From contig CALVMC010000002.1 of assembly GCA_944342015.1 (NCBI GenBank), positions 1 through 64,000 on the forward strand: 64,000 nucleotides of DNA. The letters run 5' to 3'. Each line of letters opens with the position of its first letter. The first letter of the stretch is position 1. Both the position numbers and the translations under genes were made by a program. The notes under the pieces were generated by a model, which was not told the origin of the DNA, ran no database searches, and saw only the letters and a list, made by a program, of their open reading frames with translations. The stretch is from an uncultured Clostridia bacterium. Its GTDB lineage: Bacteria > Bacillota > Clostridia > Christensenellales > CALVMC01. Positions 1 through 64,000 of the stretch are shown in pieces.

Positions 1-2
1 CG

Positions 3-131
3 GAACCCGAGCCCGAACCTGAGCCCGAACCTGAGCCCGAGCCCGAACCGGAGCCCGAGCCTGAACCTGAGCCCGAACCTGAGCCCGAACCTGAGCCCGA
101 GCCCGAGCCCGAACCGGAGCCTGAACCTATA
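3..131 (+). repeat. GC-rich tandem repeat coding Glu-Pro dipeptides
   Basis: Six-base units GAR-CCN are repeated without interruption, grouped into irregular 12- and 18-base higher-order blocks (for example GAGCCCGAACCT). The repeat stays in frame with the surface protein. Such tracts commonly change copy number by slippage, so length may vary between strains. Confidence 0.9.
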
Positions 132-365
132 CCTGATCCCGGAACAGATGGCGGAGATAATACGCCAAACGATATTATACCCGATCACAACGAAAACAAA
201 AATGTTGTATTAAACGGAAAACAAAACTTCATTTACACACAGAACTTTTTAATAATAATGACAGCAATTTCGGTTTTAGTTTTAGCTTCACTTGGAGCAT
301 TGATATCTTTCTTATTCATAAAAGTTAAAAAGTTGAATATTAGAATTATAAGAAAAAGAAAATAA
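3..365 (+). CDS. Pro-Glu repeat surface protein, C-terminal part
   Basis: The gene enters from the left edge, so its start and N-terminus are outside the window; 120 codons are visible. The first 40 or so residues are an almost perfect Glu-Pro alternation encoded by a GC-rich repeat built from GAGCCC, GAACCT and GAACCG units. An acidic/Asn linker follows, then one hydrophobic segment of about 22 residues and a basic tail rich in Lys and Arg ending at the stop. No LPXTG motif is visible, so the likely topology is an extracellular protein held by a C-terminal membrane helix, with the EP tract as a stiff stalk crossing the wall. The function of the missing N-terminal part cannot be told. The repeat is much richer in G+C than the surroundings because of Pro and Glu codon choice. 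Confidence 0.8.
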
Positions 366-370
366 ATAAA

Positions 371-393
371 GCAGGTAAAACCTGCTTTTTTAT
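371..393 (+). terminator. Rho-independent terminator after the EP-repeat gene
   Basis: A hairpin with arms GCAGGT and ACCTGC and a 3-nt loop is followed by TTTTTTATT. It lies 5 nt past the stop codon of the surface protein. Confidence 0.85.
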
Positions 394-425
394 TGATTAT
401 CTAAAATATAAAAAAAATAAAATTA

Positions 426-1043
426 TCAGAGTTTTTTAAAATAACTTGCGTCGTGCTTACACCACGGACAAATAAAATCTTCCGGTAAAGGTTCCCCTTC
501 ATACACATATCCGCAAACTGTACAGACATAACCCTTTTTCTGACTTTCTTTATTTTTAGGTTTAATATTAGATTGATAATAAGAATACGTAACGGATTTT
601 TCATCGGAAACTTTTACGGCTTCTTCGATATCTGCTATAAATAGAGTATGAGACGAACAGTCTATATCTTTAATGACTTTAAGAGAAAAATAAGCATTAA
701 TATAATCCGATAAAATGTACATGCCGTTATCGGTTCTGACTGCGCCGTGAAAATCTGAAAATTTATCTGTATCTTTACCGCTCTGAAAACCGAATCTTTT
801 AAAAATATCAAACGGAGTTTTTTCTGTAAGCGATGATATATTTACCTGTGCGTTTTTTGAAATCATTGAATGTGTATAGTTATTTTTATTTACGGAAAAA
901 GCGATTAGTTTTGGATTATCTGCAATCTGAACTGCGGTATTAATTATACAAGCATTATCTTTTTCGGAATTTTTTGAACTCAGTAAAAAAAGACCGTAAG
1001 TAAGATTATAAAATGCGGTATTGTCTATATTGTTTTTTGTCAT
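426..1043 (-). CDS. Flavin reductase domain fused to rubredoxin
   Basis: This 205-aa protein joins an FMN-binding flavin reductase-like domain (about residues 5-150) to a C-terminal rubredoxin-type iron site (about 170-205). The iron ligands are visible as CTVCG and CPWC. The layout matches the high-molecular-weight rubredoxin (Hrb) of anaerobic Clostridia, which passes electrons from NADH to flavodiiron proteins and other oxygen or NO defence partners. The rubredoxin part is shorter than a free-standing rubredoxin, and the usual CPLC is CPWC here. The start is supported by GGGGAG 8 nt upstream. It is a single-gene unit with a good promoter at 1087-1115. The electron acceptor is not encoded nearby, so the role in oxidative defence is inferred. 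Confidence 0.85.
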   Translation of the reverse strand: MTKNNIDNTAFYNLTYGLFLLSSKNSEKDNACIINTAVQIADNPKLIAFSVNKNNYTHSMISKNAQVNISSLTEKTPFDIFKRFGFQSGKDTDKFSDFHGAVRTDNGMYILSDYINAYFSLKVIKDIDCSSHTLFIADIEEAVKVSDEKSVTYSYYQSNIKPKNKESQKKGYVCTVCGYVYEGEPLPEDFICPWCKHDASYFKKL

Positions 1044-1086
1044 AACAAACTCCCCTTTTTAATTAAAGTAATTTCTTTATTTTTTT

Positions 1087-1115
1087 ATTATAAATTTTTA
1101 ATACTTTTCAGTCAA
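1087..1115 (-). promoter_or_regulatory. Promoter of the flavin reductase/rubredoxin gene
   Basis: On the minus strand TTGACT is followed after 17 nt by a perfect TATAAT. The expected start lies about 40 nt before the ATG, which has its own Shine-Dalgarno. Confidence 0.75.
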
Positions 1116-1164
1116 ATATTGTTAGATATCAATTTACTTAAATCTATAAAATCATGGAATAAGT

Positions 1165-1190
1165 TAAATAAAAAAGAGGCGATCGCCTCT
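1165..1190 (-). terminator. Terminator after the four-cysteine small gene
   Basis: The 16-nt palindrome AGAGGCGATCGCCTCT is followed on the minus strand by seven T residues. It sits 18 nt past the stop of the 52-aa gene. Confidence 0.85.
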
Positions 1191-1208
1191 TTCTATTAAA
1201 AATTTTAA

Positions 1209-1367
1209 TTAGTCACCGCCGCCTTCTTCTCCTGCCGAACCTTCTTCGCTTCTGACTGCCTTTTCTTTGTCACAGCAGCAGCAACTCTCTTTGTTTTCGG
1301 TTTCTGTTTTTACTTCTTCTTCCTTTTTACCTTTAAACATATTTTTTAACTTATCAAAAAATCCCAT
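1209..1367 (-). CDS. 52-aa protein with a CCCC motif
   Basis: A short reading frame with every sign of a real gene: a strong GGAGG Shine-Dalgarno 7-8 nt before ATG, a plausible upstream promoter (TTTGTC-17-TATTAG) and a strong terminator right after it. The protein begins MGFFDKLKNMFKGKK, an amphipathic basic helix, continues with an acidic stretch, has four consecutive cysteines near residue 30 (SCCCCDK), and ends in a Gly/Glu-rich acidic tail. I do not recognise a characterised family. The run of cysteines suggests metal binding or redox chemistry, and the basic N-terminal helix could touch membrane or nucleic acid; both are inference. Confidence 0.75.
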   Translation of the reverse strand: MGFFDKLKNMFKGKKEEEVKTETENKESCCCCDKEKAVRSEEGSAGEEGGGD

Positions 1368-1451
1368 ATTCCTTCCTCCGATCATTCTAATATATTTTAT
1401 TACAATAAAGACAAAGTATTACTGTAATTTATTATATTATATAACAAACAA

Positions 1452-1488
1452 ATAAAAAAGTCGATACTTTAAAGAAAATTTCCGACTT
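1452..1488 (-). terminator. Terminator of the dnaX-recR operon
   Basis: On the minus strand AAGTCG pairs with CGACTT across an AT-rich loop, followed by TTTTATTTG. It starts just past the stop of the deoxyinosine glycosylase gene. Confidence 0.6.
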
Positions 1489-1492
1489 AATT

Positions 1493-1984
1493 TTACAAAA
1501 ATTTTAAAATTTTAATCCATTCCGATATTAATTTTTCTAAATTAAACTTAGCGTTAGCGGAACTCGTTGAAGGCATTTTAAAATATTTGATTTTAATATC
1601 GGAAAATTTCTTGTCAAATAAATTGAAAGCCTTTGTCCCGTTAAGAAAAATGGCATTTATATCGCTGTTTTCTACAAGAGATAAAATATCGTTATATGCT
1701 TTCAAAACAAGCTCAGAATCCTGCGAACCTTTTATCTCACAACTTTTAACGACATCGAAAAGAGCGATTTTATGTTTTTTAAGAAGGATTTTTTTATTTT
1801 CGATAGAACAAGAAAAGTTTTCATTCAAAACAGTACCTAAAACCTTCCAGAAACGATTTTGCGGATTCATATAATAAAAGCCTTCCCTTCTCGAAATAAC
1901 GGAAGGAAAGCTCCCTAAAATCAAAATTTTCGAATCTCTGTTTATTATAGGCGGAAAAACATGCTCTTTATAAAAGCCGTCCAT
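1493..1984 (-). CDS. DNA-deoxyinosine glycosylase (UDG superfamily)
   Basis: The protein (163 aa from the chosen start) carries the motifs of the hypoxanthine/deoxyinosine-DNA glycosylase group of the uracil-DNA glycosylase superfamily: ILGSFPS near residue 23, GFYYMNPQNRFWKVLG soon after, and a late MPSTSSANA loop replacing the HPSP of classical enzymes. This family removes deaminated bases, mainly hypoxanthine, for base excision repair. An upstream in-frame ATG at 2017 would overlap recR by 29 nt; I prefer the ATG at 1984, 4 nt after the recR stop, because family members begin close to this point. It closes the dnaX-ybaB-recR operon, so replication and repair functions are transcribed together. 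Confidence 0.8.
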   Translation of the reverse strand: MDGFYKEHVFPPIINRDSKILILGSFPSVISRREGFYYMNPQNRFWKVLGTVLNENFSCSIENKKILLKKHKIALFDVVKSCEIKGSQDSELVLKAYNDILSLVENSDINAIFLNGTKAFNLFDKKFSDIKIKYFKMPSTSSANAKFNLEKLISEWIKILKFL

Positions 1985-1988
1985 ATTT

Positions 1989-2573
1989 TTATATTTCTTT
2001 TCTGTCGTCGAGAGCACGGGCTAATGTAACCTCATCCGTATATTCTATATCTCCGCCGATAGGTATTCCGTGGGCAAGTCTTGTTACTTTAATTCCCAAA
2101 GGCTTAACTAATTTGGAAATATACAAGGCGGTTGCCTCACCCGAAACATCGGGGTTGGTTGCCACTATAATTTCTTTTACCCCGTCAAGACGACTTAGTA
2201 GTTCTTTAATTCTTAAATTGTCGGGACCTATCCCGTCCAAAGGACTTATAGTACCTTTAAGCACATGGTACACGCCTTTGAATTGTTTTGATTTTTCGAT
2301 AGCGTTGATATCACGTGGGAACGCAACTACGCAAATGACGCTGCGATCTCTTTCGCTGCAAATGGAACAAATTTCTTTATCGGTATAATTCCCGCAAAGT
2401 GAACAGAAACCGATATTTTTTTTGGCGTCAATAAGTGCGTCGGCAAACCTGCGAACATCTTCGTCGGACATATTCAAAACAGAATAAGCAAAACGCTGAG
2501 CGGTTTTGCGTCCTACAGACGGAAGTTTGGTAAACTCGGCGATAAGTTTTTGAAGGGAATCTATATATTCCAT
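1989..2573 (-). CDS. recR: Recombination mediator RecR
   Basis: The 194-aa protein has full family length. Visible are the N-terminal helix-hairpin-helix region (LPSVGRKTAQR), a four-cysteine zinc site (Cys57, 60, 69, 72) and a Toprim domain. RecR works with RecF and RecO to load RecA on gapped DNA. Its start codon overlaps the ybaB stop by one base (TAATG), which implies translational coupling. RecO is encoded about 13 kb away at 15.4 kb. Confidence 0.97.
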   Translation of the reverse strand: MEYIDSLQKLIAEFTKLPSVGRKTAQRFAYSVLNMSDEDVRRFADALIDAKKNIGFCSLCGNYTDKEICSICSERDRSVICVVAFPRDINAIEKSKQFKGVYHVLKGTISPLDGIGPDNLRIKELLSRLDGVKEIIVATNPDVSGEATALYISKLVKPLGIKVTRLAHGIPIGGDIEYTDEVTLARALDDRKEI

Positions 2574-2902
2574 TAAAAGAGTCCCATTCCGCCGGAGAGC
2601 GGTCCCATTTTTTCTTCCGAAGTTTTTTCAGCGGTAGTAATTGCTTCATTAACTGCGGCGATGATAAGATCTTCGAGCATTTCGACATCGTCTGGATCAA
2701 CTGCTTCGGGTTTTATTTTAAGAGAAACAAGTTTTTTGTCGCAAGTCATCGTAACTTCCACCATTCCGCCTCCTGCGGTTGCAACGACTTCGGTTTCAGC
2801 AAGTTCTTCCTGAGCTTTAAGAATATCCTGTTGCATTTTTTGAGCCTGACGCATAAGTTGTTGCATATTTCCGCCGCCAAAGCCTCCGTTAAATTTTGCC
2901 AT
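2573..2902 (-). CDS. YbaB/EbfC nucleoid-associated protein
   Basis: A 109-aa member of the YbaB/EbfC DNA-binding family. It has the Gly/Met-rich N-terminus with QQLMRQAQKMQ, the central VEVTM strand and the C-terminal helical part that forms a dimer gripping DNA. The gene lies between dnaX and recR, its nearly universal position. The Shine-Dalgarno GGGAGG lies inside the last codons of dnaX. Confidence 0.95.
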   Translation of the reverse strand: MAKFNGGFGGGNMQQLMRQAQKMQQDILKAQEELAETEVVATAGGGMVEVTMTCDKKLVSLKIKPEAVDPDDVEMLEDLIIAAVNEAITTAEKTSEEKMGPLSGGMGLF

Positions 2903-2903
2903 A

Positions 2904-4406
2904 TTAGCCTCCCTTTTTATTTTTTAAAGTAGATTGGAAAAGATTTTCTATATCGTCTTCTTCATCTGTTTTATTATCTTTAACAAGCACTTTTATTATA
3001 AAATTATATCCTGATTCTTTTTTAATAAGCGAACTTATAAGCGAAAGATTATTATCTTGTCTTATAAAATCCGCATCGAAGGTGTTAGGTGTCGTGATAC
3101 AAAAGACGCCTTCTATAATTTCTGCTTTTACCACCTGTTTAGCAGCCTTTTCAAGCATGGGATTAGCGCCGTCCGAAAGTCTGTATATAACACGGGTCCA
3201 TAATTTTCCTGCATTTTGAATAACGGGTTTATTTTCATTTTTAGGCAAAGAAAGGGCACCCGTCAAACCTTTGCTTTCCAAATTTTTAATACGCAAAAGA
3301 AGTCCGTCATAAGACAAATCGGATTTTATACTCGACGCTCTTACGAGCGCACATTCGAAAAGAATACGAGGCTTTAATGAATATTTCAGACTTCCTTCGA
3401 TAGAAAGCATAATTTCTGCCGCACGGACAGTAAAGTTTCTGTCGAAATCATTGAGTAACGATTTAATTTTTTCGTTCTGATTATCACTGAAATTTTTTAT
3501 TTTACCCGCACTGCTTTCGAAATAAATCAAATTTCTTAAAAATTCTGCAATTTGGTTTGAAAGCTGTAAAACATCGGCACCGTTGTTCAATACTTCATCG
3601 GATTTTTTAAGAAGATTTTTAATATCCCCTGCAAGGAGATATTTAGTAATCTCGTAAAGGTTATCGAAACGGGTAACGCCTAAAACCTCGGTCACATCGT
3701 CATAAGAAAGGGTATTTCCGCCTGCGTAAGAAAGACACATATCGGCAATAGAAAGGGTATCTCTGACGCTGCCTTCCCCGAAGGAAGCTATAAGTTTAAC
3801 GGCTTCCGTATCGTAATTTATTTTCATTTTATCGAAAATGGCTTTAACCTGTTTTTCGAGCAAAGGTTCGGGAACGAGTCTGAAATCGAATTTAAGACAT
3901 CTTGAAATTATGGTTTCGGGAAGTTTATGAACCTCAGTTGTCGCAAGTATAAAAATTACATGTTCGGGAGGCTCTTCGAGTGTTTTCAATAAGGCATTGA
4001 AAGCGCTGAGACTCAGCATATGAACTTCATCGATAATATAAACCTTATATTTTCCGACAGTAGGCGGATATTTTGAATTTTCTATAATTTCTCTTATTTC
4101 GTTCACACCGTTATTACTTGCGGCGTCTATTTCTATAATATCGAGATTAGCGTCAATTGAAAGTTTTAAACAATTTTCGCACTTATTGCAAGGCGACCCT
4201 GAGGAATTTTCGAGGCAGTTTACGGCACGGGCAAAAATTTTAGCCGCCGTGGTTTTTCCTGTTCCTCTTGCACCCGTAAAAAGATAAGCGTGGGAAATAT
4301 TCCCGCTTTTAATCTGATTTTTCAAAGTACGGGTAATATGGTTTTGTCCTATCATTTCTTCGAAAGTAACAGGTCTGTACTTTCTGTAAAGCGATTTATA
4401 AGCCAT
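2904..4406 (-). CDS. dnaX: DNA polymerase III subunit gamma/tau
   Basis: The 500-aa clamp-loader ATPase shows Walker A GARGTGKTT near residue 45, a four-cysteine zinc module at about 64-79, the Walker B IIDEVHML and the SRC sensor (ISRCLKF). Domain III and a shorter tau-like C-terminus follow. It drives beta-clamp loading at the replication fork. The gene heads the ybaB-recR operon. No Shine-Dalgarno is visible before the ATG; instead a -10 box lies 6 nt upstream (see the promoter at 4413-4441), so the mRNA may be leaderless. I saw no convincing slippery A-run that would give separate gamma and tau forms. Confidence 0.96.
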   Translation of the reverse strand: MAYKSLYRKYRPVTFEEMIGQNHITRTLKNQIKSGNISHAYLFTGARGTGKTTAAKIFARAVNCLENSSGSPCNKCENCLKLSIDANLDIIEIDAASNNGVNEIREIIENSKYPPTVGKYKVYIIDEVHMLSLSAFNALLKTLEEPPEHVIFILATTEVHKLPETIISRCLKFDFRLVPEPLLEKQVKAIFDKMKINYDTEAVKLIASFGEGSVRDTLSIADMCLSYAGGNTLSYDDVTEVLGVTRFDNLYEITKYLLAGDIKNLLKKSDEVLNNGADVLQLSNQIAEFLRNLIYFESSAGKIKNFSDNQNEKIKSLLNDFDRNFTVRAAEIMLSIEGSLKYSLKPRILFECALVRASSIKSDLSYDGLLLRIKNLESKGLTGALSLPKNENKPVIQNAGKLWTRVIYRLSDGANPMLEKAAKQVVKAEIIEGVFCITTPNTFDADFIRQDNNLSLISSLIKKESGYNFIIKVLVKDNKTDEEDDIENLFQSTLKNKKGG

Positions 4407-4412
4407 AAATTA

Positions 4413-4441
4413 AGTATATCCCATTATAAAAAGTAATGCAA
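4413..4441 (-). promoter_or_regulatory. Promoter of dnaX, -10 box 6 nt from ATG
   Basis: TTGCAT, 17 nt, TATACT, then TAATTT and the dnaX ATG. Normal spacing would place the first transcribed base at the start codon. A second TATAAT inside the spacer could give a short leader instead. Confidence 0.6.
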
Positions 4442-4463
4442 GGATTTAAAGGTTATGAAAATC

Positions 4464-5357
4464 TTAATCGTACTTTCTAACGGCTTTTGCAACGGCTTCT
4501 GCCATAAGCCTCGTAATATTAATCGACAAAACTGTAAAATCGGCGTCGGTTTTATTCGAAGCCAGTCCGAAAATACTGTCTCCGTCAAAAAGAGTATGCA
4601 CAGGTCTTATGGCAAGAGCCAGACCGTCGTGGGCGATATCGCAAAGTTTATTCATCTGAGTTTTGTTAAGTTTAGCGTTTGTAAGAATACACGCTATCGT
4701 TGTATTTCCGCTTTGTGGCTTAATTTTTTTCCCCGCCTTTTCGGAAAGAGAAAAAACGCCGAGTTTAAAGCCTGCTATACTTGCGCCTTTAATCATTTTA
4801 CCGTTATTGAAATCGTATATATCCCCTAACGAATTTACCGCAACAATAACCGCCATTTCCACATCATCTATTTTAAGACATGCGCACCCTAAACCGCCTT
4901 TTTTTGCAAGCTTTGCGCCTAATGCTTTTCCTACGGTACAGCCTGTGCCTGCGCCAATGCTGCCGGATATAAAATTATTTGAAGCTGCGTTTACGCAAGC
5001 TTTATACCCCATATTTTTATCGGGAAAACCGAATTTTCCGTAATTAAGGTCGAAAAGCGAAGCTCCGCAGACTATCGGAACCTTGAACCCCAAAGAATCG
5101 AAACCGATATTTTTTTCCCTAAGATAATCGCTTACTCCGCAACAAGCTTCCAGCCCGAAAGCGCTTCCGCCGGATAAAACTACCGCATTGACTTCGGAGA
5201 CGAGATTTTCCGATTTAAGCAAATCGGTCTCTCTCGTTGCAGGAGCGCCCCCTCTAACGCTTACCCCGCCTGTTGTATGTTCGGGAGCGATAATTACGGT
5301 AACGCCGGTTTTCACATCATCGTCTTGTTCGTGTCCTATTTTAAATTCTTCTAACAT
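4464..5357 (-). CDS. P1-family N-terminal nucleophile peptidase (DmpA-like)
   Basis: The 297-aa protein belongs to the DmpA/BapA P1 peptidases, which self-cleave to expose a Ser or Thr nucleophile and act as aminopeptidases or beta-peptidases. Visible are the substrate-pocket segment NAVVLSGGSAFGLEA and the likely autoprocessing site SGNTTIAC about three quarters along, where Thr would be the nucleophile instead of the Ser of DmpA. The start at 5357 (MLEEF) has GGAGG 5-8 nt upstream; an ATG 18 nt earlier would waste that signal. It appears to be a single gene, downstream of the birA terminator. Confidence 0.85.
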   Translation of the reverse strand: MLEEFKIGHEQDDDVKTGVTVIIAPEHTTGGVSVRGGAPATRETDLLKSENLVSEVNAVVLSGGSAFGLEACCGVSDYLREKNIGFDSLGFKVPIVCGASLFDLNYGKFGFPDKNMGYKACVNAASNNFISGSIGAGTGCTVGKALGAKLAKKGGLGCACLKIDDVEMAVIVAVNSLGDIYDFNNGKMIKGASIAGFKLGVFSLSEKAGKKIKPQSGNTTIACILTNAKLNKTQMNKLCDIAHDGLALAIRPVHTLFDGDSIFGLASNKTDADFTVLSINITRLMAEAVAKAVRKYD

Positions 5358-5504
5358 TTTTCCTCCGAAAATCAAAATCGAAATATTTTTCCTGATTCTA
5401 AAATACTGTTACTTTCGCTAAGTCCGTTTTATTAATTAAATTAAACTTTAAACTTGTTAGGTCAAACCTCTAAGTTTTCTTGTCTATCGATTTACAGATA
5501 CAAA

Positions 5505-5536
5505 TATTTTTAAAGATAGAATCTATCTTAAAAATA
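5505..5536 (-). terminator. Probable terminator of the dgt-recX-birA operon
   Basis: The arms AAGATA and TATCTT around a 5-nt loop are extended by A/T pairs (TTTTTA with AAAAA). The position just past birA fits an AT-rich terminator. Confidence 0.5.
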
Positions 5537-5551
5537 CTTATTTTTTATTCC

Positions 5552-6475
5552 TTAAACCACGTCGCCGGAAAAAACAATAGTCTTTCCGTCAACGGTTTTA
5601 AGAACGAGAAAACCGTTGTCGTCCAACCCTTCCGCAAATCCTTCGATATATTCCCCGTTTTTTGAAATTTTGGCATTTTTCCCGATTGTAATCGATTTCA
5701 GAAGGTATTTTTGTTTAATCGGTTCAAATCCTTGTCTTTTAAGGATATTTTCATAGTCGAAAAATTCCTTTACGATATCGGCGCAAATTTCATTTCCGTT
5801 TTCATTTTTACCGGTCACGGAAACGAGATTAACCGCATTTTCAATAGCCGAAACATCGTTACTTATATTAACGCCTATTCCTGAGACAAGTGCATAAATT
5901 TTATCAAAGTCGGAAAATGTTTCAAGAAGTATTCCGCAAATTTTTTTACCTTTTACAAGAACATCGTTAGGCCATTTACACATAGCTTCAATACCGTGTT
6001 TTTCAAGAGCCGAAGCGACTGCTAAGGCGCTGATTATAACATATCTCGGCGCCATAGACGGGTGAATATCCGAAGGTTTTATGGCTATTGAAAAATAAAT
6101 CCCGCCTTCACCCGATAAAAATTTCCTTTGCAATCTGCCCTTTCCCGAAAGTTGTCTTTTTGCCGCGCAAATACCTGTAAAGTCTTTTTTATGAATAAGT
6201 TTAAGTGCCTGATTATTAGTGCTGTCCCACTCGCCGAACTCGACAGGTACAAAAATTTCTCTTTTTTCAAGTTCGTATTTTAAAGAATATTCGTTGAATT
6301 TTTCATTCACGATTTTATATCCGATTCCTCTCTCGCCTTCGATATCGATACCGGCTTTTCTTAATTTTTCTATTTTTTTAAGAATTGCGTTACGGGAAAT
6401 GCTCAGTTCTTTGGCAGCACTTTCGCCCGATAGCAATCCCTTTTCTTTAAGCATTTTGTAAACGCTAAAACTCAT
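5552..6475 (-). CDS. birA: Biotin-protein ligase/biotin repressor BirA
   Basis: The 307-aa protein has an N-terminal winged-helix domain (about 1-60, with the recognition segment LSISRNAILKKIEKL), the catalytic domain with the biotinyl-AMP loop GKGRLQRKF, the CKWPNDVLVKGKKICGILLE core and a small C-terminal SH3-like domain. It biotinylates carboxylase subunits and may repress biotin genes. The ATG at 6475 is preferred: GGAG lies 9 nt before it, but directly abuts the alternative ATG at 6484. It overlaps recX by 11 nt. Confidence 0.93.
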   Translation of the reverse strand: MSFSVYKMLKEKGLLSGESAAKELSISRNAILKKIEKLRKAGIDIEGERGIGYKIVNEKFNEYSLKYELEKREIFVPVEFGEWDSTNNQALKLIHKKDFTGICAAKRQLSGKGRLQRKFLSGEGGIYFSIAIKPSDIHPSMAPRYVIISALAVASALEKHGIEAMCKWPNDVLVKGKKICGILLETFSDFDKIYALVSGIGVNISNDVSAIENAVNLVSVTGKNENGNEICADIVKEFFDYENILKRQGFEPIKQKYLLKSITIGKNAKISKNGEYIEGFAEGLDDNGFLVLKTVDGKTIVFSGDVV

Positions 6476-7094
6476 TATCTTCATCTCCGCCGTTTAAATC
6501 GAAATTATTTATGCAAACTTTTATCTCGTCGTAGGAAAACCCACGGGATAAAAGATATCTGTATAATTTATTTTTTTCTTCCAAGGTTATTTTCTTTCTG
6601 CCTTTTAAATATTTTTCGGCAAGAGCTATTGCGCTGTCTTTGTAGTCTAATCCTTCCGTCTCGCTTTCGGCAATATCTTTCGATATTCCCATTTTGATTA
6701 GTTCGCTTTTTATTTTAACTTTTCCTGAACTCTTGGATTTAGACCTTGCATAAACTCCCGCAACATATTCGTCGTCGATATAGTTATAATTTTTTGCTTT
6801 TGAAATAGTTTCTTCGATGCATTCAGGCGAAAAATTCTTTTCTTTGAGTTTGTCTCTTATTTGTTTTTCCGATTTAAGGTATTTTGAAACATAGTCTACG
6901 ATATAATCGAAGCAACCGTTTAATTCCGCATTTTTTATTGCAAGTTCGAACTTGCTTTCGGAAATATTATCTCCTTCTTTAAGCCCTCCCGACAAAATAT
7001 CGAAATCGCTGAGCGAAGCCTTGAACTCATCGTCAATGTAAACATTATACCTTGTTTTATTTCTTTTTTGTCTTTCGATACGGGTTATTTTCAT
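6465..7094 (-). CDS. recX: Regulatory protein RecX
   Basis: This 209-aa all-helical protein matches RecX, the modulator of RecA filaments, with repeated three-helix units such as YLKSEKQIRDKLKEKNF and the DDEYVAGVYARSK segment. The chosen ATG at 7094 has GGAG 6 nt upstream and overlaps the dgt stop by one base; a GTG 12 nt earlier is in frame but has no ribosome site. recA itself is not in the window. Confidence 0.88.
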   Translation of the reverse strand: MKITRIERQKRNKTRYNVYIDDEFKASLSDFDILSGGLKEGDNISESKFELAIKNAELNGCFDYIVDYVSKYLKSEKQIRDKLKEKNFSPECIEETISKAKNYNYIDDEYVAGVYARSKSKSSGKVKIKSELIKMGISKDIAESETEGLDYKDSAIALAEKYLKGRKKITLEEKNKLYRYLLSRGFSYDEIKVCINNFDLNGGDEDNEF

Positions 7095-8089
7095 TAAAGG
7101 CTCCACCCCTCAGGAATAAAATTTTCCCTGAAAACTTTAATGGCGAAATTATCGCTCATAGAAGAAATATAATCGAGTACCGCTTTAACATCTCCGTCTT
7201 TTTCACGCACTTTGAGATACAAAGAAGGCAAATTTTGAGGACAATCGAGAAAATGCTTATAAAGCAATTCTATAAGTCTGTTGGCTTTCACTTCTTCGCT
7301 TTTTGCGTCGTTATCGTGATAAACGTTTTTGAACATAAAGTTTCTGAGCTCTTCCATCGCTTCTTCCTTTTCCTGAGACAGAGCGACAAAAGGCTTGTCC
7401 ATACTGTTTAAAACAAGGTCCTTAACGAGAGTGGTTATTCTTTTACTTTTATCGTTGCCTAAAATTTTAATGATTTCTTTGGGTAAATCCTTTTCCTTTA
7501 AGATTCCCGCTCTTTCGGCGTCTTCTATATCGTGATTTATGTAAGCGATTCTATCGGCGTAACTTACGATTTTTCCTTCCAAAGTTTTAGGCTTGCCGCT
7601 TTTTTTATGATTGAGAATACCGTCTTTTACCTCAAATGTAAGATTGAGTCCTTTGCCGTCGTTTTCGAGAACTTCAACCACTCTTAAACTCTGTTCGTTA
7701 TGTTCGAAGTGTCCGGAAAGTCTGTTCAACACTCCCTCGCCGGTATGTCCGAAAGGGGTATGACCTAAGTCGTGACCTAAACTTATCGCTTCTACCAAAT
7801 CTTCGTTAAGTCTTAACGAACGGGCTATGGTTCTTGCAATCTGCTGAACTTCGAGGGTGTGTGTAAGTCTTGTACGATAATGATCTCCTTCCGGCGACAG
7901 AAATACCTGAGTTTTATGCTTTAAGCGTCTGAATGACTTGGAATGAAGAATTCTGTCCCTGTCACGCATAAATTCGCTTCTTAAAGAGTCGGGTTTCAAG
8001 GGAAATTCCCTGCCTTCGGTCTGGTATGATTTTACTGCGTAAGGAGAAAGATTTTTTTCTCTTTCTTCGATAATTGTTCTTATTTCCAT
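7094..8089 (-). CDS. dgt: dGTPase-like HD-domain phosphohydrolase
   Basis: The 331-aa enzyme is of the dGTP triphosphohydrolase-like family. Its HD metal site is visible as the H of RLTHTLEV and the HD of SLGHDLGHTPFGH, with the later YADRIAYINHDIEDA segment supplying the distal Asp. Members hydrolyse dNTPs to nucleosides and triphosphate; substrate preference cannot be told. It heads the dgt-recX-birA operon. No Shine-Dalgarno is visible: TAAAAT ends 6 nt before the ATG, so the transcript may be leaderless. Confidence 0.9.
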   Translation of the reverse strand: MEIRTIIEEREKNLSPYAVKSYQTEGREFPLKPDSLRSEFMRDRDRILHSKSFRRLKHKTQVFLSPEGDHYRTRLTHTLEVQQIARTIARSLRLNEDLVEAISLGHDLGHTPFGHTGEGVLNRLSGHFEHNEQSLRVVEVLENDGKGLNLTFEVKDGILNHKKSGKPKTLEGKIVSYADRIAYINHDIEDAERAGILKEKDLPKEIIKILGNDKSKRITTLVKDLVLNSMDKPFVALSQEKEEAMEELRNFMFKNVYHDNDAKSEEVKANRLIELLYKHFLDCPQNLPSLYLKVREKDGDVKAVLDYISSMSDNFAIKVFRENFIPEGWSL

Positions 8090-8095
8090 ACAGAT

Positions 8096-8125
8096 ATTTT
8101 ACTACATTTTCTCTGATTTTAACAA
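8096..8125 (-). promoter_or_regulatory. Promoter of dgt, -10 box 6 nt from ATG
   Basis: TTGTTA, 18 nt, TAAAAT, then ATCTGT and ATG. No Shine-Dalgarno fits in the remaining space. Confidence 0.5.
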
Positions 8126-8388
8126 GCGTTTGACTTGCTGAAAGTTTATATTGATTATTTGAAAAGGCTAAAAAAGGTTGCGTTTAAAAATTTCAATATC
8201 CTTTTTCAATGGCAGCAACATAAATCAACGATTGACTCAGAAGCAAACAAACCGACCGTTGTTAAAAGAAAAATCAACCGAGATACAAAATCTAACATTA
8301 TTAATATAACAAAATTTAATAGTGTCAATATACAAAAATACAATAGTATCAATTTCGATAAAAAAATATATCAGCAGGCTTTAAACAA
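8126..8388 (+). other. Gene-free stretch between dgt and the asnA promoter
   Basis: About 260 bases without a supported gene. A plus-strand frame is open from a TTG at 8135 but has no ribosome site and no ATG. I searched for a T-box (the GGTGG-type antiterminator sequence) because asnA follows, and found none. No hairpin with a T-run is present. Confidence 0.6.
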
Positions 8389-8417
8389 GTGACAAAAATA
8401 AAAAGAATATATATAAT
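8389..8417 (+). promoter_or_regulatory. Promoter of asnA-glnN
   Basis: GTGACA, 17 nt, TATAAT. The expected start is about 22 nt before the asnA ATG at 8446, leaving room for the AGAGAGG ribosome site. Confidence 0.75.
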
Positions 8418-8445
8418 TATTATATTAAAAAACAGAGAGGTAAAT

Positions 8446-9453
8446 ATGTTATTAATCGATAAAATACCTTCTAACTACAAATCTTCTCTTACATTGATTC
8501 AAACGGAAGAGGCAATCAAGTTCTGTAAAGACAGTTTTCAGAACGAACTTAAAAAAGCCCTTCTTTTAAAAAGAGTATCCGCTCCCCTTTTCGTTCTTAG
8601 AAAAACGGGTTTCAACGATAACCTTAACGGTGTCGAAAGACCTGTTTCTTTCGATATCAAAGAAACGCAGGAAACGGCGGAAGTAGTTCAAAGCCTTGCC
8701 AAGTGGAAAAGATACGCTTTGAAAAAATACGGCATAGAAGCTCCTTACGGACTCTACACCGATATGAACGCAATAAGAAGAGACGAAATCACCGATAATT
8801 TTCACTCTCTTTATGTAGACCAATGGGATTGGGAAAAGGTAATAAACAAAGAGGACAGAACCCTCGAATATCTCAAACAAACGGTAAACAAAATTTATTC
8901 GGCGCTTAAAAATACGGCTTTTAAACTTGAAAAGAAATTTGATTTAAAAAACGAACTTGCAAGCAAAGTAACTTTTATCACATCTCAAGAACTTGAAAAC
9001 ATGTATCCTGAAAAGACTCCCGCCGAAAGAGAAAGATTATATGTTAAAGAAAAAGGCGCAATATTTGTAATGCAAATAGGCGGAAAATTAAAATCGGGAA
9101 AACCTCACGATTTAAGAGCTCCCGACTATGACGACTGGAATCTTAACGGAGATTTAATTCTTTATTATCCCCTTTTGGATTCGGCACTCGAAATATCGTC
9201 AATGGGAATAAGAGTCGATAAAGATTCTCTTATAAGTCAGCTGAAAAGCTGCAACCTTGAAAGCAGGCTCGAACTTCTTTTCCATAAGGAATTAATCGAA
9301 GGAAAACTTCCGCTTACAATCGGGGGCGGAATAGGACAATCGAGACTTTGTATGTATCTTCTTAAAAAGGCTCACATAGGCGAAGTGCAATGTTCACTGT
9401 GGTGTGAAGAAGATGTAAAAAAACTCAACGATATGGGAATAAACCTTCTGTAA
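8446..9453 (+). CDS. asnA: Aspartate-ammonia ligase (asparagine synthetase A)
   Basis: The 335-aa protein has the class II aminoacyl-tRNA-synthetase-like fold of AsnA, which makes asparagine from aspartate, ammonia and ATP. Visible family segments are the [21 protein letters not shown] region, the [10 protein letters not shown] motif and the C-terminal [14 protein letters not shown] motif 3. The ATG at 8446 has AGAGAGG 5 nt upstream; an in-frame GTG at 8389 lies inside the promoter and is rejected. glnN follows 14 nt later, so the two ammonia-fixing enzymes form an operon. Confidence 0.95.
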
Positions 9454-9467
9454 TAAAGGAGAAAAGT

Positions 9468-11564
9468 ATGGATAAAATAACCTCAATATTCGGAGCAAAC
9501 GTATTTAACGACGAAGTAATGCGCTCGATGCTTCCTGACGATATATACAAGTCTTTAAGGAACACTATGGACAACGGTATACCCTTGCAGGAAGATGTGG
9601 CAAAAGTCGTTGCAAATGCAATGAAAGATTGGGCAATACAAAAAGGAGCCACTCATTATACCCATTGGTTTCAGCCTATGACGGGAATAACCGCAGAAAA
9701 GCACGACAGTTTTTTAACTCCCACAAAAGACGGCAAATGTATAATGGAATTTTCGGGAAAGGAACTTGTAAAGGGCGAACCTGACGCATCGAGTTTTCCA
9801 AGCGGCGGAATAAGAGCGACATTCGAAGCGAGAGGATATACTTCCTGGGATCCTACTTCCTACGCTTTTATAAAGGACGGCTCGTTGTGTATTCCTACGG
9901 CATTCTGTTCATACAGCGGAGAGGCACTGGACAAAAAGACTCCCCTTTTGCGCTCGATGGAAGCGATAAACACGCAAGCGTTACGAGTATTAAAACTTTT
10001 CAAAAACAACGAAGGAGTAAAAAGAGTTACCTCCACCGTAGGTCCCGAACAGGAATATTTTCTTATAGATAAGAATATTTTCAATAAAAGAAAGGATTTA
10101 GTATATACCGGCAGAACTCTGTTCGGAGCAAAGCCGCCGAAAGGACAGGAGCTTGACGATCACTATTTCGGATCGTTAAAACCGAGAGTTTCGGCGTTTA
10201 TGAAAGAACTCGACGAAGAACTCTGGAAGCTTGGAATTTACGCAAAAACCAAACATAACGAAGTTGCGCCCGCTCAGCACGAACTTGCGCCCGTATTCAC
10301 CACAACCAATGTAGCAACCGACCATAATCAGCTTACTATGGAAATAATGAAAACGGTAGCGAGAAAACACGATCTTGCATGCATACTTCACGAAAAACCC
10401 TTTGCGAATCTTAACGGAAGCGGTAAACACAATAACTGGTCACTCAGCACGGATACGGGAGTTAATCTTTTGGAACCCGGAAAATCGCCTTACGAAAACG
10501 CGCAATTCATTCTGTTTTTGGTAGCGGTAATAAAAGCTGTCGACGAGAATCAGGATTTATTAAGGATTTCAGTAGCGTCTGCGGGTAACGACCACAGATT
10601 GGGCTCGAATGAAGCGCCCCCCGCAATCATATCGATATTTCTCGGCGAAGAGCTTGAAGAAATACTTGAATCAATTGAAACGGGAAACAAATACAAAGCC
10701 AAAGAAAAATCGAGAATGGAACTCGGCGTTACCACTCTTCCTAAGTTTACAAGAGATTCCACAGATAGAAACCGTACTTCTCCTTTTGCTTTTACAGGAA
10801 ATAAATTCGAATTCAGAATGCCCGGCTCCACCCTGTCCGTTGCAGGTCCGAATATAGTGATTAACACAATTGTAGCAGAGTCTCTAAGACAGTTTGCCGA
10901 CATTCTTGAAAAAGCGGAAAACTTCGACGAAGAATTGAATAAATTAGTTGTTTCGACTTATAAAAAGCATAAGAGAATTATATATAACGGAAACAACTAT
11001 TCAAAAGAATGGGTTGAAGAAGCAGAAAAAAGAGGACTTTTAAATCTTGTTTCGAGCGCAGATTCCATTCCTTTGTTCACTTCTAAAAAGAATGTGGAAC
11101 TGTTTGCCCGTCATAAAGTTTTCAGTGAAAAAGAAATTATAAGCAGAACGGAAATACTTCTTGAAAACTACTGCAAAACAATAAATATAGAAGCGCTTAC
11201 CATGAACAGGATAGTTAAAAAAGACATATTCCCTGCCGTAAATCTCTATATGAGAGAGACATGTAAAAATGTTGAAAGCAAAAAGGCTTTTTCGGCGGAA
11301 CTTAATACATCTGTTGAGGAAAAAATAATTACACGCCTGAACGAACTCAATATGAAATTAATTAACGATGTATACAAACTTGAAAAAACTCTTAAAAAGG
11401 CAGAAGAAATTACAGACTATAAAAAGAAAGCGACATTTTTCAGAAATCAAGTTTATACGGCAATGGAAAAAATGCGCTCATACGCCGATGAGATGGAATT
11501 ATTCGTTGGAAGAAATTATTGGCCCTTCCCGACATACGGAGACCTTTTATCCAGCGTAAACTGA
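9468..11564 (+). CDS. glnN: Type III glutamine synthetase
   Basis: At 698 aa this matches GSIII, the large dodecameric glutamine synthetase of anaerobes, not the 450-aa GSI. Visible are the N-terminal THWFQPMTG segment, the [10 protein letters not shown] metal site, the [12 protein letters not shown] motif, the [21 protein letters not shown]/glutamate region and [15 protein letters not shown]. It makes glutamine from glutamate and ammonia. AAGGAG lies 7 nt before the ATG. Co-transcription with asnA suggests joint control by nitrogen supply, but no regulator site is recognisable. Confidence 0.97.
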
Positions 11565-11607
11565 GAATTTAAATAAAAAATAGCTTTAATAATTAAGAAA
11601 AACAATC

Positions 11608-11632
11608 AAACCGTCTATAAGACGGTTTTTTT
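11608..11632 (+). terminator. Terminator of asnA-glnN
   Basis: AACCGTC and GACGGTT pair across a 4-nt loop and run directly into seven T residues. Confidence 0.9.
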
Positions 11633-11736
11633 GATTCTATAAAGTTTTTAATATTTTCCTTAAATTCCGCTCGTAAAAAGTTAACTTAATAATATTTTAA
11701 AATTATTAAATTAAAATTAAATAATTATCGGTAAAT

Positions 11737-12447
11737 TCAGTCAATGTCATCGTCGAATAAGCTTTTAAAAATCTTATCAGGAGAATTTAATAACTGTTTG
11801 CTGATAAAATAATGTTCCGTTTCATAGTAGGGTATTTCTTCGATGCCTTTATCGGTAAAATACAACAGTTTCGAATTAGGAAAAGTCATCAGCATCGGAG
11901 AATGGGTCGCAATAATAAACTGCGAACCGTATTTTACGGCTTTATCGATAAGCACCATCAATGAAAGTAATTTCATGGGAGATAAAGCAGCTTCCGGCTC
12001 GTCAAATATATACAAACCCTCGCTTGTAATATTGTCTTCCAAAACGGATAAGAAACTCTCTCCGTGAGAAAGATTCATCAGAAATTTTTTTTGATTTTCC
12101 TCTAAGTTATCATAGTAATTTGCAGCATTGTAAAAGCTTTCGGCTCTCAGAAAATAACCCCATTTAAAAAAAGCTGTTTTTGATATGCGTATTCTTTTCC
12201 AAAGTTCCGAATGAGTCTCTGCCGTTGAAAAAGAATAATTTTTCGTTCCGCCTTCCGGATTAAATTTAGACGCAATCGCAATGGCTTCGATAACGGACGA
12301 TTTGCCCGTTCCGTTCTCCCCTGCAAAAAAAGTAACGGGAGAAGTAAAAACAATAGGAACCTTTTTTAAATGGTTTATAGCAGGAATTTCATTTAAATAC
12401 AAGTCTTTTTCTATTTTTCCTATAATTTCTACTTTGTCAATAAACAT
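11737..12447 (-). CDS. Small AAA/ABC-type ATPase (COG3910-like)
   Basis: This 236-aa protein is a complete but minimal RecF/ABC-type ATPase: Walker A GENGTGKSS near residue 45, signature LSHGESFLS near 128, Walker B LYIFDEPEAALSP and H-loop ATHSPML. There is no room for a long coiled coil or a nuclease domain. Similar stand-alone predicted ATPases occur widely in bacteria, some with defence or toxin-antitoxin roles, most uncharacterised. It has its own promoter (12486-12514) and an AGGG ribosome site, and no obvious partner gene beside it. Confidence 0.8.
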   Translation of the reverse strand: MFIDKVEIIGKIEKDLYLNEIPAINHLKKVPIVFTSPVTFFAGENGTGKSSVIEAIAIASKFNPEGGTKNYSFSTAETHSELWKRIRISKTAFFKWGYFLRAESFYNAANYYDNLEENQKKFLMNLSHGESFLSVLEDNITSEGLYIFDEPEAALSPMKLLSLMVLIDKAVKYGSQFIIATHSPMLMTFPNSKLLYFTDKGIEEIPYYETEHYFISKQLLNSPDKIFKSLFDDDID

Positions 12448-12485
12448 TTTTTCCCTATAAATTTCAAACTTAAATTCAGATTATA

Positions 12486-12514
12486 ATCTTAACAAATTTA
12501 ACTTTTTGAGTCAA
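12486..12514 (-). promoter_or_regulatory. Promoter of the small AAA ATPase gene
   Basis: TTGACT, 17 nt, TAAGAT on the minus strand, about 40 nt before the ATG. A TATAAT overlaps just downstream but at poor spacing. Confidence 0.55.
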
Positions 12515-12603
12515 CATTTTTAATTTAACGAAACTTTAAATCTTTAATCTAAATTAATCGTGTAAATTTTATGAAAATCAATATAAAATGGTAAGAGTAA
12601 AAT

Positions 12604-12650
12604 TCAAAAAACAATAAAACAAGGCTTATTCTTTTTTGAATAAGCCTTGT
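12604..12650 (-). terminator. Terminator of ppdK
   Basis: A perfect 13-bp stem (ACAAGGCTTATTC with its complement) around a 6-nt loop is followed on the minus strand by TTTTATTGTTTTTT. It lies 35 nt past the ppdK stop. Confidence 0.9.
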
Positions 12651-12684
12651 AGAATCCTTGTAGATTTATTAAATAATTTTTAAA

Positions 12685-15306
12685 CTATCTCGGGTTTTTA
12701 ATGTTAGCCTGAGCTGCTGCAAGTCTTGCGACAGGAACTCTGAACGGCGAGCAGGAAACATAAGTCAAACCTATATCGTGACAGAATTCAACGGTAGAAG
12801 GATCTCCGCCGTGTTCTCCGCATATTCCGAGTTTGATATCGGGACGGGTTGTTCTTCCGAGATCGATAGCCATTTTAACGAGCTTACCTACACCGTTACG
12901 GTCGATTCTCGAGAATGGATCGCTTTCGAAAATCTTGTTTGTGTAATAGTCGTCAAGGAACTTACCTGCGTCGTCACGGCTGAAACCGTAAGTCATCTGG
13001 GTAAGGTCGTTTGTACCGAATGAGAAGAATTCAGCTTCTTTTGCTATTTCGTCGGCTGTGATGGCGGCACGGGGAACTTCAATCATAGTACCGATAGAAT
13101 ATTCGATTTTAGCGCCGGCTTTTTTAATGATTTCATCAGCCTTTTTAACTACGATATCTTTAACGAATTTAAGTTCTTTTACATCGCCTACAAGAGGTAT
13201 CATAATTTCAGGTTTAACGAAATTGCCCTTTTTGGAAACTTCGATAGCAGCTTCGATAACAGCTTGTGTCTGCATTTCAGCAATTTCCGGGAAGGTAACC
13301 GAAAGTCTGCAACCTCTGTGACCGAGCATCGGGTTAAACTCGCTCAGACTGTCGATAAGCTTTTTAAGGTCTTCGACTTTCATCTTCTTTTCTTTTGCAA
13401 GCTGTGCGATTTCTATTTCCTTATGGGGAAGGAATTCGTGGAGAGGCGGGTCGAGGAAACGGATAGTAACAGGTCTGTTACCCATAGCCTCATAAAGACC
13501 GATAAAGTCTTTTTTCTGCATAGGAAGTAATTTTTGAAGAGCGGCTTCCCTTTCGGCTTTGGAATTTGAAAGAATCATTTCTCTCATAGCCATAATTCTG
13601 TCTTCTTCGAAGAACATATGCTCTGTACGGCAAAGACCGATACCTTCTGCGCCGAAAGCGACAGCCTGTTTAGCGTCTTTGGGAGTATCGGCGTTAGTTC
13701 TGATTTTAAGAGCACGGTATTTATCTGCCCAGTTCATAATTGTTTCGAAGTTATCGGTAATTGCAGCGGGAGCGGTTTTGATAGCTTCGCCGTAAATGTA
13801 GCCGGTAACGCCGTCGATTGAAATATAATCGTCAGCGGTAAAGGTTTTACCTGCTATTTTAAGAATTTTCTTATCGAGATCGATATCGATAGCAGAGCAT
13901 CCTGCAACGCAGCAAGCGCCCATACCTCTTGCGACGACGGCAGCGTGTGAGGTCATACCGCCACGAGCTGTAAGAATACCTTCCGAAACAGCCATACCTT
14001 CGATATCTTCAGGAGAGGTTTCCATACGGACAAGAACAACCTTTTCGCCTTTACCGGTTCTTTCGACTGCTTCTTCTGCGCTGAAAGCGACTTTACCGCA
14101 AGCGGCGCCGGGAGAAGCGGCAAGACCTGTTGCGATATGTTTAACTTTCTTTAAAGCGGCAGCGTCGAACTGCGGGTGAAGAAGTGAATCGAGCTGACGG
14201 GGTTCAAGTTTTAAAAGAGCTTCCTTTTCGGTAATCATACCCTCTTTAACGAGGTCGATTGCAATTTTAAGACTTGCTTTTGCAGTTCTTTTACCGTTAC
14301 GTGTTTGGAGCATATAAAGTTTGCCTCTTTCGATGGTGAACTCCATATCCTGCATATCTTTATAGTAATTTTCAAGTTTATTAGCAATATCTACAAATTG
14401 GTCGTAAACAGCCTTATTGGTTTTAGCAAGGTCGCCGATAGGTTGAGGAGTTCTGATACCTGCAACGACGTCTTCACCCTGAGCGTTCATAAGGTATTCG
14501 CCGTAAAGAGCCTTTTCGCCGGTAGCGGGGTTACGGGTAAAAGCAACGCCTGTTCCGGAATCGTCGCCCATATTACCGAAGACCATTGATTGAACGTTAA
14601 CTGCGGTACCCCAACTGCTGGGGATATCGTTCATTTTTCTGTAAACGATGGCTCTGGGGTTATTCCATGAACGGAAAACGGCTTTAACCGCACCGATTAA
14701 CTGTTCGTTAGGATCCTGGGGGAATTCTTCTCCCCTGTCTTTTTTATAGAAAGCTTTAAAACTTGCGATAAGTTCTTTAAGGTCGTCTGCGGTAAGCTCT
14801 GTATCTTTAACGACATTTTTCTTTTCTTTAAGTTCGTCAATCATTCTTTCGAAAGCCACTTTACCTACGCCCATAACGACATCGGAATACATCTGAATGA
14901 AACGACGGTAACAGTCGTATGCAAAACGCGGATTTGAAGTAAGTTTTGCAAGACCTTCAACCGATTTATCGTTTAAGCCGAGGTTTAATATGGTATCCAT
15001 CATACCCGGCATGGAAGCTCTTGCACCCGAACGAACGGAAACAAGGAAAGGATTTTCGGCATCGCCGAATTTTTTACCGGCAATTTTTTCGGTTTCGCTG
15101 AGAGCGTCGAAAATCTGTTTAACTATTTCATCGGTAATCTGTTCACCGTCATCATAGTATTTAATACAAGCTTCGGTTGTAATTGTGAAACCTTGAGGAA
15201 CGGGCATACCCAAACTTGTCATTTTAGCAAGATTTGCGCCCTTTCCGCCGAACAAAGCTTTGTTATCGCCGTCGGCATCTTTAAAAAGATACACATACTT
15301 TTTCAT
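12685..15306 (-). CDS. ppdK: Pyruvate, phosphate dikinase
   Basis: The 873-aa enzyme has family length and all domains in order: N-terminal nucleotide-binding domain (GGKGANLAKM near residue 22), the phosphohistidine domain with the catalytic His in GGMTSHAAVVARGMG (about 455), and the C-terminal PEP/pyruvate barrel with GICGEHGGDP. It interconverts pyruvate, ATP and phosphate with PEP, AMP and pyrophosphate; many anaerobes use it in glycolysis or to make PEP. The ATG has GGAGG about 10 nt upstream. It is a one-gene unit with its own promoter and terminator. Confidence 0.98.
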   Translation of the reverse strand: MKKYVYLFKDADGDNKALFGGKGANLAKMTSLGMPVPQGFTITTEACIKYYDDGEQITDEIVKQIFDALSETEKIAGKKFGDAENPFLVSVRSGARASMPGMMDTILNLGLNDKSVEGLAKLTSNPRFAYDCYRRFIQMYSDVVMGVGKVAFERMIDELKEKKNVVKDTELTADDLKELIASFKAFYKKDRGEEFPQDPNEQLIGAVKAVFRSWNNPRAIVYRKMNDIPSSWGTAVNVQSMVFGNMGDDSGTGVAFTRNPATGEKALYGEYLMNAQGEDVVAGIRTPQPIGDLAKTNKAVYDQFVDIANKLENYYKDMQDMEFTIERGKLYMLQTRNGKRTAKASLKIAIDLVKEGMITEKEALLKLEPRQLDSLLHPQFDAAALKKVKHIATGLAASPGAACGKVAFSAEEAVERTGKGEKVVLVRMETSPEDIEGMAVSEGILTARGGMTSHAAVVARGMGACCVAGCSAIDIDLDKKILKIAGKTFTADDYISIDGVTGYIYGEAIKTAPAAITDNFETIMNWADKYRALKIRTNADTPKDAKQAVAFGAEGIGLCRTEHMFFEEDRIMAMREMILSNSKAEREAALQKLLPMQKKDFIGLYEAMGNRPVTIRFLDPPLHEFLPHKEIEIAQLAKEKKMKVEDLKKLIDSLSEFNPMLGHRGCRLSVTFPEIAEMQTQAVIEAAIEVSKKGNFVKPEIMIPLVGDVKELKFVKDIVVKKADEIIKKAGAKIEYSIGTMIEVPRAAITADEIAKEAEFFSFGTNDLTQMTYGFSRDDAGKFLDDYYTNKIFESDPFSRIDRNGVGKLVKMAIDLGRTTRPDIKLGICGEHGGDPSTVEFCHDIGLTYVSCSPFRVPVARLAAAQANIKNPR

Positions 15307-15355
15307 ATAATAAAAAAACCTCCTAATAAACTTTGAGTCTACTTCTATCTTTTTA

Positions 15356-15384
15356 ATATTACAATATTTTTAGAATATTGACAA
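15356..15384 (-). promoter_or_regulatory. Promoter of ppdK with a palindrome in the spacer
   Basis: TTGTCA, 17 nt, TAATAT. The spacer is filled by a 19-nt interrupted palindrome (15362-15380, arms CAATATT and AATATTG), which could be an operator. The leader would be about 45 nt. Confidence 0.55.
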
Positions 15385-15420
15385 GTAAATGAATAAAGGT
15401 AAAGAATTAATTTCTGAAAA

Positions 15421-16194
15421 TTAATCGTTTAGAACGAACTCTTTAAAATAGGTTTTAAGGGGTAAATTGGGCTTATCGGAACAAAAATAGAAATAATGTC
15501 GTAAAATGAAAAACAGTTCTTTTACGGTATTCAAATCGAGTTTTTTCAATATTACATTAAATTCGCTGTTTGAACCGTGTGTACTTTCGGAAAAATCCTT
15601 TTTCGACAAAGCCTGTTCGAGAACGGATAATGCGTTTTCCGATAAATATTCGCCCTTGCCTGCCTTGTGTTCTTCACAGCAAAGACCGTTTTCAAAGGAA
15701 AAAAATACCGGTTTTGTACCGCAGACGGAACAGCCGCCGCCTTCTATTCCGTACCCGAAACAAGAAAGCAGTTTTAAAAAAGATCTTATAAAGAAAAATT
15801 CTTCCCCTGCGCCTTCTGCTTCTTCTATATTTTTCAAGGCATTCACCGCCTCGCTAACGGCTTCGGGATAAAGTTCTTCTTCTTTCATAAAAACTTTTAA
15901 AGTTTCGCATATTGCGCAGGAAAGATAAAATTTTTTAAGCGATTGCGTTATTTTGAAAAAACTTTCTATGCAGTTAAACTCTGTGACACGGGTAAATTTG
16001 GCGTTAAGCAATTTGAATTCACCGAAACAAAAAAGAGAAGAGGCAAGTTTCAGCTTGGCATTTTGTTTTTTACAACCTTTAACCAATGCTGAAATTTTGC
16101 CTCTCTCAAAAGTGCACAAGGTGATTATTTTATCGTTTTCTCCAAAGTCGTTTGAAGCAACAACGATTCCGACTGTTTTTTCTTCCGTCTGCAT
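15421..16194 (-). CDS. recO: DNA repair protein RecO
   Basis: The 257-aa protein has the N-terminal OB fold typical of RecO (VGIVVASNDFGENDKIITLCT), a helical middle and a zinc site (CSVCG and CCEEH). It anneals strands and loads RecA together with RecR. I prefer the ATG at 16194, which puts the start where other RecO proteins begin and has GAG 7 nt upstream; the ATG at 16215 has no ribosome site. It ends the era-yqzL-recO run. Confidence 0.88.
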   Translation of the reverse strand: MQTEEKTVGIVVASNDFGENDKIITLCTFERGKISALVKGCKKQNAKLKLASSLFCFGEFKLLNAKFTRVTEFNCIESFFKITQSLKKFYLSCAICETLKVFMKEEELYPEAVSEAVNALKNIEEAEGAGEEFFFIRSFLKLLSCFGYGIEGGGCSVCGTKPVFFSFENGLCCEEHKAGKGEYLSENALSVLEQALSKKDFSESTHGSNSEFNVILKKLDLNTVKELFFILRHYFYFCSDKPNLPLKTYFKEFVLND

Positions 16195-16269
16195 AAAAAA
16201 TCTCGTAATCTCCATTAAACGGTTATACAGGTCTTTCAGCAGGCGTTATTCTTTAATAAACGAAGAAAT

Positions 16270-16377
16270 CTAATCTTCCGTCTTATCGTCAGAAATTGCC
16301 TTGTAAAGCCTATATGCTCCGATGTCGCCGGTTTTTTCGAAAAGTTTCCATGCTATTTTAGTCGCATCTTTATCCAT
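16270..16377 (-). CDS. yqzL: YqzL-like 35-aa protein
   Basis: A 35-codon frame between era and recO, the position of yqzL in Bacillus and many Clostridia. The sequence includes IAWKLFEKTGDIGAYRLYK, which matches the short WK(L/V)F...TG.I..Y.L(F/Y)K pattern of the family. AGGTGA lies 3 nt before the ATG. The function of YqzL is unknown; proximity to era and recO is the only clue. Confidence 0.8.
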   Translation of the reverse strand: MDKDATKIAWKLFEKTGDIGAYRLYKAISDDKTED

Positions 16378-16429
16378 AATTCACCTACGATAATAGCATT
16401 TACAAACAGAACGAAAATATACCGATAAA

Positions 16430-17311
16430 TTAAATATTTTTTCCGTACCCGTTTTCTTGAAGCAATTTATTGTCCGCACGCCAATTTTCTTTCGCCTTGA
16501 CATAAACTTCGAGCATAACTTTGCCCCCTATAAGTTTTTCCATATCGGCTCTTGCAAGAGATGCAATATTTTTAAGACGGAGACCGCCTTTCCCGATTAT
16601 TATGGCTTTATGATTTTTCTTTTCGCAAATAATATCGGCGCTCAGTTTTGTTATGTTTTTTTCTTCTTTGAAAGAAGTTATATCTATACTCAGTCCGTAA
16701 GGAATTTCCTTGTCTAAGGAAAGCATAAGTTTTTCCCTTAAAATTTCCGCGCACATGAATTTCAGACTTTTATCTGTAATAAAATCCTCGTCGAAAAGTT
16801 TTTCCCCTTCGGGAAGATTATCCGTAATAACCTTAATCAGAGTATCGATATTTATATTTTTATGAGAAGAAACAGGAATTACTTCACAATCGACATTGTT
16901 CAACGAATTGAGATTTTCTGCGGTTTTAAACTTATCTCTTGAATCTATTTTGGTAAGTAAAACTATAACTGTCAAACCTGAATTTTTTAGGTTATTAATG
17001 AATCTGAAATCGGCGTCATCCGCTCCCGTTTCGTCGGAAATCGTATAAAGAACGATATCTGCACTCAAAGATGCGTCTTTGACATTGTTCATCATATACC
17101 TTGACAAGCCGTCTTTGACTTTAAGGATACCCGGCGTATCGATAAAAGCAATCTGAAAATTTTTGTCGGTAAGAACTCCGAGTATATTATCTCTTGTAGT
17201 CTGAGGCTTAAAAGTGACAATTGAAATTTTTTCGTTTACGAGTTTGTTTAAAAGTGTACTTTTTCCCGTATTGGGTTTTCCTAAAATCGAAACATAACCT
17301 GATTTAAACAT
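16430..17311 (-). CDS. era: GTPase Era
   Basis: The 293-aa protein has the G domain (GKPNTGKST at residue 12, DTPG, TKID) and the C-terminal KH domain with IIGKGGLRLKNIASLARADME. Era binds 16S rRNA during small-subunit assembly. Its start lies 8 nt inside the end of ybeY and has CGAGGG upstream. Confidence 0.97.
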   Translation of the reverse strand: MFKSGYVSILGKPNTGKSTLLNKLVNEKISIVTFKPQTTRDNILGVLTDKNFQIAFIDTPGILKVKDGLSRYMMNNVKDASLSADIVLYTISDETGADDADFRFINNLKNSGLTVIVLLTKIDSRDKFKTAENLNSLNNVDCEVIPVSSHKNINIDTLIKVITDNLPEGEKLFDEDFITDKSLKFMCAEILREKLMLSLDKEIPYGLSIDITSFKEEKNITKLSADIICEKKNHKAIIIGKGGLRLKNIASLARADMEKLIGGKVMLEVYVKAKENWRADNKLLQENGYGKNI

Positions 17312-17795
17312 ATTTTTCCCTCGAAATATCGTCGCAGTTCAATGATTTTAAAATTTCCTCTTCTTTATTCCACATGGAAATTTTTTCTTCTTCATCGTAG
17401 TGGTCGTAACCGAGAAGGTGAAGAAGTGAATGAAGGGTTAACTGAGCGCATCTTTTTTGGGGTGGAATATTCATATCCTGAGCCTGTTTAAGCAGCACTG
17501 CTTCGTCTATAACTATCTCCCCTAAATAAATTTTTGTCTTATTAGGATTGAAAGGGTTTTTAAAATTAATTTCTTTATTTTTATAGCGCGCCAAGAAATT
17601 TTCTTCGGCAGGAAAAGACAGAACATCGGTAATGCTGTCTTCGTTGCGTGTTCTTGCATTGATTTCTCTCATTGTATCATCGTTGACAAAAGAAAGCTCT
17701 GCGCAAATTTTTTTCAGACCGAAATGTCGGACGGTAAAATTAAAAACTTTTTTTATTATTTTGCGGTATTGCCTGCCGCCGTAAACCGTAATCAT
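17304..17795 (-). CDS. ybeY: Endoribonuclease YbeY
   Basis: The 163-aa protein has the three-histidine zinc motif HSLLHLLGYDHYDEEE near the C-terminus and the upstream DVLSFP segment. YbeY takes part in 16S rRNA 3' end maturation and ribosome quality control. Its ATG overlaps the pgpH stop (ATGA), implying translational coupling. Confidence 0.95.
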   Translation of the reverse strand: MITVYGGRQYRKIIKKVFNFTVRHFGLKKICAELSFVNDDTMREINARTRNEDSITDVLSFPAEENFLARYKNKEINFKNPFNPNKTKIYLGEIVIDEAVLLKQAQDMNIPPQKRCAQLTLHSLLHLLGYDHYDEEEKISMWNKEEEILKSLNCDDISREKYV

Positions 17796-19243
17796 CAGGA
17801 ATTTTCTTTTTTGGGCGGATAAGTTACCCTGCTATGGTTGTATGCCGGAAGAAGATTAATAATTGTTTCCTGCACGGTATGAATTTCGCTCATGGTAATT
17901 TCACACTCGTCGAACTGCCCTTTATCTAATTTTTCCTTTACGAGAGCCGTAACGAAATTACGAATATCTTCGTCATTATTGAATGTAGCCGTTCTCGACG
18001 CAGCTTCTATCGTATCGGCAATCATAATTATTGCGGCGATTTTGCTTTTAGGCTTAGGACCGGGATATCTGAATTCCTGAGTACTGATTTCGTTTTCGGT
18101 AATATTCTGAGCTTTGCTGTAAAAATATCCGACCGGCAAATCTCCGTGATGTTCTAAGGCGACATCTGCGATAATCTTAGGCAATCTGCTTTTAACGATT
18201 AAATCGTATCCCGCTTTGGCGTGTTTTATAATCATTTTTGCGCTCATTTCGGGAACGAGTTCGTCGTGGGGGTTGAAACCTTCGGTCTGATTTTCAACGA
18301 AGTATTCGGGATTGATAAGTTTTCCGACATCGTGATAATAAGCGCAGGCCTTTGCAAGAGAAGTATTTTCTCCTATTGCGAATGCGCATGTTTCGGCAAA
18401 ATTCCCGACAACCAAGCTGTGGGAAAAAGTACCCGGCGCTTCTTTTGAAAGGGTTTTAAGCAAAGGTTGATCAAAACTGCAAAGTTCGGCAAGTCTGTAA
18501 AAGGTAGGAAGTTTGAAACCGAATTCAAATATCGGCACAAAGGCAAGCGACAGAATGAGAGCCGACAGATTGCCAAGCATACAGAAAAGCCCCGAAAGGA
18601 AAATTATTCCCGCATCGGAAGTGAAGCCCATTGCCGAAAATACCGCTATAACGAACATAATAACCGATACTGCGACAATATAGCCTATCAACTTGATTCT
18701 CGTACAATCCTTATCGATTAAAATAACTATGGCAATGCTGCTTAAAGAACAAGTGGCAAGAGCGATGGTATTTTGCATAAGAAGATTGACTTCATCGTAT
18801 CCGAAATAAATAACAGAAGAAAGAATAAGGATAACTGTTACAACAAAAGCGGAAAGAAGACCTGTCTGCTTGTCCACGAAAATACCTATAATAATGGCTG
18901 TCATCGCAATGGGAACGAGATATATATTAAGGGTCATAAATCCGTAACATAAAAACAATGTCAGTATAGGAATAAAGAAAAGAATAGACATATTAAGAGC
19001 GCTTAACTTAATATTTTTCCTAAGCACCACGATATACCCGTAATAAACCGTAAACACACCCGCAATTAAAAACCATAAAGAAAAGAATTTAATGCTGTCG
19101 TCGAAGAGATAATAAAAACCTTGTCTTAAAATGGCTCCTATAAAAATTGCAATCGGCATAGAAAGCAAAAATATAGAAATCAAGAAGACCAAATGATATT
19201 GAAAGCGATGTTTTTTCGGTATAAACTTTTCGTATTCTTTCAT
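17795..19243 (-). CDS. Short PgpH-type 7TM-HD phosphodiesterase
   Basis: This 482-aa protein has about seven hydrophobic helices (residues 20-235) followed by a cytoplasmic HD domain with HSLVVGNFAE, YYHDVGKL, the NPHDELVPE insert and EHHGD. It belongs to the PgpH (YqfF) family that hydrolyses cyclic di-AMP. Family members are usually about 700 aa with a large extracellular domain between helix 1 and the other helices; that domain is missing here, so the enzyme seems to have lost its outside sensor. The HD ligands look intact. It sits between yqfD and ybeY; the phoH gene usual at this site is absent. Confidence 0.88.
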   Translation of the reverse strand: MKEYEKFIPKKHRFQYHLVFLISIFLLSMPIAIFIGAILRQGFYYLFDDSIKFFSLWFLIAGVFTVYYGYIVVLRKNIKLSALNMSILFFIPILTLFLCYGFMTLNIYLVPIAMTAIIIGIFVDKQTGLLSAFVVTVILILSSVIYFGYDEVNLLMQNTIALATCSLSSIAIVILIDKDCTRIKLIGYIVAVSVIMFVIAVFSAMGFTSDAGIIFLSGLFCMLGNLSALILSLAFVPIFEFGFKLPTFYRLAELCSFDQPLLKTLSKEAPGTFSHSLVVGNFAETCAFAIGENTSLAKACAYYHDVGKLINPEYFVENQTEGFNPHDELVPEMSAKMIIKHAKAGYDLIVKSRLPKIIADVALEHHGDLPVGYFYSKAQNITENEISTQEFRYPGPKPKSKIAAIIMIADTIEAASRTATFNNDEDIRNFVTALVKEKLDKGQFDECEITMSEIHTVQETIINLLPAYNHSRVTYPPKKENS

Positions 19244-19246
19244 AAT

Positions 19247-20374
19247 TTATCGTTCGTTAATTAATTTTTCGGTTTCATAAAAAACTTCTATAACGAAATT
19301 ATCTCCTTTTTTATTGATTATTTCCCATTTTTTAATTAAAGTATCGCCTGTCGATGCAATATTTAATTTTTCGTATAAACCGTTTATTATTTCGGGATAT
19401 GCTTCCTCAAAAGTTCTAACGATTTTTACCGATTGAGTTTCGTAATAAGTAGTCGTTATTATTTCGAAAGGAATAATGCTTTTGCTTTTGGTCACCGACA
19501 CTACGGACTCGAAGTTTTCGAAAGGTATCTCCTTTTTTCCCGATAATGTTTTACCGAAAATAGCTATATCGGTAAAGGTTTTTTTGTTACCCGTACGCTC
19601 CTGCGTAATAATTTCGGGATAGAAAACCGAGCTTTGAGAGTAGTAAACCTTAGCATAAACATCGCCTTTTGCGTAGCAAGGGTTAAAAACCGTTTCTTCG
19701 CCTTGCTGACTTACCGTATAAGGAGCGATAAGAACATCGCCTGCCTTTACCGTCTGACCTTGTTTAACGAGTGCCGTTCCCGACTGAACCACAACACGGG
19801 TTATTATACCGTTGCACTGAGCGACGATCGGGCTGTAATCAGTGGTATCTTCGATATCCGGTTCGTCGAGTTGCTTTTGTCCGCCGACAAACAGCACGCT
19901 GCCTTTAAGCTGAACCTGCCCGAAAGAAATTCCGTCCACCTTAGTTAAGGCGTTTTCTATTGTTTCGGTATCGAGAAAAAAAGTGAACATACCCTTTTTA
20001 ATACCGAGTTCTTCCAGAATCGCACTGACTTCCTGCCGATGCAACGAGGCTTCTCCTACATATCTTATATCCAGAACGGTATTCGAAAAAAAGAAGCACA
20101 TCACTATGGAAATAATCAGTCCGAAAACAAGACCGGGTCTTTTCGAAAGCTTTTTAAGGTTGTTTCCGTAGCCGTATTTAGCGACTATTTTATAATTGTA
20201 GCACAATTCGTTTAATATTGCAAACACAGACTTTTCGTCTTTGATATCTATGCTTATAAAAACCGATTTACCCTTCCTTCTGACCTTATAAACTGTAATA
20301 TTTTTTTGAGATACCGCAGTGCAAAAGGATTTTAATTTCGAGAATTCGATTTCTATGACGGTGTAAGATTTCAT
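19247..20374 (-). CDS. yqfD: Sporulation protein YqfD
   Basis: The 375-aa protein fits YqfD/SpoIV-like proteins: an N-terminal domain, one transmembrane helix (about 90-110, GLVFGLIISIVMCFFFSNTV) and a C-terminal extracytoplasmic domain with POTRA-like and OB-like segments. It is a sigma-E-controlled sporulation gene in Bacillus. The ATG at 20374 overlaps the yqfC stop (ATGA) and has GGTGG upstream; an earlier in-frame ATG lies deep in yqfC. Presence of yqfC/yqfD indicates a spore-forming lineage. Confidence 0.9.
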   Translation of the reverse strand: MKSYTVIEIEFSKLKSFCTAVSQKNITVYKVRRKGKSVFISIDIKDEKSVFAILNELCYNYKIVAKYGYGNNLKKLSKRPGLVFGLIISIVMCFFFSNTVLDIRYVGEASLHRQEVSAILEELGIKKGMFTFFLDTETIENALTKVDGISFGQVQLKGSVLFVGGQKQLDEPDIEDTTDYSPIVAQCNGIITRVVVQSGTALVKQGQTVKAGDVLIAPYTVSQQGEETVFNPCYAKGDVYAKVYYSQSSVFYPEIITQERTGNKKTFTDIAIFGKTLSGKKEIPFENFESVVSVTKSKSIIPFEIITTTYYETQSVKIVRTFEEAYPEIINGLYEKLNIASTGDTLIKKWEIINKKGDNFVIEVFYETEKLINER

Positions 20375-20643
20375 AATCCACCGTCCAGAGCAACCGACAG
20401 AATTTCTCCGCTTATAACAAGTTGGGCGCAACCTGCCTCTTCGATTTTAAGTTTGTTTCCTTTAACCGAAACAAGTCCTTTTTTGCTTTTTACCTTAACT
20501 TTTATTTCCCCTTCTTCGTAATGATAAAGTCCCTTATGCCCTTCTATAATCACGATTTTATCGGAATAACAAGTTACAATGCATTCATCGCCTTTAAGCA
20601 ATGTTTCACTTAAATCGGTTTTGATTTCATTTAAAAACGCCAT
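20371..20643 (-). CDS. yqfC: Sporulation protein YqfC
   Basis: The 90-aa beta-rich protein matches YqfC, the partner of YqfD. It starts at the ATG at 20643 with GAGGTG 6 nt upstream; the GTG at 20652 inside that ribosome site is rejected. It heads the run yqfC-yqfD-pgpH-ybeY-era-yqzL-recO. Confidence 0.88.
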   Translation of the reverse strand: MAFLNEIKTDLSETLLKGDECIVTCYSDKIVIIEGHKGLYHYEEGEIKVKVKSKKGLVSVKGNKLKIEEAGCAQLVISGEILSVALDGGL

Positions 20644-20692
20644 TATACGCACCTCGAAATAATATATGCGTATAAATGTTTATTTATATTAT

Positions 20693-21484
20693 TTATTCTC
20701 CTAAGATTTTAAGGGCGTTTTTAAAGTAAACTTTTTCCTTTTCCGCATCGGACAAACCGAGTTTTTCCACAAATTTCACCGTGTCGGAAAAATGGCTCCA
20801 AGGGGTATCAGTAGCAAATAATATTTTATCGATACCTGTTTTATCAAGAATTCTCTTAAACAAATCCATATCGTTTCCGCCATCGTAAAGAACGGCTGTG
20901 TCTAAATATACTCCGCTTTTAGCAAGATATTTTTCTACTTCGTCCCAAACTTTATAACCGCCGAAGTGAGCGGCTATAAGAAAATCGGGATTGACTTCCT
21001 TTGCAATATTTGCAAGTTTTAAAGGAGCTGCAAAATCGCTGTCCGGAATATAAGGGTCGAAACCCATATGAAAATACATATAAAGGCCTCTTTTTTCCGC
21101 AGCCTTATAAATAGGATAAAAACTTTTATCGCCTAAATCGAAATGCTGATATTGAGGGTGAAATTTGATACCTATTATTTTATTTTCCTTTAACCTGTCA
21201 AGTTCTTCTTCGTAACCGTCGAAAAAAGGATTAACGGAGCCGAAGGAAACAACTCTTTCCGAATTGTTTGCAATCGCAAAATCATTTACTCTCGTATTGT
21301 TTTTCGGTTTTGTAGCAATATTGAGAGCAAAGAATTTATCTATACCGTTTTTATCGGCATAAGCAATGCTGGAAGCGAGATTCCCCTCCGTTACAGGTTC
21401 GAAGTTTGCATAACCTTTAAGTTCGTTCAAAGTTGCGGCGGCAATTTTATCGTGGAAAAAATGCACATGAGTATCAATAATCAT
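20693..21484 (-). CDS. Amidohydrolase-family metal-dependent hydrolase
   Basis: The 263-aa TIM-barrel protein belongs to the amidohydrolase-2 group (COG2159). Metal and catalytic motifs are present: THVHFF at the N-terminus, GIKFHPQYQHF, FHMGFDP, AHFGGY and ATDTPW near the C-terminus. The family includes decarboxylases and hydrolases of small carboxylic substrates, so no substrate can be assigned. The start has an AGGAG ribosome site. A 115-nt leader with tandem repeats precedes it. Confidence 0.85.
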   Translation of the reverse strand: MIIDTHVHFFHDKIAAATLNELKGYANFEPVTEGNLASSIAYADKNGIDKFFALNIATKPKNNTRVNDFAIANNSERVVSFGSVNPFFDGYEEELDRLKENKIIGIKFHPQYQHFDLGDKSFYPIYKAAEKRGLYMYFHMGFDPYIPDSDFAAPLKLANIAKEVNPDFLIAAHFGGYKVWDEVEKYLAKSGVYLDTAVLYDGGNDMDLFKRILDKTGIDKILFATDTPWSHFSDTVKFVEKLGLSDAEKEKVYFKNALKILGE

Positions 21485-21530
21485 ATCTTCTCCTCTCCTT
21501 CTTCTGAGTTTAAATCTCTTTTTTAAGACC

Positions 21531-21563
21531 GTTTGTTTATTGTGTCGGTTTGCATATTGTGTC
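21531..21563 (+). repeat. Two tandem 17-bp repeats in the amidohydrolase leader
   Basis: GTTTGTTTATTGTGTCG is followed at once by GTTTGCATATTGTGTC, differing at two positions. They lie between the promoter and the ribosome site of the minus-strand amidohydrolase gene. Confidence 0.7.
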
Positions 21564-21605
21564 TGAATATCAATAAATTTATATTTACTTTTATAAATCG
21601 CGCTT

Positions 21606-21614
21606 ATTATATCA
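21606..21614 (-). promoter_or_regulatory. Extended -10 promoter of the amidohydrolase gene
   Basis: TGATATAAT on the minus strand is a full extended -10 element; the -35 (TTTAAT) is poor. Transcription would start near 21600, about 115 nt before the ATG. Confidence 0.5.
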
Positions 21615-21706
21615 TGAAGTTAAATTACATTAAAAAATGATTTATATAATAGAATTAAATAAATTATAAGTTTAATATTTTTAAAGTAAGTACAACTAAA
21701 TTGATA

Positions 21707-22888
21707 CTACTTTATATGCTGTATCATAAGTTCGGCAACGGATACAGCCTGATTTTTAAAAGGCTTTTTGATTAAGGTTTTTTTATAGGAAATATTCATA
21801 TCGGTATTTTCGAGCATTTCCACATACTGATTTAAGGTGTACTTTTTAAATCTGTCAAAACCTACAAAGTTTAAAATAGGTTCGGTAAAAACGATAAGTG
21901 CGTTAATAAAAGCCTTTCTTGGCGAAAAATCATTACTTCGTTTGTTTTCCGTATTAAGATGAGAAGTAATGATTTCGATATTTTCGTCGATATCGTCGCA
22001 AAGAGTAACCGACAGAATTTTAGCAAGCTCTTCAAAAAAACAAAAAGGAAGATTGTCGGTCAATATTTTTGCATTTTCTTCGTCGATATCGGTAATATAA
22101 TAAAGCTTTCCGCAATAACCGTTGAATATCCTCATTGTGTCCAAAAAGCCCATATTTATTGCGTTGTTAACGCTTTCGTTGGTAAAATTAAGTATACCGC
22201 CCGCCTTTGTCGTGGGGACGATATAAATTATATTGACGCTTTCGTCTTTTATTTTTTTAGGTCTTGCCGAAGGTCTGTTTCTTATCGCAATTATATTTTT
22301 ATAGCCTTTATCGATAACCATACTAATGGGAAGATTATCGTATATACCGCCGTCAAAAAATTTTTTATCGGAATTTTCGTCGTTTTTAAATAAAGGAAGC
22401 ATTCCGCTTGCCATAACATATTCGCAAAGCTCGCCTTTCGGGATATCTTCTTTATAGAGTTTTAAAACTTTCATATGTTTGAGGTCGACGGTTACAAGCC
22501 CGAATTCGATATCGGATTTGCGAACCTTATCTTCGTCGACATACTCATCGATAATATGGCGCATTCTCGAAATATCGATACCCTTATCCTTGATAATCTG
22601 TCCTATTTTTTTGAAAAGATAAAAAACCGTATCTTTATCAATATTAAGTCCGTAAAGGTTTTTTACATATTGCTCTTCCATATCGAGAACTTTGGAAACT
22701 TCGATATTTCGCCAAAGGTTGTAACTTCTCTCGAAGTCCCCTTGCGCAAGCATAACCCCGTTAACTGCGCCTATCGAAGTTCCAGCAATACAGCCGAACT
22801 CTATATTGAGTTCTTTAAAAGCCATTATAGCTCCTGCCTGATAAGCGCCTTTTGCGCCGCCGCCTTCGAGAACGAGTCCCCACTTCAT
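21707..22888 (-). CDS. Patatin-like phospholipase
   Basis: The 393-aa protein has the patatin domain: oxyanion hole GGGAKGAYQ near residue 8, nucleophile GTSIGA near 39 and the DGG dyad in FFDGGIYDN. It likely hydrolyses lipid acyl chains. The C-terminal 150 residues beyond the domain are helical and not assigned. There is no signal peptide, so it acts in the cytoplasm or on the inner membrane face. It is the last gene of the operon with thrC, 2 nt after the cupin regulator. Confidence 0.9.
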   Translation of the reverse strand: MKWGLVLEGGGAKGAYQAGAIMAFKELNIEFGCIAGTSIGAVNGVMLAQGDFERSYNLWRNIEVSKVLDMEEQYVKNLYGLNIDKDTVFYLFKKIGQIIKDKGIDISRMRHIIDEYVDEDKVRKSDIEFGLVTVDLKHMKVLKLYKEDIPKGELCEYVMASGMLPLFKNDENSDKKFFDGGIYDNLPISMVIDKGYKNIIAIRNRPSARPKKIKDESVNIIYIVPTTKAGGILNFTNESVNNAINMGFLDTMRIFNGYCGKLYYITDIDEENAKILTDNLPFCFFEELAKILSVTLCDDIDENIEIITSHLNTENKRSNDFSPRKAFINALIVFTEPILNFVGFDRFKKYTLNQYVEMLENTDMNISYKKTLIKKPFKNQAVSVAELMIQHIK

Positions 22889-22890
22889 AA

Positions 22891-23439
22891 TTATTTATCC
22901 AGAATCACAGACAAAAATTTTGCTTTCTTTCCCATTGCCGTTTGCGAATGTGGAATATTGGATTTAAATATAGCGCTGTCGCCGGCATGAAGATAATATT
23001 CTTTTTCACCGACAATGAGTCTTATACTTCCTTCGAGAACATAATTAAATTCCTGACCGGTGTGAGTTACCAGTTCTGGCTCGACATCGGGCGAAAGGTC
23101 TACAAGCATCGGTTCCAGTTTTCTGTTTGCGAAATTGTAAGAAAGTGAGGTATAACTGTACCCTTCATGACGGTTTACCTGTTTTCCTTTTCCTTCGTAA
23201 ACTACGAAACAGTCATCGCAAGTGCTTTCGTTTCCGCTGAGAATAACCGAAGGATCTACCCCGAGTTTTGCTGCAATATTGTAAAGAGCGCCTGCGGGAA
23301 CTTCTTTTTCGCCCTGTTCGTAAGACTTATATTCAGTAACGGGAATATCGACAGAGCGGGCAAGTTCTTCTGCCGAAAGTTCGCTGAACTCTCTCAATTC
23401 TTTTAGTCTGCGTGCAATTTCCAAAGTTTCATTATCCAT
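22891..23439 (-). CDS. HTH-XRE regulator with cupin domain
   Basis: The 182-aa protein joins an N-terminal XRE helix-turn-helix (about 5-62; ELSAEELARSVDIPVTEYKSYEQG) to a C-terminal cupin barrel (about 110-180; HTGQEFNYVLEG and HAGDSAIFKSNIPHSQ). Such proteins sense small molecules through the cupin. Its place inside the thrC operon suggests it controls this operon or a related amino-acid pathway; that is inference. Confidence 0.9.
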   Translation of the reverse strand: MDNETLEIARRLKELREFSELSAEELARSVDIPVTEYKSYEQGEKEVPAGALYNIAAKLGVDPSVILSGNESTCDDCFVVYEGKGKQVNRHEGYSYTSLSYNFANRKLEPMLVDLSPDVEPELVTHTGQEFNYVLEGSIRLIVGEKEYYLHAGDSAIFKSNIPHSQTAMGKKAKFLSVILDK

Positions 23440-23441
23440 AA

Positions 23442-24938
23442 TTAACCCCTTTTAGCATTTAAATAATCTAAAACTGCATTAAAAGCATTATCTTTATTTA
23501 TTACCGTTTTGAACCGTATATCTGCGTTTTTAAGTTCTTTAATATTGTCGGGAATTTCGAGAGCGGAAAGAGAATGAAGTTTTTTGACGGCTTTAAAAGC
23601 GTCTTGTTCGTAAGAGCCGCCCCCTGCCGCTTTCAGCACATCGCTCGGGAATTTATAAGGGCTTGCAGTCGAAACGATTACGGCGGGAATACTGTCTGTG
23701 TTATTTATTTCATAATCGCTTTCCACGCTGCAAGCAACGGCTGTATGAGTATCGATAAGATAGCCGTACTCTTCGAAATAATTAGCGATAGACTGCAAAG
23801 TTTCTTCTTCGCTTGCAAAACCTGCCGCAAAAAGACTTTTGATTTTAGAAAGAATTTCGGAGTCTATCTTATATTTTCCTTTTTCTTTTAAATCTTTCAT
23901 AAGTTCGGATATTTTTTTATCGTCGCCGTACAAATCGAAAAGAAGTCTTTCGAGATTGGAAGAAATGAGAATATCCATAGACGGCGAAATAGTCTTGTGA
24001 AATTCTCTTTTGGTATCGTAAACCCCGTCGGTAAGAAAATCTGTAAGAATATTATTGATATTCGATGCGCAGATAAGTTTATTAACGGGAAGTCCCATTT
24101 TATAAGCATAGTAAGCTGCAAGAATATTCCCGAAATTACCTGTCGGAACGGTAATATTAATTTTATCGGAAAAGCTGATTTTACCGCTTGAAAGAAGATC
24201 TGCGTAAACCGAAATATAATAAGCAATCTGAGGAGCAAGCCTGCCCCAATTAATGGAATTAGCCGAAGAAAGAGAATATCCTTTATCTTTAATAGCTTTA
24301 ATACAATCTTTATCGGTAAATATTTTTTTGACTGCATTTTGCGCATCGTCGAAATTACCGTTGATACCGAAAACGGAAACATTGTTTCCTTTCTGAGCGG
24401 TCATTTGCAGTTTCTGCATTTCGGATACTCCTTCGCTTGGATAGAAAACGATAATATCCACGCCTTCGACATCCTTAAAACCTTCGAGAGCTGCCTTTCC
24501 CGTATCGCCGGAAGTTGCAACGAGAATTAAAGTTTTATCGCTGTGACCTGTTTTTTTCCTCGAAGCGGTAAGAAGGTGCGGCAATACCGTAAGAGCCATA
24601 TCCTTGAAAGCAAGAGTGGGGCCGTGCCAGAGTTCGAGTATAAAAAGGTTATCGTCTATTTCGACAAGCGGACAAGGGTCGCTCAAATCGTCGAAACGGG
24701 AATAAGCCTTTGTCGTTATATCGAGAAGTTCCTCTTCGGAAAAGTCGTCCATAAGAAGAGAAAGGACATAAGCCGCTCTGTGCGGATAATCGGTTTCGGA
24801 AAGTTTTCTGAAAGTCTCTTCGTCTAAAACCGGGAAAATTTCCGGAACGAACAATCCGCCTTCGTCCGAAATACCTTTTACAATTACTTCGGAAGCGGAA
24901 AACCTTAATTTTTTATTTCTTGTGCTTAGATATTTCAT
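23442..24938 (-). CDS. thrC: Threonine synthase
   Basis: The 498-aa PLP enzyme is the long form of threonine synthase. The PLP lysine lies in LWHGPTLAFKDMAL near residue 112, followed by ATSGDTGKAALEGF and SSANSINWGRL. It converts O-phosphohomoserine to threonine. Its start overlaps the stop of the upstream DRE-TIM enzyme by 4 nt, so the two are probably translationally coupled. Confidence 0.96.
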   Translation of the reverse strand: MKYLSTRNKKLRFSASEVIVKGISDEGGLFVPEIFPVLDEETFRKLSETDYPHRAAYVLSLLMDDFSEEELLDITTKAYSRFDDLSDPCPLVEIDDNLFILELWHGPTLAFKDMALTVLPHLLTASRKKTGHSDKTLILVATSGDTGKAALEGFKDVEGVDIIVFYPSEGVSEMQKLQMTAQKGNNVSVFGINGNFDDAQNAVKKIFTDKDCIKAIKDKGYSLSSANSINWGRLAPQIAYYISVYADLLSSGKISFSDKINITVPTGNFGNILAAYYAYKMGLPVNKLICASNINNILTDFLTDGVYDTKREFHKTISPSMDILISSNLERLLFDLYGDDKKISELMKDLKEKGKYKIDSEILSKIKSLFAAGFASEEETLQSIANYFEEYGYLIDTHTAVACSVESDYEINNTDSIPAVIVSTASPYKFPSDVLKAAGGGSYEQDAFKAVKKLHSLSALEIPDNIKELKNADIRFKTVINKDNAFNAVLDYLNAKRG

Positions 24939-26335
24939 AATAATTTCTCCGACAATGCAAGTATATGTTTAAAGAATTTACTGTCTACATTATGCAAAAT
25001 AGCTTCGAGTTCGTCATCGCCCATAACGGTATTTCTTCCTTCTTCGTACTCTTTGTCGATGACATCTTTCATAGCTTTAAGCACGGGATGGGTTTTAGGA
25101 ATTCTATCTTCTTCCGAAAGGTCATAATACTCGTTAATCCAATAAGCAAGACCTGCTATACCGCTGTGTTTATCGATGGCAACCATCGGTTTTCTTTTAA
25201 GAATTTTTTCGGTATTGAAAATATTGTAAATTTCCGGATCTTTAAGCATACCGTCTGCGTGGATACCTGCTCTTGTTGAGTTGAAGGCGCGCCCTACGAA
25301 CGGAGTACGGGGCGGAATAGCATATTCTATTTCCTTTTCGAAATACTCTGCAATATCGGTAATAACCGAAAGATCCATACCGTCGGTAGTGCCGTGAAGG
25401 GAAACATATTCCATAACCATAGCTTCGAGCGGACAATTACCCGTTCTCTCGCCTATTCCGAGAAGAGAACAGTTAACTGCGCCGCAGCCGTAAAGCCAAG
25501 CGGTTGCGGCATTTGTGACAACTTTATAAAAATCGTTGTGACCGTGCCATTCGAGTTGCTTCGAAGGAACTTCCGCATAATGGCGGAGTCCGTAAATAAT
25601 TCCCTGCACGCTTCTCGGAAGGCTTGTTCCCGGATAACTTACTCCGAAGCCCAAAGTATCGCACGCTCTGATTTTAATGGGAATACCGCTTTCTTTGGAA
25701 AGCTTCATAAGTTCCAAAGCGAACGGAACGACAAAGCCGTAAAAATCGGCTCTTGTAATATCTTCGAAATGACATCTCGGAACTATATTTTTTTCGAGTG
25801 CCATTTTAACAATGGCAAGGTATTTATCGAGAGCCTTTTTTCTGTCGAGACCCATTTTCTTGAATATATGAAAATCCGAACAGCTTACAAGTATTCCCGT
25901 TTCCTTTATTTCCATTTCCTTAACGATTTCGAAATCCTTTTCGTTTGCCCTTATCCAGGCGGTAACTTCGGGAAAATCGAGTCCTAATTCTTTGCATTTT
26001 CTTACCGCCTCTTTATCTTTTTCGGAATAAACGAAAAACTCGGACTGTCTTATTATACCTTTCGGTCCGCTTAGTTTTGAGAGCATTTTGAATATATCAA
26101 CGATTTGTTTTACCGAATAAGGAGAAGTTGACTGTTGACCGTCTCTGAAAGTAGTATCGGTAATGACGACATCTCTGTGAAAATCCATAGGAGTCTGTCT
26201 GAAATTGAAAGAAGTTTTGGGAATACTGTCATAATCGAACATTTCCCTGAAATAATTAGGCTTTTTAACATTTTGAAGTTCGTATTTATATGTATCTTCG
26301 AGTAAAAGATGTGTTTGCTTATTGTATTTAATCAT
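24935..26335 (-). CDS. DRE-TIM Claisen condensing enzyme, Re-citrate synthase-like
   Basis: The 466-aa protein is in the isopropylmalate/homocitrate/citramalate synthase superfamily, with ITDTTFRDGQQS near residue 55, an RCHFEDITRADFYGF segment and the metal-binding HGHNDF near 250. It lacks the C-terminal allosteric domain of classical LeuA and has an unusual 50-residue N-terminal extension. From memory of clostridial relatives, proteins of this shape are candidates for Re-citrate synthase, which makes citrate for glutamate synthesis, but databases often label them 2-isopropylmalate synthase. Substrate cannot be fixed from sequence alone. It is the first gene of the operon with thrC and has GGAGGAG before its ATG. 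Confidence 0.7.
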   Translation of the reverse strand: MIKYNKQTHLLLEDTYKYELQNVKKPNYFREMFDYDSIPKTSFNFRQTPMDFHRDVVITDTTFRDGQQSTSPYSVKQIVDIFKMLSKLSGPKGIIRQSEFFVYSEKDKEAVRKCKELGLDFPEVTAWIRANEKDFEIVKEMEIKETGILVSCSDFHIFKKMGLDRKKALDKYLAIVKMALEKNIVPRCHFEDITRADFYGFVVPFALELMKLSKESGIPIKIRACDTLGFGVSYPGTSLPRSVQGIIYGLRHYAEVPSKQLEWHGHNDFYKVVTNAATAWLYGCGAVNCSLLGIGERTGNCPLEAMVMEYVSLHGTTDGMDLSVITDIAEYFEKEIEYAIPPRTPFVGRAFNSTRAGIHADGMLKDPEIYNIFNTEKILKRKPMVAIDKHSGIAGLAYWINEYYDLSEEDRIPKTHPVLKAMKDVIDKEYEEGRNTVMGDDELEAILHNVDSKFFKHILALSEKLL

Positions 26336-26353
26336 AAGACTCCTCCTTGATTT

Positions 26354-26382
26354 ATTGTAACATCGATTAATACCTTTTGCAA
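26354..26382 (-). promoter_or_regulatory. Promoter of the Re-citrate-synthase-like/thrC operon
   Basis: TTGCAA, 17 nt, TACAAT, starting just 6 nt past the prfA stop. The leader would be about 12 nt and contains GGAGGAG. Confidence 0.65.
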
Positions 26383-26387
26383 TTAAA

Positions 26388-27458
26388 TTAAAGTTCCTGA
26401 TTTGAAAGCAAAGCGTTCTGACCTTCGATTTGAAGGGCTTCTATCATTGCTTCTATATCTCCTTCCATAAAAGAAGGAAGAGAATATAAAGTCAGTCCTA
26501 TTCTGTGATCGGTAACCCTTCCTTGCGGAAAGTTATAGGTTCTTATACGCTCCGACCTGTCGCCTGTTCCGACCTGATTTTTACGGTTGTCTGCGTACTG
26601 TTTATCGCTTTGCGACTGATAGAAATCGTATACTTTACTTTTAAGGACTTTCATGGCCCTTTCTCTGTTTTTGATTTGAGACCTTTCGTCCTGACTTGTT
26701 ACCACGATACCCGTGGGAAAATGAGTTATACGGATAGCCGACTCTGTTTTATTGACATGCTGGCCGCCCGCCCCGCTGCTTCTGTAAGTATCGATTTTGA
26801 TATCCTTGTCGAGAATTTCCACTTCGACATCTTCGACTTCGGGAAGCACGGCAACGGTTACCGTCGAAGTATGAACTCTGCCCTGCGATTCGGTTTCGGG
26901 AACTCGCTGAACTCTGTGTACTCCGCTTTCGTATTTGAGTTTACTGTAAACGCCTTTACCTGAAATAAGTACAACGCCCTCTTTAAGACTACCGAGTTCA
27001 TTTTCGTTCATATCGATAACTTCTACCTTCCACTTCATATTTTCCGCATAACGCATATACATTCTCATAAGTTCGTTTGCAAAAAGTCCCGCCTCGTCTC
27101 CGCCGGCTCCCGCCCTGATTTCGAGAACCACGTTTTTCTTGTCGTTAGGGTCTTGCGGAAGAAGAAGTATTTTAAGTTCTTCCGTCAGTTTCTCTATTTT
27201 TTTCTGACAGTCTTTATATTCTTCGGAAGCAAGTTCTTTGAGTTCGTTGTCTTTTTCGTTGTTCATAATATCGGAACATTCGTCCATATTTTTTTTGACT
27301 TTCAGATATTCCTTATACTTATCTGCCTTTTCCGTAAGATCGGATTGTTCTTTGACATAAGATTGCCAGAGAGTTTGATTGGCAATAATTTCGGGCTTTG
27401 AAATAAGCTCGTTCAACTCTTCATATCTTTTTAAAACTGCGTCAAGTTTATCAAACAT
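26388..27458 (-). CDS. prfA: Peptide chain release factor 1
   Basis: The 356-aa protein has the GGQ motif (GAGGQHVNKTESAIRITH, about residue 230) and the codon-reading PETESQGR region of RF1, which recognises UAA and UAG. An AGAGG ribosome site precedes the ATG. It follows the YqhQ-PrmC fusion by one base; PrmC is the enzyme that methylates the GGQ glutamine. Confidence 0.97.
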   Translation of the reverse strand: MFDKLDAVLKRYEELNELISKPEIIANQTLWQSYVKEQSDLTEKADKYKEYLKVKKNMDECSDIMNNEKDNELKELASEEYKDCQKKIEKLTEELKILLLPQDPNDKKNVVLEIRAGAGGDEAGLFANELMRMYMRYAENMKWKVEVIDMNENELGSLKEGVVLISGKGVYSKLKYESGVHRVQRVPETESQGRVHTSTVTVAVLPEVEDVEVEILDKDIKIDTYRSSGAGGQHVNKTESAIRITHFPTGIVVTSQDERSQIKNRERAMKVLKSKVYDFYQSQSDKQYADNRKNQVGTGDRSERIRTYNFPQGRVTDHRIGLTLYSLPSFMEGDIEAMIEALQIEGQNALLSNQEL

Positions 27459-27459
27459 T

Positions 27460-29298
27460 TTAACCTCTTTTTAGCACTGCAATCCTTAAAATGCCGCTAT
27501 AATCCTCTGAAAATTCAATATTTTTATATTTTTCGCCGAACAAAGAAATTATATCTTCGCTCTGACCTGCCCCGATTTCGAGAACGAGAATGCCTTTATC
27601 GGTGAGAAATTCATCGCTGTTTTGAGCTAAAATTCTGTAATAATCCAATCCGTCCGCACCGCCGTCGAGAGCCTTCAAAGGTTCTTTTTTGACCTCTTCC
27701 TGTAAACCTTTTATATCCTCCGATTTGATATAAGGCGGATTACAGAAAACGATATCGAATTTTTTTCCTTTTAATTTTTTGAACATATCGCTTTTTATGA
27801 ACTTTATTTCGGCGTCGTTGAGTTTAGCGTTTTTCCTTGCTTTCTTAATTGCTTTTGAAGAAATATCGGAAGCCGTAACATTAAGGTCAGGCAGCTGTTT
27901 TTTGAAAGCTATTGCCGCAGCGCCGCTGCCCGTACATAAATCGAGAAGGGATTTTGCATTTATATCCTTACAGATATTCAAAGCTTTTTCTACCGCAAGT
28001 TCGGTTTCGGGACGAGGGATAAGAACGCTTTCATCGACGTTTATGCGATAGCCGTAAAACTCAGTGTACCCTAAAATATATTGCAAAGGTTTTCCTAAAG
28101 ACTTTTCCTTTGCCATAAAATATGCTCTGTTGTGCTGTATTAAAGTTACTGTAAGAAGTGTTGAAAGTTCCTGTCTTTTAAGTCCGGTTACTTCGCAGAA
28201 AATCCAATCGGTATCGGAATCTTCCTTAACTAACTCTTTAATCATTTCACGGCTTTTCGAATACTCGACGGGGTCTGAAAAATTCGTTGTTTTAATCTGA
28301 GGATTTTCATCGAGTTCCAGTACCGTTTTAAAGGCTTTTATAGCAACTTCAACCATTTCGTCGGTCGGCTGTTTTGTGGTAAGTTTTTGAAGCCATAATC
28401 CCGGCGCCTTTAAAATTCTTACGAAAAGATTATCGAACTTTGCAAGGAATTTAAGTATCTCGTAGGAAATTCCCGCAACGAGAGGCAAAAGGGCAAGCCT
28501 TATAATGACTCTGAGCCAAAGACTTTCCTGCCACCCTGCAATAAGAGAAAAAAGAAGAATACTGATAACTAGAACGATAAATGTAAATGTAGTACCGCAT
28601 CTGTCGTGAACGGTTGACATTTTTTGGGCGTTTTCAACGGTAAGTTCTAAATTGTGTTCGTAACACGAAATGGTCTTATGCTCTGCGCCGTGATACATAA
28701 AGGTTCTTTTAATATCTTTCATAAAAGAAATACTGACGATATAAACAATGAAAATAATCATTCTTATTACGCCTTCGCAAAGATTTTTATAAATGGCGTG
28801 AGCATGATATAAAGCGTCTATTTCAAACAGTAACGAGGTAAGATAATTAGGCAAAATAACAAAAAGAGCAATGGCAATGGCAAGTCCTAAAAGTACTGAA
28901 ATAATCGTAATAAGCGTCGTTGCGCTGATTTTTAGTTTTTTTGAAACAAACTTTTCGAATTTACTTGGCTCTTCCTGAATATCCGCCCCGTAAACTTCCG
29001 CAGAGCGCATCATATCGGAAATGCCGGTAAAAAGCGACATAAAAAAACTGATAACCCCTCTTATAATAGGGATTCTGAAAATAATATTTTTTTCTTTAAC
29101 GCTTTTATGCCTCGAACTTTCGACAACTATCGTTCCGTCCGGAGAGCGGACGGCAATAGCCTTGCTTTTACTGCCTCTCATCATAACGCCTTCGAGAACT
29201 GCCTGACCGCCAATATTACTGCAAAACTTTTTGGTTTTTTTAATTTTGTCTTTTTTAAGTTTATTATTAACGGTATTTTCCTTTTGCTCTGCTTCCAT
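27460..29298 (-). CDS. prmC: Fusion of YqhQ-type membrane protein and PrmC methyltransferase
   Basis: One uninterrupted 612-aa frame carries two proteins that are usually separate neighbours. Residues about 28-330 are DUF1385/YqhQ, with GGQAVLEGVMMRG at the start, several hydrophobic helices and MYHGAEHKTISCYE. Residues about 350-612 are the release-factor glutamine methyltransferase PrmC, with LLDLCTGSGAAAIA and the catalytic NPPY at 520-523. The fusion would tether the enzyme to the membrane. I place the start at 29298 (MEAEQKEN); the frame is open for 44 more codons upstream, into the rpmE region, without ribosome-site support. It lies between rpmE and prfA. Confidence 0.9.
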   Translation of the reverse strand: MEAEQKENTVNNKLKKDKIKKTKKFCSNIGGQAVLEGVMMRGSKSKAIAVRSPDGTIVVESSRHKSVKEKNIIFRIPIIRGVISFFMSLFTGISDMMRSAEVYGADIQEEPSKFEKFVSKKLKISATTLITIISVLLGLAIAIALFVILPNYLTSLLFEIDALYHAHAIYKNLCEGVIRMIIFIVYIVSISFMKDIKRTFMYHGAEHKTISCYEHNLELTVENAQKMSTVHDRCGTTFTFIVLVISILLFSLIAGWQESLWLRVIIRLALLPLVAGISYEILKFLAKFDNLFVRILKAPGLWLQKLTTKQPTDEMVEVAIKAFKTVLELDENPQIKTTNFSDPVEYSKSREMIKELVKEDSDTDWIFCEVTGLKRQELSTLLTVTLIQHNRAYFMAKEKSLGKPLQYILGYTEFYGYRINVDESVLIPRPETELAVEKALNICKDINAKSLLDLCTGSGAAAIAFKKQLPDLNVTASDISSKAIKKARKNAKLNDAEIKFIKSDMFKKLKGKKFDIVFCNPPYIKSEDIKGLQEEVKKEPLKALDGGADGLDYYRILAQNSDEFLTDKGILVLEIGAGQSEDIISLFGEKYKNIEFSEDYSGILRIAVLKRG

Positions 29299-29374
29299 AT
29301 ACGGTATATATCCTTTAAAAAATAAATTGCTAAACTTATTTAAGCTTAGCAATCGAAACGGCTTATAGACGATT

Positions 29375-29581
29375 TCAATTAAGATTGAAACGTTTTTTGA
29401 ATTTATCGACTCTGCCGCCCGTATCGACAAGTTTCTGTTTACCCGTAAAGTACGGATGACATTTATTGCAAATATCGACTTTTATAAGGTCGGTATTTTT
29501 GGTTGTACCCATCATAAAAGTTTCACCGCAGGCACAAACTACTTTAACCTGTCTGTATTCGGGATGAATATCCTTTTTCAT
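29375..29581 (-). CDS. rpmE: Ribosomal protein L31 (zinc type)
   Basis: The 68-aa protein matches L31 of the zinc-binding type: CACGETF and [10 protein letters not shown] supply four cysteines and the C-terminus is basic. A GAGGTG ribosome site precedes the ATG. It heads rpmE-yqhQ/prmC-prfA. Confidence 0.95.
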
Positions 29582-29623
29582 TTATATCACCTCTTAAATT
29601 TTACAATCGTTAGTTACTTTAAC

Positions 29624-29652
29624 AGTATAAATATTTTTAATAATTAAGTCAA
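29624..29652 (-). promoter_or_regulatory. Promoter of rpmE-prmC-prfA
   Basis: TTGACT, 17 nt, TATACT on the minus strand, about 43 nt before the rpmE ATG. I saw no S-box-like or L31 autoregulatory structure in the short leader. Confidence 0.75.
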
Positions 29653-29725
29653 ATAAATTTAACTTATTTTTTATATATTATTGACGATACATAATAATAA
29701 CAAACAAAATAGAATAAATAACGCC

Positions 29726-29754
29726 TTTACAACGGAAAATCAGTATGATATAAT
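29726..29754 (+). promoter_or_regulatory. Promoter of the MDR reductase gene
   Basis: TTTACA, 17 nt, TATAAT. Transcription would start about 17 nt before the ATG and include AAGGAG. Confidence 0.8.
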
Positions 29755-29777
29755 AAATAATCGATTAAGGAGAATTT

Positions 29778-30782
29778 ATGAAAACCTGGAAAATCACCGC
29801 ACCGAAAACATTTGAACTTGTCGACGACGATACTATACTTACAAAAGGATATATAAAAGTAAAAATAAAGTATACTTTTTTTTCTTCGACCGATGTAATG
29901 GTATATAATAATACTGCGGACATTAAATATCCTATAACGCCGTGCAGAATGGCCGTGGGCGTCGTATCGGAAGTATTCAGCGAATGCGGTTTTGAAATGG
30001 GACAACGGGTAGTACTTACCCCTTATGTGGATTTGTCGACCAATCCTCTAGAAAAGAAGGAAAAAATCAGAAAGAATATAGACGTAATGGGATTTAACCG
30101 CAACGGATTTCTTGCCGATTATGTAATAGTTCCCCTTGAAAATGTAACCGCCCTGCCCGAAGGAATCAGTGATACGAGCGCATTATTTATAGAATATATA
30201 GCGATATCGTCAAAGACATACGATGTGCTTGAAATGTGTAAAAAGCAGTATGTTGCCATACTTGGCGGAAACATTCAGGGAAATATATTTGCGCAGCTTT
30301 CAATGTACCATCAGTGCATACCGATACTTATAGACGGAGACGAAAACAAGCTCAATCTTGCGCAGGATAACGGAATATATTATACAATAAACAGCAGCAA
30401 GGAAAATGTGGTAAGGAGTGTTTTGGAAATAACCGGCGGACAAATGGCGGATCACTGTATTTACAATTATTCCGACACACAGAATGTATCCGATATATTA
30501 AAACTTACTAAAAAATGCGGTAAGATAGGAATAATAGGATACGCCCACGATAAAATAGATATGCATGTCGATATGAGTCCGGTACTCGACAACCAACTTA
30601 CGATATTCGGCATAAGCAACGGATATAAGGAAAAATTAACCGCAATAAATTTATTACAGAATAAAGCAATACTTGTCGATAACTTTATAGGAGAAACGGT
30701 AGGACTGCTCGACGCTCCTATGGAATTTAAAAAATTCGATTCTGAATATTGCAGATTTAAAAAGGTAATAGTAAGCTGTTAA
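29778..30782 (+). CDS. Zinc-less MDR-family dehydrogenase
   Basis: The 334-aa protein has the two-domain medium-chain dehydrogenase fold: an N-terminal GroES-like domain and a Rossmann domain (VAILGGNIQGNIFAQL, an altered GxGxxG, near residue 155). Both zinc sites look lost. The usual catalytic Cys before TD is Ser (FFSSTDVMVY), no GHE follows PITPCR, and the four-cysteine structural loop is replaced by a Lys/Asn-rich segment. That argues against alcohol dehydrogenase activity and for a reductase or a repurposed protein. It stands alone, divergent from rpmE. Confidence 0.75.
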   Translation: MKTWKITAPKTFELVDDDTILTKGYIKVKIKYTFFSSTDVMVYNNTADIKYPITPCRMAVGVVSEVFSECGFEMGQRVVLTPYVDLSTNPLEKKEKIRKNIDVMGFNRNGFLADYVIVPLENVTALPEGISDTSALFIEYIAISSKTYDVLEMCKKQYVAILGGNIQGNIFAQLSMYHQCIPILIDGDENKLNLAQDNGIYYTINSSKENVVRSVLEITGGQMADHCIYNYSDTQNVSDILKLTKKCGKIGIIGYAHDKIDMHVDMSPVLDNQLTIFGISNGYKEKLTAINLLQNKAILVDNFIGETVGLLDAPMEFKKFDSEYCRFKKVIVSC

Positions 30783-30821
30783 ATCGATTGAAAAAATTTA
30801 AACAACAAATATGTTGAAAGA

Positions 30822-32159
30822 TTATTTTTTGCAGATATTTTCGGCGAGTTTATCTATATTCCCCGCCCCTAATACCAAAAGGTAGTCTTTTTTTGTTATC
30901 GTTTTTTTCAGATATTCTTCGCATTCGAAATAGTTTGAAAAATACTTAGCTCTAATTCTCTTGCGAGTTTCACTGTAAAGGGTAAAAGAATCGGTTCCCA
31001 TATCGGGAGTTTCTCTTGCGGGATATGTGGGTAGAAAACAAACTTCATAAGCCATATCGAAAGATTTCGTAAATTCTTCGAAAAGCCTTTTGGTTCTCGA
31101 ATATGTATGCGGTTCGAAAACAACGAACAGCTTCCCTTTCGTAAGTTTAGACGCAGTATCGACAACTGCCTGTATTTCGCTTGGGTGATGAGCGTAATCG
31201 GTAATTACGGGAGCGTCGTTAAGTTTTCCTACCGTTTCAAAGCGCCGTTCCGTCCCTTTAAAACTTTCAAGTCCTTTTTTTATACAAAGCTTATCTATTC
31301 CCGAATAATCGGCAACGGCAACGCATGCAAGAGCATTATCGACATTATGTCTTCCTGAAACGCCCAAGCGGATTTTAACAAGGAAATCGCCGTTTTTTAA
31401 AACATCGAATTCATATTTTTCGTTACGGTCATAAATATTCACGGCACGAAAATCTCCGTTATTTGCGAATGTAATTTTATCTGCAAAAGTATTGAGTTCG
31501 GCAAAATTTGCGTTTATAACCGCACATTTTTTAGCTTTTTTGGTAAATTCGTCAAAAGCGTTATGAATATCTTCATAATTTTTATAGCAGTCCGGATGGT
31601 CCTGTTCGACATTAAGAACTACGGAAATATCGGAATCGATACTTAAAAAACTTCTTTTATATTCGCAAGCCTCCGTAATAAAATAATCGTAACCGCTGAA
31701 ATAGTATCCCCCTGAAAAATCCTGAGCGTTCCCCCCTATATGCAACAGAAATCTTTTATCGCTGACTTTGAAAATTTTTCCAAGCATTGCAGTTGCGGTA
31801 GTTTTTCCGTGCGTTCCCGAAATTGCAATAACGGTTTTACAACTCTTTGCAATAAGGGCAAGAAGTTCTTTTCTTTTTATAACCTTTAAATTATTTTTTA
31901 AAGCATAAACCAATTCGGGATTATCTTCTTTTATCGCCGCATTTGCAACGACAAGCTTACAGTCCTTTAACTTATCGGTATCACAGCCGCAATATGCGTC
32001 GATACCTCTGCTTTTGAGTTTTTCCATATTTTTGCCGAATACCGCATCCGAACCGCTTACCTTTTTACCGATATCGGAAAGATATTCTGCAAGCACGCAC
32101 ATACTGACACCGCCTGCACCTATCAGATGCACACGCTCGTAATCGTCTAAATTAATCAT
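30822..32159 (-). CDS. murC: UDP-N-acetylmuramate-L-alanine ligase
   Basis: The 445-aa Mur ligase has the N-terminal Rossmann motif LIGAGGVSMCVLAEYL, the ATP loop GTHGKTTATAM near residue 113, the central ITEACEYKRSFLS and the late DYAHHPSEI of MurC. It adds L-alanine to UDP-MurNAc in cell-wall synthesis. It appears monocistronic. There is no Shine-Dalgarno; a strong promoter ends 5 nt before the ATG. Confidence 0.97.
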   Translation of the reverse strand: MINLDDYERVHLIGAGGVSMCVLAEYLSDIGKKVSGSDAVFGKNMEKLKSRGIDAYCGCDTDKLKDCKLVVANAAIKEDNPELVYALKNNLKVIKRKELLALIAKSCKTVIAISGTHGKTTATAMLGKIFKVSDKRFLLHIGGNAQDFSGGYYFSGYDYFITEACEYKRSFLSIDSDISVVLNVEQDHPDCYKNYEDIHNAFDEFTKKAKKCAVINANFAELNTFADKITFANNGDFRAVNIYDRNEKYEFDVLKNGDFLVKIRLGVSGRHNVDNALACVAVADYSGIDKLCIKKGLESFKGTERRFETVGKLNDAPVITDYAHHPSEIQAVVDTASKLTKGKLFVVFEPHTYSRTKRLFEEFTKSFDMAYEVCFLPTYPARETPDMGTDSFTLYSETRKRIRAKYFSNYFECEEYLKKTITKKDYLLVLGAGNIDKLAENICKK

Positions 32160-32164
32160 ACGGC

Positions 32165-32193
32165 ATTATATGCACAACAAAATAAAATGTTAA
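32165..32193 (-). promoter_or_regulatory. Promoter of murC, -10 box 5 nt from ATG
   Basis: TTAACA, 17 nt, TATAAT, then GCCGT and ATG. This is a near-consensus promoter and leaves no room for an untranslated leader; the +1 would be the A of ATG or the next base. Confidence 0.7.
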
Positions 32194-32357
32194 AAAGCAA
32201 ATTTGAATTAAAATCGAGTAAACAAGCATTAGTTCAGATTCAATAAAAAAATAATAAAATATATTAATCAAAAAAATTCTATACAATTTTCGATTTATTT
32301 AAAAAATTGTTTAAATCAACAGAATTTTTATTTTAAAAAATTATTTTTCAAAAAGTA

Positions 32358-32386
32358 TTGTAAAAAGTCGAAAAATTTATTATAAT
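32358..32386 (+). promoter_or_regulatory. Promoter of spoVG
   Basis: TTGTAA, 17 nt, TATAAT. This looks like the housekeeping type; no clear sigma-H pattern is seen, although spoVG is under sigma-H in Bacillus. The 170 nt between this and the murC promoter are AT-rich and carry no recognisable feature. Confidence 0.75.
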
Positions 32387-32425
32387 ATAAATATATTAGC
32401 TTTAAGCAATAGGAAGGTGGGAAAA

Positions 32426-32701
32426 TTGAAAATAACAGATGTGAGAATCAGGTTGGTGAAAAAGAACGAAGGCAGACTTAAAGCTGTAGCTTCGATAATA
32501 TTCGACGATTGTTTTGCTCTACACGACATTAAAATAATCGAAGGTGAAAGCGAGTGTTTTGTTGCAATGCCGAGCAAAAAAACACCTAGCGGTGAATTTA
32601 AAGATGTTGCACATCCTATAAACACCGAAACGAGAGAAATGATACGGCAAACCATTTTGGACGCATACAAAAAAACCGAAGAAGAAAGTCAAGGTAATTA
32701 A
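32426..32701 (+). CDS. spoVG: Septation/RNA-binding regulator SpoVG
   Basis: The 91-aa protein matches SpoVG, beginning KITDVRIRLV and including AVASIIFDDCFALHDIKIIEG and FVAMPSKKTPSGEFKDVAHPI. SpoVG binds nucleic acid and affects septation, sporulation and other regulons. I choose the TTG at 32426: AGGTGG lies 5 nt before it, the spacing is ideal, and the family starts at this residue. A GTG nine bases earlier sits on the ribosome site itself. Confidence 0.93.
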   Translation: MKITDVRIRLVKKNEGRLKAVASIIFDDCFALHDIKIIEGESECFVAMPSKKTPSGEFKDVAHPINTETREMIRQTILDAYKKTEEESQGN

Positions 32702-32798
32702 TCTTATATAAAAATCTTTAAAGTTAATTCGATATTTTATCGGTTCTTAAAGAATCGGTTTAATTGTTTTCGGAAATTTTATCGATTTTGATTTAATC

Positions 32799-32849
32799 AA
32801 CCGGTCGCAGTAAGCCTTTAAACGGCAAAAGACTGCGTCCGGTTTTTTT
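32799..32849 (+). terminator. Strong terminator of spoVG
   Basis: The outer stem AACCGG/CCGGTT continues into CGCAGT/ACTGCG with an inner GCC/GGC pairing, followed by seven T residues. It is about 100 nt past the stop. Confidence 0.85.
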
Positions 32850-32867
32850 GTAAATTAGTTATAAATT

Positions 32868-34415
32868 TTAATAAGGCAGACTTATAATATCTTTTAATTC
32901 GAAATATAATCCCCTGAGACTTTTATAAAGATTTTTATAAACTCTGTTAAACAATTCGTTATAAATTTTAGTTGCCTGTTTATTCGGTTTGAATTCATCT
33001 GTATATTTAACCATATTTTTAACAGCCTCTTCTAAGTCGGAAAACTCCCCTATGGAAACGAATGCGAGCATAGCGACTCCGAGTCCGCTTGTTTCGTAAG
33101 TCTGAACCCTGTATACGGGAAGCCCGAACATATCCGCAGTTATCTGGCAAATAGAATTGCTTTGAGATCCGCCGCCCGATACGGTAATTCTTTCGACTTT
33201 ATGAGGTAATTTCTTTTCTATGTTTTCCATTCCTTCTTTAAGAGCATAACCGATACCTTCTATTATCGCCCTGTAAATATGAGCTCTCGTGTGAACATCG
33301 GAAAAACCTATTATCGAACCTTTTGCTTCGGGAATTTTGAGATCGGGCGACCAGTAAGGTTGCAAAATCAGTCCGTCACTTCCCGGCGGTACCCTACTCA
33401 ACATTTTATCGAGAAGGTCTTCGGCGGGAATGTTGAGTTTTTTAGCTTCTTCCACTTCAATCTGAGCAAACTGCTCCTTAAACCAGGTAATAAGCCAATA
33501 TCCTCTGTAAACCTGTAATTCCGGACAGTAATAACCGGGTCTCAAAGACACATAAGCCGGCATAAATTTTTGAGGTTCTACATATTTTTTCGTATTAATT
33601 TCGACTGTTGCAGCCGTCCCGAAACTCAAAGCTGCGCTTTTCTCGTCGAGACAACCTGTACCTATACTCTCGCAACATTTATCGCCGCCGCCAAGAATAA
33701 AAGGAATACCCTGTTTGATACCGGTTTTTTCGGAAGCCTCTTTTGTGATGCTTCCTATAACGGTGCCCGGCTCTTTTAAATCTACCATAAGTTCAGGAGG
33801 GGTATTGTAAACATAATAGTTCATTGATTTTTTGGTAAGCCATTTTTTATTTTTGAAATCGAAAGGAAGATGCCCTGCCGTGTTTGCAGTACTGTCTACG
33901 AATCTGCCCGTAAAGAAGTAATTGAAATAAGCGGAAATAAAAGCTATTTTATAGGTTTTATCCCAAATATCTTTTTCATTTTCACGAATCCAATTCGTCT
34001 TCATTATACTTCTTTGAGTTTTTGCAACATCATACATTTTAACAAGCTTGTAAAGAACGGTACGGGACAACGGAAAAGGATAATCATTTCTTGCAAATCT
34101 TTTATCGAGCCAAACAAGAACCGGCCTTAAAAGATTATAATTTTCATCGACGAAAATAGTTGTGTCTCGCATAGTGGTAACGGTGACGCCCGCTATATTT
34201 TCCCACTCGTTCGGGAATTCTTTTTTGAGTTCGAGACTTGCTTTGCAAATATTTTCAATGTAAACATCCATATCCTGTTCGGCATAGTTTTTTTCTCTTG
34301 AATAATAGGCCTGATAGTTTATTTTCTTTTTTGCGACAAGGTTCCCTTTTTTATCGAAAAGCATAGCACGAATACTTTGAGTACCGCAATCGAAAACAAG
34401 AATTAAAGGTTCCAT
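32868..34415 (-). CDS. FGGY-family carbohydrate kinase
   Basis: The 515-aa protein has the FGGY actin-like ATPase fold: VFDCGTQSIRAMLFD at the N-terminus, GGGDKCCESIGTG mid-way, and VSGGGSQSNSICQITADMFG in the ATP site of domain II. The sugar cannot be named; xylulose, glycerol and gluconate kinases share these motifs. A GGTGA ribosome site precedes the ATG. No sugar isomerase or transporter lies next to it. Confidence 0.88.
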   Translation of the reverse strand: MEPLILVFDCGTQSIRAMLFDKKGNLVAKKKINYQAYYSREKNYAEQDMDVYIENICKASLELKKEFPNEWENIAGVTVTTMRDTTIFVDENYNLLRPVLVWLDKRFARNDYPFPLSRTVLYKLVKMYDVAKTQRSIMKTNWIRENEKDIWDKTYKIAFISAYFNYFFTGRFVDSTANTAGHLPFDFKNKKWLTKKSMNYYVYNTPPELMVDLKEPGTVIGSITKEASEKTGIKQGIPFILGGGDKCCESIGTGCLDEKSAALSFGTAATVEINTKKYVEPQKFMPAYVSLRPGYYCPELQVYRGYWLITWFKEQFAQIEVEEAKKLNIPAEDLLDKMLSRVPPGSDGLILQPYWSPDLKIPEAKGSIIGFSDVHTRAHIYRAIIEGIGYALKEGMENIEKKLPHKVERITVSGGGSQSNSICQITADMFGLPVYRVQTYETSGLGVAMLAFVSIGEFSDLEEAVKNMVKYTDEFKPNKQATKIYNELFNRVYKNLYKSLRGLYFELKDIISLPY

Positions 34416-34444
34416 AATTCACCTCTGAAATATTTTCTAATGCA

Positions 34445-34473
34445 ATTATATTAACTATGAATATGATTTACAA
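34445..34473 (-). promoter_or_regulatory. Promoter of the FGGY kinase gene
   Basis: TTGTAA, 17 nt, TATAAT on the minus strand, about 30 nt before the ATG. Confidence 0.75.
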
Positions 34474-34480
34474 CAGATAT

Positions 34481-34525
34481 AAAAAAACGGCTGATTTTAG
34501 TCGGTTGACCGACCGATAAGCCGTT
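34481..34525 (-). terminator. Terminator of argF-PAP2-AMP ligase operon
   Basis: The outer arms AACGGCT/AGCCGTT enclose an inner GTCGGT/ACCGAC hairpin. On the minus strand a run of seven T residues follows. Confidence 0.85.
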
Positions 34526-34567
34526 AAAACGAACCCTAAAACAAGAATAATGTAAAAATTCAAAAAA

Positions 34568-36163
34568 TCAGTTATTTATCTTTACCTTCCCCATAGAGGT
34601 AAGAGGAATGTTTTTTACGAATTCGATTTCTCTCGGAACGGAATAGGCAATAAGCTTGTCCTGACATAATTTTTCTATGGTGAGTTTGAGTTTGTTTAAA
34701 TCAATTTTATCGCTTTCCGGTTCAACAATAAGTTTAAAATAAACGCCGGCTTCGGTATCTTTTGTGACTACTGCGCAGTTTCTTACCTGAGTTAAAGTAA
34801 GAACGGTATTTTCGATTTCCGAAGGGAATACATTATAGCCCGATATTTTTATCATTCTTTTAAATCTGTCAACATAATATAAAAATCCGTCTTCGTCGGT
34901 AAAGCCGCAGTCTCCCGTTTTAACGAATTTTTTTCCGTTTATGAAAACGAAAGCCTTATTCGTATTTTCTTCATCGTTGAAATAGCCTTCCATAATCACA
35001 GGACCCGAGATAGCAATTTCACCTCTTTGACCTGTTTTTAATTTGTTGCCTTTTTTGTCTATAACAGCGATTTCAATACAAGAAAGGGGTTGTCCTACGG
35101 ATAATCTTTTTTCGTTATCCAATCTGTTCAATGTACAAACTGCAACTGCTTCGGAAAGTCCGTACCCTTCATTCATGCGAGCGTTGGAACCTGCTTCTAT
35201 AAGCGCATTATCCATTTGAGTTTTAAGTCTGTCTTTAAGTTTATCGCCGCCCGTGAAAACGAATTTTATTTTTTTCATTATTTTTTTGCTTTTAAACTTA
35301 CTTATATTCATAAGTTTGGCGTACATTGCAGGAACGCCAGCAAAGAAAGTCACATTTTCCTTCTCTATAATTTTAACCGTTTTTTTAGCATTGAATTTAG
35401 GTACCAGAACGGCATTGGTATTCTTGCAGAGTACAGTATGCATACATACCCCGAGCCCGAATCCGTGAAAAAGCGGAAGAACCATTAAAAAACCGTCAGT
35501 CCTTTCCGTCTCTCCCCCGATTACCTCGCCTGTATACATAGCCGAAGCATTTAAAGCCCTGTTAGAAAGCATAACGGTTTTAGGAACACCCGTCGTACCG
35601 CCGCTATGAATAAGCACTGCAAGTTCATCGCCGTTGAATTTAGAAGAAAGCTGTTTTTGAACGACTTCTTCTTTCAGACATTCCGTGAAGTATTTTTCGC
35701 CGGTTCTTGCACTTCTGTATTTGCGTTCGGCAAATAAAGCAATAAGTTTTTTAAAGCCTTTCATAAAACCGCTTATTGAGGAAATTACTATATCGGCATT
35801 AAATTTTTTTAACTCTTCTATATCTTTGAAATACTTAAAATCACTTATAAAAAGCATTCTGCATTTTGTTTCGGAAAGGGTTTTCAATATATTGTTCGCC
35901 GAAGTCAAAGGATGAATAATATTACAAACAGCCCCTAATTTGTTCGCCGCATAAATTGCTATAATGGCGTCCGGAATATTAGGAAGACAGACCGCAACCA
36001 CATCTCCTTTTTTTATCCCGCATTTATTGAGATATAAAGCAAATTTGTCAATTAAAACCAATAATTCCCCTCTTGAAATTCGGTTACCGAAATAGGTAAG
36101 CGAATCTCTCGTATAATCCGAAGTATTATTGACCATAAAATTGTACATTGAATTATTAATCAT
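34568..36163 (-). CDS. Acyl-CoA synthetase/AMP-forming ligase
   Basis: The 531-aa protein is an ANL adenylating enzyme: P-loop IHSGGTTGVPKTVMLS near residue 187, MNEGYGLSEAVAVC, the TGDCGFTDEDGFLYYVDR core and the catalytic Lys in TSMGKVKI at the very end. It activates a carboxylic acid, probably a fatty or aromatic acid, but the acceptor (CoA or a carrier protein) is uncertain. No acyl carrier or condensing enzyme is nearby. It is the third gene behind argF and PAP2. Confidence 0.85.
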   Translation of the reverse strand: MINNSMYNFMVNNTSDYTRDSLTYFGNRISRGELLVLIDKFALYLNKCGIKKGDVVAVCLPNIPDAIIAIYAANKLGAVCNIIHPLTSANNILKTLSETKCRMLFISDFKYFKDIEELKKFNADIVISSISGFMKGFKKLIALFAERKYRSARTGEKYFTECLKEEVVQKQLSSKFNGDELAVLIHSGGTTGVPKTVMLSNRALNASAMYTGEVIGGETERTDGFLMVLPLFHGFGLGVCMHTVLCKNTNAVLVPKFNAKKTVKIIEKENVTFFAGVPAMYAKLMNISKFKSKKIMKKIKFVFTGGDKLKDRLKTQMDNALIEAGSNARMNEGYGLSEAVAVCTLNRLDNEKRLSVGQPLSCIEIAVIDKKGNKLKTGQRGEIAISGPVIMEGYFNDEENTNKAFVFINGKKFVKTGDCGFTDEDGFLYYVDRFKRMIKISGYNVFPSEIENTVLTLTQVRNCAVVTKDTEAGVYFKLIVEPESDKIDLNKLKLTIEKLCQDKLIAYSVPREIEFVKNIPLTSMGKVKINN

Positions 36164-36192
36164 AAGTAAAGCCTTTTATAATAAATTATACT

Positions 36193-37092
36193 TTATACTC
36201 TTTCGTATTCCAACAACAGCAATTTATAAAAACTTGAATCGCTGAAATATATTTTATCGCAATATTTTCCGTAAAAAACCCAATTTACACCAATAAACAC
36301 AGCAAAAGAAATAAATGCTGCAACAACTGTATCCGAAAGAAAATGAGCGCCCGCAGCAATTCTCGACAAGGCTGTCAAAAACACATATGCAAAACAAACT
36401 ATATAAAAAACATATCTCTTATTTTTAAGATTTTCGAAACAATCGCAAAGAGCGGTTAAACAAAAAACGGTCGCACCCAGAGCTACATGACCTGAGGGCA
36501 TACTGCTTCCACCGCCTCTTTGGAAAACATACCAAGGCGAAAAATCACCCTGCCCTGCAATTATTTCATAAAACCTTACCCGCCCCCAAACTGCTTTGAA
36601 TATCAAAGTAATTATAATTACCGCAACAACAGTTACAATAGTAGATACGGCAAATTTAATAAGCTTTCTGATATCTTTCTTTTTTATAAAAGAAAAAAGA
36701 TAAATCGAAAGAAGAGACAGCGCAGGCGCTATTCCTAATCCTAAAATAATTTTGACGACAGTATCGATATTTTCGCACATTTCGTAAACCAACAGAAAAA
36801 AAGACGCAAAAACAGCAAATAAATAAACAAATGCCGAAAATCTGCTAAGCAGCTTGCTTTCCTTATTCCTGTATGAGTACAGAATGGAAAAAGAAGAAGC
36901 AAGCAATAAATATGCCGGAGCTTTTCCTATCACAGTAAATATAACGGAAAAAAGATTGTTTTCAGAATAAAAAAAACGGCTTGCTTCCATATCGAATTTA
37001 GCGGCTATTGTAAGAGCAACAGCAACAACGGCAGCAGCCAGTATAAGTAATACTATTTTAATTTTAAAAAAAACATTTTTGTCAGATTGCAT
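36193..37092 (-). CDS. PAP2-family membrane phosphatase
   Basis: The 299-aa protein has about six to seven transmembrane helices and the PAP2 phosphatase motifs: KAVWGRVRFYE, SMPSGHVALG and SRIAAGAHFLSD. These act on lipid phosphates such as phosphatidic acid or undecaprenyl pyrophosphate, on the outer face. The ATG at 37092 has AGGTGG 5 nt upstream; the frame overlaps argF by 11 nt. Confidence 0.9.
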   Translation of the reverse strand: MQSDKNVFFKIKIVLLILAAAVVAVALTIAAKFDMEASRFFYSENNLFSVIFTVIGKAPAYLLLASSFSILYSYRNKESKLLSRFSAFVYLFAVFASFFLLVYEMCENIDTVVKIILGLGIAPALSLLSIYLFSFIKKKDIRKLIKFAVSTIVTVVAVIIITLIFKAVWGRVRFYEIIAGQGDFSPWYVFQRGGGSSMPSGHVALGATVFCLTALCDCFENLKNKRYVFYIVCFAYVFLTALSRIAAGAHFLSDTVVAAFISFAVFIGVNWVFYGKYCDKIYFSDSSFYKLLLLEYERV

Positions 37093-37990
37093 TGTTACCA
37101 CCTAAGAGTTTTATTAAAACAGCTTTTTCCATATGCAGTCTGTTTTCAGCCTGCAAAAAAATTTCATCGGCATGTTTTTCAAAAACATCTTCTGTAATTT
37201 CCTTGCCCTTAAAGGCAGGTAAACAATGCAGAACCTTAACATCGGGTTTGCAATAAGATAAGACATCTTCATTAAGCTGAAATTTACTTAACAATTCTTC
37301 GTCAACATCTTTCTGCTGACCAAAGGGCGCAGTGTAAATAATATCCGACCCGTTTGCCGCAGCTCTTATATCGTTTGTTACAAGAAGCTTGCCTTGATTT
37401 TGCTGAGCAAAAGCAATAACAGACTTCGAAGGAAGGTAATCCTGTTGACAAGCAATAGAAAATCTCATACCGAGCAATGTACAACCGACAATCAAAGAAT
37501 TAGCAATGCTGTTTCCCGGTCCCACATAACAAAGTTTCAGATTTTCGAAATCATTTCCTTTAAGCTCGCTTACCGTCATAAAATCGGACAGAATCTGACA
37601 AGGATGCGAATATTCGGTAAGAGCATTAATAATAGGCACAGAAGAATAAATGGCCATTTTTTCCACTGTTGCCTGAGCGAATGTTCTGATGACAATAGCG
37701 TCCACAAAGCGCGAAAAAACTCTGACAGTATCCTGAACCGATTCACCCCTGCCGAGCTGAATACTTTGATTATCGAAAAAAACCGCCTTGCCCCCCAGCT
37801 CGAATATACCCAGTTCAAAACCAAGTCTTGTTCTTGTAGAAGGTTTTTGAAAAATCATACCCAAAGATTTATCGGGAAGGTACTTATGCGAAGTACCTTC
37901 CTGTTTTAATCTTTTAAGTTTAACAGCCGTTTCGATTAAATCTAAAATTTCTTCTTTTGTTAAATCTGAAACCTTTAAAAGATGCTTCAT
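37082..37990 (-). CDS. argF: Ornithine carbamoyltransferase
   Basis: The 302-aa protein has the carbamoyl phosphate loop STRTR near residue 52, the YSHPCQILSDFM motif and the HCLPAFKG (HCLP) ornithine loop. It makes citrulline in arginine synthesis. The ATG at 37990 has GGAG four bases before it; a TTG 12 nt earlier is rejected. No other arg gene is nearby, and argF is oddly first in an operon with PAP2 and an AMP ligase. Confidence 0.96.
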   Translation of the reverse strand: MKHLLKVSDLTKEEILDLIETAVKLKRLKQEGTSHKYLPDKSLGMIFQKPSTRTRLGFELGIFELGGKAVFFDNQSIQLGRGESVQDTVRVFSRFVDAIVIRTFAQATVEKMAIYSSVPIINALTEYSHPCQILSDFMTVSELKGNDFENLKLCYVGPGNSIANSLIVGCTLLGMRFSIACQQDYLPSKSVIAFAQQNQGKLLVTNDIRAAANGSDIIYTAPFGQQKDVDEELLSKFQLNEDVLSYCKPDVKVLHCLPAFKGKEITEDVFEKHADEIFLQAENRLHMEKAVLIKLLGGNNAI

Positions 37991-38025
37991 ACTTCTCCGC
38001 AAAAACGCAATTATCTGCAGTAAAC

Positions 38026-38052
38026 ATCATACAAAGAAAGTGTATGTATGAT
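38026..38052. repeat. Inverted repeat upstream of argF
   Basis: The arms ATCATACA and TGTATGAT (8 bp, perfect) are separated by 11 nt, 36-62 nt before the argF ATG. No T-run follows, so it is more likely an operator or mRNA structure than a terminator. It does not look like a standard ARG box. Confidence 0.45.
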
Positions 38053-38069
38053 ATAATTATTTCTAAAAA

Positions 38070-38411
38070 TTAGAAAATAAGAACTAAAATAGCAAAGATG
38101 AAATAAATAGCTGCAACTACCCAATAAGTAACTTTCCAAACTTTGCTTTTCGGCTTAACAAAATTGTAAGCAGTAAGAAGCAAAACTATACCGATAAATA
38201 AATCTCTTATAAGAGAAAAAGCACCGATAATTTTTAAATTGACATCGAAAAATCCTAAAATAAACTGAACAATGAAAATAGCGGCAGCTAAAAACAAAGC
38301 AATGAAAGCCAATAACTTAACTATTTTTGACTCAGTAATTTCAGCATAACTTTTTCTGCGTCTTTTTGGTTTATTGTTTTTTGAATCAGTGTTCTTTTTT
38401 TGTTCTGTCAT
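38070..38411 (-). CDS. Small membrane protein, three helices
   Basis: The 113-aa protein has a charged basic N-terminus (KPKRRRK near residue 17) and three hydrophobic helices covering the rest. I do not recognise a family. The ATG at 38411 has GGAGG 7 nt upstream and a good promoter; an upstream in-frame start at 38459 lies on the promoter and is rejected. It precedes argF by 80 nt with no terminator between. Confidence 0.8.
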   Translation of the reverse strand: MTEQKKNTDSKNNKPKRRRKSYAEITESKIVKLLAFIALFLAAAIFIVQFILGFFDVNLKIIGAFSLIRDLFIGIVLLLTAYNFVKPKSKVWKVTYWVVAAIYFIFAILVLIF

Positions 38412-38430
38412 AATAATACCTCCGTAAAAT

Positions 38431-38459
38431 ATTATAAATTTTTTTATAAATAGAGTCAA
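38431..38459 (-). promoter_or_regulatory. Promoter of the small membrane protein
   Basis: TTGACT, 17 nt, TATAAT on the minus strand; about 13 nt of leader containing GGAGG. Confidence 0.8.
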
Positions 38460-38553
38460 CCGAATAAGTATATTAAAAAGAAGGAGAATATGACATAAAA
38501 AATGAAAAAATTTCGAAAAAATTAAAAAAGAAGAAATTGCGAATGTAAAAAAA

Positions 38554-38582
38554 TTGACTGAAAAAGAATAATATGATAAACT
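38554..38582 (+). promoter_or_regulatory. Promoter of tRNA-Ser
   Basis: TTGACT, 17 nt, TAAACT preceded by TGA (extended -10). The tRNA begins 14 nt past the -10 box. Confidence 0.65.
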
Positions 38583-38596
38583 AAATTACGCTTTAA

Positions 38597-38685
38597 GGAG
38601 AAGTATCGAAGTGGTCGTAACGAGCTGCACTCGAAATGCAGTTGTCCGCAAGGACACGTGGGTTCGAATCCCACCTTCTCCGCCA
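38597..38685 (+). tRNA. tRNA-Ser(CGA)
   Basis: Folded by eye: acceptor arms GGAGAAG and CTTCTCC pair fully; the anticodon stem CTGCA/TGCAG holds the loop CTCGAAA, giving anticodon CGA (reads UCG, serine). A long variable arm GTCC-GCAA-GGAC, typical of serine tRNAs, and the T arm GTGGG-TTCGAAT-CCCAC follow. The CCA end is encoded. Confidence 0.97.
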
Positions 38686-38691
38686 GAGAAA

Positions 38692-38723
38692 GTCGCATTT
38701 GAACATGCGGCTTTTTTATTTTT
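38692..38723 (+). terminator. Terminator of tRNA-Ser
   Basis: GTCGCAT pairs with ATGCGGC (one G-T pair), followed by TTTTTTATTTTT. Confidence 0.85.
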
Positions 38724-38883
38724 CAAATTCAAATTTAAAAATGGATATTTCATTTAAATATTATATTTATTATCTATTCATTCATATTTTGATAAATTTA
38801 CCTTGAATTTAAAATTCAACATAAGATATTAAAATTTTAAAATTAAAATTTTTAAAGCTAAAAATAAATTATAAACTAATTTT

Positions 38884-39087
38884 TCAAAGTATTTCAAATA
38901 GGTAATCGAGATTTAAATCGGGGAAAAAATTATCTCTTATTAAAAACATTTCTTTTCTTGTCCACTCCACTTTATGATTAAATCGGGCGCTCACTGATTT
39001 TTCGGCTATATTCAGTAATTTTGCTATTTTAGCCTGAGTTATTTTCGGGCAAGAGCTCTTCATTTCTTTAATCAGATTTGCAAACAT
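38884..39087 (-). CDS. Cro-like 67-aa helix-turn-helix protein
   Basis: The 67-aa protein has a helix-turn-helix typical of small phage regulators (ITQAKIAKLLNIAEKSVSARFNHK). It is divergent from a second HTH gene at 39276, as in Cro/CI switches. An AAAGG ribosome site and a strong promoter with operator-like sequences precede it. The position after a tRNA gene suggests the remains of an integrated element. Confidence 0.75.
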   Translation of the reverse strand: MFANLIKEMKSSCPKITQAKIAKLLNIAEKSVSARFNHKVEWTRKEMFLIRDNFFPDLNLDYLFEIL

Positions 39088-39111
39088 TTACGAATATCCT
39101 TTGTTTGATTT

Positions 39112-39159
39112 GTTACGACTTATCGTATTAATATTAGTTATAATACATTTTGTCGTAAC
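39112..39159. promoter_or_regulatory. Operator-like TTACGAC repeats in the divergent promoter
   Basis: A palindrome TACGA-CTTA-TCGTA (39114-39127) overlaps the expected start of the minus-strand transcript. A second GTCGTAAC half-site (39152-39159), inverted relative to GTTACGAC at 39112-39119, lies between -35 and -10 of the same promoter. The layout fits repression by one of the two flanking HTH proteins. Confidence 0.6.
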
Positions 39160-39165
39160 TGTCAA
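39137..39165 (-). promoter_or_regulatory. Promoter of the Cro-like gene
   Basis: Perfect TTGACA, 17 nt, TATAAC on the minus strand, with the GTTACGAC site directly after the -35 box. Confidence 0.8.
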
Positions 39166-39221
39166 TAATTTTCCGCATATTTTTACAAGTTAAATTTTTT
39201 TTCGCTAAAAGTATAAATTAT

Positions 39222-39250
39222 TCGACAATAAAACATAATTAAGTTATAAT
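39222..39250 (+). promoter_or_regulatory. Promoter of the CI-like XRE gene
   Basis: TCGACA, 17 nt, TATAAT. About 18 nt of leader contain AGAGAG before the ATG at 39276. Confidence 0.75.
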
Positions 39251-39275
39251 ATTATTGAATTTAGAGAGTTGAAAT

Positions 39276-39650
39276 ATGAAACTTACCGATAAAATTACTG
39301 AATTTATGAAAGTCAATAATATCAAGGATTACAAGGCGTTTTCTGAATTTGCGGACGTCCCCTATACTACTATCAAAAGTTTTTACGATAAGGGATACGC
39401 AAACGCTAAAAGAGAAACTCTCGTTAAATTGAAAAAGGCTATGAATCTTACCTTGGACGAAATAGCCGACGACAATATAGATGTTGATTTTAAAGTCAAG
39501 GTTAAAGTTAATACGAAAAGCAATGAAATACTTACCCCGAATACGGTAATAGCTATCGGAAACGGCGGTAAAAAAATAAAATACGAGATACCCCCTGAAA
39601 AGATGGAACTTGCAAATCAGCTTCTTTCAGAGCTGAGCAAAAAAAAATAA
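39276..39650 (+). CDS. XRE-family repressor (CI-like)
   Basis: The 124-aa protein starts with an XRE helix-turn-helix (about 8-60; AFSEFADVPYTTIKSFYDKG) and has a short C-terminal segment with the EIPPEKMELANQLLSELSK pattern common in element-borne repressors controlled by ImmA proteases. It ends in a run of nine A bases (39639-39647) before TAA. A +1 shift there would lead into the ImmA-like frame that follows. It is probably the repressor half of an element maintenance switch. Confidence 0.8.
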   Translation: MKLTDKITEFMKVNNIKDYKAFSEFADVPYTTIKSFYDKGYANAKRETLVKLKKAMNLTLDEIADDNIDVDFKVKVKVNTKSNEILTPNTVIAIGNGGKKIKYEIPPEKMELANQLLSELSKKK

Positions 39651-40230
39651 AGACTTTTACATATATTACACAAAGTACAGTAACATAAGAAACTCTGCTT
39701 GGATGTTTCTGATCAATAATGAAATCAAAGAATTACCACTTAATGTATACAGCGTATCGAAAAAGAACCGATGGGCGCTTTTACCGTATAAGCAATCATT
39801 AATTTACTTGACTGTATTGATTTACATGAACTTCACAAAAAGTATGAAGGTTTTACGATATTTTTCAAATCTAAGGTAATTATATTTTACGATTCGGAAG
39901 TTGGAAGAAAGGATAAGATTTACCTTAGCGCACGAATTCGGTCATATTTTGCTTTTTCATTTGAGTGATGTGTACCCTGTAAACTATGAACAGGAAGCTG
40001 GTATGTTTGCACATAGAATACTTATGCCCTTATGCGTACTTAAAGAGTGCAAAGCTTTCAGCGCAGAAAAGATATCCAAACTTTGCGGGACTACGGTAAC
40101 TGCAAGCGAAAACAGATTAAAGCGACTTAACAAAATAATGGAAAGAAACAAGTTTTATTTGTCTCCGTTGGAAAACAGAGTTTTGGAGCAGTTTAAGGAA
40201 TTTATAGACAAAAATAAATATAATGAATAA
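39649..40230 (+). pseudogene. Broken ImmA/IrrE metalloprotease gene
   Basis: The family pattern can be read only by changing frame twice. Frame 1 from 39649 gives YSNIRNSAWMFLI and IKELPLNVYSVSKKNRW; frame 3 (39792-39900) gives DCIDLHELHKKYEGFTIFFK; frame 1 again from about 39901 gives RIRFTLAHEFGHILLFHL, the HExxH zinc motif, then the long C-terminal part. No start codon with a ribosome site opens the first segment. ImmA/IrrE proteases cleave XRE repressors to induce mobile elements. The 109-codon piece from the TTG at 39901 could only make a fragment beginning at the active site. Confidence 0.8.
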
Positions 40231-40257
40231 AAAAAGCTCGGTTGGAGCTTTTTTTAT
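40227..40257. terminator. Bidirectional terminator between ImmA remnant and ABC genes
   Basis: AAAAAAAGCTC pairs with GAGCTTTTTTT around a 5-nt loop, giving T-runs in both directions. Confidence 0.75.
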
Positions 40258-40300
40258 TGAATACAAATAAATTGAAATTTAATAATAAAATGAATAAAAA

Positions 40301-42184
40301 TTAAGATAATTCAAACATACCGGTATAAAGCTGGTAATATTTACCTTTTAGTTTAATTAATTCTTCGTGACTTCCTCTTTCGATAATTTCGCCGTGTTCG
40401 AGAACCATAATTGCGTCGGAATTCCGAACGGTAGAAAGTCTGTGAGCGATTACAAAAACTGTTTTACCTTTCATAAGTGCGTCCATACCCTTTTCGATAA
40501 GAGCTTCGGTTCTGGTATCGATTGAGCTTGTAGCTTCGTCAAGAATAAGAACGGGAGGATTTGCAACGGCAGCCCTTGCGATTGCAATTAACTGCCTTTG
40601 TCCCTGGCTTAAATTTGCGCCGTCTGCGCTTAGATAAGTGTCATATCCGTCAGGAAGTCTTGATATGAACTGGTGAGCGTTGGCAACTTTTGCCGCTTCG
40701 TAAATTTGCTCGTCGGTTGCGTCTAATTTTCCGTAACGGATATTATCTTTAACCGTTCCGCTGAAAAGATGGGTATCCTGCAAAACCATTGCAAGAGAGC
40801 GCCTTAGGTCGGGTTTTTTGATTTTATTGATATTGATACCGTCATATCTTATCTTACCGTCGGGGATATCATAAAACCTGTTAATAAGATTTGTAATAGT
40901 TGTTTTGCCTGCTCCGGTAGAACCAACAAAAGCAATTTTTTGTCCCGGTTCAGCATAAAGACTAATATTTTTAAGCACTATTTTATCGGGCTCGTAACCG
41001 AAAGTAGCGTCAACGAAGCGGACATCTCCTTTAAGTTCTGTATAAGTTAAGGTACCGTCACCGTGGGGATGTTTCCAAGCCCATTTTCCGGTAGGTTTGT
41101 CGCTTTCGGAAATATTACCTTTATCGTCTATAACAGCATTTACCAAAGTAACATAACCTTCGTCTTTTTCAGGCTCCTGGTCAATCATATCGAAAATTCT
41201 TTCCGCACCCGCAAGCGCTACAAGGAAGGCGTTAAACTGCTGAGAAAGCTGCATTATAGGATTTGAAAAGGTTCTTGTAAAGACAAGGAAGGAACCTATT
41301 GCCCCTATGCTCATAAAACCGTAAATAGTAAGAACTCCGCCGACAATTGCAGTTATAGCATAGTTTAGATAAGAAATGTTACCTAAAATCGGCATAAGGA
41401 TATTTGCAATAGTATGGGCTTTGGTCGAATTTACGCATAAAGTATCGTTTATCTCGTCAAAATTGTTTTTAACTTTATCTTCATGGCAGAATACCTTAAC
41501 AACCTTCTGACCTGCAATATATTCTTCGATATAACCGTTAACCTTACCTAAACTGTCCTGCTGTTTTATGAAATACTTACCGCTCTTGCTTCCTAATTTT
41601 GCGACGATAAAAATCATTAAAAAGAGCATACAGACAAGAATAACAGTAAGAATCGGACTCATAATAACCATGGCGATAAAAACGCCTACTATGGTAAGAA
41701 CGGAAGTAATAAGTTGCGGTAATCCGTTTGAAATCATTTCCCTTAAAGTGTCGGTATCGTTAGTATAACGGCTCATTAAATCACCGTGTGTGTGGGTATC
41801 GAAATACTTTATAGGCAGTTTTTCCATTTTTTCAAAAAGTTCGTTTCTGATAGCGGTCATTGTTTTAGTGGAAATGACAACCATAATACGGGAATACATA
41901 AATGCGCCGATAACGCCTACAAAATAAGCCGAGCCCATAACGAGAAGAAGGGTAATAAGGCCGGAAAGATCCGGATTTTCTGCGCCGATAAGAGGTCCTA
42001 TGAATTTGTTGATAGCAGGCTCTAAAAGTACCGTCCCTACAATAGAAGAAGCGGCACTCAACAAAATACCTATAACGACAAGAGTTAATAGGAAAGGATA
42101 CCTTCCAATATAAGAAAATACTCTTTTTATAGTCTGTTTAGTATAACGGGGTTTTGCGTGAGTTTTTGATTTTAAATTTTTCAT
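40301..42184 (-). CDS. ABC exporter half-transporter, catalytic subunit
   Basis: The 627-aa protein has six transmembrane helices (about 20-320) and a nucleotide-binding domain with Walker A GSTGAGKTT, signature LSQGQRQ, Walker B LILDEATSS with the catalytic Glu, and H-loop AHRL. A stretch of about 45 residues between the two domains is unusually long. It pairs with the product of the upstream gene as a heterodimeric type IV exporter of lipid, peptide or drug type. The ATG follows the partner stop by one base. Confidence 0.92.
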   Translation of the reverse strand: MKNLKSKTHAKPRYTKQTIKRVFSYIGRYPFLLTLVVIGILLSAASSIVGTVLLEPAINKFIGPLIGAENPDLSGLITLLLVMGSAYFVGVIGAFMYSRIMVVISTKTMTAIRNELFEKMEKLPIKYFDTHTHGDLMSRYTNDTDTLREMISNGLPQLITSVLTIVGVFIAMVIMSPILTVILVCMLFLMIFIVAKLGSKSGKYFIKQQDSLGKVNGYIEEYIAGQKVVKVFCHEDKVKNNFDEINDTLCVNSTKAHTIANILMPILGNISYLNYAITAIVGGVLTIYGFMSIGAIGSFLVFTRTFSNPIMQLSQQFNAFLVALAGAERIFDMIDQEPEKDEGYVTLVNAVIDDKGNISESDKPTGKWAWKHPHGDGTLTYTELKGDVRFVDATFGYEPDKIVLKNISLYAEPGQKIAFVGSTGAGKTTITNLINRFYDIPDGKIRYDGININKIKKPDLRRSLAMVLQDTHLFSGTVKDNIRYGKLDATDEQIYEAAKVANAHQFISRLPDGYDTYLSADGANLSQGQRQLIAIARAAVANPPVLILDEATSSIDTRTEALIEKGMDALMKGKTVFVIAHRLSTVRNSDAIMVLEHGEIIERGSHEELIKLKGKYYQLYTGMFELS

Positions 42185-42185
42185 A

Positions 42186-43916
42186 TTATTCCTCAGCCCC
42201 CTTTTTTTGTGAATTTGCTATTTCCTTATAAATAGCATTTGATTTCATAAGTTCGTCGTTGGTTCCGATTGCATTAATTTTTCCGTCGTCCATAACTATT
42301 ATACGGTCAGCGTCCTGAACGGAAGCGACACGCTGAGCGATAATAATAACGGTTGTATCCTTAAAGTTATTTTTAAGGCCTTCCCTGATTTTAGCGTCGG
42401 TTGCCGTATCGACTGCGCTTGTGCTGTCGTCGAGAATCATTATTTTAGGATTTTTAAGCAAAGCTCTTGCGATACAAAGTCTTTGTTTTTGACCGCCTGA
42501 AACATTCACGCCGCCTTGACCCAAATCGGTTTCGATACCTTTCGGAAAGGAGTTTACGAAATCGTATGCGCAAGCGACTTTCATAGCGTGTTCTATTTCT
42601 CTGTCGGTTGCCTTTTCGTTACCCCAAAGAAGATTCTCTTTAATGGTGCCCGAAAACAGCACATTTTTTTGAAGAACCATAGCGACGCTGTCTCTGAGGT
42701 TTTCGATTTTATACTCTTTAACGCTGTGTCCGTCAACGAGAAGTTCCCCTTCTGAAATATCGTAAAGTCTCGGTATTAATTGAACAAGAGAGGATTTCGA
42801 AGAACCGGTGCCTCCGATAATGCCGATAGTTTCGCCCGGTTTTATATCGATATTTATATTTTCGAGAACGAAATTATGAGAGTTTTCGCCGTACTTAAAG
42901 GAAACGTTTTTGAATGAAATAGAACCTTTTTGAACTTTAAGATTTTCATCTGCGTCATCGTCGTTTATATCGGGAATTTCGTCCATAATTTCAAGAATTC
43001 TTTTAGCCGAAGCTTTTGCAAGCACAAGCATAACGAAAATAAAAGAAATCATCATAAGCGACATGAGTATCTGTGAAAGGTATGTAATAAAACTGAATAA
43101 TTCTCCTGTCTGCATACCTCCTGCGATTATATCTATACCGCCAAGCCAAATCAGAGCGATAATCGAAGAATACATAACAAGCATCATAAGAGGGTTGTTG
43201 AGAACGATGAGTTTTTCGGCTTTTGCCTCTACCCTTCTGAGCTCGTCCGAAGCTTTTTTAAATTGTTCGGTTTCATAATCTTCTCTGACATAAGCCTTTA
43301 CTACTCTTATTCCTACAAGATTTTCCTGAACTTTAAGATTTAAAGCATCGTACTTTTTAAGCATATTATTAAACTGAGGAAAAGCAAATTTAATAATGAG
43401 AAAAAGTCCTATTGCAAGAACGGGAATGGCGGAAAGAAAGATACAGAAAAGACCGAAATTAATTGTACCTGCAATAATAGATGCCGCAATAAGCATAATT
43501 GGCGCTCTGAAAATAATTCTGAGTACCATCATATAAGAATTCTGGACATTTGTAACATCGGTTGTAAGTCTCGTAATCAAAGAAGAAGTACTGAACTTAT
43601 CGATATTTAAAAAGGAATAGTCCTGAACCTTATAAAAAAGATTTCTTCTTATATTTCTGCTGAAGCCCACGCTAGCTACTGCCGCAAACCGCCCTGCAAG
43701 AACGCCGAAAGCAAGTGAAACTATTGCCATAGTTACCATAATTGCGCCTGCAATAAGAATTCTTTTAAGGTCTCCGTTTTTAATCCCGACATCGATAATA
43801 TCGGACATAACATAAGGTATAAGGACTTCGAGAATAACCTCACCCGTAACGAAAAGCGGAGTAAGAAGTGTCTCTTTTTTATAACCTTTAATAAAAGACA
43901 TCAACTTTTTAAGCAT
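42186..43916 (-). CDS. ABC exporter half-transporter, degenerate-site subunit
   Basis: The 576-aa partner has six helices and an ATPase domain with Walker A GGTGSSKSS (Ser for the usual second Gly), signature VSGGQKQR and Walker B IMILDDSTSAVD, where Asp replaces the catalytic Glu. That asymmetry is the mark of heterodimeric exporters with one inactive site. The start at 43916 has AAGGAG 6 nt upstream; the earlier start at 43949 overlaps the promoter. Confidence 0.92.
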   Translation of the reverse strand: MLKKLMSFIKGYKKETLLTPLFVTGEVILEVLIPYVMSDIIDVGIKNGDLKRILIAGAIMVTMAIVSLAFGVLAGRFAAVASVGFSRNIRRNLFYKVQDYSFLNIDKFSTSSLITRLTTDVTNVQNSYMMVLRIIFRAPIMLIAASIIAGTINFGLFCIFLSAIPVLAIGLFLIIKFAFPQFNNMLKKYDALNLKVQENLVGIRVVKAYVREDYETEQFKKASDELRRVEAKAEKLIVLNNPLMMLVMYSSIIALIWLGGIDIIAGGMQTGELFSFITYLSQILMSLMMISFIFVMLVLAKASAKRILEIMDEIPDINDDDADENLKVQKGSISFKNVSFKYGENSHNFVLENINIDIKPGETIGIIGGTGSSKSSLVQLIPRLYDISEGELLVDGHSVKEYKIENLRDSVAMVLQKNVLFSGTIKENLLWGNEKATDREIEHAMKVACAYDFVNSFPKGIETDLGQGGVNVSGGQKQRLCIARALLKNPKIMILDDSTSAVDTATDAKIREGLKNNFKDTTVIIIAQRVASVQDADRIIVMDDGKINAIGTNDELMKSNAIYKEIANSQKKGAEE

Positions 43917-43939
43917 AGTTATCTCCTTTTTACGATAAT

Positions 43940-43968
43940 TGTATAGCACAACAAAAATAATTTGTCAA
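43940..43968 (-). promoter_or_regulatory. Promoter of the ABC exporter operon
   Basis: Perfect TTGACA, 17 nt, TATACA on the minus strand, with about 18 nt of leader. Confidence 0.7.
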
Positions 43969-44090
43969 ATGAATAAATTAAACTTTTGTTAAATTTTATT
44001 ACAGATAAAAACCACAATTTAAAATAGCGAAAAACGATTTTTAAAAGCATATAAAAGTTTTATTGAAGAAATAATTATAATAACAAGATA

Positions 44091-44119
44091 TTTACTTAGA
44101 TATAAAGATATGATATAAT
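44091..44119 (+). promoter_or_regulatory. Promoter of the acidic-tail membrane protein gene
   Basis: TTTACT, 17 nt, TATAAT with TGA before the -10 box. AAGGTG lies 5 nt before the ATG. Confidence 0.75.
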
Positions 44120-44146
44120 TTTAATATTATTAAAAAAGGTGCAATT

Positions 44147-44812
44147 ATGGATTTAGAAGAACTCAGAAAAGAAATGGAAGAAGAGGTAACTTCCGCAAGC
44201 TTTAAAGAAAGACTCAAAGAACGGAAAAACAAAAAGAAACCCGAACTTTCAACTGCGGAAACAAACGAAGAAATAAATGAACAAAAGAAAGAAAATATAA
44301 CAAATTCGGATCCCGCTTCATTGAGCGAAACTGCAAATAAAAATATTTCCGATATATCCGTTCAAGATTCGGATATAAAAGAAGTTTCCGAAGCCGAAAA
44401 GTCCGAACAAAATCTTCCCGATTGGGCAAAGAGTTCAAAAACCGCAAAACCGCAAAAAAAATCTAAACCGATAAAACATAAAAAAAATCCTATATCTCCT
44501 GCCGTTGCGATAATATTTTTGATAATAAGCACGGCAGCTGCGGTAGGAACGGTATTTCTGTGTTATTGGGCGTATGACGCAATGAAAATAATACTGACTC
44601 AAACAGGACCTGCGGTTATAATATTTTTCTTTTTCTGCTGGACACCTTTTATTATTCCGCTGCTTACCGCAATAGCAACAGTTATAACCTACACTATGGC
44701 ATTGACTTGCGGAATAATGTCCCGTCACTCGGTATTAGGTAAAGTTATACTTGTAATAGCATTAATTCCTGTTATTGCACTTATACTTGTAATAATTTTA
44801 CTCAATGTGTAA
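44147..44812 (+). CDS. Membrane protein with long charged N-terminus
   Basis: The 221-aa protein has about 115 residues of charged, low-complexity sequence rich in Lys, Glu and Ser, followed by three hydrophobic helices. I do not recognise a family. The N-terminal part is predicted to be disordered and cytoplasmic. It is a single gene ending at a bidirectional terminator. Confidence 0.75.
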   Translation: MDLEELRKEMEEEVTSASFKERLKERKNKKKPELSTAETNEEINEQKKENITNSDPASLSETANKNISDISVQDSDIKEVSEAEKSEQNLPDWAKSSKTAKPQKKSKPIKHKKNPISPAVAIIFLIISTAAAVGTVFLCYWAYDAMKIILTQTGPAVIIFFFFCWTPFIIPLLTAIATVITYTMALTCGIMSRHSVLGKVILVIALIPVIALILVIILLNV

Positions 44813-44965
44813 AATTTTTTATTTAACGATATAGTTAAAAAAATACTATTTAATCAATACTTTAACTTATATATTTTAAATTCCGATTTATGGAAGCATT
44901 ATAAATAAGAAAGGGAAATAATCCTTTAAAACGAGCTGAGAAAACAAAATTCGGGCAAAAAAACA

Positions 44966-44990
44966 AAACCGCACACTTTATGTGCGGTTT
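44966..44990. terminator. Bidirectional terminator
   Basis: AAACCGCACA and TGTGCGGTTT pair perfectly around a 5-nt loop between converging genes. Confidence 0.8.
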
Positions 44991-45008
44991 AATTTATAAT
45001 TGGTTTTA

Positions 45009-45503
45009 TTACAAAGCCTTTTTTTCTTTTAACAGTTTATAAAGCTCTTCGAAATTTCCCGTTGCATAATCGTTTATTTCTATAAGAAAAAAATCGGTAT
45101 AGTTTAAACATATAACCAAATTTTTTCCTAATTTATAAACATTATATAAATTAATTGTATCGTAAACCTTATCGGAAATCTCTTCACCGTTTTTAAAAGT
45201 CTGAACATGTAATTTAGAGCCGTTAAAGGTCAACACGGCTTTATTAAGTTTAGGAAGATATTTACCGTAATAAATAGCAAGTAAAGCAAAATACGCCATA
45301 ATCAGAAAAAAGACGATAAGCAAAACAAGTCCGCCGATAATATAGCAAGCGGCATAATTTTGGTACAGCGAAGCAAGCACCGAGGAAATAATAATTCCCA
45401 AAGCTATACAAATTACAGTGTAAATACTAAAAGTTTTCCATATAATAATGAAATTAGATTTAATAAATTCATGCTTTGTAAGATAAATATTACATTTAAT
45501 CAT
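45009..45503 (-). CDS. Two-helix membrane protein (YcxB-like)
   Basis: The 164-aa protein has two strong hydrophobic helices (about 25-50 and 53-80) and a C-terminal beta-rich domain ending in a helix, the general layout of YcxB-like proteins. Assignment is tentative. It lies 17 nt downstream of ung and shares its transcript. Confidence 0.6.
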   Translation of the reverse strand: MIKCNIYLTKHEFIKSNFIIIWKTFSIYTVICIALGIIISSVLASLYQNYAACYIIGGLVLLIVFFLIMAYFALLAIYYGKYLPKLNKAVLTFNGSKLHVQTFKNGEEISDKVYDTINLYNVYKLGKNLVICLNYTDFFLIEINDYATGNFEELYKLLKEKKAL

Positions 45504-45520
45504 AGTAGCACCTTTTTAAT

Positions 45521-46189
45521 TTAATCGGTTATATCCCAAATAATCTTTTTCCCGTTTTTTTTCAGAAACTCGTTTGCTTTATTAAAGTGTCCGCAACCGA
45601 AAAATCCGTTATGCGCAGATAAAGGAGACGGATGAGCGGCTTTAAGAATAAGATGTTTTTCCCCGTCTATTAGACTTTCTTTTTCTTTGGCGTTTGCACC
45701 CCAAAGCATAAACACGGAAGGCGAAGCGAATTTACTGATAATGGAAATTACATTATCGGTAAAAGTACGCCAGCCGCAATCTTTATGGCTGTTAGCCGCA
45801 CCTTCCCTTACTGTGAGCACGGTATTTAAAAGCATTACGCCCTGCTCTGCCCATTCTCTCAGACAGCCGTGAGAAGGAATTTTAAATCCTGTTTCGGCAT
45901 TAAGTTCCTTATAAATATTTACAAGCGAAGGCGGGACGGGAATACCTTTCGGTACCGAAAAACAAAGTCCTTCCGCCTGCCCTTTTTCGTGGTAAGGGTC
46001 CTGCCCTAATATTACGACCTTTATATCGGATAAAGGAGTAAGTTTAAAGGCGTTGAAAATATCGTTCATAGGAGGAAAGACGGTGCGGGTGAAATATTCT
46101 TTTTTCAAAAACTCTCTTATTTTAAGATAATAATCCTTTTTGAACTCGTCTTTGAGCAACTCGTCCCAATCGTTATTGAACTTTATCAT
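45521..46189 (-). CDS. ung: Uracil-DNA glycosylase (family 1)
   Basis: The 222-aa enzyme has the water-activating GQDPYH motif near residue 62, FSVPKGIPVPPSL, MLWG and the HPSPLSAHNGFFG loop. It removes uracil from DNA. It begins 11 nt after the CtpE-like ATPase stop, with only a weak CGGT ribosome site. With the deoxyinosine glycosylase at 1.5 kb the window holds two deamination repair enzymes. Confidence 0.97.
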   Translation of the reverse strand: MIKFNNDWDELLKDEFKKDYYLKIREFLKKEYFTRTVFPPMNDIFNAFKLTPLSDIKVVILGQDPYHEKGQAEGLCFSVPKGIPVPPSLVNIYKELNAETGFKIPSHGCLREWAEQGVMLLNTVLTVREGAANSHKDCGWRTFTDNVISIISKFASPSVFMLWGANAKEKESLIDGEKHLILKAAHPSPLSAHNGFFGCGHFNKANEFLKKNGKKIIWDITD

Positions 46190-46200
46190 AATAAATACCG

Positions 46201-48750
46201 CTATTCTTCGTCTTTTCCTTTAAAACCTAGTTTTTTAACGCCTTCACTTATTTTATTTTTAAAATCTTCCAATTTTTTGTTTTGTCTTCTTTTATGACCG
46301 AGTTCTATAAGATTTAAAATCTGACTCATAATGAGCCTTATTAAAGCTATTAAAGGAATACAGCAGAGTCCGACAGTAACAAGGTACATAATATGCTGCG
46401 GAGCAAGGCTTGCAAGTTCAAAAAATTCAGGGAATCCCGCAAGGCAGATAGCAAAAATACACAGTGCCGTCTCTATAATCAATATTCGGTAGAGATTCAA
46501 AGGTCTGCAAGCTTCGAATAAAACTATAACGGTTACGATAGCGTAAATATACAAACAAATGGTAGAACGCTGATATGCGCTTGCGCCTATATCGGAACTG
46601 ATGGAATAAGTAAGGAAAATCATAAGGGCAACGCAAATACCTGCGGGGACTGCATTTGTCATAATTCTTCTGAAAAATTTACCTTTAATTCTTGCATTAT
46701 TGGGCTCAATCGCAAGAAAGAATGAAGCAAATCCCACTATTCCCGTTGAAACGAGGGATACCTGAATAGGCTCGAAAGGATACAAATTACCGAATAACAC
46801 CACAAGAAGAATACTGACTATAAGAGAAAAGGTTGTTTTAACGAGAAATAGCGCAGAACCTCTTGCTATATTGTTAATGACCCTTCTTCCCTCTGCAACG
46901 ACATCGGGAAGAGCCGCAAAATCGGAATCGAGAAGTACCAGTTGCGAAGTATGACGGGCGGCGTCGCTACCCGAAGCTATGGCAACCGAACAATCGGATT
47001 CTTTAAGAGCCATAACATCGTTTACTCCGTCTCCTATCATTCCCACGGTATGACCTTTCTTTTTTAAAGCGTTGATTAATTTACATTTTTGCATCGGGGA
47101 AACCCTTCCGAAAATGGTAAATTTATCGCAAGCGTCGAATATTTTTTCATCGGTATCGAGAGTGGTTGCGTCGATAAAGCTGTCTGCTCCGGAAAGTCCC
47201 GCCCTTTCTGCAACCTTGGAAACCGTTATCGGATTATCGCCCGAAATAACTTTTAATATTACGCCTTGTTCGTTAAAATAATCGAGAGTGGCTTTTGCGT
47301 TTTCTCTGATTTTATCCGACAATACGATATACGCAACAGGTGTCAAAGAAGAGGCGTCGGGCTCTTGATTGATTTCAGAACCTTTGGCAAGCATAAGAAC
47401 TCTGTAACCTTGTTCGGCAAATACTTTGGCGTCTTTTTCGTATAAAGAGTATTTATCTTTAAAAATAAATTCGCCTGCGCCCATATAGTAGCCGCCTTCG
47501 TTTTCGAATTTTACGGCGCACCATTTTCTTTGCGAAGAAAAGGCGATGGAATCGTTTACCTTTAAAACTTTTTCGTTTTTGAAATAGTCCGATAAGGCGT
47601 TAAAAGTAGGGTTGTTATCGTTTAAAACCTTTACTAAATTAGTAACTATGACATTTATACTTTCCAAAGACCGATTATATCCGTCGTCATCTTGTAAAAT
47701 AATGCGTCCGTCGGAGATAGGAACGACCTTTTCCACCTGCATCGTTCCTTCGGTAATGGTACCCGTTTTATCGAGGCAAAGCACATCTACCCTTGCAAGA
47801 GCTTCGATACAGTATAATTCCTGAACAAGAGTTCTTTTTTTAACGAGTTTGATAACGCCGACGGCAAGAGCAAGACTTATTAAAAGAACGAGTCCCTCAG
47901 GTATCATACTTATAAGTGCGCCTATTGTGTTTGTCACTGCGTTATTGATAGTTGTCTGAGCATACTGTCTTAAAAATACGATTATACCGACGGGAATAAG
48001 GAGAAAGCTTATACCTCTTATAATCCAGTTAATCGAACGCATAAGTTCGGAGTTAGGTTTTTTATATCTCTGAGCGCTTGCAACGATAGTCTGAGCATAA
48101 TTTTCCTTTCCTACCGAATTAACCTTTGCACGGCAGCTGCCCGATGACAGAAAACTTCCGGAATACAAAATATCCCCTTCTTTTTTGGGAATAGCGTCCT
48201 GTTCGCCGGTTAAAAGGGATTCGTTGACTTCGCATTCGCCGTCAATAAGGATACAATCGGAAATGACTTCGTTGCCTGTTTTTAAAAGTATAATATCGTC
48301 GAGAACTACCTCTTCCACGCTGATTTCTTTTTCGGAACCGTTTCTTACAACCTTTGCCTTAGGAGCCGAAAGAAGAGAAAGTTTTTCCACGGTTTTTTTA
48401 GCCCTGATTTCCTGAATCGTTCCTATTATTATGTTTGCTACTATTATAAACATAAAAAGGGAATTTTTTAAATTACCGAATATAAGCGCTAAAATGAAAA
48501 GAAATAAATTAAGAGCATTGAATAAAGTCAAAAAGTTGGTACGGAAAATCGACCAATAGGATTTTGAAAGGGATTTGGGTTTAGCGTTTATAAGACCTTC
48601 CTCTTTTCTTTTTAAAACCTGCTCGTCGGAAAGACCGTAATTGATATCGGGGAAGTATCTTTCCGCATTCTGTACGGTAATAACCTCTTCCCTTTTTTTA
48701 TTTTTTAAAGATTTTAAAGATTTGTTCTTTTTGTTTTTTTCTTTCTTCAT
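46201..48750 (-). CDS. P-type cation ATPase, CtpE-like
   Basis: The 849-aa pump has an actuator TGE loop (LLTGEQDAIPKK), phosphorylation site CLDKTGTITEG, hinge MIGDGVNDVMALKESD and a transmembrane MIPEGL motif. This resembles the CtpE group, linked to calcium uptake in mycobacteria, not heavy-metal pumps, which would have CPC and N-terminal CxxC. The N-terminus is very Lys-rich. It differs from the second P-type ATPase at 60.3 kb. No Shine-Dalgarno is seen; the promoter leaves about 13 nt of leader. Confidence 0.85.
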   Translation of the reverse strand: MKKEKNKKNKSLKSLKNKKREEVITVQNAERYFPDINYGLSDEQVLKRKEEGLINAKPKSLSKSYWSIFRTNFLTLFNALNLFLFILALIFGNLKNSLFMFIIVANIIIGTIQEIRAKKTVEKLSLLSAPKAKVVRNGSEKEISVEEVVLDDIILLKTGNEVISDCILIDGECEVNESLLTGEQDAIPKKEGDILYSGSFLSSGSCRAKVNSVGKENYAQTIVASAQRYKKPNSELMRSINWIIRGISFLLIPVGIIVFLRQYAQTTINNAVTNTIGALISMIPEGLVLLISLALAVGVIKLVKKRTLVQELYCIEALARVDVLCLDKTGTITEGTMQVEKVVPISDGRIILQDDDGYNRSLESINVIVTNLVKVLNDNNPTFNALSDYFKNEKVLKVNDSIAFSSQRKWCAVKFENEGGYYMGAGEFIFKDKYSLYEKDAKVFAEQGYRVLMLAKGSEINQEPDASSLTPVAYIVLSDKIRENAKATLDYFNEQGVILKVISGDNPITVSKVAERAGLSGADSFIDATTLDTDEKIFDACDKFTIFGRVSPMQKCKLINALKKKGHTVGMIGDGVNDVMALKESDCSVAIASGSDAARHTSQLVLLDSDFAALPDVVAEGRRVINNIARGSALFLVKTTFSLIVSILLVVLFGNLYPFEPIQVSLVSTGIVGFASFFLAIEPNNARIKGKFFRRIMTNAVPAGICVALMIFLTYSISSDIGASAYQRSTICLYIYAIVTVIVLFEACRPLNLYRILIIETALCIFAICLAGFPEFFELASLAPQHIMYLVTVGLCCIPLIALIRLIMSQILNLIELGHKRRQNKKLEDFKNKISEGVKKLGFKGKDEE

Positions 48751-48770
48751 AACGATATAAACTATAAAAA

Positions 48771-48799
48771 ATTATAACAAAATAAAATAACAGAGTCAA
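48771..48799 (-). promoter_or_regulatory. Promoter of the CtpE-like ATPase-ung operon
   Basis: TTGACT, 17 nt, TATAAT on the minus strand. The short leader lacks a Shine-Dalgarno. Confidence 0.7.
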
Positions 48800-48889
48800 T
48801 TTATATTTTATTTGTATTTGTTTTTAGATATTATAAATAATCTGTTCCGCTTAATCGATAAAATCTCAGTATATATTTAAATAATAAAT

Positions 48890-48917
48890 TTGATTTTATG
48901 AAATAATATGTTATAAT
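48890..48917 (+). promoter_or_regulatory. Promoter of the propeller protein, -10 box 7 nt from ATG
   Basis: TTGATT, 16 nt, TATAAT with TGT before it (extended -10). ATTATTT separates it from the ATG, leaving no leader and no Shine-Dalgarno. Confidence 0.65.
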
Positions 48918-48924
48918 ATTATTT

Positions 48925-51720
48925 ATGAATACCATATTAAGAAAAAAATACAACATTATCTCAGCAATTTTTATCAGTGCAATAATTATTGTCTCAGTCT
49001 TATTTTATTCTGGCTTAAATAAAATCAATAATGTGTATGCGGAAAACGGAGTTACGGTATACGAAACCACATCGCCCGCAACCGAACTTAATGTCGATAC
49101 GGCTTCTATAAGTACTGTTTCGACAAACAGCGAGTTTGACGAATTCGTATTTTTCACAGAACCGACTTATGTTGATACCGACGGAACATACAGAGTGGTT
49201 TTCGATAAAACCAATGATTACAGCGGATACCTTTATGTTTCTTACGAAACCCCGATAGGAACCCGTGCAAGGTTAAAATATACCCTGAACATACCGTCAT
49301 TTGATATAGAACAGTCCAGTCTTGAAGGTATCGATAAAGGTATCGATATTTGCGATATAAAAATATCGGAAAATCTCGGAGCGATATTTATAACTTATAT
49401 ATTGGGCAATTATTCTTACATTGAAGCATATTCTATAAGCAATATGCAGAAGATTGCGCTGTTCAAATCCGATTTCAATGTTTATATATACGGAATAGAT
49501 TTCATAGGCGATACCGTTTACTGTCACGCAGTGGGACATGTACTGTCTGTAAAATTCGATAAAAATAACTTTTCTTTCGGCAGCGGCAATTATTATATAT
49601 CCAATATAAACAATACGGGAAGAGATACAGTTATAGGAAATATATCATCTATACTTTACGGAAATACCGTAAAATTGTTTATAGTATATAACGGAAATGT
49701 ATATGAAAGCACTAACAACACACTTTCTTCCAATCCGATAGAAAACTTGGGTAATGTAAACAATATATCAATATCCAAAGATTATTTTTTAACATATACG
49801 ACAAATGAAATAAATATTTACAATTATTCTTTTGTGAATTCGTCAATCAGGCTTACAAGTCCTACCGAACCGGATGTATACTCCCTTTCGATTTCAACCG
49901 ACGAAAATTACGATGAATTTAATCTTAAATCTATTTCGTGCTTTTCGATAGACTACGAAACCAATTTAATTTATGTTGCCGACAGCGCATACAATGCAGT
50001 AAAAGTATATACTCCGACCAACCTCTCTTATCTCGGAATGCTGGGCTCTTACGGTACTGCCGAATACCGTTTCCGAAATCCGACATCCGTAACAGTATCT
50101 AAAAATTATATATTTGTTGCCGATAACGAAAACGGAAGAATACAAAGAATTTCCCGAACCGATTACAAAAGCATATCGAGCCTTTCAGCCTCCCCCAACA
50201 AACCGCTTTTGGTTGCTGCAAACATGTACGATCAGCTTTATGTTTACGACTCGTCCAAAACCTTGACAAAGTACGGTTATGATTTACAGAAAATAAACGG
50301 CGGAACGGTTAATTTAAGCGACTATGAAGTAACTCAGATTGCCGTAGGTCCCGATAATGCCTTGTATTTTTACGACAGCGTAAGCCAAAAAATTTACAGA
50401 ATAAAGGATAACTACACAACGGTGGAAGAGTTTTGCACCCTTCCTGCGGCAATAACAAAAATTTCATTTGCTCTTGCGGGCAGTACTCTTTATGCGGCAA
50501 ACGCAAAAACCATATACCCTATCGACAATAACGGCAATATAATTTCCGAAAGAACGATAAACATTCAGAATTACTCGTTCGTTAAACTTACCGGACTTGC
50601 CGTGGATTATGAAGGAAATATCCTTATAAGCGGAGAAAAGAACGGTTCCGTAATTAATATGTACAAGATTGCAAGAGTAGGTAAAAATAGCTATTCCACA
50701 GCTAAAAAATACTCGTTTAAATCAAATTACTTTACTCTTAATTATATAAACGGACTTGTTTGCGACACTTCTGCAAATTTGTGTTATCTCGTATCGGGCG
50801 CATCGACAGAGCTTGACTCTGCAAACAGCGTTTTATTTCTTAACGGACTTATATCAACCGGTAATAAAACATACGACGATTTTCCCGAAACATTCGACAA
50901 TATAACGGCGGCAAAAGTAATAACCGAAACTGAATTTATGGCACACCTTTCGAATTTCGAAGATGTCAAAACGATAAACGAAGGTACTTATGTTGTGGTA
51001 CTTGCAAATAAAGTATACGGCTCTACCGAATACTGTTATGTTTGCAGTTTCGACTCAAACGGTAACTCTTTCGGATTTATCAAAAAATCTCATCTCGAAT
51101 ACAAACAAGGCTCAGCCGTTACAGATTCTTATAAAACTGTAATACCTCTTACCGGTGACACGATAACCATATTCAAAACTCCGGTAGAAGCTCAGAATAT
51201 AGGGACATTTGATAATATTCTCTATTCCGATATAGATATTTCGATAGAGGTTATAGACGATGTATGCAACGAAGAAGGCACGCAGATAGTTTTAGGCGGA
51301 GCAAAATGGTACAAAGTAACATACAACGGAAAGACAGGATATGTAACGAAATACAGTATACTTCCCTTTGTGCAGGACGACGCAGTTCCTATAAAAAGTT
51401 TTGCGAAAGTCAAAGCGGACGCAATAGGACTTACCGTAACGCTGTATGCTCAACCTGACGAATATTCCGCAATACTCAATTTCCTTACAGACGGTAAAAA
51501 GGTTCAGCTTTGCGAGCAGTTCGATAAAAACTCTAAATTTACTAAAATTATAGCAGACGGAACCGTAGGATATGTTTTAACCGATAATCTCATTCTCGAC
51601 GGACTTACCACCGGTCAGATAGTTGCTATAATAGTAACCGTGGTAGTTGCCGTAATTGCAATTATCATATTGGTTATAACCCTCGTAATAAAAAAGAAGA
51701 GAAAAGATAATTTTCTGTAA
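48925..51720 (+). CDS. Large secreted beta-propeller protein with SH3-like repeats
   Basis: The 931-aa protein starts with a signal peptide (hydrophobic core about 12-30, likely cut near VYA-EN at about 37). Residues about 50-660 hold repeated short strands with NHL/YncE-like motifs, for example TNLIYVADSAYNAVKVYTP and KNYIFVADNENGRIQRI, fitting one or two beta propellers. About 690-895 holds two or three SH3-like segments (YGSTEYCYV, AKWYKVTYNGKTGYVTK). A C-terminal helix and the tail KKKRKD anchor it. I do not recognise a named family; a wall-facing binding protein is the best guess. It is monocistronic. Confidence 0.75.
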   Translation: MNTILRKKYNIISAIFISAIIIVSVLFYSGLNKINNVYAENGVTVYETTSPATELNVDTASISTVSTNSEFDEFVFFTEPTYVDTDGTYRVVFDKTNDYSGYLYVSYETPIGTRARLKYTLNIPSFDIEQSSLEGIDKGIDICDIKISENLGAIFITYILGNYSYIEAYSISNMQKIALFKSDFNVYIYGIDFIGDTVYCHAVGHVLSVKFDKNNFSFGSGNYYISNINNTGRDTVIGNISSILYGNTVKLFIVYNGNVYESTNNTLSSNPIENLGNVNNISISKDYFLTYTTNEINIYNYSFVNSSIRLTSPTEPDVYSLSISTDENYDEFNLKSISCFSIDYETNLIYVADSAYNAVKVYTPTNLSYLGMLGSYGTAEYRFRNPTSVTVSKNYIFVADNENGRIQRISRTDYKSISSLSASPNKPLLVAANMYDQLYVYDSSKTLTKYGYDLQKINGGTVNLSDYEVTQIAVGPDNALYFYDSVSQKIYRIKDNYTTVEEFCTLPAAITKISFALAGSTLYAANAKTIYPIDNNGNIISERTINIQNYSFVKLTGLAVDYEGNILISGEKNGSVINMYKIARVGKNSYSTAKKYSFKSNYFTLNYINGLVCDTSANLCYLVSGASTELDSANSVLFLNGLISTGNKTYDDFPETFDNITAAKVITETEFMAHLSNFEDVKTINEGTYVVVLANKVYGSTEYCYVCSFDSNGNSFGFIKKSHLEYKQGSAVTDSYKTVIPLTGDTITIFKTPVEAQNIGTFDNILYSDIDISIEVIDDVCNEEGTQIVLGGAKWYKVTYNGKTGYVTKYSILPFVQDDAVPIKSFAKVKADAIGLTVTLYAQPDEYSAILNFLTDGKKVQLCEQFDKNSKFTKIIADGTVGYVLTDNLILDGLTTGQIVAIIVTVVVAVIAIIILVITLVIKKKRKDNFL

Positions 51721-51731
51721 CATAAAAAACA

Positions 51732-51757
51732 AAAAAGGACGCAGTAGAGTCCTTTTT
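51732..51757. terminator. Bidirectional terminator between propeller gene and galU
   Basis: AAAAAGGAC and GTCCTTTTT pair around an 8-nt loop; T-runs occur on both sides. Confidence 0.8.
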
Positions 51758-51825
51758 AATTTCAGTCGAAAATTGAAAATTTCTTGTGATATGATTTTAC
51801 TTAAATTCCGTTAAGAAAGATTTTT

Positions 51826-52701
51826 TTAAAATAATTTTCCTTTAATGGAATTAAGATATTTTTTAAAGGGTGCGCTTAATTTTTCGTCACGCAAAGCATA
51901 CTCTACCGTCGCTTCGAGATACCCTTCTTTATCTCCCGTATCGTATCTTCTTCCCTCGAAAGTATAAGCAAAAACTCCGCTTTCTTTTGCCATAATGGCG
52001 ATACTGTCGGTAAGATAAGTCTCTCCGTTAAGTCCGGGCGGAGTTCTTTTTATTATATCGAAAATATCGGGAGTAAAAATATATCTGCCCATACAGGCAA
52101 GATCGGACGGGGCATCTTCGACTTTCGGTTTTTCTACAAGGGATAAAAGCTCGGTGTAATTACCTTTAACGAGTCCGGGATTTACGATACCGTATTTATA
52201 AGTCTGTTCTCTGTCCACTTTCTGAACTCCTACAATGGTTTTTCCCGTGGTTTCATAAGCCTTTTTAAGCTGACCGATACTCGGCTCATCGGAATAGACA
52301 AGGTCGTCTCCGTAAAGCACGGCAAAAGGCTCGTCTCCCACGAAAGCTTCCGCTTCGAGCACGGCAGGACCCGAACCGTTCATTTCCTTTTGTCTGATGA
52401 AATAAATTTTTGCAAGATTTGCAAGTCTTATAACTTCTTTCAGTTCTTTTTCTTTATTTCCTTTTTTAAGAAGCTGTTCAAGTTCGACCGCCCTGTCGAA
52501 ATGGTCTTCAATACATTTTTTGTTTTTTCCGATAATAAGAAGTATTTCATCAATATCTGCTTTTACACATTCTTCGATAATGTATTGCAGACAAGGAGTG
52601 TCTACTATCGGAAGCATTTCCTTGGGAACAGCCTTTGTAAAAGGTAAAAATCTCGTACCGAAACCGGCAACGGGTATAACAGCTTTTTTAACTTTTTTCA
52701 T
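51826..52701 (-). CDS. galU: UTP-glucose-1-phosphate uridylyltransferase
   Basis: The 291-aa protein has the nucleotidyltransferase start KAVIPVAGFGTRFLPFTKAVPKEMLPI, the GDD metal site (VLYGDDLVYS) and VEKPKVEDAPS. It makes UDP-glucose for glycolipids and wall polymers. The ATG at 52701 has GGAGG 6 nt upstream; the frame is open 18 codons further but through the promoter. Confidence 0.97.
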   Translation of the reverse strand: MKKVKKAVIPVAGFGTRFLPFTKAVPKEMLPIVDTPCLQYIIEECVKADIDEILLIIGKNKKCIEDHFDRAVELEQLLKKGNKEKELKEVIRLANLAKIYFIRQKEMNGSGPAVLEAEAFVGDEPFAVLYGDDLVYSDEPSIGQLKKAYETTGKTIVGVQKVDREQTYKYGIVNPGLVKGNYTELLSLVEKPKVEDAPSDLACMGRYIFTPDIFDIIKRTPPGLNGETYLTDSIAIMAKESGVFAYTFEGRRYDTGDKEGYLEATVEYALRDEKLSAPFKKYLNSIKGKLF

Positions 52702-52720
52702 AATAACCTCCGTCAATAAA

Positions 52721-52749
52721 ATTATATCAAACCTATTCAGTAATAACAA
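52721..52749 (-). promoter_or_regulatory. Promoter of galU
   Basis: TTGTTA, 17 nt, TATAAT with TGA before the -10 box. Confidence 0.7.
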
Positions 52750-52791
52750 GTACAAAAATTAAATTTCTGAGTATATTTTATTTTAAAATTG

Positions 52792-52800
52792 TGATAAAAT
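52792..52800 (+). promoter_or_regulatory. Extended -10 of dinB, 6 nt from ATG
   Basis: TGATAAAAT followed by AAAAAT and the dinB ATG. No good -35 box and no Shine-Dalgarno are present. No LexA-type GAAC/GTTC site is seen. Confidence 0.5.
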
Positions 52801-52806
52801 AAAAAT

Positions 52807-54048
52807 ATGGCATCAGAAGACAGAATAATACTACACAGCGATGTAAACAACTTTTATGCATCGGTTGAAATGCGACTTAATCCCGCCCTTCAAGGAAAGT
52901 CTGTCGCCGTCTGCGGAAAGACCGAAGACAGGCACGGAATAGTACTTGCAAAAAGCAATTCTGCAAAAGAAAAAGGAGTTAAAACCGGCGATACGATATG
53001 GCAGGCAAAAATAAAATGTCCCGATTTAATAGTCGTCCCCCCTCATTACAGTCATTATACTAAGTTTTCCAATATAATATTTAATATCTACACTCATTAC
53101 ACCGATTTAGTGGAGCCTTTCGGACTTGACGAGTGCTGGCTTGATGTAACTGCAAGTTCGTCGCTTTTCGGCAGCGGAGAGGAGATTGCAAATAAAATAA
53201 GCAGCGAAATAAAAGAAAAAACAGGATTATCCGTATCCATCGGAGTATCGTTTAACAAGATTTTCGCAAAACTCGGAAGCGACATGAAAAAACCTGCCGG
53301 AATAACCGTTATTACAAAAGAAAATTACAAACAGAAAGTATGGTCTCTACCCGTCAAAGATATGCTTATGATAGGAAAGTCCACGGAAAAGAAATTAGCC
53401 TTACTTAATATAAAGACAATAGGAGACCTTGCCAATACCGATATAAATTTACTCAAAGAACAATTCGGAATAAACGGTGAAAAAATGAAAATTTTCGCCA
53501 GCGGAGAAGACTGCGAGAAAGTTAAAAACTGTTTCAACCGTCATATCCCGGAAAGCGTCGGACACGGAACCACTCCGCCCAAAGATATAGTAGACTACAA
53601 CGAAGCAAAAACCGTAATTTACGCATTATGCGAAATGATTTCGACAAGACTTCGTAAATACGGATTAGACGCAAACGGAGTTTCCCTTTCCATAAAGTAT
53701 CCCGACCTTACAAAACTTTCAAGACAAACTACATTGGATTTTCCCACATCGAATACAACCGACATAGCAAAAGCCGCTTTAACTATACTTAACAAATATC
53801 ATGATTTTTCGGTCTCGGCATTAAGAGCGGTAACAGTTTCCACATTCAAACTGATATCGAAAAAAGAAAACAGACAGCTCAGCATATTCACGCAAAATTC
53901 AAACAAAGAAGACGAACTCGAAAACTGTGTGGACGATATTAGAAGCAAATACGGTTTCAATAAAATAATACGGGGCAATCAGATGCTGTCTCCGAAGCTT
54001 ACATCGAGACTTTTGGAAGACGAAGATTTTATACCCTTTTCAAAATAA
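52807..54048 (+). CDS. dinB: DNA polymerase IV (Y family)
   Basis: The 413-aa translesion polymerase has HSDVNNFYASVEM at the N-terminus, the catalytic GLDECWLDVT (with Asp-Glu), VSIGVSFNKIFAKLGSDMKKP and a C-terminal little-finger domain. It copies past damaged bases. It has no Shine-Dalgarno, with the -10 box 6 nt before the ATG. Confidence 0.95.
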   Translation: MASEDRIILHSDVNNFYASVEMRLNPALQGKSVAVCGKTEDRHGIVLAKSNSAKEKGVKTGDTIWQAKIKCPDLIVVPPHYSHYTKFSNIIFNIYTHYTDLVEPFGLDECWLDVTASSSLFGSGEEIANKISSEIKEKTGLSVSIGVSFNKIFAKLGSDMKKPAGITVITKENYKQKVWSLPVKDMLMIGKSTEKKLALLNIKTIGDLANTDINLLKEQFGINGEKMKIFASGEDCEKVKNCFNRHIPESVGHGTTPPKDIVDYNEAKTVIYALCEMISTRLRKYGLDANGVSLSIKYPDLTKLSRQTTLDFPTSNTTDIAKAALTILNKYHDFSVSALRAVTVSTFKLISKKENRQLSIFTQNSNKEDELENCVDDIRSKYGFNKIIRGNQMLSPKLTSRLLEDEDFIPFSK

Positions 54049-54345
54049 ATGAATTTCATAATTTATCTGACTTAAAATTTTTAAATAATATCTGATAAAA
54101 ATGCGATAATGCAACATGAATTGTTTTTATTAAATAAAGAAACAATATTGTGAAAATTTGCGTTTATATAATGAAATAATATTTTAAACTATTACCTTTT
54201 ATCTAAATTAGTTACAATAGCGAGCAGTCTTAAATCTGATTTAACATTAAGCTTTTGAAATCTTGCTTTAAGCCTAATTCCTTAAACATGCTGTTGTTTG
54301 CATTTGTGAAAACAACTGTCCATAAAGCAATGAATTAATCTGTAT
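54049..54345. other. Gene-free stretch between dinB and the Gx transporter
   Basis: About 300 AT-rich bases between converging genes without a clear terminator. On the minus strand a short frame (about 54194-54280, ending DLRLLAIVTNLDKR) joins by one frameshift to an upstream segment containing NNSMFKELGLK, which could be a decayed gene end. I cannot name a family and this may be chance. Confidence 0.35.
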
Positions 54346-54903
54346 TTATTTTTTTCCCTTCATTGCTTTTCCTTCTTCTGTATTGAATCTGCTTTTAAAC
54401 CCGCCGAACTTATCGGGTAATTTTTTAAGAAGATAAAAACAAATAAAGCCGGTAAATACACCCGTAAGCATACCTAACGAAATAAGATAAGGAAGATACA
54501 GAAGAGGAACTGCACTTTGCATAACTACACACGCAACAAAAATCTGAACCGAATTGTGAATCCCCGCCGAAGCAGCGGAGACGGCAGGAAAACTGAATAG
54601 TCCGGTTTTCAGCAATAAAAAACTGATTAAAAGACTTAAAATACCCGCAGGCAACGAATACATTAAAGAAGATAAATTTCCCGTAAAAAGCGATAAAACG
54701 AAGCATTTTAAAATAACAATAATAAATGTGGGAAATAGTCCTGCAATCACAATGGAACAAGTTATTATAACATTAGAAAGACCGAGCTTTAAAGTCGGAA
54801 AGAGAGGAATAATCGGAGGAAAATAATTTTCTATAATCCCCAGAATCAGAACAAGGGTAAGAAGAGCGGAAATCTTGGAAATTTTTTGAGTGCTCAATTT
54901 CAT
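54346..54903 (-). CDS. Gx transporter-family membrane protein (EetB-like)
   Basis: The 185-aa protein has five to six hydrophobic helices and matches the Gx transporter/heptaprenyl diphosphate synthase component I family. In Gram-positive flavinylation and extracellular electron transfer loci, homologues accompany NusG-II proteins and ApbE; from memory these are EetB and EetA. Its start overlaps the NusG-II stop by 4 nt (ATGA). It is the last gene of the operon starting at 60166. Confidence 0.8.
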   Translation of the reverse strand: MKLSTQKISKISALLTLVLILGIIENYFPPIIPLFPTLKLGLSNVIITCSIVIAGLFPTFIIVILKCFVLSLFTGNLSSLMYSLPAGILSLLISFLLLKTGLFSFPAVSAASAGIHNSVQIFVACVVMQSAVPLLYLPYLISLGMLTGVFTGFICFYLLKKLPDKFGGFKSRFNTEEGKAMKGKK

Positions 54904-55286
54904 AATCCGCCCCCTATAACGGCGTCGTAATCACTGTCGCCCGAAATATAGACGATTAATTTATTGGGAAGACAGCTTATGCTTCTTCCGGCTTTTGAAA
55001 CAGGCGGAGAGTTCAGGCAAATTTTGTTCGGACAATCGGCATAGGAAATATACACTTCTCCGTTTTCTATAACAACGGTATTATGTTCGAGTTCTATAAC
55101 TCTGTCTGTGGAAAGTTCGAAAGAATACAAATGCTTACCGTCAAGATAGATTTCGACCGTATTTCCCTTTTCCCCGATAAAAACAAATATTACGGAAATT
55201 ATAACAAAAACGGTAAAAACGATATAAATGACAATATCCCATACCGAAAAAGGTTTCTTGCAAAAATTTTTTTCCTTTTTTGTCAT
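54900..55286 (-). CDS. NusG domain II protein (EetA-like)
   Basis: The 128-aa protein has one transmembrane helix (about 17-38) and an extracytoplasmic NusG-II beta domain with VVIENGEVYISYADCPNKICLNSPP and CLPNKLIVYISG, the cysteine pattern of this family. It is linked to Rnf-like or extracellular electron transfer systems, where it is thought to work with flavinylated proteins; the exact role is not known. AAAGG lies 9 nt before the ATG. Confidence 0.85.
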   Translation of the reverse strand: MTKKEKNFCKKPFSVWDIVIYIVFTVFVIISVIFVFIGEKGNTVEIYLDGKHLYSFELSTDRVIELEHNTVVIENGEVYISYADCPNKICLNSPPVSKAGRSISCLPNKLIVYISGDSDYDAVIGGGL

Positions 55287-55297
55287 ACGGCAAACCT

Positions 55298-56365
55298 TTA
55301 AATTCTTATATAATCGTCAATTTCCGGATAAAAACCGATATTTCCGACGGTGGAATATTTGTTATCCTGTGTGACGATAATACCTGTAAGACCGTATTCG
55401 AGCATTAATTCTCTGCCCTTATCTAAGCCCATAACTATAACCGCCGTTGAAATCATATCGCAAAGAACCCCGCTCTCTCCTATAACCGTAACGCCGGTAA
55501 TTCCGCTTGTCGAAGGTTTCCCGTCCGTTGCCAAAATATGGTGGTAAATATTCCCTGCGGAATCTTTATAAAATCTTTCATAAGTACCGGAAGTAGATAT
55601 ACACATATTTTCGGGAAGCAAAAGAGAACCTAATACCCTTTCCTTGTTATTCGGATCGATAATCCCGATATTATAACTTTTTTTATAGCCTAAAATACTG
55701 CTTCCGCCGAATGAATACAAAGAATAACTTATTCCGTAATCATCGGCATTCTGTCTTGCAATATCGAGATTATAGCCTTTTACCATAGCGCCCGGATCGA
55801 GTTTACTCTCGGAATATTTTTTTGTCACTGTCAGATTTTCCTTATCGAGAATAAAGGTATCTGCGTCGAATTTACAATATTGAAGCATAGAATCGATATC
55901 GCTGTCGGAAGGCGGTTGTTTTTCTGCATAATTGAAAGTTGACGGACTGAATTTCCAAAGTTCGATAAGGGGATAAATCGCAATATTGAAAGCGCCGTCT
56001 GTTTTTACATACAGTTCTCTTGCAAGAAGAAGAAGTCCCATAGTTTCCGAACTTATTTTGACCTGTTCCCCTTTTGGAGCATTATTGATATTGAAAATAT
56101 CGCTGTTTTCTTTTTCGGTAGAAAACAGATTTTCCTTTTCTTCGATAAGCGAAATAAGATTGGCATTGCAAAGTTTTGAATGAACGCCTTTTGTGACGAA
56201 AGAATATTCACTGCCCATAATGACTCCGTTTTTCTCGTCCGTATACAAGGCAAGAATAATTACGGCAATCAGAAGTGCTGTAAAAAGAAGAGCAAGTACC
56301 GCTCTTAGGAGTATTTTGTAATTGAATTTCTTTTTTTGAACTGACTCTTCTTTCTGTGTTTCCAT
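55298..56365 (-). CDS. apbE: FAD:protein FMN transferase (ApbE)
   Basis: The 355-aa protein has a single N-terminal membrane helix (about 18-42, no lipobox cysteine) and the ApbE fold: LDPGAMVKGYNLD, SFGGSSILGYK, HHILATDGKPSTSGITGVTV and CDMISTAVIVMG, where Asp binds magnesium. It transfers FMN to Ser/Thr of extracytoplasmic proteins. The HILD-TG-P motif is altered to HILATDGKP. No FMN-binding-domain substrate is in the window. It starts 7 nt after the phosphoesterase stop. Confidence 0.9.
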   Translation of the reverse strand: METQKEESVQKKKFNYKILLRAVLALLFTALLIAVIILALYTDEKNGVIMGSEYSFVTKGVHSKLCNANLISLIEEKENLFSTEKENSDIFNINNAPKGEQVKISSETMGLLLLARELYVKTDGAFNIAIYPLIELWKFSPSTFNYAEKQPPSDSDIDSMLQYCKFDADTFILDKENLTVTKKYSESKLDPGAMVKGYNLDIARQNADDYGISYSLYSFGGSSILGYKKSYNIGIIDPNNKERVLGSLLLPENMCISTSGTYERFYKDSAGNIYHHILATDGKPSTSGITGVTVIGESGVLCDMISTAVIVMGLDKGRELMLEYGLTGIIVTQDNKYSTVGNIGFYPEIDDYIRI

Positions 56366-56372
56366 AATACTT

Positions 56373-58214
56373 TTATTTATCTAATTTTTCTACCTTGAAA
56401 GAAAAACTGTTATCCGAAGGTTCACGGTCGTTCAGAACATCTCTTAAAAGTATCGGGAAAACCCCTTGGTCTAAAAGATCGCCTACCATAATCGAATTTT
56501 TTTCATAATTTATAAAGCCAAGTATTTTAATACCCAATATTTCTATATCCGAAAAGCCTGAAAGCAAAGGTCTTAAAACATTGAGCCCGCCCGAAGGACT
56601 GATATAAACATCTTTGAGCTGAGGAATCAAGGCAATTACTTCATTGATAATATTGCTTTGAACTACTTCCAGCTCCCCGTACTTAAATAGTTTTTCCATA
56701 GTCGTAGAAAAATCTATATTTGGAACGAAATCATATAAAGCGTTTAATTTTGAAAATACCTGATGTTCTTGCAGTTTATAAACGAAAGCATAAATGCAGT
56801 ATTTTAAAACTTCGGCTTTTTTAGAGCCTACTTCTATATTTTCGTCCCCCGCAAAAGTTCCTGCAAGTATATCGCAGGCAAAATCCATAACGGTATCGTA
56901 TTTAATGCTCGGCAAATTTATACCGTAACTGTCGCATAAATTTTCAAGAGAATTGCTTTCATCGTATAAAGGCATATTCATAAAATCCACTAATGCGGTT
57001 TTTAATATTGAAATAACCTGTTCGAATTTTTCCTTATCGTTAAAAGTCTCGTTAATACCTATATCGCTTAAAACGGAAGATAAAATTCCCCTGTAATTGT
57101 AACCGTTGTCCAGAATTGTAAGAAGCATATTTTCGATATCGGTTTTAACATAAGATTTAGCATATTTTTGAATATTGTTAAAGGAATTTAAAATATCCTT
57201 ACTTAAATCATCTTTTGCGTAAGATTTATTAAGGCTTTTAACATTGTTGCTTTTAATGCTGACGCTTGAAGGATAAAGTTTAACTTCTCTTATGGGAATA
57301 GGATATGAAACTAACGAGCCTGTCTGAATTTCGTACAGAGTTTTACCGTCTTCCCTTTCATAACTTGAAACATTCTGTTGATGAAGATGTCCTACAAAAA
57401 AATATTCGAAGCCCCAATCTAAAAAATCGTCGGCAATCTTAGCGCTGTTTTCCACTTTGAAAGCCGAGCTGTCAATAGGCAGCATATGGTCAAGAAGTGG
57501 TATATGCGTCATACCGATAATTTTTTTATTGTCGGCTGCGGCTTTTTCACACTGTTCTTTAATCCATAAAAGCGTACCTTCGGAAAACGAGCCCATAGAA
57601 GCGTATTCTTTTCCGTTTGAAGAAGTATATGTAGAAGGATCAAGGGCAATAAGTCTGTAATTTTCCCCGATATCCGCAGAATAGGAAAGATTTTCGCTGC
57701 AACGGGAAATTGCTTCACCGTAACCGAAATCGTTATAAATTTCGGCAAATCTTTCAGAACTTACATTCTGAATGGAAGTGGGAGCGTCCCCTTTATAAGA
57801 GTTAGAACTTATATCCACATCGTGGTTTCCGTTGATAACGAATACTTTTTTACCCGAATCTTCTATGCGTTTTAGATTTTCCGCAACGCTTAGGTGTGAA
57901 ATTTCCGAACCGTCTTCCGTAAGATCCCCGGAAACGAGTACGACATCGACATTCATATCGATAATGTTGTCGGTTACGGAACGGAAAATCGCAGGAGATA
58001 TATCGAGCATTTTCTGAGCGGTATTGTTGTAATCGATAAAAGCTTTACTGTTTAAATCGTATTGGTCGTCATCGAGATAATGAATATCCGAAATAACGGC
58101 GATTTTAAGTTCCGGCCTTGCAACGATTACAACCGTAACTATAACAGCTGTTGCAACAAAAACTAAAATTATGAGTCCGATAAGCACATAATTAAAAAGT
58201 TTTTTCCTGTCCAT
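56373..58214 (-). CDS. Membrane-anchored metallophosphoesterase
   Basis: The 613-aa protein has one N-terminal helix (about 10-33) and a calcineurin-like domain outside the membrane with SDIH near 42, GDLTEDG, GNHD and GHLHQQN. The last 280 residues are helical and not assigned. The substrate may be a nucleotide, phospholipid or wall phosphate. It lies between the OLD nuclease (17 nt) and apbE (7 nt) in one operon, with GGGGG as ribosome site. Confidence 0.85.
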   Translation of the reverse strand: MDRKKLFNYVLIGLIILVFVATAVIVTVVIVARPELKIAVISDIHYLDDDQYDLNSKAFIDYNNTAQKMLDISPAIFRSVTDNIIDMNVDVVLVSGDLTEDGSEISHLSVAENLKRIEDSGKKVFVINGNHDVDISSNSYKGDAPTSIQNVSSERFAEIYNDFGYGEAISRCSENLSYSADIGENYRLIALDPSTYTSSNGKEYASMGSFSEGTLLWIKEQCEKAAADNKKIIGMTHIPLLDHMLPIDSSAFKVENSAKIADDFLDWGFEYFFVGHLHQQNVSSYEREDGKTLYEIQTGSLVSYPIPIREVKLYPSSVSIKSNNVKSLNKSYAKDDLSKDILNSFNNIQKYAKSYVKTDIENMLLTILDNGYNYRGILSSVLSDIGINETFNDKEKFEQVISILKTALVDFMNMPLYDESNSLENLCDSYGINLPSIKYDTVMDFACDILAGTFAGDENIEVGSKKAEVLKYCIYAFVYKLQEHQVFSKLNALYDFVPNIDFSTTMEKLFKYGELEVVQSNIINEVIALIPQLKDVYISPSGGLNVLRPLLSGFSDIEILGIKILGFINYEKNSIMVGDLLDQGVFPILLRDVLNDREPSDNSFSFKVEKLDK

Positions 58215-58231
58215 AGTTTCCCCCTATAAAA

Positions 58232-60166
58232 TCAAAGAATATCGAGTTTAACAAAGAGTTTTTCAAACTCTAAAACCGTTTCGTTATCAAAATCTTTAAG
58301 ACTTTTGGCATTTTCCAATTTTTCGGGACTAACCTTTCTCAATCTGCCGTTAGACAACGAAAAATATTTTTCCCTGTCATGTTCCGAAAACAATCCTTCC
58401 ATACATCTCGGTTTTTTGTTTTCGCCTACATAAATTATGTTTTTATCGTTTCGGTGTGCGCTGATAAAATCCACTACCCTGTTTCTGTTAAGGCGTTCTT
58501 CTTCGCTTAATCCGTCTGCGTTCTTCTTCCATTCGAGAGTATCTGCGTCGAGCAGTATTTTATAGTTAATATAATTTTCGTCAAAAAATCTTTTAAGGTA
58601 AGGCATTTGATGCGCCCCGCTCGTATGGAAAACATAATAATTGCTTTCGTCTATTTGAAAGAGTTTCATAAAAGTATGCAAACAGCTCACGTCTTTATAT
58701 CCTTCAACGAGAATAATCTGTCTTGTAAGATTCAATAAAAGGTCGTTATAAGGAATAAGTCCCATATCGGCTTTAATATGCGCCGTATTGTCAAGATCCT
58801 GCTTTTTGACCACTGTACCCTCTTCCGTCATAGAAACGTGAATGAAATTGGATTGGTCGCTTATCATATAAGGGCTGTGTGTGCTGATAATTACGGTAAT
58901 TCCTTTATTTGCAAGTTCTTCGAGACTTTCGAGAATTTCGCTCTGAGCCTGCGGGTGCAAAAAAGAAGCCGGTTCGTCAATAAGGAAAATATCGCCTTTT
59001 TTAAGACAGTTTTTAATAAAAATATATGTAAAGTACCATCTTCTTCCAAGGCTCGTTGAATTGAAATTTACACGGCTGCCGTTATTTTCGAGTATGTAAA
59101 GCTGAAATGCGCCGTTTTCCAATTCCACCTCGATACCCTTGAACATTTTACTGTCGAAACGGGGCATAGAGGAATTAATGAATTTTTGAAATTCTTTTTT
59201 TAAAAACTCATTGTCTTTAATATTTTTTATTTCGGCTTTATCCTTAATTATTTTATTTATTATGAGATAATTGATAAATGCTGTTTCTATGGAATAGCCG
59301 TAATTGCTGTCGTAGTAAGAATGGTTCGTAAGATGAGAACCGAAAATGAGTCCGCTTTCGTTGTCAAGATAATAACAGTTTTTATTTATGCTTTTCAAGA
59401 TTTTAGAAACAAGTGATTTATCGTTTTTTATATCTGAAATATTGTTAAGCATATTAAAAGAGTCGGAAAGTTTAAAAAATTCCTCGCAAACATAACCGTG
59501 AAACTCGTCCAGTTTTTTCTGATAATCGGTTCTTTGATGCTCGTTTATCTGAGAACTAGTGGATTTTTCCAAAAGCAATTTAATATCGTCGGGGGAAAAT
59601 TTTATTTCGGTTTTATTCTGAACGCTGATTTTGAAAGTATCGTTATGCAAGGACTCTTTAATAAACGATAAAATACCGTCTTTGAACTTTACAACATTAT
59701 CGGAAAAACAGTTGCACTTTTTAACGCCTTCTTTAAAACCGCATTCTTTAAGTATTTCCACACATTGTAAGACGGTTCCGACGATATTATCACAAAAAAC
59801 CTTTATTCTGTTTTTTATTCTGTTCAACGACACTGAAATAATGGAAGAGACAATTTTTTTATCTTCGAAATTTAATGAAGCGAAATGAATTTCTATAATT
59901 TTGGACTGATTGTTGAAATCGTTTTCTAATCCGTAATCTTTTGCGTCATTATAATCTATTTCTATTTTGGCTCTGTATTCGGGTTCGAGAAATCCTTTTA
60001 CCACCGCAGCCGTAGGAAGATTGAAAAACAAATTCAAAGCTTCCAGAATATTTGTTTTACCGCTTCCGTTTCTTCCGAGAAGAGTGGTTATCCCCTTAGA
60101 TAACTCTATATTCTGACCGCTGCAAAGCGATTTGTATTTATTAATGCGAATTTCTTTTAAAATCAT
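58232..60166 (-). CDS. OLD-family ATPase/TOPRIM nuclease
   Basis: The 644-aa protein has an SMC/RecF-like ATPase: Walker A LLGRNGSGKTNILEA near residue 32, signature-like TSLGRRW, Walker B DIFLIDEPASFLHPQ and H-loop STHSPYM. A C-terminal TOPRIM domain follows with ILVEGYKD (Glu) and LLDADTLEW (Asp-x-Asp). OLD proteins are DNA nucleases; class 1 act alone and class 2 pair with a UvrD-like helicase (GajAB). No helicase is nearby, so it looks class 1. It is the first gene of the operon and has a consensus promoter. Its role could be phage defence or DNA repair. Confidence 0.9.
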   Translation of the reverse strand: MILKEIRINKYKSLCSGQNIELSKGITTLLGRNGSGKTNILEALNLFFNLPTAAVVKGFLEPEYRAKIEIDYNDAKDYGLENDFNNQSKIIEIHFASLNFEDKKIVSSIISVSLNRIKNRIKVFCDNIVGTVLQCVEILKECGFKEGVKKCNCFSDNVVKFKDGILSFIKESLHNDTFKISVQNKTEIKFSPDDIKLLLEKSTSSQINEHQRTDYQKKLDEFHGYVCEEFFKLSDSFNMLNNISDIKNDKSLVSKILKSINKNCYYLDNESGLIFGSHLTNHSYYDSNYGYSIETAFINYLIINKIIKDKAEIKNIKDNEFLKKEFQKFINSSMPRFDSKMFKGIEVELENGAFQLYILENNGSRVNFNSTSLGRRWYFTYIFIKNCLKKGDIFLIDEPASFLHPQAQSEILESLEELANKGITVIISTHSPYMISDQSNFIHVSMTEEGTVVKKQDLDNTAHIKADMGLIPYNDLLLNLTRQIILVEGYKDVSCLHTFMKLFQIDESNYYVFHTSGAHQMPYLKRFFDENYINYKILLDADTLEWKKNADGLSEEERLNRNRVVDFISAHRNDKNIIYVGENKKPRCMEGLFSEHDREKYFSLSNGRLRKVSPEKLENAKSLKDFDNETVLEFEKLFVKLDIL

Positions 60167-60184
60167 AATTTTCCCTTATAAAAT

Positions 60185-60213
60185 ATTATATAAATATGTA
60201 GATTATTTGTCAA
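60185..60213 (-). promoter_or_regulatory. Consensus promoter of the OLD-ApbE operon
   Basis: Perfect TTGACA, 17 nt, perfect TATAAT on the minus strand; about 12 nt of leader with AGGG. It is one of the strongest promoters in the window. Confidence 0.85.
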
Positions 60214-60245
60214 TCGGCAAAATTTAATTAATAACTAAATAAAAG

Positions 60246-60281
60246 TATATAAAAAAATAAAAGGACGGATACCCGTCCTTT
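60246..60281 (-). terminator. Terminator of the riboswitch-controlled P-type ATPase
   Basis: AAAGGACGG and CCGTCCTTT pair around 4 nt; the minus strand continues TTATTTTTTT. Confidence 0.85.
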
Positions 60282-60316
60282 GTTTATTTATTAAATTATA
60301 TTTGTTTATCGATTAA

Positions 60317-62977
60317 TTAAATCTGATTTTTTACCTTTGATTTATCTGTAAATCTTTGTATGAGTTTAACTAATTCCGATACAACAATTACGCTGAAAGA
60401 GATCCCTATAATTTTAAGCCATGTAATTGCAGAAAGGGGTTCTGTCATAAAAGCGGCTTTTCCGAACTGAGTAATAATTATTTGTAACGCAAAAGCAATA
60501 ACAAACACTAAAATCATAAGCCGGTTTGATTTGAAATTTTTAATAAGACTTTCATTTCCTAGTTCCCTGCTGTTGAAAGCATTGAAGAGCTGAAAGACAA
60601 CAAACATGGTAAACAGAACGGTAGACTCTTCCGCTTCCGAAACGGCAAGGAAATTAAAAGCCGACTGAAACATAAAAATAATGCTGATAAAAATACCGTT
60701 CACCAAAATATTGGTAAGCATTTTTTTATTTACTATGCTGCTGTTTCTCGGATTGGGTTTTCTGTCGAGAAGATTTTCCCTGATAGGTTCGAGTCCCAAA
60801 GTAAGAGCCGGCGGACCGTCCATAACAATGTTTATCCAAAGCAGTTGAAGAGCGGTAAAAGGAGACTGAAATCCTATAAGAACCGATAAGAGTACAACGA
60901 TAACCGAAGAAAGATTAACTGTCAGCTGAAACTGTATAAATCTTTGAAAGTTCTCATAAATACCCCTGCCCCAATGTATTGCCTTTACGATAGTTGAAAA
61001 GGAATCGTCAAGAAGGACTATATCGCTTGCTTCTTTGGAAACTTCGGTTCCGGTAATTCCCATAGCGATACCAATATCGGCATTTTTAAGTGCGGGAGCG
61101 TCGTTGATACCGTCCCCTGTTACAGCAACGACATTACCTAAGCTTTTAAGAGCATTGACGACTCTCATTTTGATTATGGGAGTACTTCTTGCGATAACTC
61201 TGATTTTGGGAACTAATTTTTTAAGTTCGGTATCGGAAAGAGGTTCTAATTCCTTTGCTTCTACCGCAATACCGTCCTTACCGATAATATTGAGTTCCTT
61301 TGCGATAGCGGTTGCGGTAACGATATTATCTCCCGTCAGCATCTTAATTTCAATACCCGCTCTTTTACAGTCTTTAACTGCCTTGTATACTTCCTTTCTT
61401 ATCGGGTCGGCAATCGCAACAAAACCGTCGAAAATCATATCACATTCGATTTCGGCACGGTGTTTTTCATAGTTAACTTCCTTTTCGAGTGTTTTATGGC
61501 AAAAAGCGAGAATTCTGTAAGCCTTTTTTTCGAACTCTTCCATTTTGGAAGAAAGCTGCTCTTTTGCAAAAGAATTCATGGAACACATATCCATAATTTT
61601 TTCAGGACTACCTTTGGAAAAAGCGGTAATTGCCCCGTCTTTTATTACGGTAGTCATATTTTTGTTTTCCGAACTGAAAGGAAAGCTGTAAACGATTTTA
61701 TATTTTTTTCGCCATTCGTTATAGTCGTTACCGCATTTATTGAGAGCGACAAGAAGAGCGCATTCCGTAGGATTTCCCACAAATCTGTTTCCCTTTTCGT
61801 CGAAATTGACGTTTGCGGTAGAGTTGAGTGCGAAATTTTTGATAAGATTAATATCGTCAAGATTTTTAACTTCTACATTCTTTCCTTTTTGAAAAACGCT
61901 CATAACCGTCATTTTATTTTCGGTAAGAGTTCCTGTTTTATCCGAGCAAATGACATTTACCGAACCTGCCGTCTCGCAAGCGACCATTTTTTTAACGAGA
62001 GCGTTCTGTTTTGACATTTTAATAATATTTATGGCAAGCGAAACTGCAACGATTGTGGGAAGACCTTCGGGAACGGAAGCGACAATAAGGACAATACTCG
62101 TAATAAAGGCTTCGGTTACCGTTTCAAAATTTGCAGTGCCCGCAGAAAGAAAAACTGTAAGCTGTATAAGAAAAACTATAAGAGCGACAACCGAACCTGC
62201 AATCGCTATAATTTTTCCGAGTTTGGCAAGTTTTTCTTGTAGCGGAGTCTGGGATTTTTCGGTATCGGAAAGTTCTTTTGCTATTTTTCCGAATTCGGTA
62301 TTATCGCCGATACCCGTAACGAGAACCCTTCCGCTTCCTCCCGTAACAAAGCAACCGCTGTAAACCATATTGACTCTTTCGGCGACCGGAGTATTTTCAT
62401 TGATGATAGTGGTTTCCGAATTTTTCTTAACGGGAAGGCTTTCGCCTGTCAGCGAAGATTCGTCAATTCTCAAATCCACGCTTTCTATAAGACGACCGTC
62501 TGCGGGAGTTTTATCCCCCGTAGACAATATAAGAATATCACCTACGGCAACATCTTTTTGGGAAATATAATCGACTTTTCCGTTTCTTAAAACTTTAACC
62601 TGAGTATCTTCGGTAAATTTATTCAAAGCTTCGAATGCTTTTGCGCTGCGCCCTTCCATTACTACCGTGATGACGACAGAGAGCAAAATAGCCACGAAAA
62701 TACCTATTGTTTCTATAAAGTCTGCCTTTCCTGTTTTGATATATTCGAAAACGCAAACTCCGACTGCGATTAAGCCTGCCGCAAGCAGCATAATAATCAT
62801 CGGTTCTTTGAAAGCAAGGAAAAACCTTTTAATTAAACCGTCCGCTTTCTTTTTTGAAAAAACATTCTTTCCGTATTTTTCAACGCTTTTTAAAACATCG
62901 GAATCGGTAAGCCCTACTTTTTCGTCAACGCCTGCATCGCTCAAAACCTCATTTTTACTTTTAAGAAAATCCTGCAT
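60317..62977 (-). CDS. P-type Ca2+/Mn2+ ATPase under Mn riboswitch
   Basis: The 886-aa P2-type pump has the N-terminal cation ATPase domain, TGE loop (LTGESLPVKK), transmembrane VPEGLPTIVAVSLA, phosphorylation site CSDKTGTLTEN, TGDGINDAPALKNADIG and WINIVMDGPPALTLGLEP. These are SERCA/PMR1-like features for calcium or manganese. With the manganese riboswitch upstream, the closest functional analogues are YoaB of Lactococcus and MgtA/CaxP-type pumps of streptococci, which export Mn2+ or Ca2+. The start has GAGGT 5 nt upstream. Confidence 0.92.
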   Translation of the reverse strand: MQDFLKSKNEVLSDAGVDEKVGLTDSDVLKSVEKYGKNVFSKKKADGLIKRFFLAFKEPMIIMLLAAGLIAVGVCVFEYIKTGKADFIETIGIFVAILLSVVITVVMEGRSAKAFEALNKFTEDTQVKVLRNGKVDYISQKDVAVGDILILSTGDKTPADGRLIESVDLRIDESSLTGESLPVKKNSETTIINENTPVAERVNMVYSGCFVTGGSGRVLVTGIGDNTEFGKIAKELSDTEKSQTPLQEKLAKLGKIIAIAGSVVALIVFLIQLTVFLSAGTANFETVTEAFITSIVLIVASVPEGLPTIVAVSLAINIIKMSKQNALVKKMVACETAGSVNVICSDKTGTLTENKMTVMSVFQKGKNVEVKNLDDINLIKNFALNSTANVNFDEKGNRFVGNPTECALLVALNKCGNDYNEWRKKYKIVYSFPFSSENKNMTTVIKDGAITAFSKGSPEKIMDMCSMNSFAKEQLSSKMEEFEKKAYRILAFCHKTLEKEVNYEKHRAEIECDMIFDGFVAIADPIRKEVYKAVKDCKRAGIEIKMLTGDNIVTATAIAKELNIIGKDGIAVEAKELEPLSDTELKKLVPKIRVIARSTPIIKMRVVNALKSLGNVVAVTGDGINDAPALKNADIGIAMGITGTEVSKEASDIVLLDDSFSTIVKAIHWGRGIYENFQRFIQFQLTVNLSSVIVVLLSVLIGFQSPFTALQLLWINIVMDGPPALTLGLEPIRENLLDRKPNPRNSSIVNKKMLTNILVNGIFISIIFMFQSAFNFLAVSEAEESTVLFTMFVVFQLFNAFNSRELGNESLIKNFKSNRLMILVFVIAFALQIIITQFGKAAFMTEPLSAITWLKIIGISFSVIVVSELVKLIQRFTDKSKVKNQI

Positions 62978-63047
62978 ATATACCTCGTCTATATATTATT
63001 ATTAATATCCGACCGTCTTATTACACTTGACCGAATATTTAATATAA

Positions 63048-63076
63048 AACAAAAAGATCCGCTATACACGGATCCT
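63048..63076 (-). terminator. Riboswitch expression-platform terminator
   Basis: GATCCG and CGGATC pair around a 7-nt loop and run into TTTTTG on the minus strand, between the aptamer and the ATPase start. This fits transcriptional control by termination/antitermination. Confidence 0.75.
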
Positions 63077-63109
63077 TGTTAAGCACATTAAAACCCATAA
63101 TATAGCATA

Positions 63110-63207
63110 AAGCACATTATGAGTCTCGTTATTTAAGGCAAACCAGGTTAAAAACCGAGATTGTTGACTTGCCTCACACAGAGTGTGAAAACTACTCCCT
63201 CAATAAA
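63110..63207 (-). promoter_or_regulatory. yybP-ykoY manganese riboswitch aptamer
   Basis: On the minus strand the conserved elements appear in order: AGGGAGTAG, a CACAC/GTGTG hairpin, GGCAAGTCAACAATCTCGG closed by TTGCC, an inner GGTT/AACC hairpin, and ACGAGACTCATAA. The 5' TTAT-GAG pairs with CTC-ATAA with one bulged T to form P1. These match the yybP-ykoY family (GGGGAGTAG, GTCAACA, CGAGAC), which binds Mn2+ and raises expression of exporters and P-type ATPases. The first G of GGGGAGTAG is A here. I identified it from memory of the motif, not by a covariance search. Confidence 0.82.
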
Positions 63208-63210
63208 TTT

Positions 63211-63239
63211 AGTTTAACATTTTTATAAATAAATGTAAA
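63211..63239 (-). promoter_or_regulatory. Promoter of the manganese riboswitch
   Basis: TTTACA, 17 nt, TAAACT; transcription would begin near 63204, right at the aptamer P1 stem. Confidence 0.65.
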
Positions 63240-63249
63240 GCGAAATTAA

Positions 63250-63999
63250 TCAGTCTTCCATTAATTTTTCGAGTACCGCAATTCTTATACAGCAAACCAG
63301 AATTTCGGCGGAAATCGATATTTCTTCCAAAGAACAACATGAAGGAGCTATTCTTATATTACTGTCGGAATCGTCGATTCCCATAGGATAAGTTGCGCCG
63401 GCAGGAGTCAGAGAAAGACCGCATTCTTTGCATAAATCTATAACTTTGGCAGCGCAGCCTTCGAGAACATAGACGCTTATGAAATATCCGCCTTTTGGTC
63501 TAGTCCATCTTACGACATCGCTGTCGGTCTGAAAAGCATTTTTAAAAATAGTAAGAAATGCGTCGAACTTAGGTTTTAAAATAGCGGCATGTTTTTTCAT
63601 ATGTTCGAGTACGCCTTCGGCGGTTTTAAAAAACTCGTAATGCATCCACTGACTCATTTTATTAGGATTGATTGTCTGAGCGCCCATTCTTTTAACGGCC
63701 TCTGCGATATTGTTTTCGCTCGAAGCAAAAAAGGCGACTCCCCCGCTTGCAAAGGTAATTTTCGATGTTGACGCAAAAATATAAACTCTGTTGGGATTTC
63801 CCGCTTCATTGCAAAGGTCGAGAATGTTAAGAAGTTTATCGTCGTCGCCGCTTAAAGAATGAATAAAGTAAGCCTGATCCCAGAAAATTCTGAAATCCGA
63901 AGCTGCGGTTTTCATTTTTGCAAGTCTTTTTACGGTTTCGTCGCTGTAAGTAATTCCGTCGGGATTGGAGTATTTGGGAACGCACCAAATACCTTTTAT
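63250..63999 (-). CDS. PLP aminotransferase, partial
   Basis: The gene runs off the right edge; about 249 C-terminal residues are visible. They show VPKYSNPDGITYS, the aspartate-binding WDQAYFIHSL segment and the PLP lysine in ASTSKITFASGG. The pattern resembles the fold-type I aminotransferases grouped with the MocR/YhdR-like (aspartate or alanine-glyoxylate) family. Substrate cannot be fixed from this part. The frame is open to the window edge. Confidence 0.85.
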   Translation of the reverse strand: MKGIWCVPKYSNPDGITYSDETVKRLAKMKTAASDFRIFWDQAYFIHSLSGDDDKLLNILDLCNEAGNPNRVYIFASTSKITFASGGVAFFASSENNIAEAVKRMGAQTINPNKMSQWMHYEFFKTAEGVLEHMKKHAAILKPKFDAFLTIFKNAFQTDSDVVRWTRPKGGYFISVYVLEGCAAKVIDLCKECGLSLTPAGATYPMGIDDSDSNIRIAPSCCSLEEISISAEILVCCIRIAVLEKLMED

Positions 64000-64000
64000 T

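Follow-up and report, generated by a model that had tools for sequence, protein, structure and literature searches.

An OLD-family nuclease gene and a surface phosphoesterase gene at the head of a flavin-module operon: an apparent lineage-specific addition

The flavin-transfer module built from EetA, EetB and ApbE is known from Listeria (FLEET) and from clostridial Rnf-linked sets. FAD is bound by EetB, which in Listeria is needed, along with ECF subunits, for extracytosolic flavinylation; its gene is found together with eetA and apbE and, in Clostridia, with Rnf genes (PMC9973259). The Listeria FLEET genes are lmo2634 to lmo2641 (PMC8837199), which makes lmo2642 the next tag after the set, and the activity reported for Lmo2642, according to Kim 2011 as cited in PMC4320098, is that of a cyclic nucleotide phosphodiesterase. 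Proteins of the OLD family come from a different field. Single-gene OLD proteins form Class 1 (PMC10568477), of which YbjD gives anti-phage phenotypes on induced expression (PMC13261556), and the archaeal OLD protein Cran1 has a role in the cell cycle (PMC12796447).

Genes of the EetA-EetB-ApbE, Lmo2642 and OLD kinds are brought together in the window, by which we mean the whole 64,000-nucleotide stretch of DNA that was analysed. The features of the locus and its flanks are as follows.

58232..60166, minus strand: OLD-family ABC ATPase/TOPRIM nuclease, 644 aa (PF13175, PF13304 and PF20469 above cut-offs; PADLOC Old, AriA and GajA profiles)
56373..58214, minus strand: membrane-anchored metallophosphoesterase (MPE) of the Lmo2642 type, 613 aa (PF00149; helical C-terminal half)
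55298..56365, minus strand: ApbE FAD:protein FMN transferase (PF02424, E=3e-54; N-terminal membrane anchor)
54900..55286, minus strand: NusG_II protein (EetA-type), membrane-anchored (PF07009, E=1e-22)
54346..54903, minus strand: Gx/EetB-type ECF-S subunit, predicted to export FAD (PF07456, Hpre_diP_synt_I, E=1e-26)
60185..60213, minus strand: sigma-70-type promoter, TTGACA-17-TATAAT (12/12 consensus match)
60260..60281, minus strand: terminator-like hairpin of the upstream P-type ATPase gene (9-pair stem and T run)
60317..62977, minus strand: P-type cation ATPase (Pfam), the upstream neighbour, a transcription unit of its own separated from OLD by the terminator
52807..54048, plus strand: DinB-type polymerase, convergent neighbour of Gx (PF00817)

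An earlier note on this DNA had described the five minus-strand genes as a single cluster behind one consensus promoter, and this description holds. All five reading frames are present, separated by gaps of 17, 7, 11 and -4 nt, and Pfam returns AAA_15 with an OLD-like TOPRIM, Metallophos, ApbE, NusG_II and Hpre_diP_synt_I (that is, Gx/EetB) for their products. The promoter is the sole 12/12 match across the 6.5 kb scanned, and nothing terminator-like is found in any intergenic gap, that between OLD and MPE included. Close spacing is in itself nothing unusual in this genome, since with a crude ORF caller about 20 of the window's 39 pairs of neighbours on the same strand are no more than 20 nt apart. 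Co-transcription of the five genes from the shared promoter is nevertheless the reading that the sequence suggests, and the promoter itself looks constitutive. Control by the SOS response was considered and set aside: GAACNNNNGTTC shows no enrichment and there is no perfect site at the OLD promoter. No riboswitch or other RNA element was found across 51-64 kb.

The arrangement is not confined to one species. Two species of the genus are known, and the second (G001, GenBank CASFOZ010000002.1, 'uncultured Eubacteriales bacterium') carries all five in identical order, OLD-MPE-ApbE-NusG_II-Gx. Both promoter hexamers and their spacing are identical, and the terminator stem ahead of the promoter is kept, as is the OLD-MPE junction. 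The OLD proteins share 93% amino acid identity, with dN/dS 0.070, dS 0.54 and GC3 0.37; dS and GC3 are close to those of the neighbouring genes. The conserved order and promoter, with the high identity and low dN/dS of OLD, imply that this gene is no recent insert, but is older than the split of the two species and under purifying selection. Recent mobile insertion was also rejected: OLD has no clear flanking repeats and resembles its neighbours in GC3 and dS, and the window has a single tRNA, far off at 38.6 kb. Elsewhere in the window (48925-51720) a 931-aa secreted protein with a C-terminal hydrophobic anchor, named from its sequence as probably NHL-repeat-like, likewise has about 93% amino acid identity to its counterpart in the sister species and evolves about as fast as OLD.

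The three downstream genes adjoin each other on one strand, an arrangement shared by most module loci of the order, and can be read as the flavin set that the earlier note took them to be. Its remark that no FMN-binding substrate is encoded nearby is true locally, but the genome does encode one. A single FMN_bind protein is present in the assembly, which is 86% complete: this is RnfG, within an RnfCDGEAB operon on another contig, the Rnf subunits being named from their sequences and gene order. ApbE likewise has a single match in the assembly. With one ApbE and one FMN_bind protein, the apparently missing substrate is probably RnfG, together with RnfD, and it is these proteins that the module probably serves.

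Does the flavin module have the same companions elsewhere? Of 200 genomes searched in the order, 138 have NusG_II above the family cut-off, and 60 of these loci, all outside the window's genus, were fetched. ApbE, NusG_II and Gx occur together in about 50 of them, and Rnf genes are carried or adjoined in seven, while neither OLD nor MPE stands beside NusG_II in any of the 60. Four of these loci (L127, L226, L229 and L249) represent the same locus without OLD and MPE, with DinB convergent directly after Gx as in the window; they come from G024, G123 and G049 of family f24 and from G095 of family f3, and in the three f24 genomes a DegV gene precedes ApbE. The convergent DinB gene is thus a flank of the module conserved across families. 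A DegV-family gene (PF02645) is present at 20 of the 60 ApbE-NusG_II-Gx loci, often immediately upstream of ApbE (L117, L127, L129, L226, L231, L232, L242, L244 and L250 are among those with DegV). In G071 (L253:5963-9910) a P-type cation ATPase 36% identical to that of the window lies directly before ApbE, with no OLD or MPE between them, an arrangement that is possibly a second form of the locus without these genes, or a coincidence. The earlier note had reasoned that relatives carrying MPE-ApbE-NusG_II-Gx without OLD, or a terminator or separate transcript between OLD and MPE, would make the link accidental. The module found at the same locus without OLD and MPE comes close to the first of these cases, although that particular order without OLD was not seen. 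Since relatives carry the same operon without the two leading genes, the front of the operon looks like a lineage-specific addition, in one small genus, to a known module, and not a new system. It is a case of known kinds of genes in an unusual neighbourhood.

The OLD protein itself has an N-terminal ABC ATPase and a C-terminal TOPRIM domain. Its motifs are intact (Walker A GRNGSGKT, Walker B FLIDEP, TOPRIM E488/D540/D542) and conserved in all five aligned sequences, and no membrane segment is predicted. The genes adjoining it, for the P-type ATPase and MPE, include no GajB UvrD-like helicase, reverse transcriptase or AriB, which places it by context in Class 1; no other defence gene is found among its immediate neighbours. 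The AlphaFold model is weak (mean pLDDT 62, with poor superpositions and with helices at 541-570 that could be either a TOPRIM insert or part of the core), and the Foldseek matches drawn from it, to retron ATPases, TsOLD, SMC proteins and GajA at low TM-scores, agree with the family and leave the class unsettled. Three full-length relatives occur in the order, in scattered genomes and at a distant 25-31% identity, none of them with a flavin module nearby. Two of the three are in defence islands, one beside part of a Hachiman HamB-like helicase, together with a type II methyltransferase and a recombinase, the other with AbiE and CRISPR type I-C genes. Among 390 other genomes of the class sample there is no match at E<=1e-25. 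Neither a phage nor a plasmid origin is indicated: P2 Old is the sole phage protein match (27%), viral contigs give only partial, ATPase-centred matches, and the plasmid matches listed are weak, at no more than 28% identity.

Why, then, does an OLD gene head a flavin operon? We consider it probable that an ancestral module for flavin export and flavin transfer gained two genes on its upstream side, one for an OLD defence protein of the stand-alone, Class 1 type and one for a surface phosphoesterase, and that these now share one promoter with it. In the ancestral module, EetB would export FAD with the help of ECF T and A subunits, and ApbE would link FMN covalently to proteins outside the cytosol, in this genome most likely RnfG and RnfD. 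The two further genes would have been gained upstream of ApbE before the split of the two known species. OLD most likely works alone against phages (or plasmids) as a cytosolic enzyme whose ABC domain responds to the state of nucleotides or DNA and whose TOPRIM domain nicks or degrades DNA, while MPE, predicted to be extracytosolic, may be a hydrolase of flavin or other nucleotides on the outer side of the membrane. Both would simply use the constitutive-looking promoter of the module, and no coupling between OLD and flavin would be needed. Of three ideas put forward in the earlier note, a defence gene behind a strong promoter is thus the best fit, given the OLD-free locus and the two relatives in defence islands. 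OLD proteins are not always defensive, as Cran1 shows (PMC12796447), and the defence role should be read with that caveat. If it is correct, a defence-type gene can persist under a metabolic operon's promoter, away from any defence island, where island-based searches would miss it.

A different emphasis, which we advance only tentatively and think rather unlikely, places the significance of the locus in MPE. On this view the Lmo2642-type phosphoesterase would take a so far unrecognised part in handling flavins outside the cytosol, perhaps by hydrolysing FAD after its export or by trimming flavin nucleotides on the outer side of the membrane. Listeria and this genus would each have recruited it separately, with OLD as a passenger. 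Lmo2642 (2xmo) is the only sequence relative of MPE among PDB structures (E=3e-36), and it is also the top Foldseek match of the MPE model (pLDDT 80; E=3e-27). The calcineurin-like metal ligands D43, H45, D97, H131, H237, H276 and H278 are invariant, and the N-terminus has a hydrophobic stretch following basic residues; the enzyme is predicted to face outward. In genus g573 an MPE gene directly follows NusG_II, Gx and a putative prenyl synthase gene on the same strand in all seven loci fetched (L194, L195, L197, L198, L200, L201 and L205). Two of these share an exact run of 25 residues with the 2xmo sequence, which identifies g573 as Listeria. Linkage of MPE to the module as a general rule was rejected, as it is absent at 9 MPE loci of the order, 11 elsewhere in the phylum and 13 non-Listeria MPE loci of the order to which Listeria belongs. 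The presence of MPE beside a flavin module in two distant lineages suggests a flavin-related role without proving it, and is suggestive only, the first lineage having been picked for its position. The recurring neighbourhood nevertheless gives Lmo2642-type phosphoesterases next to flavin export genes a testable role.

It is less probable again that OLD is a housekeeping protein of DNA repair or the cell cycle, in the manner of Cran1 (PMC12796447), and hence tolerant of a place in a metabolic operon. The strong purifying selection, the constitutive-looking promoter and the Cran1 precedent would all fit such a role. Its distribution is patchy, however, being scattered in the order and absent at the above threshold from the class sample; two of three relatives are in defence islands, and the promoter has no SOS box.

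Functional coupling, in which the five genes form one system, with OLD sensing redox or flavin state or the membrane-bound MPE signalling phage attack to OLD, is more doubtful still. The single promoter, the tight gaps, the similar evolutionary rates of OLD and MPE and the order conserved in both species would be expected from it, although two species are too few to discriminate. Against this, the combination does not recur in the 60 module loci of the order, relatives have the same locus without OLD and MPE, and OLD relatives in defence islands lack the module. MPE is, moreover, predicted to face outward, and OLD has no membrane segment. The two remaining ideas of the earlier note, a link between redox or flavin state and DNA damage and phage sensing at the membrane, accordingly find no support, given the module across the order and at the DinB-flanked loci without OLD or MPE, and given full-length OLD relatives that do without the module.

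Least probable of all is that OLD and MPE entered together as a pair, Mre11-Rad50/SbcCD-like or otherwise defensive: the genes are adjacent, OLD resembles Rad50/SMC heads, and MPE weakly matches Mre11/SbcD and an NCBIfam 'anti-phage phosphoesterase' model, but this last match, at 41.8 bits, is far below the cut-off of 420, MPE carries a membrane anchor at its N-terminus, its closest relative Lmo2642 is listed among surface proteins, and its relatives in the order are not adjacent to OLD relatives.

Finally, the probable recruitment of a defence-type OLD gene and a surface phosphoesterase to the module can be set against the systems described at the outset. The window shares with the EetA-EetB-ApbE sets of Listeria FLEET and the clostridial Rnf-linked loci (PMC9973259) the contiguous ApbE, NusG_II and PF07456 genes; it differs in its two extra genes upstream, in having its Rnf operon on another contig, and in having no adjoining ECF-T/A genes. 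Like the Class 1 proteins P2 Old, T. scotoductus OLD and YbjD/OldB, the window's OLD combines ABC ATPase and TOPRIM in one protein without a partner. Overall similarity to them is low, however, and this OLD gene stands first in a metabolic gene cluster whose promoter it shares; its product, at 644 aa, may have a long helical insert, which is of low confidence in the model. Gabija (GajA) and PARIS (AriA/AriB) share ATPase profile similarity with it, but it lacks an adjacent GajB helicase or AriB partner. MPE and Lmo2642 match in sequence and fold and both lie beside EetA-EetB, and MPE may share the extracytosolic location of Lmo2642. In contrast to Lmo2642, the window's MPE has a transmembrane anchor and about 170 more residues, and its gene precedes ApbE, whereas that of Lmo2642 follows the prenyl synthase gene.
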